A DNA stretch of 39,838 nt, taken from the NCBI RefSeq assembly GCF_000934845.1, contig NZ_JXIQ01000092.1, positions 1-39,838 of the forward strand, given 5' to 3'. A program made the translations under genes and the position numbers. Source of the stretch: Mesobacillus subterraneus (GTDB lineage Bacteria > Bacillota > Bacilli > Bacillales > Cytobacillaceae). This document shows positions 1 through 39,838 of this stretch, one piece after another. Below the pieces are notes generated by a model, which was not told the DNA's origin, did no database searches, and saw only the letters and a program-made list of their open reading frames with translations. The stretch's first letter is position 1; each line of letters begins with the position of its first letter.

Positions 1-94
1 ACCAATACGGCTCATTGGTTACCTCTTTTTCCGGTTTCTGGAGATTCAGGGCACCAATACGGCTCATTGGTTACCTCTTTTTCCGGTTTCTGGA
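1..94. repeat. tandem copy of a 42-bp hairpin-bearing repeat (period 52)
   Basis: A 42-bp sequence at 1-42 recurs perfectly at 53-94, giving a 52-bp period. Each copy contains ACCAAT and ATTGGT arms around a 7-nt loop and could form a small hairpin. Two diverged relatives, beginning CACCAATACAGCT, lie near 17680 and 17861, upstream of a truncated copy of the gene that follows here. The repeat therefore appears linked to this gene's 5' region. Function is unknown; the array may extend left of the window. Confidence 0.8.
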
Positions 95-215
95 ATTTGC
101 AATCGCCAATTCTGCCAACATCGCCCATTTAACTCCATGAAGGTTTTCAAACCACGATTACGGGGTAATATTCAACTAACCTACTTAAAAAGTTTTTTAA
201 AGGAGTTAATTATAA

Positions 216-539
216 ATGAAAGAGATTATCTCATCTAATGTATTGGTCGAAAAGAAATTTACAATGAAGAAAATGCTTGAAATTTATCAGACTGCCAGCA
301 AATTGGATGGGACTACTTACCTTTACAGTCGTCAAAAGGCAGTTGAGGCAACCTCTTTATCCAAGCTTGTATCCTTCTTGTTAACTGTTGAACCAAATAC
401 GACTTTAAAAATAATTTTGGAAGGTATCGATGTAGAACCTAAATTGACACTGCTGACAAAATTGGTATCAAATGAAGCTTCTGTTTTACGGGTGAAGCGC
501 AAGCATCTGATTGAGACTACCGAATCTTTTCAAATTTAG
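216..539 (+). CDS. HPr-like (Crh-like) protein lacking the phosphorylatable histidine
   Basis: This 107-residue protein aligns without gaps to HPr over about residues 10-85. The segment QTASKLD matches HPr QTASKYD, and the following region matches the HPr Ser46 helix and the C-terminal strand and helix. On that alignment the active-site His15 of HPr is Thr16 and Arg17 is Lys18, so enzyme I could not phosphorylate it in the usual way. The regulatory Ser46 is kept as Ser47. This recalls Crh, the B. subtilis HPr paralogue with Gln15 that acts only through Ser46 with CcpA; a regulatory rather than sugar-transport role is inferred. It carries about 20 extra residues compared with HPr. The start is supported by AAAGGAG about 11 nt upstream. 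The first 27 nt of the gene are repeated exactly at 17938. A 22-codon membrane peptide gene follows. Confidence 0.7.
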   Translation: MKEIISSNVLVEKKFTMKKMLEIYQTASKLDGTTYLYSRQKAVEATSLSKLVSFLLTVEPNTTLKIILEGIDVEPKLTLLTKLVSNEASVLRVKRKHLIETTESFQI

Positions 540-575
540 TTGTATTTAAGCATAATAAAATTGAGGTGATATTTT

Positions 576-644
576 GTGGTTAGAACTATTTTAATGATCA
601 TTGGGGCAATTGTCGTGATCGGTTTCTTGTTTAGTTTGTTATAA
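576..644 (+). CDS. 22-residue single-span membrane peptide
   Basis: A GTG codon 5 nt after GAGGTGAT opens a reading frame of 22 codons: MVRTILMIIGAI followed by VVIGFLFSLL, then TAA. The product is almost entirely hydrophobic, with one N-terminal Arg, and looks like a single transmembrane helix. It lies 36 bp after the HPr-like gene and before a hairpin with a T-run, so it may be the last cistron of that transcript. No family is recognised. The good Shine-Dalgarno sequence and position support it, but such a short frame could arise by chance. Confidence 0.45.
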   Translation: MVRTILMIIGAIVVIGFLFSLL

Positions 645-651
645 GTTTAGT

Positions 652-688
652 GAAAAGGGCTGCCTAGGCTAGCCTCTTTTTTTTTCGT
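652..688 (+). terminator. intrinsic terminator of the HPr-like unit
   Basis: A short GC-rich stem (AGGGCT paired with AGCCTC, one G-U) is followed by nine T residues on the plus strand. It ends the 216-644 transcription unit. Confidence 0.6.
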
Positions 689-734
689 TTAGGATAAAGC
701 AAAAATGGTTTGTGCTGCTGCTTCAAAATTTAAA

Positions 735-762
735 AAAACAGCACAGGAATCCCGTGCTGTTT
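735..762 (-). terminator. intrinsic terminator of the penicillin-binding protein gene
   Basis: The arms AAACAGCAC and GTGCTGTTT are followed by a T-run on the minus strand, immediately after the stop codon of the downstream-reading PBP gene. Confidence 0.85.
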
Positions 763-766
763 CCAT

Positions 767-3124
767 TTAGTTATTGTTTTTTTCCCTATTTGATCCATCC
801 TCGCCAGTTCCACCGGTTTCTCCTGATCCTCCTCCGGCATCTTCTGCACCACCAGTATCCCCTGTTCCTCCACCAGCATCTCCTGCACCTCCAGATTCCC
901 CTGTTCCTCCAGTATCCCCTGCACCTGAACCATTAGTATCTCCTGATGCTCCGGCGTCTGCTGCTCCTCCGTTATCTTCTCCATTTCCTGCATCATTTTT
1001 ATCTTCGGTTTCGGGTTTGCTGTCACCAGTTTCGGTTGTCGTAGCGGCTTCCGTTATGTTGTCTTTTTCCTTGTTCTTATCGGGTTTAGCTTTTGGTTCA
1101 TCTTTTTTCTTCAGCTTCTCTTTTGCTTCTTCCCACTGCTTCTTCAGTTTTTCTGATTCTTTCTTAATTATTGTTTCTAATTTCTTTAGAGACTTGGCAC
1201 GCTGCTGCTGCTTATGTTCCTCTATATATTTTGAAAGTGGAGGGACACCGAAGGACTCTGCTGTTGTATTTTTCAAGGCCTCTGACATAAAATCTTTAAA
1301 AATCAGAGCGGCTCCTTCGCTACTTGTCGTCGTTAAATAATGTTCTTTATCGGTTTTATCGTAACCAACCCATACAGCCCCGACAAGCTGGGGAGTGTAG
1401 CCGACAAACCACTGGTCTTTTGTTCCATTTATTCCTTGAATCGGAACTTGGGTAGATCCCGTTTTTCCAGCTAATTCCCTGCCAGGGATTTGTGCTCCTT
1501 TTCCTGTTCCATCCTGAACAACATCAAGCAGCATAGTCGTCATTTTTTCTGCGGTTTCTTTTGAGACAACCTTGCTCTTTTTCCCTTTGTACTCCACAAT
1601 TGTCTTGCCTTCCTTATCTACGATCTTCGTAATCGCGTGCGTTTCATACCGCTCACCACTGTTCGCAAACGACGAGTATGCCTCAGCCATCGTTAAGGGA
1701 GATACCCCTTTCGATAAACCTCCTAGTGCCAGACCTAAATTCCGATCGTTTTGTGGATCGAGTTGTATTCCAAACTTCTTGACAGATTCCATCCCTTTGA
1801 CAATTCCGATCTCATTCAAAAGCCAGACTGAAGGCACATTCAAGGAGTCCCTAAGTGCTTCATACATCGGCACCTCGCCTTTATATTGATCATTATAATT
1901 ATGTGGTTTGTAATCTTTGAATTCCATTTCCTCATCCTTAAGCATGTCGGTAACATCCCAGCCTTCTTCCACCGCTGGAGCATATACGGCAAGCGGCTTC
2001 ATGGTTGAGCCGGGCTGTGCTGTTAGCTGGGTAGCTCGATTATACCCACGGAATACATGTTCCCCGCGGCCGCCTACAAGAGCACGGATGCCTCCTGATT
2101 TTGGATCGACCAATACAGCGCCGCTTTGGACTAGTTGTTTTTCTGTTCCTTTCGGGAATATTTCATCTTTCTGATAAGTGGCTTCCACCGCTGACTGCAT
2201 GGTTCTATCGAGTTCGGTATAAATTTTCAGTCCGCCAGTCAGTACATCTTCCTGAGTTAGACCGTATTTTTTTATGGCTTCTTCGATAACATGGTCTACA
2301 TAAAAAGGGTAGCGGCCGCGTAACGGGTCTTCGCCATTTTTATTGAGGGCAATTTTTTCAGCAACTGCCTGATTGTATTCCTCTTCCTTAATAAATCCGT
2401 TCGTTTTCATCATTTGCAGAACAAGATTTCTTCTCTCCATGGCCTGATCATAGTTCTTATGTGGGTCGAGAGCCGATGGTGCCTTGATCAGTCCCGCAAG
2501 CAAAGCTGCTTCGCTTATGGAAAGATCTTTTACATCCTTGCCAAAATAGCCCATTGCCGCCTCTTTGATGCCCCATGAGCCATTACCGAAATAAATCCGA
2601 TTCAGATACATTTGCATGATTTCATCTTTGGAATATTGCTTTTCGATTTCCCTGGCCAAGAAGAATTCTTCCAACTTTCTTTTGTATGTCTTTTCACTCG
2701 AAAGCAAAGCATTCTTTGTCAGCTGCTGCGTGATCGTACTTCCACCTTCCACAATGCTGCCTGCCTTGATATTTTGTACAAAAGCCCGCGAAATTCCAAC
2801 AAGATCCACCCCAGAATGTTCATAAAAGCGGTGATCCTCGATGGCAATGACTGCATTTTTGACATGGTCCGGGACAGCTTCAATCTTGATCCCTTCGTTT
2901 TTCACTGCCGAAATTTTGCTTGCGACCTCTCCATTGACATCGTAAATGATAGTAGACTGGGCCATGTCATCGTTCAATGCGCTGATGTCTGCCCCCTCCG
3001 AATAAACATGGAAAAAGCTCAAGAATGCCAGTATTGCTGTTGAAACTGACAAAACAAGCACTTGGTTCATATGAAACCTCTTCCAGCCGTTTAAAAAACG
3101 TGCTGCTAGTAAATTTTTGCTCAC
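767..3124 (-). CDS. class A penicillin-binding protein (transglycosylase/transpeptidase) with Gly-rich tail
   Basis: This bifunctional cell-wall enzyme polymerises lipid II and cross-links peptidoglycan outside the membrane. After a short cytoplasmic segment there is one membrane anchor (about residues 20-38). A GT51 transglycosylase domain follows, with the catalytic Glu in IAIEDHRFYEH (about residue 96). The transpeptidase has the nucleophile motif STMK (Ser373), the SLN motif (427-429) and KTG (554-556). From about residue 630 a Lys/Glu-rich, probably helical stretch leads into about 70 residues of Gly/Ala/Asp/Thr/Ser low complexity. The GTG start at 3124 sits 6 nt after GGGG. A TTG 12 nt upstream is also open but has its Shine-Dalgarno too close. 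It is closest by recall to PbpF/PbpG-type enzymes, whose forespore role would fit a spore former; the exact orthologue is not settled. It is a single-gene unit. Confidence 0.9.
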   Translation of the reverse strand: MSKNLLAARFLNGWKRFHMNQVLVLSVSTAILAFLSFFHVYSEGADISALNDDMAQSTIIYDVNGEVASKISAVKNEGIKIEAVPDHVKNAVIAIEDHRFYEHSGVDLVGISRAFVQNIKAGSIVEGGSTITQQLTKNALLSSEKTYKRKLEEFFLAREIEKQYSKDEIMQMYLNRIYFGNGSWGIKEAAMGYFGKDVKDLSISEAALLAGLIKAPSALDPHKNYDQAMERRNLVLQMMKTNGFIKEEEYNQAVAEKIALNKNGEDPLRGRYPFYVDHVIEEAIKKYGLTQEDVLTGGLKIYTELDRTMQSAVEATYQKDEIFPKGTEKQLVQSGAVLVDPKSGGIRALVGGRGEHVFRGYNRATQLTAQPGSTMKPLAVYAPAVEEGWDVTDMLKDEEMEFKDYKPHNYNDQYKGEVPMYEALRDSLNVPSVWLLNEIGIVKGMESVKKFGIQLDPQNDRNLGLALGGLSKGVSPLTMAEAYSSFANSGERYETHAITKIVDKEGKTIVEYKGKKSKVVSKETAEKMTTMLLDVVQDGTGKGAQIPGRELAGKTGSTQVPIQGINGTKDQWFVGYTPQLVGAVWVGYDKTDKEHYLTTTSSEGAALIFKDFMSEALKNTTAESFGVPPLSKYIEEHKQQQRAKSLKKLETIIKKESEKLKKQWEEAKEKLKKKDEPKAKPDKNKEKDNITEAATTTETGDSKPETEDKNDAGNGEDNGGAADAGASGDTNGSGAGDTGGTGESGGAGDAGGGTGDTGGAEDAGGGSGETGGTGEDGSNREKNNN

Positions 3125-3252
3125 TGAGCACCCCAACCTTTTAAAAATAGTTTAGAAACAGAACACTTTCTTTTACCCATTATTCAAAAGGAATTAACAC
3201 ATTTTGCTAAAAAAAGACCAATCGCCAAATACGCGAGTGATCCTTTCCTACA

Positions 3253-3426
3253 TTAATTTATTTCCTTTTTCTCCATTTCCTCAGCAGCCCTATCCCTTTC
3301 CCGGAGAAGCGTTTCCATATACATGTAAACGATCTGTTTTGTTTTGTCATCTGCTTGGATGACATCAAGGTGCTGCAGGCATTTCCGTATTGTCGGATGT
3401 ATTGCCTTTTGAGAATCTTTTCCCAT
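3253..3426 (-). CDS. small hypothetical protein, 57 residues
   Basis: The ATG at 3426 follows AAGGAG with 8-nt spacing; an upstream in-frame GTG overlaps that Shine-Dalgarno and is less likely. The product is soluble, charged and probably all-helical, beginning MGKDSQKAIHPTIRK and ending with a run of Glu and Lys residues. I do not recognise the family. It is convergent with nothing and lies between the PBP gene and the universal stress protein, read from the minus strand. The ribosome binding site and clean length suggest a real gene. Confidence 0.6.
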   Translation of the reverse strand: MGKDSQKAIHPTIRKCLQHLDVIQADDKTKQIVYMYMETLLRERDRAAEEMEKKEIN

Positions 3427-3515
3427 ATAGGCCACTCCTTATCTCAAAATAAACGATTTACAACAAGTTTCGTCGCTTTTTGATCATTTATGAGGGTTTA
3501 CCCAATTTTTTTCAT

Positions 3516-3541
3516 GTTAGTTCTTTTGGAAAAACGGGTAA
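3516..3541 (+). promoter_or_regulatory. candidate sigma-B promoter of the universal stress protein gene
   Basis: GTTAGT (3516-3521), 14 nt, then GGGTAA (3536-3541) approximates the sigma-B consensus GTTTAA-N13-15-GGGTAT. It lies 40 bp before the usp start. Stress-sigma control would suit the gene; this is an inference from a partial match. Confidence 0.4.
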
Positions 3542-3581
3542 GGACAAGAAAAAGAAGTACGAACCTTGGAGGTAGAAGAAT

Positions 3582-4100
3582 ATGGCCGCAATGAAAAATG
3601 TGGTTCTCGCTTATGATGATTCCGCTGGTGCTCAAAAGGCCCTTCAGTTAACGAAGGAACTTACTAGAAACTTAGACGGGATCAAGCTGTTTGTTGGTCA
3701 TGTATATGAAGAAAAAGTAAAAAATAAACTGATCGACTCAGTTGACCAACCAAGTATGCCGTTGCCAATTGCCAGCTTTCCTGCAGACGGACTCCAAGTT
3801 CCTCCTTTAACCACAGAACAAGGTGCTTTTGACAAATCAGAGCACGCAATTATTACGCATAGTACGGAAACAGTCTTCCAAACGATCAAATCTGAATTGG
3901 AATCCCTTCATATGGACAGTGATTTTTCTATTTTAGAAGGAAATCCGGCGGAAAGTATTTTGGAATATGCAAAGGAAGTCGATGCAGATTTGATTATTAT
4001 TGGGAAGTCAGGAAATGAAGGAATCAAGCGGAAGCTCCTCGGAGGTGTAAGTCAAAAGGTTGCAAGTCATGCTCATTGTCATGTGCTTATAGCAAAATAA
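3582..4100 (+). CDS. universal stress protein, UspA family
   Basis: This is a single Usp domain of 172 residues, slightly longer than the usual 140-150 because of an insert around residues 50-85. It begins with the typical beta-strand and turn KNVVLAYDDSAGAQKAL. It ends with the ATP-loop IIIGKSGNEGIKRKLLGG, close to G-2x-G-9x-G, then VSQKVASHAHCHVLIAK. The residue after the last Gly is Gly instead of Ser/Thr. Usp proteins are cytosolic nucleotide-binding dimers linked to stress survival; their exact activity is usually unknown. GGAGG precedes the ATG by 9 nt, and a possible sigma-B promoter lies upstream. The gene is monocistronic, ending in a palindromic terminator shared with the convergent regulator gene. 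Confidence 0.9.
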   Translation: MAAMKNVVLAYDDSAGAQKALQLTKELTRNLDGIKLFVGHVYEEKVKNKLIDSVDQPSMPLPIASFPADGLQVPPLTTEQGAFDKSEHAIITHSTETVFQTIKSELESLHMDSDFSILEGNPAESILEYAKEVDADLIIIGKSGNEGIKRKLLGGVSQKVASHAHCHVLIAK

Positions 4101-4107
4101 CAGTGGA

Positions 4108-4134
4108 AGAGCCGGGGAAAAGGTGCCCGGCTCT
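4108..4134. terminator. bidirectional hairpin between usp and the XRE regulator
   Basis: The perfect 9-bp arms AGAGCCGGG and CCCGGCTCT lie exactly between the two convergent stop codons. T-runs are poor on both sides, so strength is uncertain. Confidence 0.6.
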
Positions 4135-4599
4135 CTAACTATCCATTGCTTCTGAAGCAAGTTCCTTCAAACGATGCCTAGTTTCTATTTCTTCAAAACT
4201 GCTAAAAATCCGAAAATCATCTTGATCGACGATCCTGTAATGCTGGCTGAGAATATTTTGCTGCATGACAAAGCCACCAACTCTGGCGATTTCCCGCCAC
4301 CAGACTTTCCCTCCCAACGTCTTTTCTTTTCGGTAATCTGTACCTTCATGAGCAATCGTTTCGAGCACCTCAAGCGGTTCATTGCCGAGCAAAAACTGAA
4401 TCGACTCCGTCTCCCTAAACAATGCACAGATAGTAACGACAATGGACCACCCGGCCTGTGCTCTGCCTTTTTCGATTTGGACAAGGGTCTTTTTGGAGAT
4501 TCCAATGATGTCAGCCATTTTATCCTGGGTATAACCTACTTCTGCTCTAAGGATCCTCAATTTCTCCGAAACCCTGCTAATGATTTCATCTCTCGTCAT
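4135..4599 (-). CDS. XRE-family transcriptional regulator
   Basis: The N-terminal helix-turn-helix covers roughly residues 10-65, with the pattern LRILRAEVGYTQDKMADIIG then SKKTLVQIEKGRAQ typical of Cro/CI-like proteins. The remaining 90 residues have no recognised ligand domain but contain a Trp-rich segment (KVWWREIARVGGFV). The chosen ATG at 4599 has GAAGAAGG 10 nt upstream; the ATG 9 nt earlier abuts that sequence. A perfect inverted repeat (AGTGTAA-TT-TTACACT) sits 25 bp before the start and is the probable autoregulatory operator. The gene is transcribed away from nothing else, so its targets are not evident. It lies downstream of the feo operon on the same strand. Confidence 0.85.
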   Translation of the reverse strand: MTRDEIISRVSEKLRILRAEVGYTQDKMADIIGISKKTLVQIEKGRAQAGWSIVVTICALFRETESIQFLLGNEPLEVLETIAHEGTDYRKEKTLGGKVWWREIARVGGFVMQQNILSQHYRIVDQDDFRIFSSFEEIETRHRLKELASEAMDS

Positions 4600-4624
4600 C
4601 CGCTTCATCCTTCTTCATTCTTTT

Positions 4625-4640
4625 AGTGTAATTTTACACT
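4625..4640. promoter_or_regulatory. palindromic operator candidate upstream of the XRE regulator
   Basis: The arms AGTGTAA and TTACACT are perfect 7-bp inverted repeats around a TT spacer, 16-26 bp upstream of the regulator's possible starts. The position fits autorepression by this dimeric HTH protein. Confidence 0.55.
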
Positions 4641-4708
4641 TACTTGCTCGAAATTCAACAAAAAAAGACTCAGAATAAAATAAAACAATTCCGAATCCTC
4701 TTTTCCCC

Positions 4709-4870
4709 TTATTTGACCTGTTTTTTCTGATTAACGCTACAGTTGCTTGAACAGGAGCTTTGGATAGAGCAAGCAGCACATTTTCCTTCTTTTGATTTTT
4801 GGATGAATCGATAGAAGGCCCAGCCGGCATATCCGAAAATGGCTCCGCCAATTACAATATTTGCGATCAT
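4709..4870 (-). CDS. FeoB-associated cysteine-rich membrane protein
   Basis: This 53-residue frame runs MIANIVIGGAIFGYAGWAFY through one membrane span to a Lys-rich turn. A cytoplasmic tail follows with CAACS and SSCSSNCS, giving four cysteines. This is the pattern of the small Cys-rich proteins found beside feoB (FeoB_associated family, by recall). They are thought to assist ferrous iron transport, perhaps binding iron at the inner face. AAAGGAGGAAAGG precedes the ATG. It is 21 bp after feoB, so it is the third gene of the feoA-feoB operon. A longer frame in another phase covers the same DNA, but only this one has a ribosome binding site and family features. Confidence 0.85.
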   Translation of the reverse strand: MIANIVIGGAIFGYAGWAFYRFIQKSKEGKCAACSIQSSCSSNCSVNQKKQVK

Positions 4871-4891
4871 GTTCCTTTCCTCCTTTAGCTG

Positions 4892-6904
4892 TTAGCTAAA
4901 TCCCATCAGCATTCCGCCCTGGTATATGACTAGCGACAACAGATAAGCGACGACTAGCGCATAGCCGATTGAAAAGGCAGTCCAGCGTTTAGAGCCTGTT
5001 TCTTTATAAATGGTCGCGGTAGTCGCAAGACAAGGGATATAAAGCAGAATGAACACCATGAAGCTATAAGCAGCAAGTGGGGTATAATGAATCGCGAGCA
5101 ACCCTTGAAGACTTGCTTCATCTGGCACAAAGTAGATGATGTTCATGGTGGAAATAATCGCTTCCTTCGCCAGGAAACCAGTGAAAAGGGAAGCACTTGC
5201 CTGCCATGTTCCGAATCCGATCGGAGCGAATAGAGGCGCAAAGATTCCTCCTAGCAGTGCCAGATAGCTTTCATCCATGCTGACATTCACGCCTTCGGGA
5301 CCAGCATAGGCGAGCAGCCAAATCAGCACAGAACCTGCAAAGATGAATGTTCCGGCTTTTTTTACGAAGCCTTTTCCTTTATCCCAGGTGCTTCTCCAAA
5401 GTGCTTTTGCCTGCGGCATTCTGTATGGCGGCAGCTCAATAACGAAAACGGATGTTTCCCCTTTCAGCAATGTTTTTGAAAAGACCTTGGCCAGAATCAG
5501 TGCCACTGCAACTCCTAGTACATACAAACTAAGAACGACAGCAGCCTTGTTGCCTGTGAAAAACGCACCGACAAACAATGCGTATACAGGAAGCCTTGCT
5601 GAACATGACATTAGCGGCGTCAGCAGGATGGTCATTAATCTCTCTTTTGGTGTCTCTATCGTCCGCGCTGCCATGATCCCTGGTACATTGCAGCCGAATC
5701 CGATCATCATTGGGATGAAGGCCTTCCCGTTAAGGCCGACAGATTCCATCAACCTGTCCATGACCAGTGCGACACGGGCCATATACCCTGAATCTTCAAG
5801 CAGCGAAATGAAAAAGAATAAAATGAAAATTTGTGGTACAAATACCAGGACTCCTCCTACCCCGGCGACAATTCCATCAAGGATAAGGTCTTGAATAAAC
5901 GAGGATGCCCCTGCCAAGTTAAGTGCTGCTGTGATTCCAGCTGTAACGGGTCCGGATAGGACTGCATCCAATGCATCGGACAGTGGGAAGCCGAGCCAGT
6001 CAAAGGTTAGCATAAACAGGATGTACATCATGAAGAGAAAGATTGGGATCCCGAGGAATTTATTCGTCACGATCCGATCGACTTTCTCCGACAAAGGAAT
6101 TTTCCCATCGACTGGAATGGTAGTGGCTGCAGACACAATTTTTTCGATTGCATCACTTCGTTTTCGGTGGATCACCTGGTCGAGCGCTTGTATGCCGCCC
6201 GATTGTTGCTGCTGTGCAACCGTTACTGAATCGACAATGGATTCGATTTCTGCCTCTGGCAAAAACGTTGTTAAATAGGTTTTTACATAGGGATTTCCCT
6301 CAAACAGTTGAATCGCCAGCCAGCGAACAGGATGCCTTGTCCTCCCATTCAGCTTCTGTCCCAGCTGGAGAATTCCCTCCTCTATCGCTTTTCCATAATA
6401 GACTAGCGTTTTTTCGCTTGACACTGTCGCTTCTCCTGTTGCCAGTTCCGCAAGTTCCTTACAGCCTTTTCCCGACCTTGCCACTACTGGAGCAACATGG
6501 ACACCCAATGATTTTGACAACTTTTCAATATCGATTTGAATGCCTCTGTTTTTTGCGACGTCCAGCATATTCAACCCAACTGTGACTGGTGCTCCATATT
6601 CCAAAAGTTGCAGGGTGAGATGTAAGTTCCGCCTTAATTGGGACGCATCCAAGATGTTCAAAAGCTTCTCAAAAGATTCTTCCAGGAAGAAGTTCGTAAC
6701 CACCCCTTCATCCTTCGACAATGGATTGAGCGAATAGACTCCTGGTAAATCAATCAGCTGATCCTTTCCATTCTTAAAAAGGCCAACTTTCTTTTCGACC
6801 GTTACTCCGCTCCAGTTGCCAACATATTCATATGATCCTGTTAAGTTATTAAATAATGAAGTTTTACCGGTATTTGGATTGCCGATAAGCGCGATATTCA
6901 TCAT
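4892..6904 (-). CDS. feoB: ferrous iron transporter FeoB
   Basis: FeoB is the membrane GTPase that imports Fe(II). The 670-residue protein begins with a G domain: P-loop GNPNTGKT (residues 8-15), DLPG (52-55) and NMLD (112-115). A helical GDI-like region follows, and from about residue 290 comes a bundle of membrane helices with the two Gate-type repeats, including CNVPGIMAARTIE and CSARLPVY. The longer open frame runs back through feoA. The real start is the ATG at 6904, whose first bases overlap the feoA stop (ATGA). That overlap indicates translational coupling. A GGAG lies 5 nt upstream. The operon is feoA-feoB-Cys-rich peptide under a Fur box. Confidence 0.97.
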   Translation of the reverse strand: MMNIALIGNPNTGKTSLFNNLTGSYEYVGNWSGVTVEKKVGLFKNGKDQLIDLPGVYSLNPLSKDEGVVTNFFLEESFEKLLNILDASQLRRNLHLTLQLLEYGAPVTVGLNMLDVAKNRGIQIDIEKLSKSLGVHVAPVVARSGKGCKELAELATGEATVSSEKTLVYYGKAIEEGILQLGQKLNGRTRHPVRWLAIQLFEGNPYVKTYLTTFLPEAEIESIVDSVTVAQQQQSGGIQALDQVIHRKRSDAIEKIVSAATTIPVDGKIPLSEKVDRIVTNKFLGIPIFLFMMYILFMLTFDWLGFPLSDALDAVLSGPVTAGITAALNLAGASSFIQDLILDGIVAGVGGVLVFVPQIFILFFFISLLEDSGYMARVALVMDRLMESVGLNGKAFIPMMIGFGCNVPGIMAARTIETPKERLMTILLTPLMSCSARLPVYALFVGAFFTGNKAAVVLSLYVLGVAVALILAKVFSKTLLKGETSVFVIELPPYRMPQAKALWRSTWDKGKGFVKKAGTFIFAGSVLIWLLAYAGPEGVNVSMDESYLALLGGIFAPLFAPIGFGTWQASASLFTGFLAKEAIISTMNIIYFVPDEASLQGLLAIHYTPLAAYSFMVFILLYIPCLATTATIYKETGSKRWTAFSIGYALVVAYLLSLVIYQGGMLMGFS

Positions 6905-7125
6905 ACCCGCTCCACTTCGATCCGTAATGCTTCTTTGCGGCGGATACCGATGCATTGACCGCACGATTCCACCATGACCGGGCCGCCAAAAGGCAGAATG
7001 CATTTTATGCACACTTCTGATCCTTCAGCGATCCCGAAATCTAGCAGTCTTCGTCTGACAAATTTATCCGTTCCCGCAATATTCATGATCCGGCCCTTTT
7101 CACCAGTCTTAAGATTTCCCAGCAT
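6901..7125 (-). CDS. feoA: FeoA, SH3-like partner of FeoB
   Basis: FeoA is a small cytosolic SH3-fold protein that binds and modulates FeoB. It has the typical opening LGNLKTGEKGRIMNIAG, the RRRLLDFGI motif (consensus RRRLLDLGI) and a C-terminal RKEALRIEVERV strand. The ATG at 7125 with AAGGTG about 7 nt upstream gives 74 residues; ATG 7131 or GTG 7134 are alternatives that overlap the Shine-Dalgarno. It overlaps feoB by 4 nt. It is first in the operon, downstream of a Fur box, so iron repression is expected. Confidence 0.95.
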   Translation of the reverse strand: MLGNLKTGEKGRIMNIAGTDKFVRRRLLDFGIAEGSEVCIKCILPFGGPVMVESCGQCIGIRRKEALRIEVERV

Positions 7126-7190
7126 AGCCATCACCTTTTTTAGTTTCTTAAATTTATTGTATCAGAAAATCATTGACTTGAGGTAACTAA

Positions 7191-7210
7191 TTGAGAATGA
7201 TTATCTTTAT
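7191..7210. promoter_or_regulatory. Fur box upstream of feoAB
   Basis: TGAGAATGATTATCT (7192-7206) matches the 7-1-7 Fur consensus TGATAATNATTATCA at 13 of 15 positions. It lies about 65 bp upstream of feoA. A possible -10 (TACAAT on the minus strand) lies between them near 7160. Iron-dependent repression by Fur is inferred. Confidence 0.8.
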
Positions 7211-7292
7211 TTAATCAGGTACTGATCTATTTTACTGTGATATAAATCACGAAGAACCAAAACGCCATAAAATCGACAATTTTTTAAAAAAA

Positions 7293-7314
7293 GAGCTGAA
7301 CGAATTGTCAGCTC
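7293..7314 (-). terminator. intrinsic terminator after thiT
   Basis: The arms GAGCTGA and TCAGCTC are followed by a seven-T run on the minus strand, just after the thiT stop codon. Confidence 0.85.
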
Positions 7315-7331
7315 TCCTTGCATTTCATATT

Positions 7332-7913
7332 TTATTGATTCGATCTTACCATCCTTGACGGAGCGGAGCTAATAACAAGAATGATCATAATGGCGCTTAA
7401 GATCATACTTGGAAGCATATAGGTTCCATTATAGATGAGTGAATAAAGCCATGTTGGCTGTCCTTCTGGTGCCCAAACTCCGAAAAAGACCCAGCCGGAA
7501 AAAAAGTGAGCGATAAAGCGAAGTGCGCTTCCCACGAAGGTACCTGCGATGATCCAGCCAATCCACTTTTTTTTATCTTCATTTTTGATATTCGCTTGGA
7601 CTTGTTTGGCAAATAGACCGGCAAATCCTAAAACAGTAAAGGCAATCAAATAATCGATGATTCCCTGAACAGGATGGAAAATTTGCGAAAAGCCTAGGAT
7701 GAATTGCAATAGCCCCAACAGGAGACCAGTGATTGCCCCTCCCTTAATTCCCCAGCGAAACGCCATCAAAAATACCGGCACCATTGCGATGGAAACCGAA
7801 CCTCCCTGCGGCCAAATTCTCGAAAATAAAAAACCGGAGAATAGATCCAGCAAGTAAGCCATTGCCGAAAATACCGCAATCTCCACTAAAAATAGAGTCT
7901 GTTCTTGTTTCAT
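7332..7913 (-). CDS. thiT: thiamine transporter ThiT (ECF S component)
   Basis: ThiT is the substrate-binding membrane subunit that captures thiamine and works with the shared EcfA/A'/T energising module. The 193-residue protein has six hydrophobic helices. It shows the family's conserved features: MAYLLDLF near the N terminus, GGSVSIAMVP, and the late segment FFSGWVFFGVWAPEG followed by YNGTYMLPS. A consensus TPP riboswitch directly upstream confirms the thiamine assignment. The gene is monocistronic and ends at a strong terminator. The energising subunits are not in this window. The start ATG at 7913 follows a GGAGGAGGAA sequence. Confidence 0.95.
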   Translation of the reverse strand: MKQEQTLFLVEIAVFSAMAYLLDLFSGFLFSRIWPQGGSVSIAMVPVFLMAFRWGIKGGAITGLLLGLLQFILGFSQIFHPVQGIIDYLIAFTVLGFAGLFAKQVQANIKNEDKKKWIGWIIAGTFVGSALRFIAHFFSGWVFFGVWAPEGQPTWLYSLIYNGTYMLPSMILSAIMIILVISSAPSRMVRSNQ

Positions 7914-7980
7914 CTTTGTTCCTCCTCCTTTTCAGAATGAGGTCCGTTTTCAACACGCCTTATCTGCTTCAGTAACAAAA

Positions 7981-8120
7981 AAAGCAATCAGGGATCGATA
8001 TAGGCTCCCAAGATTGCTTTCCTATCGCATCCACATTCCTTCGCTAGCATTACCTAACAGGTTCAAAGGGTAAGAACTCGGGCGCTCACTCTCAGCTACA
8101 CATGGCAGCTCCCCTTGTGG
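7981..8120 (-). ncRNA. TPP riboswitch with terminator expression platform (thiT leader)
   Basis: Read on the minus strand, the aptamer (8120-8031) is closed by CCACA/TGTGG. It carries the THI-box landmarks GGGGAGCT, GCTGAGAGTGAGC, ACCCTTTGAACCTG, and GTAATGCTAGCGAAGGAATG. Downstream, AAAGCAATC and GATTGCTTT (8020-7981) form an intrinsic terminator with a T-run. The layout predicts premature termination of thiT when TPP is bound. Confidence 0.97.
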
Positions 8121-8240
8121 TTATTATTTAATTTCTACGTTATGAATATACTACTTCTTCCATTCTATCACAAGTCAAAAGGGAACCTCCATGTCGATCA
8201 ACCTAGAAAAATCTCCATCAAAGTAGCAAAAATATCGGTC

Positions 8241-8324
8241 TTTTGTCACGTTTTTTTCTTTTCGACGCATTTCCACGGATGTTCTCATTTTTCGACAAAG
8301 GGATTCCGTGATTTTACAGCGAAT
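8241..8324 (+). promoter_or_regulatory. candidate sigma-H promoter and Spo0A boxes before the histidine kinase
   Basis: TTCGACA at 8291-8297 is the reverse complement of the 0A box TGTCGAA. A one-mismatch copy (TTCGACG) lies at 8261-8267, and TTTTGTCACG at 8241 is a weaker relative. AAGGGATT (8298-8305) and GAAT (8321-8324) loosely match sigma-H -35 and -10 elements. The arrangement fits early-sporulation control of the kinase at 8363; it is pattern matching only. Confidence 0.4.
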
Positions 8325-8362
8325 TTATATACCGAAAAGAAAAACTGGAGGACTACATAAAA

Positions 8363-9496
8363 ATGCTGCCAATTATGGACAACCGATTGTTTAGCTTCCT
8401 CATTAGCGAAAGGGAGCAACTCATAGCCGATTGGACTGTTAAAATTATCGTCTCGGAAGATGATCCGTATAGAGAGAAAATAACCAATAGCGCGGAGAAA
8501 ATGTATGAAATCATTCTCTCTGTTTTTTCCGACACAAAGGAAGAGCTGGAAGAACATCTCCAAAGTCTTGCTTTCATGGTAGGCGAGGAACAAGTTCACG
8601 CAAACATCAATATTGGTGATTTTGTTTTCAATGTTAATTCAGGCCGATCGATCATCTACAAGCATCTGCATAAAATGAATGTTGAGTGGCCTGAAATACA
8701 GGAGGCAATCAACCGCATTAATTACTGTTTTGATACCTTCCTGTATTATGCGGTCTCTTATTACAATGAACAGAAAAACAAAATCATTGAGGAAAAAAAT
8801 CAATTTATCGACTCTACCCATAAGGACCGGCTGACATTGCTTGGCCAGATGACATCAAGTTTTATCCATGAATTCCGTAATCCACTAACTTCCATCCAAG
8901 GATTTATTCAACTATTGAAGTCTGAACACGAGGATATGAAGTATCTAGATATCATATCGAGTGAGCTTGGACAATTGAATTTCCGAATTTCTCAATTTCT
9001 ACTTCTTTCGAAAAAAGAATTAATTGGAAAGGAAAAAAGTCTTTTTTCCTTAAATAAAATGATCGATGAGGTATTGAACTTCCTATATCCCAGCATCCTT
9101 GACACCAATGTAAGAATTATCATGGAAGTAGCGGATGAAATGGAATTGTATGGCTATGCCGATGAAATCAGACAAGTTTTGATCAATATCATCTTCAATG
9201 CGATTGATGTTCTGAGCCAGTACCGTACGGATCCTAAAATAGAAATCAAGGGATGCTTCGTGAATGATACACATATAAAAATCGAGATTTCCAATAATGG
9301 TCCGGTCATTCCCGACCAGCTGCTGAAGACGATTTTTGAACCTTTCGTGACAACGAAAACACTTGGAACTGGTCTTGGGTTATTTGTCTGCCGGGAAATA
9401 ATTGAGAAGCACAAAGGCATTCTTGCCTGCTCATCCGAACCGGATAAGACTTCCTTCATTATGCTTTTGCCATTACTTAGATTGGAGAACGAATAA
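8363..9496 (+). CDS. soluble sporulation-type sensor histidine kinase
   Basis: The 377-residue protein has no transmembrane segment. Residues 1-145 form an all-helical sensor domain. By recall this resembles the HisK_N domain of B. anthracis kinase BA2291, which has a globin-like fold that senses a hydrophobic ligand. The H-box is FIHEFRNPLTSIQGF with phospho-acceptor His169. The N-box is QVLINIIFNAIDV (Asn279), then a G1 box with NNG in place of the usual DNG, EPFVTTK, and GTGLGL (335-340). There is no adjacent response regulator, so it is an orphan, as expected for kinases feeding the Spo0F/Spo0A phosphorelay. GGAGG lies 11 nt before the ATG. Putative 0A boxes and a sigma-H-like promoter lie upstream. 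Confidence 0.85.
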   Translation: MLPIMDNRLFSFLISEREQLIADWTVKIIVSEDDPYREKITNSAEKMYEIILSVFSDTKEELEEHLQSLAFMVGEEQVHANINIGDFVFNVNSGRSIIYKHLHKMNVEWPEIQEAINRINYCFDTFLYYAVSYYNEQKNKIIEEKNQFIDSTHKDRLTLLGQMTSSFIHEFRNPLTSIQGFIQLLKSEHEDMKYLDIISSELGQLNFRISQFLLLSKKELIGKEKSLFSLNKMIDEVLNFLYPSILDTNVRIIMEVADEMELYGYADEIRQVLINIIFNAIDVLSQYRTDPKIEIKGCFVNDTHIKIEISNNGPVIPDQLLKTIFEPFVTTKTLGTGLGLFVCREIIEKHKGILACSSEPDKTSFIMLLPLLRLENE

Positions 9497-9504
9497 CATA
9501 ATCT

Positions 9505-9532
9505 TGACCCTGCCAGCGCTGGCAGGGTCAAT
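9505..9532. terminator. perfect palindromic terminator between the kinase and gltT-like gene
   Basis: A 28-bp perfect palindrome with arms TTGACCCTGCCAGC and GCTGGCAGGGTCAA is followed by seven T residues on the plus strand. It terminates the kinase and may also serve the convergent symporter. Confidence 0.85.
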
Positions 9533-9539
9533 TTTTTTC

Positions 9540-10808
9540 TTAATATTCAAGTGTTCGTTTATCCTCTGTATTTGTGATTCCGCTCCTTCCCTTTTGAAGG
9601 GAGTGCTTTTTTTCCGTTTCCGCTACAATGACAGCACACGCTGCATCCCCTGTGATATTGACAGTTGTACGCGCCATATCCAGCAGACGGTCAATTCCGA
9701 GAATCAAGCCGATCCCTTCAACCGGGAGGCCGACAGACTGGAGAACCATGGCGAGCATGATCAAACCAACGCCAGGAACGCCAGCAGTGCCGATACTTGC
9801 CAGTACTGCGGTTAACACAACAGTCACTATCTCCGTCATCGTAAGGTCCACGCCATAAACCTGTGCAATAAATATTGTTGCTACTCCCTGCATGATTGCC
9901 GTTCCGTCCATATTAATCGTTGCCCCAAGAGGCTGAACGAAGCTGCTTACCTGCTCTGGAACACGAAGGTTTTTTTGGGCAGTTTCCATTGAAACGGGAA
10001 GTGTTGCGTTGCTGCTGGATGTACTGAATGCAACTCCCATAGCTGGGGCGAAACCTTTGAAAAACTTGAACGGATTCATTTTTCCAAGGAAGTATACGGT
10101 TGATCCATACGTCAAGACAGCATGGATGATTAATGCAAGAACAACGACTAACATATATACCCCCATCGCCTTAATTGCATCGAATCCCTGGCTGCCGATC
10201 GCTGTAGCAATCAAACCAAAGGTTCCAAATGGGGCAAATTTCATGACAAGTTCTACTAAATACATCATGATGGCATTGCCTTGTTCAACAAGATTTACAA
10301 TTCCTTTTGTCTTATCACCAAGAGCTGTTAGTGCTATTCCTATGAACAAAGCAAAAACAATTACTTGAAGCATATTTCCGCTTGTCAGTGCTTCAAATGG
10401 ATTCGCCGGAATAAGATTTAAAAAGGTTTCGCTTATTGGCGGTGCTTTTTCTGCATTAAATTCGGCTCCTGTTGTATCAAATTGCCCCATCAGCCCTGGC
10501 TTAATAAGAAAGGCTAGTACAAGGCCGATTATGATGGCAATCGCTGTTGTCGCTAAAAAGTAGCTTACAGCCTTAAAACCAATTCTGCCGAGCTTCTTTG
10601 GATCTCCGAGCCCTGCTGTCCCAAGAATGATCGAAAACAAGACAATTGGCACGACCAGCATGCTGATTAAATTGATGAAAATTTTACCTAGCGGCGTAAA
10701 TAAGAATTTATCGAAAACAGTGAATAATTCTGGTGAAAAGATGTTAAGGATCAGCCCAGTCATAGCACCAAGTCCAAGGCCAATCAAAATCTTTGTCGTC
10801 AGTTTCAT
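9540..10808 (-). CDS. dicarboxylate/amino acid:cation symporter (DAACS family, GltT/GltP-like)
   Basis: This 422-residue sodium- or proton-coupled importer belongs to the glutamate transporter fold. It has eight membrane helices plus two re-entrant hairpins. Signatures are the Ser-rich tip STSSSNATLP, NMDGTA in helix 7, ASIGTAGVPG in hairpin 2, and DRLLDMARTTVNITGD in helix 8. The Arg in that last stretch (MARTT) is the residue that in other members favours acidic substrates such as glutamate or aspartate. GGGAGG precedes the ATG by 6 nt. It is monocistronic. Glutamate/aspartate uptake is the likely role; C4-dicarboxylates are possible. Confidence 0.92.
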   Translation of the reverse strand: MKLTTKILIGLGLGAMTGLILNIFSPELFTVFDKFLFTPLGKIFINLISMLVVPIVLFSIILGTAGLGDPKKLGRIGFKAVSYFLATTAIAIIIGLVLAFLIKPGLMGQFDTTGAEFNAEKAPPISETFLNLIPANPFEALTSGNMLQVIVFALFIGIALTALGDKTKGIVNLVEQGNAIMMYLVELVMKFAPFGTFGLIATAIGSQGFDAIKAMGVYMLVVVLALIIHAVLTYGSTVYFLGKMNPFKFFKGFAPAMGVAFSTSSSNATLPVSMETAQKNLRVPEQVSSFVQPLGATINMDGTAIMQGVATIFIAQVYGVDLTMTEIVTVVLTAVLASIGTAGVPGVGLIMLAMVLQSVGLPVEGIGLILGIDRLLDMARTTVNITGDAACAVIVAETEKKHSLQKGRSGITNTEDKRTLEY

Positions 10809-10929
10809 ACGATTCCTCCCAATCTAAAAAAAAGAATGTATTGATTTATTCCCTCATATGTTCTCTGTAAACCACCGTGCGAAATTAGGAATAAATTCCC
10901 TCATAAACTGATACTAGAGGTGTTGTTAT

Positions 10930-11490
10930 ATGGCTTACTTAAAAGCAGATTCTGAGATCAGCCTTCGCTTTTTTAGTTCACAGGACGCCATGGAGTTGTT
11001 CTGGCTTGTAGACACAAACAGAAAGTTCCTGCACAAGTGGCTTCCCTGGGTAGAAGGAATTCAATCTCCTGCACAGATTCTCTCTGCTATTCAAATGTGG
11101 GAAAAAAGTTTACAAGAAGGCAGCAGCTTTCACTTTGGAATCTGGTACAGAGGTATCCTTTCCGGTAGCATCAGCCTTCATTCGATCGACTGGGCTAATT
11201 CGCAGGCAAGCATCGGCTACTATTTAGGAGAAAAGTGGCAAAGCAGAGGCATTACCATCCGAGCTGTTAGCACTGTGATTAACCACGCTTTCTACGGACA
11301 TGGCCTAAATAGAATAGAAATACGATGCGGGAAGGAAAATCAGAAAAGCATAGCAATACCAGTTAAACTAGGTTTTCGTAAAGAAGGAATACTGCGCGAC
11401 GCAGAATTCCTAAATGGGAACTTTCACGACTTGATTGTTTATGGCCTTCTGGCTAGAGAATGGAACGGCGGGTCTGTTGGATTTTATTAA
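10930..11490 (+). CDS. GNAT N-acetyltransferase, RimJ/RimL-like
   Basis: The 186-residue protein matches the RimL/YdaF branch of GNAT acetyltransferases. It has an N-terminal LRFFSSQDAMELFWLVDTNR segment, LHKWLPWVEG, a central GSISLHSIDWANSQASIGYYL sheet, and the acetyl-CoA loop with QSRGI. It ends with NRIEIRCGKENQKSI and LGFRKEGILRDAEF, the family's usual C-terminal motif. By family it transfers acetyl from acetyl-CoA to a protein N terminus or small amine; the substrate is unknown. GAGGTG lies 8 nt before the ATG. It is convergent with the PAS kinase gene, with only about 27 bp between stops. Confidence 0.9.
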   Translation: MAYLKADSEISLRFFSSQDAMELFWLVDTNRKFLHKWLPWVEGIQSPAQILSAIQMWEKSLQEGSSFHFGIWYRGILSGSISLHSIDWANSQASIGYYLGEKWQSRGITIRAVSTVINHAFYGHGLNRIEIRCGKENQKSIAIPVKLGFRKEGILRDAEFLNGNFHDLIVYGLLAREWNGGSVGFY

Positions 11491-11517
11491 GACTTACATT
11501 CAATACTGGCAAACGAT

Positions 11518-12585
11518 TTACTGGATTGGCAGACTGATTGTGAATATTGTTCCCTGGGGACTTGATTGCACACTCATTTTGCCATTATGCTCTTCAATAA
11601 CTTTATGACAAACCATTAGGCCAAGACCGTTGCCGTTTTCCTTGGTTGTAAAAAAAGGAGTCCCAATCTTATCGAGATGTTCTTTTGCAATTCCTTTGCC
11701 AGCATCTTCGACCTTTATAGTTAAGTCTTCCTCTGTTTTTGAAATCGAAATATTTACCTTTCCCGGCAGGTCCATAGCATCAATTGCGTTCATCAGTAAA
11801 TTAATCAACACCTGTTTTATTTTATTCCCATCACAAAGAAACATTGCATCCTTTCCTCTTGATTTTCTGATAATTTCGACACACTTCTTCGCTGCCTCAG
11901 CATAAAGAAGGGTGATAGCATCATCAACTAATTCATTTATGTTAACAATAGTAAAGTTTGACTTATGAGGTTTCGCTATCAACATCAGCTCTCTAGATAC
12001 CTCATCAATGCGTTGAATTTCTTCTTCCATGATCGCTAAATAGCCATGATTCAGTTCTCTTCCCGCTTTCATAAGTTGGATAAAACCCTTAAGGCTTGTT
12101 AAAGGATTTTTAATTTCATGGGCAATCCCTGCTGCAAGCTGCCCAATAACGTTCAACTTTTCATATTCCAGAATCAAATGCTCCACGTTTACTTTGGCGG
12201 AATCATCAGTCTTTATCGAAATCAATTCGTAGTGCTGGTATGTATTTTGGGCACGTGTAACAGACATCTGAGAATTCACCCAGATGTATTCCCCATCCTT
12301 TCTCTCTATCCGGTATGTCAGGCTGCAAGTATCTTCTCCTTTAGGCATCGCAATTTTAGCAATTCTTTTATAGTCTTCATTATGTACGAATAAGGTGTAT
12401 AGTTTTCCGACTAGTTCATCAGGAGCATAGCCAAGCATGGATTGTACAGACGGCGAGACGTACTTTATGATGCCATCAATGGATCTTTTACAAATGAAAT
12501 GCAAGGAAGGTTCTTCCCAAATTCGCTCATTGCTTTCCCCTTCCTTTTGAAGCTCCGTTTCCAAACCAAATACAATATTTTCCAT
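11518..12585 (-). CDS. PAS-domain sensor histidine kinase, sporulation type
   Basis: The 355-residue protein is soluble. A PAS domain covers residues about 25-125 (SIDGIIKYVSPSVQSMLGY through YRIERKDGEYIWVNSQM). The H-box AAGIAHEIKNPLTSLKGF carries His156. The ATPase core follows, with QVLINLLMNAIDAM, DAGKGI, PFFTTK and GNGLGL. The FIQLMKAG-type segment after the H-box is characteristic of Spo0F-directed KinA/KinE-like kinases. No response regulator is adjacent. GGAGGG precedes the ATG by about 6 nt. It is the second such orphan kinase within 4 kb, on the opposite strand. The input signal is unknown. Confidence 0.9.
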   Translation of the reverse strand: MENIVFGLETELQKEGESNERIWEEPSLHFICKRSIDGIIKYVSPSVQSMLGYAPDELVGKLYTLFVHNEDYKRIAKIAMPKGEDTCSLTYRIERKDGEYIWVNSQMSVTRAQNTYQHYELISIKTDDSAKVNVEHLILEYEKLNVIGQLAAGIAHEIKNPLTSLKGFIQLMKAGRELNHGYLAIMEEEIQRIDEVSRELMLIAKPHKSNFTIVNINELVDDAITLLYAEAAKKCVEIIRKSRGKDAMFLCDGNKIKQVLINLLMNAIDAMDLPGKVNISISKTEEDLTIKVEDAGKGIAKEHLDKIGTPFFTTKENGNGLGLMVCHKVIEEHNGKMSVQSSPQGTIFTISLPIQ

Positions 12586-12856
12586 ATAATCCCTCCTTTT
12601 GTTTATCTTACTGAATATTTAAATATATTTCCATTCAAATGCACTAGTTGACTAAAGATCATTACTTCCTCTTATGAATCCATTTAATTGTTAAAGTCAG
12701 AATTTTTTATTATAATAAACGATGAACTTCATACATTATGTATCTCTTTCATACAATAGTAATAATCATATTAATCTTCCCCGAAATTATTCCGGATATG
12801 ATATAATTACATTTAAATGATAAAGCTGAGGTGGTATGATGGGGTAAACTATCGTA

Positions 12857-12950
12857 TCAAGAATGTAAGCACCCGAGCGGACGGAACAGCATAACAGGTA
12901 ATGGGCCTTGGCTGATCCAGCCGCGGAAATGGGCCGTTGCAGATTCTTGA
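12857..12950 (+). ncRNA. candidate structured leader RNA upstream of the CNNM gene (class unassigned)
   Basis: TCAAGAAT (12857-12864) pairs perfectly with ATTCTTGA (12943-12950), and GTAA/TTGC extends the helix past a 2-nt bulge. Enclosed are a GGCTG/CAGCC hairpin (12910-12922) and two direct copies of ATGGGCC (12901 and 12929). The region is GC-rich against an AT-rich background and lies about 90 bp before the TTG start at 13041. It does not match the consensus I remember for M-box, yybP-ykoY, ydaO, TPP, SAM or T-box leaders. A riboswitch-like role in ion control is inferred from the gene. Confidence 0.5.
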
Positions 12951-12994
12951 AAAATTTTATTTATTTAATTGAAGTCAATAAAGCTTAATTTACT

Positions 12995-13008
12995 AGGAGG
13001 TGACTCCT
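12995..13008 (+). promoter_or_regulatory. hairpin AGGAG-GTGA-CTCCT in the CNNM leader
   Basis: A 5-bp stem with a GNRA-type loop (GUGA) contains an AGGAGG Shine-Dalgarno-like sequence. No ATG follows at normal spacing, so it either belongs to the structured leader or masks a ribosome binding site for an unseen short frame. Confidence 0.4.
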
Positions 13009-13040
13009 TACCTGCAGATCTGTGGGTTAAGGGAATTTAT

Positions 13041-14387
13041 TTGGACATATTTAACTTGGTTTGGATTGCCATTTTAATTGCGCTAACGGCATTTTTTGTC
13101 GTTTCGGAATTTGCGATCGTTAAAGTGCGAACTTCCAGAATAGACCAATTAATAGAAGAAGGCAGCAAAAAAGCGATACTGGCCAAAAGAGTCATTAGCG
13201 GCTTGGATGAATATCTTTCAGCTTGCCAATTGGGAATCACGGTTACCGCCCTTGCTATTGGCTGGCTCGGAGAACCGACAATAGCCAAATTACTGGAGCC
13301 GTTGTTCATTAGACTGAATGTCTCTCCGTCTCTAGGTCATATCTTGTCTGTTGGAATTGCCTTTGCAGCCATTACATTCCTACATGTCGTAATTGGTGAA
13401 TTGGCTCCAAAGACTTTAGCAATTCAAAAAGCAGAGTGGGTATCGTTGAATACCGCAGGTCCGCTGATCTTATTTTATAAGGTTATGTATCCATTTATTT
13501 GGATATTAAATGGATCTGCACGCCTTACAGTTGGCCTATTCGGACTTAAGCCTGCCTCAGAAAATGATTTAGCACATTCTGAAGAGGAACTGCGCATTAT
13601 TCTTTCTGAAAGCTTAAAAAGTGGCGAAATCAACCAGTCAGAGTTTAAGTATGTAAATAAAATCTTCGAATTCGACAACAGGATTGCTAAGGAAATCATG
13701 GTGCCACGTACCGAAATCATTTCCTTGTCGATGGAAGATTCACTGGAGACTTTCCTTCAGATTGTAAAAGATGAAAAATTCACCCGCTATCCTGTCATTG
13801 ATGGCGACAAGGACCATATCGTCGGTCTCGTTAACATCAAGGAGTTCATGACTGATTTGATTCAAGATCAGGACCGCGGCAAAAAAGCAATCGCATCTTA
13901 TATTCGCCCTATTATCAGAGTCATTGACAGCATTCCGATTCATGATTTGCTGGTAAAAATGCAAAAGGAACGCATTCACATGGCGATCTTGATGGACGAA
14001 TACGGAGGTACGTCAGGACTTGTAACAGTTGAAGATATCCTGGAGGAAATTGTAGGCGAAATTCGTGACGAGTTCGATATGGATGAAGTGCCTATGATTC
14101 GCAAAATTAAAGAAAGCCACTATATTATTGATGCGAAAATGCTTGTAAGCGAGCTAAATGATCTTCTTGCCCTTGAGATTAATGATGAAGACGTAGATAC
14201 ACTCGGAGGCTGGATCCTTACCAAGAATTATGAAGTAAAACAGGGAGACGTGGTCAGTTTCGGCATGTACCATTTCAAAATCATTGAAATGGAAGAACAT
14301 CACATCAAGTATATTGAAGTGACAAAACAACCCGAACGAGAACCATCAGAAAATTTTTTTATAAACAAGACTGAAGTAGTCTCTTAA
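13041..14387 (+). CDS. CNNM/MpfA-type membrane protein (DUF21-CBS pair-CorC_HlyC)
   Basis: This is a magnesium-protection or efflux-type protein of the CNNM family, like B. subtilis MpfA (YhdP). Domain order is a DUF21 membrane domain (about 1-190, including SEFAIVKVRTSRIDQL and ACQLGITVTALAIGWLGEPT), then two CBS motifs (about 200-340, starting KEIMVPRTEI). A C-terminal CorC_HlyC domain follows, with GGTSGLVTVEDILEEIVGEIRDE as the linker. An upstream TTG at 12969 is in frame. Homologues, by recall, start at MDI, which here is TTG GAC ATA at 13041 with AAGGG 7 nt upstream, giving 448 residues. A structured leader precedes it and a strong terminator follows, so it is a single-gene unit. Mg2+ is the likeliest substrate; Co2+ or others cannot be excluded. 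Confidence 0.88.
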   Translation: MDIFNLVWIAILIALTAFFVVSEFAIVKVRTSRIDQLIEEGSKKAILAKRVISGLDEYLSACQLGITVTALAIGWLGEPTIAKLLEPLFIRLNVSPSLGHILSVGIAFAAITFLHVVIGELAPKTLAIQKAEWVSLNTAGPLILFYKVMYPFIWILNGSARLTVGLFGLKPASENDLAHSEEELRIILSESLKSGEINQSEFKYVNKIFEFDNRIAKEIMVPRTEIISLSMEDSLETFLQIVKDEKFTRYPVIDGDKDHIVGLVNIKEFMTDLIQDQDRGKKAIASYIRPIIRVIDSIPIHDLLVKMQKERIHMAILMDEYGGTSGLVTVEDILEEIVGEIRDEFDMDEVPMIRKIKESHYIIDAKMLVSELNDLLALEINDEDVDTLGGWILTKNYEVKQGDVVSFGMYHFKIIEMEEHHIKYIEVTKQPEREPSENFFINKTEVVS

Positions 14388-14390
14388 TCA

Positions 14391-14422
14391 AAAGCCCGGA
14401 CAGATTTTACTGTCTGGGCTTT
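14391..14422 (+). terminator. intrinsic terminator after the CNNM gene
   Basis: The arms AAAGCCCGGACAG and CTGTCTGGGCTTT (one G-U) are followed by more T residues. It can also serve the convergent CDF gene. Confidence 0.85.
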
Positions 14423-14431
14423 TTCATCTTT

Positions 14432-15379
14432 TTAAAGCTTCCACGTCTGGACATCATCCGCTTCGATGATACCCATGACTACATCGTCCACATCCGGATC
14501 TGCCAGCACTTTATCCCGGACCCTAAACTTAATATCATCGGCATCTGCCAGTGTCAGTCCTTTACGAAGTTCTAAATAGCTTTCAACATGATACTGTCTA
14601 CCCTCTTGAATAATTCTTAGTGTATTAATATCCACCACATCTGGATCGGACAGGATCAACTGAGCAATCCGGTCCTCCACTACCTTTGGTGCCGCTACAC
14701 CAATTAAGCCAACGGTATTTTCATAGCCAATCTTCACAGCAATTCCAACCAGCAAAATGCCAATTAATAAAGTTCCAATGCCATCGAGCAAATAAAAGCC
14801 AGTTACATCAGCAAGTACAATGGAAACCAAAGCAATCAGCGCACCGAATGTTGCGATTAAATCCTCATAGAATACCAATCTTGTCGGAGGCGCAGCAAAA
14901 CTTACTTTTTTAAAAGCGTTAGGGATTATCCCAAAACCTGTTGCTTCACTTCTCGTTTCATGGGAGATTTCCTTCATTGCCTTAATCAGGATACTGCCAT
15001 CGACAAGAACTGATACTATCATGATCAGTACGTTCAACCACATATTAGAAGAAGATTTTGGATGCTGAATCAGTTCCCATCCCTTGAGGATTGTTTCGTA
15101 CGCCATAATAGAAATAATAATGACAGCTAAAAGTACAAATAAATTCACAACCCTTCCAAAACCGGTTGGAAACCTTTTAGTTGCTTCCTTTTCTGAAATG
15201 GAACTGCCAATGAATACAAAAAATTGATTTAGAGCATCGGCAATTGAATGAAGGGTCGTAGCCAACATCGTACCACTTCCACTGATACCTGCCGCAACTC
15301 CTTTAATGATGGCAAGGAATGTATTTCCTAGCGCAGCAATTCCCGAGGATTTGTTTCCTCTTTTTAAAAATTCTATCAT
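14432..15379 (-). CDS. cation diffusion facilitator family transporter
   Basis: The 315-residue CDF antiporter moves divalent metal (Zn, Mn, Fe or Co) out in exchange for protons. There are six membrane helices: HSIADALNQ in TM2 carries one metal-site pair (His and Asp), and EDLIATFGALIAL in TM5 carries the second. The C-terminal cytoplasmic domain (about 235-315, RIIQEGRQYHVESYLELRKG) has the alpha-beta dimer fold. It lacks the His-rich N terminus of the CzcD-type CDF at 21561 and belongs to a different branch, closer to SLC30A9-like proteins. GAAGGG precedes the ATG. It lies convergent to the CNNM gene, making two ion-homeostasis genes side by side. Confidence 0.88.
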   Translation of the reverse strand: MIEFLKRGNKSSGIAALGNTFLAIIKGVAAGISGSGTMLATTLHSIADALNQFFVFIGSSISEKEATKRFPTGFGRVVNLFVLLAVIIISIMAYETILKGWELIQHPKSSSNMWLNVLIMIVSVLVDGSILIKAMKEISHETRSEATGFGIIPNAFKKVSFAAPPTRLVFYEDLIATFGALIALVSIVLADVTGFYLLDGIGTLLIGILLVGIAVKIGYENTVGLIGVAAPKVVEDRIAQLILSDPDVVDINTLRIIQEGRQYHVESYLELRKGLTLADADDIKFRVRDKVLADPDVDDVVMGIIEADDVQTWKL

Positions 15380-15497
15380 CGATTCCCTTCCTCCATCCGC
15401 TAATTACTTTCTGATTCTCTTATATTTTTCACATTTCAAGCATCTTTAAACATGGATGTTCTCGAATGATTGCCTAAAAGATTTTTTAAAATAGAAA

Positions 15498-15530
15498 AAA
15501 AGCCACCAGAATTGTCCACTGACGGCTTTT
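15498..15530 (-). terminator. intrinsic terminator after the radical SAM gene
   Basis: AAAAGCC and GGCTTTT arms, with an inner CAG/CTG pairing, are followed by a T-run on the minus strand directly after the stop codon. Confidence 0.7.
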
Positions 15531-15540
15531 GATTCGCTAT

Positions 15541-17337
15541 TCATATTCGGCTTTTTGAAGTTTCTGCAAGTTGCTTTTGATCCGCTTTAAATCGTTGCTT
15601 AACATTGATTAAAATGTCCTCTGCCAGGAGTTCCAATCCAATCGAAGTCAGAGAGAAGATATTTGCGTAATGCTTTTTCACTTCCCATTTTAGCTCATGC
15701 TTTCCGCAAATACTGTATTTGTTGACCTCCTCCATTTCCTTGCTTAGGAGGGCCAACTGACGATTTTTTTCTTCTTCAGGTAGGGCAACAATTTGATCAA
15801 TTTTCTCTATATATTCCAGTGATTTGTCAATTTTTTCGATGACTTCATCATGCGTTTTCTTGTCAACAAGATCATACTTCCACTTGAATTCATTCAGTTT
15901 TTTAGCAGAATCATAGGTTGATTGGACTATTTCATCTCTAGTCATATATTCTGTTTCAAAGCTAAGCATATATTTCCAGGAAGGCTGGGTGATTGCTTTT
16001 CGATGATCTTCAATTGTATTGCAGAACTTTTTATAGCCGTATTTCTCCGGATGTTCAAAAGCTGGGCTTGCCGGATCGAGAAACGGCGCAAGCGGAGCGA
16101 CAAAATACGATAACCGCTTATCTTCACCGCAGGCATTATGAATTTCCTCACAAAAATCGACATTTTTTAGTGCACTTTGGGTATCTTGATGCGGGATACC
16201 CACCATGAAGAAAATGTCTATCTTTTTGCAGCTGTGCTTTAATGCAGACTGAAGTGTCTCAATGACTTTCACATTCGTGCAGTTGAATTTCCCATTGAAT
16301 CGGCGAATTTTTTCATCATGTGTCTCTAGGGTTAATTCAATGCTATACTTTGGCACAGCCTTCTCCATTTTTTCAAAGTACTCTTCATTTGCAAACTGAA
16401 ACAGTTCAAAAACCAGTTCATTTTTAAGCTTGATTTTACTGAGCCTCTCGAAAAAATCATCCACATACTCTTTGCCTGCCTGGCGGATATCATGAAGAAT
16501 GAAGATTGGCGCCCTGCTGAATCGTTGGATGAACAAAATGTCCTCAATCAATTTCTCAGGGGAACGCTTTGCAAGCGCTTTGCGATTGCAATTATCCTTG
16601 TATGATTGCTTGGAGCCTCCACAAATCAGGCATCCTTGGGTGCATCCTTTTGCCGTGAGAATCGCTGTATTCGGATATTGCAGCCAGCCATTATAAGGAA
16701 GCGGATCTAGGAAGTTTCGATACTTAAACACCGATTTGATCGTGTAGCGGTATCCAGGAATATCAAATTCATCCAGACTATCTGGAACATAACTCAGTGC
16801 ATTGTAAACCGGTTGGTTGCTATCTTTCCATGTTAAATTGGCAATTCCGTCAAGCGGATAGGTTCCAAATTTTATATACTTCATCAATTGCAGCATTAAT
16901 TTTTCGGTAGAATCGCCTCTCAGGACATAATCAATGAAGGGATACTCAATCAATTCTTTATAGTAATAAGTGGCAGATAGCCCGCCGAAAACGATCGGGA
17001 TTTCTGGATGAAGCCTTTTGACTATTTTTGCAAGCTCAATGCTGCCATGTGCATGGGGAAGCCAGTGAAGATCAATCCCAAAGGCCCGTGTCTTAATTTT
17101 TTTTAGCTTCTTTTCGACATCGAAGCTCTCATCCATCAGCATTCTGTTTGCGATATTGAGGATCTTCACACGCAGCCCTTGACGCTCTAAATATTCTGCA
17201 ATACTTGTCAGCCCAATTGGATACATTTCAAATACTGGAGATGATGGTACAACATCACTGATTGGGCCAGCCAACAATGCATTCTTGCGGAAATCATATA
17301 CACTTGGTGCATGGAGAAGAACTAAATCGAATTTCAA
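15541..17337 (-). CDS. B12-binding radical SAM protein (Ta0216-like family)
   Basis: The 598-residue protein has an N-terminal Rossmann-like cobalamin-binding region (about 1-170, with PIGLTSIAEYLERQG and IVFGGLSATYYYKEL). A radical SAM domain follows, whose 4Fe-4S cluster motif is AKGCTQGCLICGGS (Cys232, Cys236, Cys239; CxxxCxxC). The C-terminal 130 residues are Lys/Glu-rich and helical. The layout matches the B12/radical SAM Ta0216 family I recall; its reaction is unknown, perhaps a methyl transfer or rearrangement. The start is TTG at 17337, 5 nt after GAGGTGA. The frame stays open 51 nt further upstream without a ribosome binding site. It stands alone between two terminators or intergenic stretches, so context gives no pathway. 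Confidence 0.85.
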   Translation of the reverse strand: MKFDLVLLHAPSVYDFRKNALLAGPISDVVPSSPVFEMYPIGLTSIAEYLERQGLRVKILNIANRMLMDESFDVEKKLKKIKTRAFGIDLHWLPHAHGSIELAKIVKRLHPEIPIVFGGLSATYYYKELIEYPFIDYVLRGDSTEKLMLQLMKYIKFGTYPLDGIANLTWKDSNQPVYNALSYVPDSLDEFDIPGYRYTIKSVFKYRNFLDPLPYNGWLQYPNTAILTAKGCTQGCLICGGSKQSYKDNCNRKALAKRSPEKLIEDILFIQRFSRAPIFILHDIRQAGKEYVDDFFERLSKIKLKNELVFELFQFANEEYFEKMEKAVPKYSIELTLETHDEKIRRFNGKFNCTNVKVIETLQSALKHSCKKIDIFFMVGIPHQDTQSALKNVDFCEEIHNACGEDKRLSYFVAPLAPFLDPASPAFEHPEKYGYKKFCNTIEDHRKAITQPSWKYMLSFETEYMTRDEIVQSTYDSAKKLNEFKWKYDLVDKKTHDEVIEKIDKSLEYIEKIDQIVALPEEEKNRQLALLSKEMEEVNKYSICGKHELKWEVKKHYANIFSLTSIGLELLAEDILINVKQRFKADQKQLAETSKSRI

Positions 17338-17404
17338 AGCACTCACCTCGTAAATATAGAATCTATTAAAATTGCAATAACAGAACAAGTTGAAGACACT
17401 TTTA

Positions 17405-17880
17405 TCATAACTCCAGCACTCTTCGTCGAAGACAAAGAAAGGTATCGATATTGTGAACTGCCGCGTTCTTAAAAGTGTAAAAGCGTTTCCTAATCATGTA
17501 TAACAAGGGTTTGTGGATTTATGAAAATTTTGTGGATATAGCAAGAAAAGCGCAAGCGCCTTTATGATTGTCGCAACTACCTAGTGGCAAGCACCTTTCT
17601 ACTAGCCGTTTCCTTCTCCTGCTTCAGACAGAACTTGTTCAGAACGGAGATCATATGCTAGGTGTATAGGCATTTTTAGCACCAATACAGCTCTTTGATG
17701 ACCTGTTTTCTCGATTTTAGTTCATCTAATAGAGGAGCCCGCCTGCTCTTTGGTCAGCTTCATATGTTGCAGGATTAGTGGCATATTCCGGCGAATTTCA
17801 CCATTTTTCCGGTTGCATCCACGAAATTCCTCCGTTCAGGAATTCTACAATTTTTTGGTCACCAATACAGCTTATTAGTA
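17405..17880. other. gene-poor intergenic stretch with repeat fragments
   Basis: I see no gene in about 600 bp here. GAAAAGCGCAAGCGCC (17545-17560) resembles a short palindromic element that I recall as widely dispersed in Bacillaceae. Two diverged copies of the hairpin repeat seen at 1-94 start near 17680 and 17861. A weak catabolite-response-like sequence (GTAAAAGCGTTTCC, near 17476) lies upstream of the radical SAM gene and is not convincing. Frequent stop codons exclude a long frame. Confidence 0.5.
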
Positions 17881-17937
17881 ACCTTAAATCATAATCAACT
17901 AACTTACTTACTTACTTTTAAAAGGAGTTCATAATAA

Positions 17938-18003
17938 ATGAAAGAGATTATCTCATCTAATGTAATAATTCGAAAGAGATTTTCCATGAAGAAAATGCTT
18001 AAA
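17938..18003 (+). pseudogene. truncated 5' copy of the HPr-like gene
   Basis: The first 27 nt are identical to the HPr-like gene at 216, and similarity continues to codon 21 (MKEIISSNV then SMKKML). It then stops abruptly at the A-run of the sugE terminator. The upstream leader (TCAACTAAC and AAAGGAGTT or AAGGAGTTC) is also shared. The HPr domain itself is absent, so this is a remnant of a duplication or recombination. The frame continues to 18249 only as antisense of sugE. Confidence 0.75.
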
Positions 18004-18006
18004 AAA

Positions 18007-18034
18007 AAAGAGATTGCACCTCGGCAATCTCTTT
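18007..18034 (-). terminator. intrinsic terminator after sugE
   Basis: The arms AAAGAGATTGC and GCAATCTCTTT are followed by a long T-run on the minus strand, about 65 bp after the sugE stop. Confidence 0.85.
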
Positions 18035-18098
18035 CCTGGAAAGTAAAAATCCCTTCAGACATATCTTTTCGCTTTAAATGCCTGATTTTTTGGCTAGA

Positions 18099-18422
18099 TC
18101 AATTGCTTCCGGAAGTTGCCTTCAGACCAATGATCCCAATTAAAATGAAAGCTACAAACAACAATCTCAGAAGACTGCGCGGCTCTCCGAACAACACGAT
18201 TCCAAGCAGCACGGCACCGGCTGCACCTATCCCCGTCCAGATGGCATAAGCAGTACCAATCGGCAGTGTTTTAACGGCCATGGATAAAAAATAAAAGCTT
18301 ATTCCCATCCCAGCGATCGTGATTAGCGATGGATAAAGCTTGGTAAATCCATCCGTATACTTCAGGCCAATCGCCCATACAACTTCAAATAAGCCAGCGA
18401 TCACCAAAAAAATCCACGCCAT
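18099..18422 (-). CDS. sugE: guanidinium exporter Gdx/SugE (SMR family)
   Basis: This 107-residue small multidrug resistance family protein has four membrane helices. Glu13 in the first helix ([17 protein letters not shown]) is the essential proton/substrate residue, and this segment is typical of the Gdx (SugE) subtype rather than Emr[16 protein letters not shown] in helix 3 is also characteristic. The guanidine-I riboswitch directly upstream supports guanidinium as the substrate. Gdx proteins work as dual-topology homodimers, so a single gene is sufficient. The start ATG at 18422 follows GGGAGG. It is a monocistronic unit with a terminator beyond. Confidence 0.95.
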
Positions 18423-18483
18423 ATTGATTCCTCCCTTTCATAAAAAACTCAGGGCACCTTGTTACGAAATTTCAGTAAAAAAA

Positions 18484-18597
18484 CCCGGGAGATATCCATC
18501 GATATCTCCCGGGTTTTTTTCCCTCCGTGTACACAGGTGTTCCTGTGTGTCCTCTCTCGGACCAGTCCAGCCATGCAGCTGCGGAACCCTAGAGGAC
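18484..18597 (-). ncRNA. guanidine-I (ykkC) riboswitch and terminator
   Basis: On the minus strand, 18597-18521 carries the ykkC landmarks TCTAGGGTTCCGC, GGACTGGTCCGAGAGAGG, and ACACGGAGGG. It runs directly into a perfect 13-bp terminator stem (CCCGGGAGATATC with GATATCTCCCGGG, 18513-18484) and a T-run. Guanidine binding would prevent termination and switch on sugE. Confidence 0.96.
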
Positions 18598-18631
18598 TTT
18601 TCATATTTGGAATAGTATCATAACGGAAGTC

Positions 18632-21007
18632 TCAAGTCAAAAGAACGCGTTCATTCTCAGGAAACTCTCTGTTCATCTTGGTTTCATATTCTGCCGAGGG
18701 CAGCGGCGGTGAATAGTAATAGCCCTGGACTTCCTGGCAACCAAGTGACTTTAGCAATTCAATCTGGGATTCTGTCTCCACTCCCTCTGCGATGACCTTC
18801 AAGTTAAGGTTCGTTGCCATTGATACAATCGTAGAGATAATTTCACTATTTTCCTGAGAATGGGCAACAAAGCTTTGATCAATTTTCAAGCGATCAACAG
18901 AAAGCTTACTCAAATAACTCAAGGAGCTATAACCTGTTCCGAAATCATCAATGCTGACTTCAATCCCCATTTCCCTAAGTGCCTGAAGCTGTTCATTGAT
19001 TCCATCTTCTTTTTTGATCATAATGCTTTCGGTCACTTCAATTTCTATCAATTCCCCACTTAAATCATACTCTATAAGAGATTGGTGCATGAACTTTACG
19101 AAATCTTCCTGGTAAAAATGAATGATTGAGATATTGATGGATGTCCGCGGAACCTGGTATTTCTTCCCTTTCCAAACAACAAGCTGGCTGAAAACCTGCC
19201 TGATAATCAGCCTTTCAAGGGATACGATCAAGTTCGCCTCTTCAGCAATCGGGATAAACACCCCAGGAGGAATCATGCCATGACGAGGATGCTTCCATCT
19301 CGCCAACGCTTCTGCCCCGGTGATATTATTAGTGTTTGCATTGTACTTTGGCTGATAGTATACGGTAAGCGAATCGTTTTTGATTGCGTTTCGCAAGTCA
19401 TTCTCAAGTTCAAATTTATTGACATCCTGATCGACCATACTCTTGTCAAAAAATTGAAAATCATTTGTCCCGTTCTGCTTCGCTTTATACATAGCCATAT
19501 CGGCGTACTTCAGCAGAACCTCAAGATCACTTGTATCATCCGGAAAACGAGCAATCCCGATGCTTGCGGTAATCAAAAACTCCATTCCACCGGCAAAGAC
19601 CGGTGTCTGGAATGCCTTAACCACCTCGTCTGCTACACTTTCTGGTTTATTCCCTTTTGTCACGAGAATCGCAAACTCATCCCCACCGATTCTAGAAGTC
19701 AGGCAGTTACCTGGCGTTACTTTAGCAAGCTGTCTGCCGATTTGTTCAAGAATCTGATCTCCAAACGAGTGACCAAATGTATCATTGATCCTTTTAAAAC
19801 GATTAAAATCAAGGTAAATCAACGAAAAAATTTCACCCTTACTATCCAATCTTGCCATCTCTTTCTCTAACTGTCGCCGGTTCGGCAAGTTTGTCAGATC
19901 ATCATGATACGCTAGATACTTAATCATTTTATCTGTTTTTTTCTGTTCCGTAATATCCCTGACAATTCCAAAAACACCAATAGTCGTATTCCTTACGATG
20001 ATTCTGACAGCTGTGATCCTCACTTCAGCAGAGGTCAAATCCGCTTTTTTTAAGGTCGTTTCAATTACCTTTGTCTCTCCGTTGAGTACTTTCCGGTAAT
20101 ACTTTCTAATTTTCTCGCTTTCTTCGCGGTCGGCAATCAACTCGATAAAATCGAGACCAGTGAGTTCACTGGCTGTATAGCCTGTCAACTCAACTGCCTC
20201 TTTGTTCACATTCAGGATCATTCCTTGTAAATCAACCCTGAAAACAGAATCTGGATTATGGCTAAACAAGGATAAATGAGATTGGACATTCTTTAAGATC
20301 ATTTTTTCACCGAAAAGATCAGGGATGAGCATAAAGAGGAAATTAGCGGCAGCCATATAAAGGAAGGGAGCCAAAAAAGATTGGAATCCAGCTTCTTCCA
20401 TAGTCGGTATCATCGAAGTCAAGACAATATATGGGATACCACCTAGGGCCATTCCCCCAAAGATACTCCCCAAATACTTATATTTCTTTATAAATTCGTA
20501 GAGATCCTCATTCGTAATTTGGATTATAAACCTGACCAGCAAAAAAGAGGTGACTGTTACCATTAACGTGCTTAACATTGCTAACATCCACTGTATCTCC
20601 GTTGCATCGCTAAAAATGAGCTGAAAGGCTGTATACTCTGCAAACAGAATGGTGGTGGCGATCAGCATACTTGTATAAATATACTGTGGCGTAGTGGCAA
20701 TATCGCTTTGCAACAGTCTCATAGCTGAGTATGCACCTAGCGAACATATGCCAAAAAACAGTAGAAGGAATAAATAGAAGTTGTCCGTTGAAAAAGGAAT
20801 ATCTGCTGAAATGATCACAAATAAGTGTGTCAATAAAAAGATAGCTGCCAGAAGTAGAGAATACAGAATACTTCTTCGTTTTTTTCGAACCGGATTTTTT
20901 TTGACCTGCCTAGTAAATTCGACCCCCATCAATAAGGAAATGATCAAAAATACGATGGTCAAGGCAAATGTTTTTACGTCAAATATGTACATGTAAGGGA
21001 TCTCCAT
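18632..21007 (-). CDS. membrane PAS-GGDEF-EAL cyclic-di-GMP signalling protein
   Basis: The 791-residue protein has about seven N-terminal membrane helices (residues 10-230), then a PAS domain (about 245-355). A GGDEF diguanylate cyclase domain follows, with intact SRIGGDEFAIL (441-445) and no RxxD inhibitory site just before it. Last is an EAL phosphodiesterase domain with EAL at 566-568, DDFGTGYSSLSYL, and KIDQSF. Both catalytic signatures look intact, so it could make or degrade c-di-GMP; many such hybrids act mainly as phosphodiesterases. The membrane part has no recognised sensor motif. The ATG follows GAGGG. It is alone, with the guanidine riboswitch region beyond its 3' end. Confidence 0.9.
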   Translation of the reverse strand: MEIPYMYIFDVKTFALTIVFLIISLLMGVEFTRQVKKNPVRKKRRSILYSLLLAAIFLLTHLFVIISADIPFSTDNFYLFLLLFFGICSLGAYSAMRLLQSDIATTPQYIYTSMLIATTILFAEYTAFQLIFSDATEIQWMLAMLSTLMVTVTSFLLVRFIIQITNEDLYEFIKKYKYLGSIFGGMALGGIPYIVLTSMIPTMEEAGFQSFLAPFLYMAAANFLFMLIPDLFGEKMILKNVQSHLSLFSHNPDSVFRVDLQGMILNVNKEAVELTGYTASELTGLDFIELIADREESEKIRKYYRKVLNGETKVIETTLKKADLTSAEVRITAVRIIVRNTTIGVFGIVRDITEQKKTDKMIKYLAYHDDLTNLPNRRQLEKEMARLDSKGEIFSLIYLDFNRFKRINDTFGHSFGDQILEQIGRQLAKVTPGNCLTSRIGGDEFAILVTKGNKPESVADEVVKAFQTPVFAGGMEFLITASIGIARFPDDTSDLEVLLKYADMAMYKAKQNGTNDFQFFDKSMVDQDVNKFELENDLRNAIKNDSLTVYYQPKYNANTNNITGAEALARWKHPRHGMIPPGVFIPIAEEANLIVSLERLIIRQVFSQLVVWKGKKYQVPRTSINISIIHFYQEDFVKFMHQSLIEYDLSGELIEIEVTESIMIKKEDGINEQLQALREMGIEVSIDDFGTGYSSLSYLSKLSVDRLKIDQSFVAHSQENSEIISTIVSMATNLNLKVIAEGVETESQIELLKSLGCQEVQGYYYSPPLPSAEYETKMNREFPENERVLLT

Positions 21008-21101
21008 CCTGCCCTCTGCTTTTGCGTTATTTATCGCTGCTTTTCCTTCTATTTCATTTATCGGCCATAAACAGCGAATTTTTAGCAGTACAAATTCAAG
21101 A

Positions 21102-21470
21102 TCAAAATAAAATAGAAATTAAATACAATCCGAGCAGCAAGAATATAAAAAAGATGATTCCTGTCGATACTTTTATCAGTCTATTTGCTGATTCGAAGGT
21201 TTGGCTATTAATATTTCTCTGAACGAAAAAATAATGTCTGGTGGCAAGAGCCAAGATGGCAAGACCAACTAGCAAGGAAAAGATGCTCACAAAAACTGCG
21301 ATCGTGTCGGCAAGTTGGCTTACTTCTTTGATATTATTGAAATGCAGACTTGATGCCAAAAATCCAATCCCAATAATAGTAATGGATGTCCTGACCCACG
21401 CAAGATAAGTTCGTTCATTCGCAAGATGCTGTTGAATATATTTTGATTCAAGCGTTTTGTTCTCTTCCAT
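21102..21470 (-). CDS. DUF202 membrane protein (YidH-like)
   Basis: The 122-residue protein has three hydrophobic segments and the family hallmark LANERTYLAWVRTSI near the N terminus. The function of DUF202 proteins is unknown; some fuse to SPX or VTC polyphosphate proteins in eukaryotes. GAGG precedes the ATG. It lies 94 bp upstream of the GGDEF-EAL gene on the same strand and might be co-transcribed with it. Confidence 0.88.
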   Translation of the reverse strand: MEENKTLESKYIQQHLANERTYLAWVRTSITIIGIGFLASSLHFNNIKEVSQLADTIAVFVSIFSLLVGLAILALATRHYFFVQRNINSQTFESANRLIKVSTGIIFFIFLLLGLYLISILF

Positions 21471-21560
21471 TCCATCCTCACTTTCATTCCGCCTCTTGTC
21501 CTACCTATGTTATCTTTCCACCCGATTAGTAATCGTTATTCATCAAGCATAGAACATGCT

Positions 21561-22472
21561 CTAATTACAAGGCTCATGCGCACAAGGGCAACCTTGTTCC
21601 TCCGCTTCGACTTGGAGCGTACTGTGGTCGATTCCAAAACGGTCATGCAGAAGTGTCTGCGCTGCTCTTAGGACATGGTCATGTGTTCCCTTTCCTTCAA
21701 CCGAAATATGGCCGCTAAGCATGAAAACCCCTGATGTGATCGACCAAACATGAATATCATGGACATCTCTAACTAGTGGAATCTTCATTATTTCCTCTTT
21801 CACTTCTGCTAATTTAATTTGTTCTGGCGTCCCTTCCATCAAGATATGAAAACTCTCCTTAGTAATCCGCCATCCGCTGATAATGATCAGGATTGCGACG
21901 AATATACTAGCGATCGGATCTGCAAGTCCCCAGCCAAAAAAGTAAATAAGCAATGCAGCAACGATTGCTCCAACTGAACCAAGCATGTCACCTAATACAT
22001 GCAGAAAAGCACTCCTTACGTTCAAATTCTCCTCTTTGTCACCACGCATTAACATCCATGCCGCCAAAATATTGACCAGCAATCCGATAACTGAAATGGT
22101 CAGCATTCCAAGACTTTGCACTTCTGGTGGATTAGCCATGCGATGATACGCTTCGACAAAGATATAAAGCGAAATAATGATCAATGTCAAGCCATTAAGT
22201 GCGGCGGCAATAATTTCAAAACGTTTAAAGCCATATGTTTTCAAATTGGTCGCTTTTTTTTCGCCAAGCTTCATTGCAAATAAACTCAACCCAAGTGCAG
22301 CTGCATCAGAAAGCATGTGACCAGCATCGGATAGAAGCGCGAGACTATTGGTAAGAAAGCCGCCAATCCCTTCCACCACCATATAACCTGCGATTAAAAG
22401 GAAGGACCATAATAATGCCTTTTTATTGTTTGTATGACTGTGACCATGACTATGTGAATGATTATGCCCCAT
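21561..22472 (-). CDS. czcD: CzcD-type zinc/cobalt/cadmium exporter (CDF family)
   Basis: The protein begins with the His-rich stretch MGHNHSHSHGHSHT typical of CzcD. Six membrane helices follow, with metal-site pairs in TM2 (LLSDAGHMLSDAAAL) and TM5 (FLHVLGDMLGSV). A cytoplasmic domain ends with HSTLQVEAEEQGCPC. The chosen ATG at 22472 has AAGGAGG 8 nt upstream; the frame extends 10 codons further without support. It exports surplus divalent metal in exchange for protons or potassium. A palindrome resembling ArsR/CzrA operators lies 25 bp upstream, predicting metal-induced expression; the repressor gene is not in the window. Confidence 0.93.
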   Translation of the reverse strand: MGHNHSHSHGHSHTNNKKALLWSFLLIAGYMVVEGIGGFLTNSLALLSDAGHMLSDAAALGLSLFAMKLGEKKATNLKTYGFKRFEIIAAALNGLTLIIISLYIFVEAYHRMANPPEVQSLGMLTISVIGLLVNILAAWMLMRGDKEENLNVRSAFLHVLGDMLGSVGAIVAALLIYFFGWGLADPIASIFVAILIIISGWRITKESFHILMEGTPEQIKLAEVKEEIMKIPLVRDVHDIHVWSITSGVFMLSGHISVEGKGTHDHVLRAAQTLLHDRFGIDHSTLQVEAEEQGCPCAHEPCN

Positions 22473-22496
22473 TTTGCCAGCCTCCTTTCGAAAAAT

Positions 22497-22508
22497 GAAC
22501 AATTGTTC
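22497..22508. promoter_or_regulatory. ArsR/CzrA-like operator candidate before czcD
   Basis: GAACAATTGTTC is a perfect 12-bp palindrome (TGAACA-AT-TGTTC core) located 25-36 bp upstream of the czcD start. It resembles the TGAACA-nn-TGTTCA sites of metal-sensing ArsR/SmtB repressors. Confidence 0.5.
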
Positions 22509-22598
22509 CTATAGATGATTATGACTTAATTACGAGTATGGTTCAACTATTAGCTTATCTATTCCTATTCACTTTATTATCAGCTTGAAACACGAAAA

Positions 22599-22617
22599 GC
22601 CGCTGATATTCAGCGGC
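22599..22617 (-). terminator. hairpin terminator after spoVR
   Basis: The arms GCCGCTGA and TCAGCGGC around TAT are followed by TTTT on the minus strand, 13 bp beyond the stop codon of the SpoVR gene. Confidence 0.7.
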
Positions 22618-22629
22618 ATTATCCAAGAC

Positions 22630-24036
22630 TTATAAATATTTACGGTGAACACCTTTTCCATCGTACGTATAAAGCATAGCCCTGCCTTCGACAACTGTTT
22701 CAATATGGCAATTTCGTCCCCAAAGCTGATGGAGATAGGGAAGAACTTTTTCAAGGTATTTAATGTCCAATTCTATTCCTTCGAAGCCATGTGTAATATA
22801 AAGCTCGCCATTTTTAAGATAATCGCCATCGGTTACTGTCAAATAAGGAAAACCGCCATTTACTCTCATGCTTACGAGCTGGTCACGAACGAGCTCCCAT
22901 GCTTTGTCCACGACTTTGTATTCTCTCCCCTGCTTTTGAAAGAGATATAAATCCTCACGCATCACCAGATCCTTAGTCAAATAATTACGTAAAAATGAAC
23001 TATCCGATTCAATCTCTCGGACTTCGAACATTTTTTCCCTTCCTGAACCAGGTTTGACACCAAGACGTTTCATTTCCTCCGTTGGATGATCATACCGTTC
23101 TTCAATATCTTCAAAAATTTTGATACCCAGGTAATATGGATTGATTCCTGTTTTCGAAGGCTGAACGACACCAGCATTCAATTTGGCGAACTCAATGGAT
23201 TCTCCGCCAGTTAGATCCATCTCGCGGAGGATGCGCTGATGCCAATAAGATGCCCAGCCTTCGTTCATGATTTTCGTCTCCAACTGCGGCCAAAAATAGA
23301 GCATTTCCTCGCGCATCATCGTTAGGATATCCCTTTGCCAGTCAGCTAATTCCCGGCTGTAGCTTTCAATGAACAAAAGGAGGTCTTTCTCTGGTCTCGG
23401 CGGAAATTTCTTTTTGCGTTCTTTTGGCGGGACATCCTTCGTTTCCAGATTCCAAAGATCATCATAAGGAGTCGTTGCCGAAACAGGCTCCTCATCGCCT
23501 TCATCCTCTTCCATGGACCTTGCGAGCTTTGGCCTCATCAAAGAAGGATCAATATGCTCTTCAATCGCCAACACAGCATCGAGAAAGGACTCTACCTTTT
23601 GTTTTCCATGTTCGATTTCATATTTGCGGATCCTGTCAGCAGTTGCCGCCATGCTTTCAACCATATCTCTTTTCGTATTATGAAAACGAGCATTATTTTT
23701 AAAAAAATCGCAGTGAGCAAGTACGTGAGCAACAATCAATTTGTTCTGGATAAGCGAATTCGAATCGAGCAGGAAAGCATAACAAGGATTCGAATTGATC
23801 ACCAACTCATAAATTTTTGATAGCCCTAAATCATAATGAAGCTTCATTTTATGGAACTGTTTCCCGAAACTCCAATGCGAAAACCTCGTTGGCATTCCGT
23901 AAGCACCGAATGTATAGATGATTTCGGCAGGACAAATTTCATACCGCATCGGATAAAAATCCAGCCCGAATCCCTTCGCAATTTCAGTAATTTCAGAAAT
24001 GGCATATTCTAGCGACCTTTGTTCTTCCGACACCAT
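22630..24036 (-). CDS. spoVR: SpoVR family protein
   Basis: The 468-residue protein is the usual SpoVR length. Typical stretches are [49 protein letters not shown], and [18 protein letters not shown]. SpoVR is involved in spore cortex formation in B. subtilis; its biochemical activity is unresolved. The conserved HVLAHCDFF and WASYWHQ motifs hint at a metal or nucleotide site. A GGGGGAGAG sequence precedes the ATG. It lies next to yhdC-like and yhdB-like genes, a grouping also seen in B. subtilis by recall. Confidence 0.95.
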
Positions 24037-24104
24037 CTCTCCCCCTTTCCCCTCTTACATCAATGTATGAGCAAAAAAGGAGAAAGATGAACAGGTTAAC
24101 AATT

Positions 24105-24428
24105 TTACTGCTGGTAATGTGCCGTGATGCTAAGGCTGATTAACCGGTTGTTTTTGAGATCATGGGTTACTTGCACCGTCATAAAAACCGGTTTTTCTTT
24201 CCCAGTAATTTTGTACTGGAAGGAGTCCTGAACCGTTAGATCATCCATTTGATTTCGGCCCATATATTTATAATCCTGACTCGCCTCACCAGGAAATTCT
24301 TCTTTGATCACCGCTGTTGCAATCCGGCCATACCTTTCATAGTCAGGTCTTTGCGCGTTACTGTTGATCGGCAGGAAGCCGATCAACAAGTACAAGGTTA
24401 TCGCTACTGACACAAAATACTGTTTCAT
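24105..24428 (-). CDS. yhdC: secreted DUF3889 protein, YhdC-like
   Basis: The ATG at 24428 has GGGAGGAG about 9 nt upstream and gives 107 residues; the frame extends further upstream without a ribosome binding site. Residues 1-27 form a signal peptide (MKQYFVSVAITLYLLIGFLP, then an SNA-like cleavage site). The mature part carries the DUF3889 pattern PDYERYGRIATAVIKEEFPG and a C-terminal beta-sheet segment. Function is unknown; such proteins are small exported proteins of spore-forming Bacillaceae. It lies upstream of spoVR on the same strand. Confidence 0.8.
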   Translation of the reverse strand: MKQYFVSVAITLYLLIGFLPINSNAQRPDYERYGRIATAVIKEEFPGEASQDYKYMGRNQMDDLTVQDSFQYKITGKEKPVFMTVQVTHDLKNNRLISLSITAHYQQ

Positions 24429-24563
24429 AAAAAACCACTCCTCCCTGTAATTATACAGGTAAATATTTAAAAACCCTGTAAACAAAGACGACCAAGATTT
24501 GCTGAGGAAGTTCTGCACCCAACTCCATATAATATAATCAACTCCTCATAAGGAGGATATACA

Positions 24564-24815
24564 ATGAATCAAACGGATTATGATCGCGCATTATTTTACA
24601 CCCATCGATCTCAATGGGATAACTTGCTCATCTTGATGGTCAGGACAAAGGATCAATTCCTGGCAAAGAAAATTGAACATTTTCTCCACGCTTATCATTT
24701 CGAAAAAGACTATACTGTCATTGAGAGAAGCCTGTATTCCCTGTTAAGATACATTGACCACGCAAATGAAGCCGGCGGCGATGAAGGCCTGGAAACCGCT
24801 ACTGGTTCGATTTAG
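24564..24815 (+). CDS. yhdB: YhdB-like small protein
   Basis: The 83-residue cytosolic protein begins MNQTDYDRALFYTHRSQWDN and continues LLILMVRTKDQFLAKKIEHFLHAYHF. By recall this matches the uncharacterised YhdB family of Bacillus. AAGGAGG lies about 8 nt before the ATG. It is divergent from the YhdC-like gene and ends at a strong bidirectional terminator shared with pgcA. No function can be offered. Confidence 0.75.
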   Translation: MNQTDYDRALFYTHRSQWDNLLILMVRTKDQFLAKKIEHFLHAYHFEKDYTVIERSLYSLLRYIDHANEAGGDEGLETATGSI

Positions 24816-24830
24816 AGAATTCCACCAAGA

Positions 24831-24862
24831 AAACACGGCACCTTTATTAAGGTGCCGTGTTT
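24831..24862. terminator. bidirectional terminator between yhdB-like and pgcA
   Basis: The perfect 14-bp arms AAACACGGCACCTT and AAGGTGCCGTGTTT surround a 4-nt loop, with T-rich flanks on both strands between convergent genes. Confidence 0.9.
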
Positions 24863-24881
24863 TCAACTTTTTTATACGGTT

Positions 24882-26627
24882 TTACAAATTTTTAGCAGCT
24901 TGCATTTTTTTGTCAACAAGTTCCATGAATTCCTGCTCTACCTTCTTGAGTTTCAGCTTGCTGTCCATGAGATTTTGATCATTCACACCAAAATAAAATT
25001 TGATTTTCGGCTCGGTACCTGATGGTCTCAAACACATCCACGACCCATCTTCAAGATAGTATTTGATCACATTGGAGGATGGAAGGACGATTTTTTCCTC
25101 CTGGCTACCCTCTTTCACTCTTACTCCTGTTAAATAGTCCTCGATCATCGTGACTTTCCATTCACCTAACTGTTTAAGCGGCTCCCTGCGGAAAACCTGT
25201 AGCGTTTTCTCAATTAAATCGGCGCCTTCTTTGCCTTTCAGTGTAAGGGAACGAAGCCCTTCCTGATAGTAACCATACTCTTCAAACACACTAAGAAGCG
25301 CTTCGTATAAAGACATGCCTTTCTTTTTATAATAGGCGCATACTTCGACTGCAAGCATTGCAGCCTGGACGGCATCTTTATCGCGAGAAAAGTCACCGAT
25401 CAGGTAGCCATAGCTTTCTTCGTACCCGAACAAGAACTTATATTCGCCAGTCGCTTCAAATTGCTTTATTTTCTCCGCAATGAACTTAAAGCCAGTCAGA
25501 ACATCCATCGTTTTAAGTCCGAAAGCCGAAGCAATTCTTCGTCCAAGTTCGGACGTAACGATTGTTTTTAACACGATTCCATTGGCATGGAGCGTACCTT
25601 TTTCCTTTTTCTGAGTAAGAATATAGTGCAGCAACAAAGCTCCTGTCTGGTTACCTGTGAGCACCGTGTACTCTCCGTCCTTATCCTTTACCGCAATACC
25701 AAGACGGTCTGCATCGGGATCTGTTGCGATCAAGATATCTGCATCGATTTTTTTCCCTTCGCGGATTGCCAGTTCAAAAGCAGCATGTTCTTCTGGATTC
25801 GGACTTTTCACTGTAGAAAATTCTGGATCTGGCAGCTCCTGCTCCTTTACTACTACAACATTCTGGTACTTCAAATTGGTCAGAATATTGCGCACTGGCA
25901 TATTAGCCGTTCCATGCAATGGAGTAAAAACCACTTTGACATTGGTTTCGTCCGATAATGAAGGATTTTCGGAAATAGTCATCAGTTTCTCGAGATAAGC
26001 TCGGTCCACTTCAGGCCCAATCATTTTGATCAGCCCTTTTTCCTTTAGCTCCTGCTCGTCCAGCACTTCGAGTGACAATTCATTTTCTATTGCATTCACT
26101 TTTGAAATGACTAAGTCAGCACTGTCAGTCGTTAGCTGTCCACCATCAGGACCGTACACCTTATAGCCATTGTACTCAGGTGGATTATGGCTAGCCGTTA
26201 TTACGATTCCAGAATATGCATGCAAGTATCGGACAGCAAAGGACAGCTCAGGAGTCGGCCTTAATTCTTCAAAGACATATGTCTGGATCCCACGGGTGGC
26301 TAAAGTCTTAGCAGCTTCCATCGCGAATTCCGCTGACTTATGACGGGAATCATAGGCAATCACGACACCGCGCTGCTTTGCCTCATCCCCATGTTCTTCT
26401 ATGTATGCTGCCAGTCCAGCCGATGCTTTGCGCACGGTGTATATATTCATGCGATTGGTTCCGACGCCAATCTCGCCGCGCATTCCTCCAGTTCCAAATT
26501 CAAGATTTTTGTAAAACGCTTCTTCTAAATGTTTCTCATCGCCCTTTAATGAATCAAGTTCGATTTTAAGCTTCGGATCCAATCCGGCAAAACGAAGCCA
26601 CTTGTCAGCGTTCATTCTCCAATCCAT
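24882..26627 (-). CDS. pgcA: alpha-phosphoglucomutase (phosphohexomutase superfamily)
   Basis: The 581-residue enzyme interconverts glucose-6-phosphate and glucose-1-phosphate, feeding UDP-glucose for teichoic acid and glycolipid synthesis. The phosphoserine is Ser146 in TASHNPP. The metal loop is DPDADR (303-308). The sugar-binding loop is [11 protein letters not shown] and the phosphate-binding loop is [12 protein letters not shown]. The length and sequence match B. subtilis PgcA (YhxB) rather than the shorter GlmM. GGGAGG precedes the ATG by about 6 nt. It lies next to yhcX-like on the same strand. A small AAGATTTAAATCTT palindrome sits about 20 bp upstream, of unknown meaning. Confidence 0.95.
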
Positions 26628-26707
26628 CGAATGACCTCCCGAAAAAAAGATTTAAATCTTACAGCTAATTATAAAACAAGATAGATCATGTTTGATATCT
26701 TTTATGC

Positions 26708-28246
26708 TTACTTTTTGTACTGAATCCGATAAAGATCGTGTCTGCGGTCTTTCAACTGGCGCACCGTTCCATCCTGGCGCTGGCGGCGAAGAATTTCGAG
26801 GTCGACGTCGCCAATCATGACCATTTCGATGTTCGGGTTGGTTTCACCGACAATCCCGTCCCTAGCAAATTCAAAATCAGACGGCGCAAAAATCCCAGAC
26901 TGGGCATACTGGATATCCATATTTTCTGTTTGTGGCAGGTTTCCTACTGTTCCTGAGATAACAGTGTACACTTGATTCTCGACTGCTCTTGCCTGTGCAC
27001 AGTAACGGACGCGAAGATATCCTTGGCGATCTTCTGTACAAAATGGGGTGAAAATGATTTTCGCCCCCATATCGGTGGCGATCCTGGAAAGCTCAGGAAA
27101 TTCAACATCATAACAGATCAGGATAGCAATTTTCCCCGAGTCGGTATCAAACACTCTCAATTCATTCCCAGGGCTAATGCCCCACCACCTGCGCTCATTT
27201 GGTGTAATGTGAAGCTTATATTGCTTATCGATTGTGCCATCGCGTCGGAACAGATAGGAAATATTATAGACTTCTTCATCTTCTTCTTTAACAAGATGGG
27301 AACCGCCAATAATATTGACATTATAACGGACAGCTAAATCAGTAAAAAGTTCAATATATTGTTCTGTATATTCAGCCACATGGCGGACGGCCAGCGAAGG
27401 TGATTTTTCATTCATGAAGGACATGAGCTGGGTCGTGAAAATTTCCGGAAACACCGCAAAATCTGATCCAGCATCAGAAGCAACATCAGTGAAATATTCA
27501 ACTTGGTGGGCAAAGTCCTCAAAGGAATGAATTTGCCTCATCATATATTGGACAACACAAATGCGTACCGGATTGCTTGTTTTGAAAAACCGCTTCGATT
27601 TCGGATGATAGTCGACATTATTCCATTCCATCAAGGTTGCATATTTGTTTGACTGAAGGTCATCCGGCAAGTAATTCGGATTAATCCTCATTAATATGAA
27701 ATCATTTCTTAACTGAAAAGAGAGAACGGGATCATATATTTTATGTGATGTAACCTGTCTTACATACTCACGAGGTGACATTTCCTTCCCATGCAGATGA
27801 TAATTCGGAATCCGTCCGCCAATAATGATACTCTTCAAGTTCATCTGCCGGGCAAGATCTTTTCTTGCCTCGTACAGCCGATAGCCGACCTTCATTCTCC
27901 TAAAGTCAGGATGAGTCATAACTTCAATTCCGTATAAGTTATAGCCATCGGGATTATGATTGGTAATATAGCCTTCATCGGTAATATCATCCCAGCTGTG
28001 GCGATCATCGTATTCATCGAAATTGATGATTAGACTCGAACAGGACCCAACCACCCTGCCATCATATTCCGCTACAAACTGGCCTTCGGGAAAAATGTCC
28101 AGATGGCTTTCCAACTGATCACGCTTCCAAGGCTCCATACCTGGAAAGCAGCTATTTTGCAGTTTAATGATTTCCTCAATATCAGAAGGTATCGTATTTC
28201 GAATCATCATTTTTTTTTCAAATTTAGACAAATCCAGCTCCGTCAT
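26708..28246 (-). CDS. yhcX: GNAT-nitrilase fusion, YhcX-like
   Basis: The 512-residue protein joins two enzymes. Residues 1-210 are a GNAT acetyltransferase domain (MIRNTIPSDIEEIIKLQ, GIEVMTHPDFRRMKVGYRL, IIGGRIPNYH). Residues 225-500 are a carbon-nitrogen hydrolase domain with the catalytic triad Glu268 (VFPEIF), Lys344 (YKLHITPNE) and Cys378 (LICYDVEFPE). Such fusions are widespread, but the substrate is not known to me. The pairing suggests sequential acylation and amide hydrolysis. B. subtilis YhcX has this architecture, by recall. The start ATG at 28246 is preceded by AAAGGGTGG. It stands upstream of pgcA, about 80 bp apart, possibly transcribed with it. Confidence 0.92.
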   Translation of the reverse strand: MTELDLSKFEKKMMIRNTIPSDIEEIIKLQNSCFPGMEPWKRDQLESHLDIFPEGQFVAEYDGRVVGSCSSLIINFDEYDDRHSWDDITDEGYITNHNPDGYNLYGIEVMTHPDFRRMKVGYRLYEARKDLARQMNLKSIIIGGRIPNYHLHGKEMSPREYVRQVTSHKIYDPVLSFQLRNDFILMRINPNYLPDDLQSNKYATLMEWNNVDYHPKSKRFFKTSNPVRICVVQYMMRQIHSFEDFAHQVEYFTDVASDAGSDFAVFPEIFTTQLMSFMNEKSPSLAVRHVAEYTEQYIELFTDLAVRYNVNIIGGSHLVKEEDEEVYNISYLFRRDGTIDKQYKLHITPNERRWWGISPGNELRVFDTDSGKIAILICYDVEFPELSRIATDMGAKIIFTPFCTEDRQGYLRVRYCAQARAVENQVYTVISGTVGNLPQTENMDIQYAQSGIFAPSDFEFARDGIVGETNPNIEMVMIGDVDLEILRRQRQDGTVRQLKDRRHDLYRIQYKK

Positions 28247-28483
28247 TTAACATTCCACCCTTTCTTAATCGTCTCGCTTTTATGTATAAAAAATACCCCA
28301 TCATGCCCTATACCCGCAATCAGCCAAAAGTATGACACGATTTAGCTTCTCCTGATTGATTCGGAAAAATTATTTTAGGAAAAGGGAATTGAAATATTTC
28401 TATCCATTCCTTAAGATGGAAGGAGGGATAGTTGTTTCTTTAACCCTGAGTTAGTTGGAAGAAAGTGAAGGAGGAAACTTCAG

Positions 28484-28954
28484 TTGAAGAAAGTTATTAT
28501 TTTTTTGGTTATCATCATCGGATTGTTCGCGGCTTTATTTTTTGTCACGAAAGCGCAGAATGAGGAGAAAGCTGGAAATAATCCTTATGGAAAGGATACG
28601 CTCCATCCTGAAACCGTTAAGCAGCTGGATGATCCAAACTATCAAAACATCATCCTCCCTGATGAACTAGCTAACAAGCTTGACGCTGGAGAAGATGTTA
28701 CGGTTTACTTTTTTAGTCCAACATGCTCTCACTGTGTCCGTACAACCCCTGTGGTCGCACCACTTGCAAAGGATATGAATGTTGAGCTAGTACAATACAA
28801 TCTTCTCGAATTCGAACAAGGCTGGGATAAATACGGAATCCAATCAACTCCCACCATTGTCCAGTACAAGAATGGGGAAGAAGTCGCCCGAATTGTCGGA
28901 TACCAAGAAGCAGCCACTTTTCAAGATTGGTTTAATGAAAACACCTTGAAATAG
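28484..28954 (+). CDS. membrane-anchored thioredoxin-like protein
   Basis: The 156-residue protein starts at TTG with AAGGAGG 9 nt upstream. Residues 1-21 form an N-terminal membrane anchor or uncleaved signal (KKVIIFLVIIIGLFAALFFV). The extracytoplasmic thioredoxin domain has the redox motif CSHC in FFSPTCSHCVRTTP. The cis-Pro loop is QSTPTIVQYKNG. It probably acts as a thiol-disulfide exchange protein outside the membrane, for example in disulfide formation or cytochrome maturation. The partner is not visible. The gene is monocistronic with its own terminator. Unlike the redox gene at 36945, its catalytic cysteine codons are normal. Confidence 0.88.
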   Translation: MKKVIIFLVIIIGLFAALFFVTKAQNEEKAGNNPYGKDTLHPETVKQLDDPNYQNIILPDELANKLDAGEDVTVYFFSPTCSHCVRTTPVVAPLAKDMNVELVQYNLLEFEQGWDKYGIQSTPTIVQYKNGEEVARIVGYQEAATFQDWFNENTLK

Positions 28955-28956
28955 CC

Positions 28957-28986
28957 AAAAACGCCTGTGGATTAAGCAGGCGTTTT
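28957..28986 (+). terminator. intrinsic terminator after the thioredoxin-like gene
   Basis: The arms AAAACGCCTG and CAGGCGTTTT lie right after the stop codon and before the convergent YhcU-like gene. Confidence 0.85.
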
Positions 28987-29003
28987 CTTTCGCGATCGTA
29001 ATT

Positions 29004-29402
29004 CTATAATAATAGTCTGTTGGCTGCTTTTGTATACGTACTGATATACTCTAGATGGATATGGTTGGATTCAGAGAATTGACTGTAATTAAACGGGAAG
29101 CAAATCCCATAGTTCGTCAAAATTTGGACATTTTTACGAAACATCATCTGATATTTTTTAGGAATATTACCTGACTCCAGAATCGAAATCAGTGTTTGCA
29201 TACTTGTTATCACTTGGAAAGCATCTCCAAGTGTACTGAATCTTTCGAATTGTTCCTGCCTTATATGTAATACTTCCAGCCTTTCAAAATCCTGTATGTC
29301 TTCATCCGTAAAGTATAATGGAAAAATATCAGTGTAAAAATAATTTGCAAGTTCTACAATTTTTTCTTCTTGTCCGGGCGTAGACGCATAAACAATTTTC
29401 AA
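29004..29402 (-). CDS. yhcU: YhcU-like protein (DUF5365)
   Basis: The TTG start at 29402 follows AAGGTGG by about 7 nt and gives 132 residues. The longer open frame upstream is non-coding in appearance and overlaps the divergent promoter region. The protein opens with MKIVYASTPGQEEKIVELANYF and is mixed alpha/beta. It matches, by recall, the uncharacterised YhcU family. It is divergent from the pseudouridine synthase gene (yhcT-like), the same neighbourhood as in B. subtilis. Function is unknown. Confidence 0.75.
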   Translation of the reverse strand: MKIVYASTPGQEEKIVELANYFYTDIFPLYFTDEDIQDFERLEVLHIRQEQFERFSTLGDAFQVITSMQTLISILESGNIPKKYQMMFRKNVQILTNYGICFPFNYSQFSESNHIHLEYISTYTKAANRLLL

Positions 29403-29553
29403 TGTCGACCCACCTTTTTCCCTTTGTAATATCACTGTAATATATATTCTTAGAATAACATATCCATGCCAGCTAACCGGGTGGTAATTATGACCATCAG
29501 GAAGGTAAAAGCCGACAAATCGGGAATCTGACCACATAGAAGAGGAGAGTACG

Positions 29554-30465
29554 ATGATTCACACAAATAAAAAAGGCAGTTGGCTTGAAATCACAGTACC
29601 TGAAGAATGGGAAAAATACACGCTTGAAACGCTATTCAAGGATTTTTGGATGGCACCGAAAAAGCTTGTTCATGCATTCCGAATGGAAAAAAGCGTCTTA
29701 CTAAACGGGCAAGTGCCTGATTGGACACTTCCATTTCAAAAGAATGCCCGATTAAGTCTGAAGCTTTTTACCGAGGAAAAACCAACCCACATTCCTCAGT
29801 ATTTAAATGTCGATATCATTTATGAAGATGATCACCTAATTGTCTTCAATAAGCCAGCTGGAATGGATACCCATCCAAACGAAGATGGCCAGACGGGCAC
29901 CCTTGCTAACGCAGCTGCATTTCATTTGCTGGCAAGCGGTGAAGTAAGCCGTCCTCGCCATATTCACAGACTCGACCGTGATACTACAGGTGCTGTTCTT
30001 TTTGCAAAAAACCCGCTCACTGCCGCCATCCTTGATAAGATGCTTCAAGAACGTTCCATCAAAAGAACCTACTTGGCGCTGACAGATGGGATCATCAGAC
30101 AGAAAAAAGGAATAATTGATAAGCCGATTGGACGGGACCGGCATCACCCAACAAAAAGGCGTGTTTCCGAGAACGGCCAACAGGCAATTACCTATTTTCA
30201 TGTGATAGAAAAAAAGAAACAACACACCCTTGTCCAATGTTCATTGGCGACAGGCAGGACTCACCAAATTCGCGTCCACTTTAGTGCCATTGGTCATCCG
30301 CTCACGGGAGACTTGCTTTACGGGGGGAGTGATGGAGTTTCCCGTCAAGCGCTGCATGCAGTTAAATTGGAATTCACTCATCCGTTTACACAGGAAAAAA
30401 TCACCTGTCATGCTCCATTTATCGATGAGGAACCAATTTTTACTATTGATCCGTATAGCATTTGA
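29554..30465 (+). CDS. yhcT: RluA-family pseudouridine synthase, YhcT-like
   Basis: The 303-residue enzyme isomerises uridine in RNA, probably 23S rRNA or tRNA. The catalytic Asp is in HRLDRDTTG. Other signatures are DIIYEDDHLIVFNKPAGM, and the closing motif GRTHQIRVHFSAIGHPLTGD. An N-terminal S4-like segment (LVHAFRMEKSVLLNGQ) precedes the catalytic domain. GAGGAGAG lies 6 nt before the ATG. It is single and ends with a strong terminator. Confidence 0.93.
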   Translation: MIHTNKKGSWLEITVPEEWEKYTLETLFKDFWMAPKKLVHAFRMEKSVLLNGQVPDWTLPFQKNARLSLKLFTEEKPTHIPQYLNVDIIYEDDHLIVFNKPAGMDTHPNEDGQTGTLANAAAFHLLASGEVSRPRHIHRLDRDTTGAVLFAKNPLTAAILDKMLQERSIKRTYLALTDGIIRQKKGIIDKPIGRDRHHPTKRRVSENGQQAITYFHVIEKKKQHTLVQCSLATGRTHQIRVHFSAIGHPLTGDLLYGGSDGVSRQALHAVKLEFTHPFTQEKITCHAPFIDEEPIFTIDPYSI

Positions 30466-30473
30466 TAAAATCA

Positions 30474-30502
30474 AAGAGCCCTTCCACACCGGAAGGGCTC
30501 TT
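30474..30502. terminator. bidirectional terminator between yhcT-like and the GlsB-type gene
   Basis: The perfect 12-bp arms AAGAGCCCTTCC and GGAAGGGCTCTT surround a 5-nt loop between convergent stop codons. Confidence 0.88.
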
Positions 30503-30513
30503 ACTTTCTTTAT

Positions 30514-30768
30514 TTAAGCTTTGCGCATGCTTTTCATAACGAGGCTGACGATGAATACTAACGCAATTGCACCAATCAATGCTGGAATAATCGCAAAGTC
30601 GGAAACCACTGGTCCCCAGTTGCCAAGGATGGCTTGTCCAATCCAAGCTCCTAAGAAACCTGCGATAATATTGCCGATTACTCCACCTGGAATATCTCTT
30701 CCAAGGATCAGCCCTGCAATCCATCCAATAATACCACCAATAATTAATGCCCAAAGAAAACTTAACAT
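30514..30768 (-). CDS. GlsB/YeaQ/YmgE family stress-response membrane protein
   Basis: The 84-residue protein has three hydrophobic helices rich in Gly, with the family pattern LIIGGIIGWIAGLILG then GGVIGNIIAGFLGAWIG. Such proteins are small general-stress membrane proteins; in Firmicutes a relative anchors Asp23-type proteins. AAGGAGG lies about 8 nt before the ATG. It is monocistronic with a long 375-bp upstream gap. Confidence 0.9.
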   Translation of the reverse strand: MLSFLWALIIGGIIGWIAGLILGRDIPGGVIGNIIAGFLGAWIGQAILGNWGPVVSDFAIIPALIGAIALVFIVSLVMKSMRKA

Positions 30769-31143
30769 AATTGTTATTCCTCCTTATAAATATGAATGTA
30801 AAGTTAAGTAGTAGTGCCAGGTATACTTGCACCTATTTTTCTTACTGCAGTTTGTGTTATTAGGACTTGCTGATCCATTTGCTTCCCGGGAGCGAATCAG
30901 CTTGTTCTAATAGTATCTTACCTCTTTATCGATGAGGTTAAACCAGAGATCCTGCAGCGTTCAAGCAGTGAGAGCCAAGGCGTTTCTGCCTGTACACCTA
31001 CATTACCACCCTCAGAAGATTTTAAAACCTACTTGTAATTACATTTGTTTTAAAAACTTGCACCGGGTACTTTCACTGCTTTAGTGTATCCAGTTTCACA
31101 AAAAAAATAACGGATCGATAAAGCTCAATCCGTTTTGTTTTTG
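30769..31143. other. 375-bp intergenic stretch with an imperfect hairpin
   Basis: No gene is seen. A 51-nt imperfect inverted repeat occupies 30860-30910: TTAGGACTTGCTGAT pairs with ATCAGCTTGTTCTAA with three mismatches, and TCCCGGGA is at the tip. TTTAAAAC and GTTTTAAA (31021 and 31047) form another inverted pair. The hairpin could be a small RNA or a decayed repeat; there is no T-run. Confidence 0.4.
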
Positions 31144-31971
31144 TTAAAAATCGATATAGTCGGGATCCGCTCCAAAACGCTGTTCCTTATTAAGTCCATC
31201 AATTTCCGCTATTTCTTGTTCACTGAGCCGGAAATTAAATACGTCGGCATTTTCTTTTAGCCTGGACGGTGTGACTGATTTTGGAATAGGAATGATATCG
31301 TGCTGCAGATGCCATCTTAAGATAACTTGAGCCGGGGTTTTTCCGTGGCGATCTGCGATGTTTCCTAGTATTGGTTCATTCAGGAACCTTCCCCTTGATA
31401 ATGGCGACCACGCTTCCACTGCGATGTCGTTTTGCCGGCAATACTCCCGAAGCTCAGTCTGTGCAAGCAACGGATGAAGTTCCACCTGATTAATCACTGG
31501 CCCTTCCTTACTCTGGGAAAGGAGATCCTGCAAATGATGGATCGTGAAATTGCTAACACCAATCGCTTTCACCCTGCCCTCCTGATACCGTTTTTCAAGG
31601 GCACGCCATGTTTCGATGTACTTCCCTTTTACTGGCCAATGAATCAAGTACAAATCCAGGTATTCAAGCCCTAGTTTTTCCAGACTATCGTCGAAGGCTC
31701 TCAATGCATTGTCATATCCTTGGTCTGAATTCCAGACCTTCGAGGTAATAAATAACTCTTCCCTTGGGATGCCGCTATTCCGGATCGCCATGCCAACGCC
31801 TTCTTCATTCTGATAAAACGAAGCTGTATCAATCAGCCGATACCCCAATTCAAGTGCTGTATGAATCGTTTCCTCAATTTGATTTCCTTGCTCTACTTTG
31901 TATACACCCAAGCCAAGTATAGGCATTTCCACACCATTATGTAGCTTGATTTTATCATAAATGCTTTCCAA
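31144..31971 (-). CDS. aldo/keto reductase
   Basis: The 275-residue NADPH-dependent oxidoreductase has the family signatures GLGVYKVEQG, DTASFYQNEEGVG (catalytic Asp and Tyr), TSKVWNSDQG (Lys), and LYLIHWPVKGKY (His). Near the end is IPIPKSVTPSRLKENADVF for NADPH binding. The closest relatives I recall are the YvgN/YtbE methylglyoxal or glyoxal reductases. The TTG start at 31971 follows GGAGGG; the frame stays open 42 codons upstream through a leader with hairpins. Substrate is probably a small reactive aldehyde. The gene is monocistronic. Confidence 0.92.
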   Translation of the reverse strand: MESIYDKIKLHNGVEMPILGLGVYKVEQGNQIEETIHTALELGYRLIDTASFYQNEEGVGMAIRNSGIPREELFITSKVWNSDQGYDNALRAFDDSLEKLGLEYLDLYLIHWPVKGKYIETWRALEKRYQEGRVKAIGVSNFTIHHLQDLLSQSKEGPVINQVELHPLLAQTELREYCRQNDIAVEAWSPLSRGRFLNEPILGNIADRHGKTPAQVILRWHLQHDIIPIPKSVTPSRLKENADVFNFRLSEQEIAEIDGLNKEQRFGADPDYIDF

Positions 31972-32025
31972 GAAATTCCCTCCTTTCCCCCATTTTATCC
32001 CTCGCCAGAATGGATTACAAATAAA

Positions 32026-32077
32026 AGCGACTGCACAAGAGCAGCCGCTAAATTCTATATAAACGGCTCGATAGCCG
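32026..32077 (-). promoter_or_regulatory. paired leader hairpins upstream of the aldo/keto reductase
   Basis: On the minus strand, CGGCT/AGCCG (32077-32064) is followed by AGCGGCTGC/GCAGTCGCT (32049-32026) and then TTTTATTT. The second looks like an intrinsic terminator 55 bp before the start codon. AGCGGCT occurs in both stems, so alternative pairing is possible. This may be an attenuator or an upstream transcript's terminator. Confidence 0.4.
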
Positions 32078-32170
32078 CTATTTTCATCATCACTCACTCT
32101 CTATGTTCCCGGCAAAAATTTGTCCTAAACAGCCGGACAACTTTGATTTTTCTCTTCTTTCGAAAAGAAA

Positions 32171-32204
32171 AACAAAGCCCCAGGAGGGCACCTAGGGCTT
32201 TGTT
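32171..32204 (-). terminator. intrinsic terminator after the DUF302 gene
   Basis: The arms AACAAAGCCC and GGGCTTTGTT are followed by a T-rich run on the minus strand. Confidence 0.8.
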
Positions 32205-32209
32205 TTTCA

Positions 32210-32593
32210 CTATTTAATGCTGTCTATTGCTCCGATCAGTCTATTTTCGATGTCTGAGGCAATCACTTGGAGATCATCATTGTCTACAAACCTGATCAAT
32301 TCAGTAGGTTTCGGTAGGCCGATCTTTGTTGAACCGTTTTCTTTATACACAACAATTTTGCATGGCAGAAAATAGCTTACAAGGGGATTTTTCTCAAGTA
32401 CCCGCTTTGCTTCATGTGGATTGCATACTTCAAGGATAAGATAGTCTCCGTCTAGCTCCACACCTTTCCCAGCCAATGTTTCCTTCATATTTAACGACCA
32501 AAGGACACCAAATTTTTCGCTTTTTAAGCTTGCTTCCAGTGCTGAAACCGCTTCATTCAATGACTTGTCCACTTCAATGGTATAATGGAACAT
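32210..32593 (-). CDS. DUF302 domain protein
   Basis: The 127-residue cytosolic protein begins MFHYTIEVDKSLNEAVSALEASLKSE. It has DUF302 features: a central ILEVCNPHEAKRVLEKNP and FLPCKIVVYKENG near the C terminus, each with a Cys. The function is unknown; an alpha/beta fold is described for relatives. The ATG at 32593 is 8 nt after GGAG; two upstream starts overlap the Shine-Dalgarno. It is a single-gene unit. Confidence 0.85.
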   Translation of the reverse strand: MFHYTIEVDKSLNEAVSALEASLKSEKFGVLWSLNMKETLAGKGVELDGDYLILEVCNPHEAKRVLEKNPLVSYFLPCKIVVYKENGSTKIGLPKPTELIRFVDNDDLQVIASDIENRLIGAIDSIK

Positions 32594-32660
32594 CTTCATC
32601 TCTCCTTTCAATTTTGATACCTATATTATAGGTACTATTTACATTGTGCCATACAAAAAA

Positions 32661-32691
32661 ACCGCCGTACATTTTTTTGCATACCGGCGGT
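32661..32691 (-). terminator. hairpin terminator after sspH
   Basis: ACCGCCG and CGGCGGT arms, with T residues on the minus strand beyond, follow the sspH stop. Confidence 0.65.
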
Positions 32692-32703
32692 AATATGTCC
32701 CAA

Positions 32704-32886
32704 TTAAATTTTTTCTTGCAACTCCGAAATCTCGACAGTTGTTCTCTCTTCGAGTGGTCCACGCAGATGAACAGTTGCCGTCCGTTCATCTTCACTTAAA
32801 TGATCAATCCAAACAGATGCCCCATTGTAGACAACATCAATTTCTGCAGACGAAGATAGAATTTGCTTCACCCGGTTCAAATCCAT
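32704..32886 (-). CDS. sspH: small acid-soluble spore protein, H type
   Basis: The 60-residue protein opens MDLNRVKQILSSSAEIDVVY, the signature of H-type SASPs, followed by NGASVWIDHLSEDERTATVHL. H-type SASPs are made in the forespore under sigma-G or sigma-F and are minor components of the spore core. The ATG at 32886 follows GGAGGG; ten more codons upstream are open but unsupported. It is divergent from the purine permease gene. It is direct evidence of an endospore former. Confidence 0.93.
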   Translation of the reverse strand: MDLNRVKQILSSSAEIDVVYNGASVWIDHLSEDERTATVHLRGPLEERTTVEISELQEKI

Positions 32887-32989
32887 TTCTTTCCCTCCAT
32901 AAACCATTTTCTCCACTATTTTAGCTAGAAGCTTTCGTTTTTATGCGGAACAATAAAGGAAACTTTCCAAACTTCGGTTAAGTTTTCTC

Positions 32990-33048
32990 TTGTAAAACAA
33001 AATAAAAACGAATATTATATTTATTGTGTTAAAAAAACGTTCGTATTT
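32990..33048 (+). promoter_or_regulatory. promoter and PurBox-like pair before the purine permease
   Basis: TTGTAA (32990-32995), 17 nt, TATTAT (33013-33018) forms a sigma-A promoter. AAAAACGAATATT (33004-33016) and, inverted, AACGTTCGTATTT (33036-33048) each match the PurBox core (CGAA) with two mismatches and flank a 19-nt gap. PurR control is inferred. Confidence 0.5.
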
Positions 33049-33058
33049 TGGAGGAGTT

Positions 33059-34360
33059 ATGTTTAAATTAAAAGAGAACAACACAACCATTAAAACTGAA
33101 TTGATGGCTGGGTTTACAACCTTCTTCACAATGGTTTATATCGTAGTCGTCAATCCCATCATCCTAGCTGATGCTGGTGTTCCTTTTGAACAGGTTTTCA
33201 CCGCGACCATCATTGCTGCTGTCATCGGTACATTGTGGATGGCTTTATTTGCTAATTATCCGATTGCGATCGCTCCGGGCATGGGTTTGAATGCTTACTT
33301 CGCCTATTCCGTTGTCGGCAACCACCAAAATATTACGTATGAGACGGCTTTCGCCGCTGTATTTATCGCTGGTTTACTGTTTATCATCCTCTCGCTGACA
33401 TCGTTCCGCGAGAAATTAATCGAAGCAATCCCTGTCAATCTAAAACATGGAATTACTGCTGGAATCGGCCTGTTCATTGCTTTTATTGGCTTGCGCCTGA
33501 CGGGGATCATCACCGCCCATCCAACAAATCTGGTTGCACTCGGGGATCTACATTCACCATCCGCACTGCTTGCTTTGGGTGGACTTGCCATTACGCTTAT
33601 CTTAATGGTGCTCAACATCAAAGGGGCTCTTTTCCTTGGCATGGTTGCCACAGGCATGATTGCCTTTTTCACTGGACAGCTGAATTTCAATGACGGTTTC
33701 ATGGCGATGCCTTCTCTGCCTGAAGGGATGATTGTCCTAAATCCTTGGACAGCATTGATGGATGTAATCCAAAATAGCTTGTATGCAGTTGTCTTTTCTT
33801 TTATCTTGGTAACTATTTTCGATACGACCGGTACAATGATCGGTGTTGCTCATCAAGCAGGACTGATGAAGGGAAATTCATTACCGCGAGCTCGGCAAGC
33901 ACTTCTTTCTGACTCCATTGCCACTGCTTTTGGGGCCATGTTCGGAACTAGCCCGACGACTGCTTACATTGAATCGTCTGCTGGTGTAGCAGCAGGCGGA
34001 CGTACTGGACTTACTTCACTGACAGTTGCAGGCTTGTTCATTTTCGCTGCTTTCTTCGGACCGCTTGTAAGTGCAGTTTCTGGATTGTCCGCTATTACTG
34101 CACCGGCATTGATCATTGTCGGAAGCCTGATGATGGGAAGCATCTCTAACATCACATGGGATGAACTTGATGAAGCCTTCCCTGCATTTTTAATCATCCT
34201 TAGCATGCCGCTAATATCGAGCATTGCTACAGGAATCGCACTTGGCTTCATTTCCTATCCTCTTCTAAAAGTCGTCAGAGGAAAATGGCGTGACGTCCAC
34301 CCGCTGCTTTATGTTTTCGCAGTCCTGTTCTTTTACCAGCTTGCATTCTTGCCTCATTAA
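33059..34360 (+). CDS. NCS2-family purine permease (PbuG/PbuO-like)
   Basis: The 433-residue protein is an AzgA-type nucleobase permease importing hypoxanthine and guanine (or adenine). Signatures are AGFTTFFTMVYIVVVNP at the N terminus, NYPIAIAPGMGLNAYFAY, GTMIGVAHQAG, and TSPTTAYIESSAGVAAGGRTGL in the substrate region. It has about 12-14 hydrophobic segments. The ATG at 33059 follows GGAGGA; an earlier ATG at 33026 overlaps the promoter and PurBox-like region. It is monocistronic with a terminator. The putative PurBoxes fit B. subtilis purine permeases, which belong to the PurR regulon; which of pbuG/pbuO is orthologous is unclear. Confidence 0.9.
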   Translation: MFKLKENNTTIKTELMAGFTTFFTMVYIVVVNPIILADAGVPFEQVFTATIIAAVIGTLWMALFANYPIAIAPGMGLNAYFAYSVVGNHQNITYETAFAAVFIAGLLFIILSLTSFREKLIEAIPVNLKHGITAGIGLFIAFIGLRLTGIITAHPTNLVALGDLHSPSALLALGGLAITLILMVLNIKGALFLGMVATGMIAFFTGQLNFNDGFMAMPSLPEGMIVLNPWTALMDVIQNSLYAVVFSFILVTIFDTTGTMIGVAHQAGLMKGNSLPRARQALLSDSIATAFGAMFGTSPTTAYIESSAGVAAGGRTGLTSLTVAGLFIFAAFFGPLVSAVSGLSAITAPALIIVGSLMMGSISNITWDELDEAFPAFLIILSMPLISSIATGIALGFISYPLLKVVRGKWRDVHPLLYVFAVLFFYQLAFLPH

Positions 34361-34365
34361 GAAAA

Positions 34366-34480
34366 ACCGGGCAAACTTCGCCCGGTCTTTTTTTGGTTTG
34401 GCTGATCATCGGGGCTGTTGATTGGAACGGATGACACTCGCTTTCCGCGGGGCTCCTCGTCGCTTTGCTGAGAGCACTTA
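34366..34480 (+). repeat. terminator plus downstream tail, copy A of a dispersed repeat
   Basis: The permease terminator (ACCGGGC/GCCCGGT, 34366-34386, with T-run) is followed by TTTGGCTGAT and, 26 nt later, GACACTCGCTTTCCGCGG (34433-34450). A TCGCTTTGCT segment follows. The same order recurs at 39666-39772. The CTCGCTTTCCGCGG block is a widespread short repeat in Bacillaceae, as far as I recall. Confidence 0.75.
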
Positions 34481-34762
34481 AAAAGTCCGATAAATTTTAA
34501 GAAAAACAAGTCCTCCCCACTTTAGTTTTTAAAATGAGTGGGAAATTGGACTTAACTTCCCACTCGTAAAGAAATAAGGGCGTAATATGGGATTGTGATA
34601 AAACTCCTTAATCTGGTAGTTGTTTTTTATAGCGCCCATCCTGATTGTTTAGCAAGTTTACTCTTTTAAGCCTGTTTGAACGAGCGAATTGAAAATCACA
34701 ACTGCCAAATTTTATGTTTCGTATATTTTTTACTAAAAAACTGCCATAAGGGTGCAATTCAA

Positions 34763-35041
34763 GCGGAAAGATACCCTTATGCAAGCAATTTCACCTCTAT
34801 AAGAGCATCTCTCATGCGGAAAGATACCCTTATGCAGGCAATTTCACCTCTATAAGGGCATCTTTCATGCGGAAAGATACCCTTATGCGAGCATTTTCAC
34901 CTCTATAAGGGCATCTCTCATGCTGAAAGATACCCTTATGCGAGCATTTTCACCTCTATAAGAGCATCTCTCATGCGGAATGATACCCTTATGCAGGCAT
35001 TTCCACCTCCATAAGGGCATCTTTCATGCGGAAAGATACCC
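34763..35041. repeat. 53-bp tandem repeat array, five units, each a hairpin
   Basis: Units begin with GCGGAAAGATACCC (or close variants) at 34763, 34816, 34869, 34922 and 34975, with an exact 53-bp period, and a partial unit at 35028-35041. In each unit GATACCCTTAT pairs with ATAAGGG(C)ATC about 20 nt later, giving an 11-bp stem with one mismatch. A half copy (ATAAGGGTGCAATT) precedes the array. The surrounding 1 kb (34481-35390) has no recognisable gene. It is not a CRISPR array because the entire unit is repeated without variable spacers. Confidence 0.9.
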
Positions 35042-35390
35042 AGTTAATTCCCTAATTAATATAATTTTGGTCATTTGGACCAGCGAAATAGATTACGTAC
35101 CGCTTTCCTTGAAGTTTTAAACAAAATATGGATCTCGCGTATCTTATTTAATTTCATGTGATGCTCGTCCGAAACATGCCGAAGATATCTTGGCTCGTTT
35201 ATGTTATGGGAAAAAATGAGAATAATTTTTCCGATTCGCTACCCTCATTTCGAATTGTCTAGTGTAGCCTCTTAGAAACTCTGAAACTTCCACTCCGCTG
35301 GCAGAAAGATAGAAACACACAGTATAAAAAAAAGTATCCACGAACAAAAATATACTTCTTGCCCCATAGCTCGCTTTTTTTTTAGTATCC

Positions 35391-36779
35391 TTACGCTTCC
35401 GCTTCGATTTTTTGATTCATGTCTGTATAAATGGTCGGATCGATTTCCTTAGTGATTCTGCTTGTCAGGATTCCTGAAGTCATCGAGCCGCTGACATTTA
35501 CTGCTGTGCGTCCCATATCAATCAATGGTTCAATTGAAATCAGCAAGCCGGCAAGGCCCACTGGGAGGTCCAATGCTGACAGCACGAGTAAGGCTGCAAA
35601 GGTAGCCCCGCCTCCAACTCCAGCAACTCCAAAGGAACTGATCGCAACGATCGCAATCACGGTTGCGATAAAGGATGGTGATAAAGGGTCAATCCCAACA
35701 GTTGGCGCAATCATAACTGCGAGCATTGCCGGATAAATACCAGCGCAGCCGTTCTGTCCAATTGATAATCCGAAGGAGCCTGCAAAGTTTGCGATTCCTT
35801 CTGGTACCCCCAGTGAGCGCTGCGTTTTGATATTTAAAGGCAGTGCTCCTGCACTCGTTCTTGAAGTGAATGCAAACGCTAGAACAGGAAATGCTTTTTT
35901 GATGTAAGTGACCGGATTCAATCCAGAAATAGTCAATAGAAGCAAGTGGATGATGAACATGATCGTCAGTGCCACATAAGAAGCAACTACAAATTTGCCC
36001 AAGTTAATAATTGCAGCAAAATCGCTTAATGCCACCGTTTTTGTCATGATGGCAAGAACGCCATACGGAGTCAGTCGCAGGATCAGCGTGACTACTCTCA
36101 TGATGACTGCATAAAAAGCATCTACGATTTTAGCAAAAAGCTCTGCCTGTTCAGGAGACTTCCTCCTGACTCCAAGAAATGCGATTCCCAGGAAAGCCGC
36201 GAATATCACGACAGATATTGTAGATGTCGGCCTTGCACCCGTGAAGTCCAGAAATGGATTGGCCGGCAACAGATCGAGAATTTGCTGCGGCATTGTGCGT
36301 CCTTCGATTCCCCCATAGGTTTCCTCAAGTTTCATAGTCTGTGCTTGCTCTGCCTCCCCTTGATTGATTTGAACTGCTTCAAGGTCGAATCCTACTGCAG
36401 TCACTATCCCGACCATTGCTGCGACAGCTGTTGTACCAACCAGCAAGCCGAGGATCAGGGTACTGATTTTACCGATATTATTCGTGAGCTTCAGTTTTGT
36501 AAATGCAGCAAGAATGGAAATGAATACAAGCGGCATGACTACCATTTGCAGGAATTTAACATAACCGCTTCCCACGATCGAGAACCATTCCGCACTCTTC
36601 GTGAGGACTTCAGAACCCACTCCATAAATGAATTGCAATGCAAAACCAAACACAATCCCAATTCCCAGTGCAATGAAAACTCGTTTAGAAAAAGATACAT
36701 GCTTTTTTTGCATGTAAAAAAGAACAGCGAGAATGCCCAGCATGATCAAAATATTTACTATCACTAATCCAGTGGTCAC
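35391..36779 (-). CDS. tcyP: L-cystine symporter TcyP
   Basis: The 462-residue protein is a sodium/dicarboxylate-fold importer specialised for L-cystine, as B. subtilis TcyP (YhcL, about 463 residues by recall). Features are FLQMVVMPLVFISILAAF, RTSAGALPLNIKTQRSLGVPEGIANFAGSFG with the binding-site hairpin, and DMGRTAVNVSG in helix 8. The GTG start at 36779 lies 8 nt after AAGGGGG; a TTG ten codons upstream is unsupported. A clear sigma-A promoter with a palindrome lies upstream. The glutaredoxin-like gene with in-frame TGA lies about 165 bp further upstream on the same strand, so two thiol-metabolism genes are neighbours. Confidence 0.92.
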   Translation of the reverse strand: MTTGLVIVNILIMLGILAVLFYMQKKHVSFSKRVFIALGIGIVFGFALQFIYGVGSEVLTKSAEWFSIVGSGYVKFLQMVVMPLVFISILAAFTKLKLTNNIGKISTLILGLLVGTTAVAAMVGIVTAVGFDLEAVQINQGEAEQAQTMKLEETYGGIEGRTMPQQILDLLPANPFLDFTGARPTSTISVVIFAAFLGIAFLGVRRKSPEQAELFAKIVDAFYAVIMRVVTLILRLTPYGVLAIMTKTVALSDFAAIINLGKFVVASYVALTIMFIIHLLLLTISGLNPVTYIKKAFPVLAFAFTSRTSAGALPLNIKTQRSLGVPEGIANFAGSFGLSIGQNGCAGIYPAMLAVMIAPTVGIDPLSPSFIATVIAIVAISSFGVAGVGGGATFAALLVLSALDLPVGLAGLLISIEPLIDMGRTAVNVSGSMTSGILTSRITKEIDPTIYTDMNQKIEAEA

Positions 36780-36811
36780 TGCTTTTTCCCCCTTCGTTTT
36801 CTTTCTCAAAT

Positions 36812-36840
36812 AATATAATACATGTATTCTGATAAGTCAA
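36812..36840 (-). promoter_or_regulatory. tcyP promoter with AATACATGTATT palindrome
   Basis: On the minus strand, TTGACT (36840-36835), 17 nt, TATATT (36817-36812) is a good sigma-A promoter. The spacer contains the perfect 12-bp palindrome AATACATGTATT (36817-36828), a candidate operator; CymR-type sulfur control is possible but unproven. Confidence 0.6.
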
Positions 36841-36906
36841 CTCGGAATTAAAATCATTGCCCTACCATGACAGATTACTATATGTTAATTTGGTTCCATA
36901 CCAACT

Positions 36907-36936
36907 AAAAAGCCATCCCATTTGGGATGGCTTTTT
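36907..36936 (-). terminator. intrinsic terminator after the glutaredoxin-like gene
   Basis: The perfect 14-bp arms AAAAAGCCATCCCA and TGGGATGGCTTTTT surround TT, just after the stop codon. It separates this gene from tcyP. Confidence 0.92.
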
Positions 36937-36944
36937 AGTTTTAG

Positions 36945-37220
36945 TTATAAGCTACCTACAAGTTTTTCAATTTCACTCCGGTTATTTTCAAATCCGATCA
37001 ATACCTTTTTATTTTTTAAGAACAGCATCTTTGTATTTGTAAAAATGAAGGCTGGAACGATTATGGTTCCGGTCAATTCCTTCAGCTGTTTCTCCACTTC
37101 CGGTTCATCCTGTACATTGATTTCTTTATAAGGAACATGCTTTTGCGAAAGGAACTCCTTCGCCTCCTGGCAATCTGTTCACATCGGCCTAGTGTATAAT
37201 GTTAATGTGCTTTTTGACAT
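36945..37220 (-). CDS. glutaredoxin-like protein with in-frame TGA at the catalytic cysteine (selenoprotein candidate)
   Basis: Reading through one TGA gives a complete 91-residue glutaredoxin. It starts MSKSTLTLYTRPM, then U14 (TGA at 37181-37179), then TDCQEAKEFLSQKHVPYKEI, and ends with IIVPAFIF (cis-Pro56) and a C-terminal helix. Relatives I recall read YTRPMCxDC, so TGA stands exactly at the first redox Cys, leaving U-x-x-C with Cys17. AGGAGGGAAGG precedes the ATG, the stop is TAA and a perfect terminator follows, with no other stop or frameshift. A hairpin 15 nt after the TGA fits a bacterial SECIS. Readthrough with selenocysteine, or a nonsense mutation, or a sequencing error could each explain it. 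Sel genes are not in the window. Gene prediction without readthrough would miss it. Confidence 0.7.
37145..37163 (-). promoter_or_regulatory. SECIS-like hairpin downstream of the in-frame TGA
   Basis: In the mRNA, GCGAAGG and CCTTTCGC form a 7-bp stem with one bulged U and the apical loop AGUU. The loop begins 22 nt after the TGA and has G in its second position. Those values fall within the bacterial SECIS model I recall (loop about 16-37 nt after UGA, with a G in the first two loop bases). The hairpin is also within coding sequence, so chance is possible. Confidence 0.45.
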
Positions 37221-37291
37221 TGCCTTCCCTCCTAAAACCAAGCTTTAATGGTAGTATATATGCAAAAGTGCCGATAATCCAATATCCCGAT

Positions 37292-38323
37292 TTAAATTCT
37301 GAAGTTGAGCTTAATCACTTTCGCTTTTCTTAACGTTTCATAAATAATCACAACGATCGGACCGATAAAGACCCCTGCTATTCCTAATAGTTTGAGACCG
37401 ATATACATGCTGATCAATGAGGCAAGCGGCGAGATCCCCAAGCTGGAAGAATAAATTTTTGGCTCAATCACTCTTCGGACTACCGTAATGACGAGAAACA
37501 GAATGAGCAACCCGATCCCGAGAAAATGGTTGTTCTGGAGAATTGCAATGACCGCCCAGGGAACAAGTACCGAACCTGTCCCGAGAATTGGCAGAATGTC
37601 CACTGCAACAATCAGCAAGGACAGAAGACCGGTATACTTCACCCCTAATATGCTCATACCAGCCATTGACATGACGAATGTGACAAAACTCAAGATGACT
37701 TGAGCTTTTAAAAATCCAATTCCTGCCTTGTTTAATTGGCTGCCGACAAAAAAGACTTTTTGACGGGTTTCTTCTTTCAAATGGGCCTCAAGCTTCAATT
37801 TTAATTTGGGAAGTTCAAGACTGAACAAGAATAACGCAATTAAATACACAAGAAACTCAATCATGAATCCCGGTATAGCAGAGAGCAGGTTGATAATCCC
37901 TGCTACAACTTGCTGAAGGAAGGAATCGAGGGCATTAATGTTTTTTTCGATTGTTTGCTCAATTTGAGCAATTACTTCCAACGGGAAATTTTTCGAGTAG
38001 AATTCCCATTTATGCATCAATGGCAGAATCCCAGTTTTGTACATGTCCTTTACAAAGGTTGGCGTCTTTTCCGATAATGACACTGCCTGGTGAGCAATAA
38101 TCGAGACAAGATTATAGCCAATTACTGCCAGAAGAAGCACAAATCCAAGGAACACAGCGGTCACGGCATGAAGACGCTGAAATGAAAATCTTTTCATGAT
38201 CCATTGAACCGCACCTTCGAGCATGACTGCTGTCAGGAAGGCAAAAATGAGCGGCAGGCTGTAAGGAATAAGAAAGAAGATGACTGCTGTAGCCACACCA
38301 ATCGTTAACCATTTTTTCCACAT
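37292..38323 (-). CDS. AI-2E/PerM family membrane protein, YtvI-like
   Basis: The 343-residue protein has eight predicted membrane segments. The PerM/AI-2E exporter pattern includes an extracellular helical insert (about residues 80-140) and the conserved late motifs VDILPILGTGSVLVPWAVIAI and EPKIYSSSLGISPLASL. Such motifs occur in the YtvI subgroup associated with sporulation, by recall; transport substrate is unknown. GGGAG lies 8 nt before the ATG. It is a monocistronic unit upstream of the glutaredoxin-like gene on the same strand, about 70 bp before its start. Confidence 0.85.
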   Translation of the reverse strand: MWKKWLTIGVATAVIFFLIPYSLPLIFAFLTAVMLEGAVQWIMKRFSFQRLHAVTAVFLGFVLLLAVIGYNLVSIIAHQAVSLSEKTPTFVKDMYKTGILPLMHKWEFYSKNFPLEVIAQIEQTIEKNINALDSFLQQVVAGIINLLSAIPGFMIEFLVYLIALFLFSLELPKLKLKLEAHLKEETRQKVFFVGSQLNKAGIGFLKAQVILSFVTFVMSMAGMSILGVKYTGLLSLLIVAVDILPILGTGSVLVPWAVIAILQNNHFLGIGLLILFLVITVVRRVIEPKIYSSSLGISPLASLISMYIGLKLLGIAGVFIGPIVVIIYETLRKAKVIKLNFRI

Positions 38324-38470
38324 AATCTATACTCCCTTATAAAAACCTAAAGCATGTAGCTTTAAAATTACTATATACCATCTTGGCGTTTACGGCTATT
38401 TTTTCGCAGATAATTTTGTTTTTCCGTTTGAAAGGGTATAACGATAAAAAGTACGAAAGGAGGAGATCAT

Positions 38471-39118
38471 ATGAGGGAGCAATTTACCTTTCTGTCTCCG
38501 CTCAAAGAGGATTTCTTTCATCAGCCTACTCTAGACTTGGCCACCTCCCTGCTGGGCTGCATCCTCGTAAAAGAAACTGCAGAAGGAGCAGCAGCTGGAA
38601 TGATTGTCGAGACGGAAGCATATATGGGCCCGATAGATCAGGCAGCACACAGTTACCAAAACCGAAGGACGCCGAGAACGGAGATTATGTTCCACCAAGC
38701 AGGATTGGCCTATACATATGTCATGCATACCCATACTCTTTTCAATATTGTCAGCGGCAAGGCAGGCAATCCGGAAGCTGTGTTGATCAGGGGAGTGGAA
38801 CCACTATTTGGCTTGGATTTAATGGTGAAGCGACGAGGGATGCCATTATCAGCCAATCTCACCAATGGGCCAGGGAAGCTGACAAAAGCGCTGGGGATCC
38901 AAATGTCAGATTACGGACATCCGTTAACGAAGAAACCTCTTTTCATCGCAGCACGTGATTCGATACCAGAAAGCATTTCGTCTGGGAAAAGAATTGGCAT
39001 CGATAACTCGGGAGTAGCAAAGAACTACCCATGGCGGTTTTGGATCACCGGCAACCGATTTGTTTCTCGCCACCAGAATGCTGACAAAATAAGCAGAACC
39101 AATGGAGGATCAAAATGA
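38471..39118 (+). CDS. 3-methyladenine DNA glycosylase (AAG/MPG family)
   Basis: The 215-residue base-excision repair enzyme removes alkylated and deaminated purines. The catalytic Glu lies in IVETEAYMGPIDQAAHSY. Other AAG signatures are RRTPRTEIMF, AYTYVMHTHTLFNIV, VLIRGVEP, and NGPGKLTKALGI. It resembles YxlJ of B. subtilis. AAGGAGGAG lies 6 nt before the ATG. Its stop overlaps the start of the next gene by 4 nt (ATGA), so the two are translationally coupled. A longer frame in another phase over the same DNA is a shadow. Confidence 0.94.
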   Translation: MREQFTFLSPLKEDFFHQPTLDLATSLLGCILVKETAEGAAAGMIVETEAYMGPIDQAAHSYQNRRTPRTEIMFHQAGLAYTYVMHTHTLFNIVSGKAGNPEAVLIRGVEPLFGLDLMVKRRGMPLSANLTNGPGKLTKALGIQMSDYGHPLTKKPLFIAARDSIPESISSGKRIGIDNSGVAKNYPWRFWITGNRFVSRHQNADKISRTNGGSK

Positions 39119-39657
39119 AAAAGCAAGCGATCTTTTTAGACAGGGATGGTGTTCTCAATGAAGTATTATCCCACCGGGTCAAATTCGTCAACTCCCCGAA
39201 AGACCTATTTTTGCTCGAAGGGGCTGGTCAAGCCGTAGCAGAATTGAGCAATGCAGGATATGACATTTTTGTTGTTACCAACCAAGGAGGAGTTGGACTG
39301 GGATTTTTACAAGAAAAACGGCTGCACGAAATCCATGACACTATGAGCGAGAAAATCAAAGGATATGGCGGCCAGATCAAGGAGATAGCCTACTGCCCTC
39401 ACAAGCCAAATGCCGACTGCGATTGCCGAAAACCAAACGCCGGGATGCTCCTGGACCTCGCCAGCAGGCATAACATTGCACTGGAGGGAAGTGTGATGGT
39501 CGGCGACCATGAGCGCGATATAGAAGCTGGAAAAAAAGTCGGTTGCAAAACCGTCTTTATCGGTTCCGACAAAACAAGTGCAGACAGAAAAGCACCTTCC
39601 CTACAAGCTGCTGTCCCACTCATACTCGAACTTTTAGAGGAAAAAACGGACAAATGA
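39115..39657 (+). CDS. HAD-IIIA phosphatase, GmhB-like
   Basis: The 180-residue enzyme belongs to the D-glycero-D-manno-heptose 1,7-bisphosphate 7-phosphatase family. The nucleophile and acid are Asp9 and Asp11 in FLDRDGVLNE. VVTNQGGVGLG is the second motif. The zinc ligands are Cys94, His96, Cys102 and Cys104 (YCPHKPNADCDCRKPN). MVGDHERDIEAGK completes the HAD site. In a Gram-positive organism without LPS it may serve S-layer glycan heptose or another sugar phosphate. It overlaps the glycosylase gene by 4 nt and ends at a terminator. Confidence 0.9.
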   Translation: MKKQAIFLDRDGVLNEVLSHRVKFVNSPKDLFLLEGAGQAVAELSNAGYDIFVVTNQGGVGLGFLQEKRLHEIHDTMSEKIKGYGGQIKEIAYCPHKPNADCDCRKPNAGMLLDLASRHNIALEGSVMVGDHERDIEAGKKVGCKTVFIGSDKTSADRKAPSLQAAVPLILELLEEKTDK

Positions 39658-39665
39658 TCAGAAAA

Positions 39666-39838
39666 ACCGGGCAAAAATCGCCCGGTCCTTTTTGGTGTTT
39701 GGCTGATAATCGATTTTCACTCCAGACACTCGCTTTCCGCGGTGCGACAGGTGAGTCTCTCCTCGCTTTGCTCAAACCTTTCCGATAGCAACCGAGCCTA
39801 TCACCATCCAAATAAATAATTTCACCCCAAACTCTCAC
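39666..39838 (+). repeat. terminator plus downstream tail, copy B of the dispersed repeat
   Basis: The arms ACCGGGC/GCCCGGT (39666-39686) with a T-run end the GmhB-like gene. TTTGGCTGAT (39698-39707) and GACACTCGCTTTCCGCGG (39725-39742), then CTCGCTTTGCTC, repeat the order seen after the purine permease at 34366-34480. The intervening spacer differs. The minus-strand frame across this region is not supported as a gene. Confidence 0.75.

Follow-up and report, generated by a model that had tools for sequence, protein, structure and literature searches.

The window, a 39,838-nt stretch of Mesobacillus subterraneus DNA, carries on its minus strand a predicted glutaredoxin gene between genes for an SDF-family transporter and the sporulation membrane protein YtvI (Table 1). 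Read from 37220 to 36945, this strand gives MSKSTLTLYTRPM-TGA-TDCQEAKEF...VGSL-TAA, i.e., 92 codons counting the final TAA, and the frame has a single in-frame TGA (37181-37179) and is otherwise free of defects. With C substituted at the TGA, the protein matched the PF00462 Glutaredoxin profile at 52.1 bits (gathering cut-off, 22.9). The redox motif is T-R-P-M-U-T-D-C, in which U14-T-D-C17 is of the UxxC type, and a cis-Pro candidate, assigned by motif only, lies in IIVPAF, where it presumably has the role of cis-Pro in the glutaredoxin fold. The original prediction had described a full glutaredoxin frame with TGA at the first catalytic Cys as its sole defect, together with a ribosome binding site and a terminator. 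Re-reading of the frame, the PF00462 match, the AGGAGG 7 nt before the ATG, and the 17-pair stem-loop bore out this description. A promoter scan returned one weak site, which was below the shuffle count. Across the genus, a relative of the SDF transporter gene lies at most 1.5 kb from the glutaredoxin gene in 18 of 19 loci (the window's own included), the exception being G014.

Table 1 Features of the glutaredoxin locus and formate dehydrogenase alpha-type frames of the same genome.
Feature	Coordinates	Strand	Basis or remark
Glutaredoxin-family selenoprotein gene (predicted), 91 residues with U14, then TAA	36945..37220	-	Frame, PF00462, and orthologues
In-frame TGA, predicted selenocysteine, first catalytic position of U-x-D-C, codon 14	37179..37181	-	Homologue alignment
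Ribosome binding site AGGAGG, ATG 7 nt further on	37228..37233	-	Read off the sequence
Predicted bacterial SECIS hairpin, 7-bp stem GCGAAGG/CUUUCGC, loop AGUUC	37145..37163	-	nt 19-37 from the U of UGA
Terminator-like stem-loop, 17 pairs, 3' of the gene	36903..36940	- (scan listing, +)	
Downstream neighbour, SDF-family (sodium:dicarboxylate) transporter	35391..36809	-	PF00375, 319.1 bits
Upstream neighbour, sporulation membrane protein YtvI (ytvI)	37292..38323	-	TIGR02872, 321.6 bits (cut-off, 198.15)
Formate dehydrogenase alpha-type TGA frames	G000:C52:250-2271; C4:4211-6220; C23:35597-36349		

All components of a selenocysteine (Sec) system were found in the genome assembly (3.90 Mb, 208 contigs): tRNA-Sec (58 bits; cut-off, 47; anticodon tca by ARAGORN), selB (368.2 bits; cut-off, 242.25), selA (556 bits; cut-off, 267.9), and selD (394.3 bits; cut-off, 125). 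selD itself has an in-frame TGA and adjoins selA on one contig. Of 14 control genomes, five exceeded the cut-off for tRNA-Sec, two that for selB, one that for selA, and two that for selD; since it was passed in 5/14, the tRNA-Sec model is the least specific of these and is not wholly specific. Three formate dehydrogenase alpha-type frames each carry one TGA in an R-x-U-H setting; two of them exceeded the family cut-off of 666.25 (786.2 and 784.4 bits), and the third matched piecewise (best, 192.5 bits). The genome thus holds at least six TGA-containing candidates, namely two glutaredoxins, SelD, and the three formate dehydrogenase frames. The absence of selA, selB, and selC, which the original prediction had named, together with relatives having only TGC/TGT, as a finding that would speak against a selenoprotein, was not borne out. 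Its remark that Sec use is uncommon in Bacillaceae did not hold either, as selA was over the cut-off in 141 of 201 genomes, including this one. Because selA is so widespread in the group, Sec in a glutaredoxin is less surprising.

An orthologue was found in 18 of 20 congeneric genomes (74-84% identity), and TGA stands at codon 14 in 18/18; none was found in the congeners G010 (66% complete) and G015 (99% complete). A public record titled Chryseobacterium sp. ISL-80 contains an orthologue at 84% identity; the title of this record is probably wrong. We compared 41 homologous loci, defined as matches with E of ca. 1e-13 or better; the weaker matches, which were set aside, comprised other glutaredoxins, Spx-like proteins, and an incomplete match in G120. 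The same alignment column holds TGA in 29 loci and TGC or TGT in 12 loci (11 genomes), and the TGA homologues outside the genus come from 10 genomes of other genera. A TAA inside the G195 homologue lies near the C-terminus and not at the Cys codon. The relatives had been expected to carry Cys (RPMCxDC); instead, the nearest relatives have TGA, and Cys, in motifs of the RPTCSDC type, occurs only in more distant homologues. The possibility that relatives carry only Cys codons therefore fell away with the TGA kept in 18/18 congeneric orthologues.

In 19 sequences of the genus, dN/dS was 0.074 before the TGA (codons -10 to -1) and 0.102 after it (+1 to +76), values that are rough given a dS above 1 (Nei-Gojobori method, our own script). 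They indicate that the stretches on either side of the TGA are under purifying selection and evolve as one protein.

A hairpin is predicted right behind the UGA (Table 1), and for bacterial SECIS elements there is a usual rule on the distance from the UGA to the loop. Its five-base loop is AGUUC in the window and mostly AGUUU across the TGA sequences; G108, a TGA sequence in which the loop G is absent, was counted against the hairpin. In 27 distinct TGA sequences, 97.4% of the cells were paired, compared with at most 71.4% in slid controls, and none of 500 shuffles reached as high a value. Compensatory changes were seen across genera, two pairs being altered on both sides in 5 cells (0/500 shuffles), while the number of doubly changed pairs (two) was matched by 41/500 shuffles. 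An eight-pair form of the hairpin gave the same picture, and RNAalifold recovered the same helix. All 7 pairs are present in 25 of 29 TGA sequences, and the remaining four have 5 or 6. In contrast, the 12 Cys sequences were 52.4% paired (best slid control, 53.6%); nine of them have at most 4 pairs, and the other three have 5, 5, and 6 (G156, 6/7). The covariation score of the Cys sequences was reached by 20/500 shuffles and is thus above most, which we counted against the hairpin, as we did the folding of the window's 48 nt singly (z -1.00; 29/200 shuffles as good). Synonymous differences were found in 0.105 of pairs in the seven hairpin codons versus 0.38 elsewhere (permutation p 0.0016; 18 sequences, without G020, which has the same gene as G011). 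The quietest seven-codon window begins three codons before the hairpin codons, and the quiet stretch spans ca. +3 to +11. In its available portion, PMC1088965 describes the bacterial SECIS as a stem-loop right behind the UGA whose small apical loop includes a guanosine, and the predicted hairpin fits this description.

The distribution of TGA was compared with that of the Sec genes. selA was over the cut-off in 28/29 TGA genomes versus 5/11 Cys genomes (Fisher p 0.0007) and, outside the genus, in 9/10 versus 5/11 (p 0.063), a difference that is not significant and was counted against the association; these p values are a guide only, the genomes being related. The absence of selA in G178 and G195 was taken from the fact that neither is among the matching genomes (13 genomes without a match). 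Outside the genus, selB was found in 9/10 TGA genomes and 5/11 Cys genomes (26 genomes searched, E at most 1e-60). tRNA-Sec was over the cut-off in 27/29 TGA genomes, the exceptions being G119 and G152. Several cases were counted against a strict coupling. G152, a TGA carrier, has selA and selB with tRNA-Sec below the cut-off (best, 43.4 bits). G004, another carrier (87% complete, 6% contamination), has in-frame TGAs in its selA (2) and selB (1) matches. G015 has kept tRNA-Sec and selB without the glutaredoxin orthologue, with selA in two frames. In this single-contig genome, selA consists of two overlapping frames (G015:C1:1845480-1846866), and a second TGA glutaredoxin, described below, is retained; the split may be due to a frameshift or a sequencing error.

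In G119, a TGA glutaredoxin (G119:C10:89095-89358) adjoins a copper-type ATPase gene, and none of selA, selB, and tRNA-Sec was over the cut-off in this genome, which was counted against the Sec reading. The G119 ATPase shows 78% identity to that of G036 and 73-74% to those of G093 and G108, compared with 68-70% to the best matches in its own genus (12 other genomes searched). Because the ATPase is nearer to those of Sec-using genomes of another genus and a Replication-relaxation protein is encoded near the glutaredoxin, horizontal transfer is favoured, and the TGA gene of G119 is likely a transferred copy that is now unreadable. It is also possible that the contig is a contaminant, as the assembly has 5% contamination. 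Conversely, G111 carries a Cys version (G111:C20:88478-88744) together with selA, selB, and tRNA-Sec. It is the sister of the TGA-carrying G081 (support, 98/90) in an unrooted tree of 93 columns, from which G156 (motif GCDES) was left out and in which the deeper order is weak. G111 and G081 share 16 letters of the hairpin stretch (columns 19-34), although these letters also encode shared residues. G111 is probably a recent Sec-to-Cys reversal with relict hairpin letters, a direction that is presumed, as the tree is unrooted. According to the available portion of PMC1794560, such reversals are few and mostly concern formate dehydrogenase and SelD.

With the Sec machinery present in the genome and TGA retained by the orthologues, the selenoprotein reading of the original prediction gained support, and we are highly confident, judging from sequence comparison, that the gene encodes a genuine selenoprotein glutaredoxin, in which we infer that Sec is inserted at the UGA. 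The mRNA hairpin behind the UGA would be bound by SelB with GTP and Sec-tRNA-Sec, the latter made by SelA using selenophosphate from SelD, and the SelB complex would decode the UGA as selenocysteine to give T-R-P-M-U-T-D-C on a glutaredoxin fold. Sec would attack as the nucleophile, and the Cys three positions further along would serve as the resolving residue, in a thiol/disulfide or deglutathionylation reaction. The physiological role may be thiol-redox protection under copper stress, a role suggested by the linkage of homologues to copper-type ATPase genes that is described below.

A pseudogene, or a recent nonsense mutation in the codon of the catalytic Cys, could be argued from the single base that separates TGA from TGC or TGT and from the Cys of distant homologues. 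However, all 19 orthologues of the genus, counting that of the window, share the codon with 10 genomes from other genera, and the downstream part evolves with a dN/dS of about 0.1 in the genus; we consider this alternative exceedingly improbable. A base-call or assembly error at 37179-37181 might be suspected in a draft of 208 contigs, but the probability of such an error is vanishingly small, as 18 other assemblies from the genus have an identical TGA and five of these (G009, G011, G016, G018, and G019) consist of a single contig. Both had been offered as alternatives in the original prediction, and neither fits the codon's recurrence in these assemblies.

A conserved UGA could instead be decoded as Trp or Cys, by suppression or under a reassigned code and not by the Sec system, and sequence cannot distinguish between the products of readthrough. 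Yet in G002 and G009 this glutaredoxin gene itself ends with UGA, so that the codon has not been reassigned wholesale; moreover, the in-frame UGA stands where homologues have the catalytic Cys, it is followed by a conserved hairpin, and the genome has the Sec genes. Decoding as Trp or Cys is, on these grounds, extremely unlikely. We rejected a pseudogene, a base-call error, and wholesale UGA reassignment on the orthologue, selection, and gene-end evidence. UGA-Sec codons compete with termination, and the UGA might normally close a 13-residue leader, with full-length protein made only when selenium is ample, which would make the gene mainly a selenium-responsive switch. Such regulatory truncation is set against the residues before the UGA, which are conserved within the fold (TRPM/TRPT; dN/dS, 0.074), and we regard it as very unlikely.

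Outside the genus, a match to the copper-type P-ATPase of G119 lies within ca. 5 kb on the same strand at 14 of 20 loci (19 genomes; set without G156), five of the 14 matches showing only ca. 50-52% identity; once G119 itself is counted, a copper-type ATPase is near 15 of 21 loci. None was found near the loci of G195, G152, G137, G181, G052, and G036, where the G181 stretch stops at the contig end. No such ATPase is encoded on three plasmid stretches of Cytobacillus that carry TGA homologues, and a heavy-metal ATPase and a multicopper oxidase are encoded near the TGA homologue on a Mesobacillus foraminis plasmid. In M. subterraneus, the glutaredoxin gene does not adjoin a copper-type ATPase gene, and the ATPase matches are on other contigs. 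With only a few such genes to be expected in a genome of 4-5 Mb, the linkage would seem far more frequent than chance allows, and it suggests a redox function under copper or thiol stress. It is quite conceivable, if somewhat short of probable, that an undescribed Sec/Cys-interchanging glutaredoxin subfamily of Bacillales was born in copper-efflux loci, with Sec being advantageous where copper attacks thiols, and was spread by plasmids. One or more Sec-competent genomes would then have returned to Cys, keeping the hairpin as a fossil, and one or more Sec-less genomes would have received a UGA copy that is dead; in the Mesobacillus group, the gene would have become fixed apart from the copper locus, next to a transporter gene. 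Pairs of Sec and Cys homologues at copper loci, together with the probable recent reversal, would offer a natural test of the benefit of Sec in a glutaredoxin.

Sec-glutaredoxins are an established family, and the window gene is a missed further case and not a new kind. A 2011 paper reportedly dealt with a selenoprotein glutaredoxin. In their available portions, PMC13188914 and PMC9312934 place Sec-glutaredoxin (PF00462, UxxC) in tables, before the section headed predicted, PMC1088965 gives ten Sec-glutaredoxin sequences from the Sargasso Sea, and PMC1794560 has a glutaredoxin row of 3, with Geobacter sulfurreducens, Alkaliphilus metalliredigenes, and Moorella thermoacetica, and lists three selenoproteins in three families for Bacillales in 2006. 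In the open-access literature searched, PMC1794560 was the only paper found on a selenoprotein glutaredoxin in Bacillales, and none was found on selenocysteine in Mesobacillus; the Bacillales subfamily and its copper linkage may be undescribed.

The window gene shares with known Sec-containing glutaredoxins the family, Sec at the first catalytic position, and the retained resolving Cys. It differs in having U-x-D-C and in occurring in spore-forming Bacillaceae, and none of the NCBIfam models compared with the protein exceeded its own cut-off. The UXX-star glutaredoxin-like (seleno)proteins (NF041212, NF041211, and NF047338) are likewise small and contain Sec, but the window gene has the second Cys of the motif, and its match is weak (best, 47.6 bits with NF041212; cut-off, 66), so that membership was rejected. 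A homologue on a Staphylococcus epidermidis plasmid (H10; RPTCSDC) lies beside an annotated metal-sensing repressor, a copper ATPase, and copZ; unlike the window gene, it has Cys and no such hairpin in its predicted fold. Among the TGA-bearing plasmid homologues H1, H2, H4, and H6, one is without a listed gene in a plasmid gene table that is incomplete by its own description, and for the other three the annotation covers only the part behind the TGA. Annotation overlooks such TGA glutaredoxin genes.

The second TGA glutaredoxin, MNDITVYTTNT-U-PYC..., likewise has this codon in place of its first catalytic Cys; it is encoded at G000:C101:90224-90454 (minus strand) and has a Cys paralogue on C165. 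It is YruB-like (85.8 bits; cut-off, 88.55) and belongs to another subfamily, and its own predicted hairpin lies further from the UGA than that of the window gene. A search of 61 genomes found its TGA in this genome, in 19 of 20 congeners, and in G123, which belongs to another family; G010 has only the Cys paralogue. The sequence behind the UGA is nearly identical across the 21 genomes, and a hairpin of at least 7 pairs around nt 29-45 is predicted in 19 of them. For this genome and G123, a 54-nt fold favours another structure, while the 48-nt fold of this genome's own sequence gives the hairpin.

Elsewhere in the window, the interval separating the ORF at 33026-34360 from the SDF transporter ORF contains a tandem array (34759-35041) in which a 53-nt unit is repeated 5.3 times (91% matches). 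A dispersed repeat pair (102 nt, 81%) is present at 194-295 and 17916-18017, and each copy has 52-nt units close by (1-104 and 17681-17732). Two riboswitches were detected on the minus strand: a TPP riboswitch (8019-8125, 69.9 bits) before the ORF at 7332-7913, and a Guanidine-I riboswitch (18504-18603, 92.1 bits) before a 107-aa ORF (18099-18422), which we take to be of the small multidrug-resistance type.
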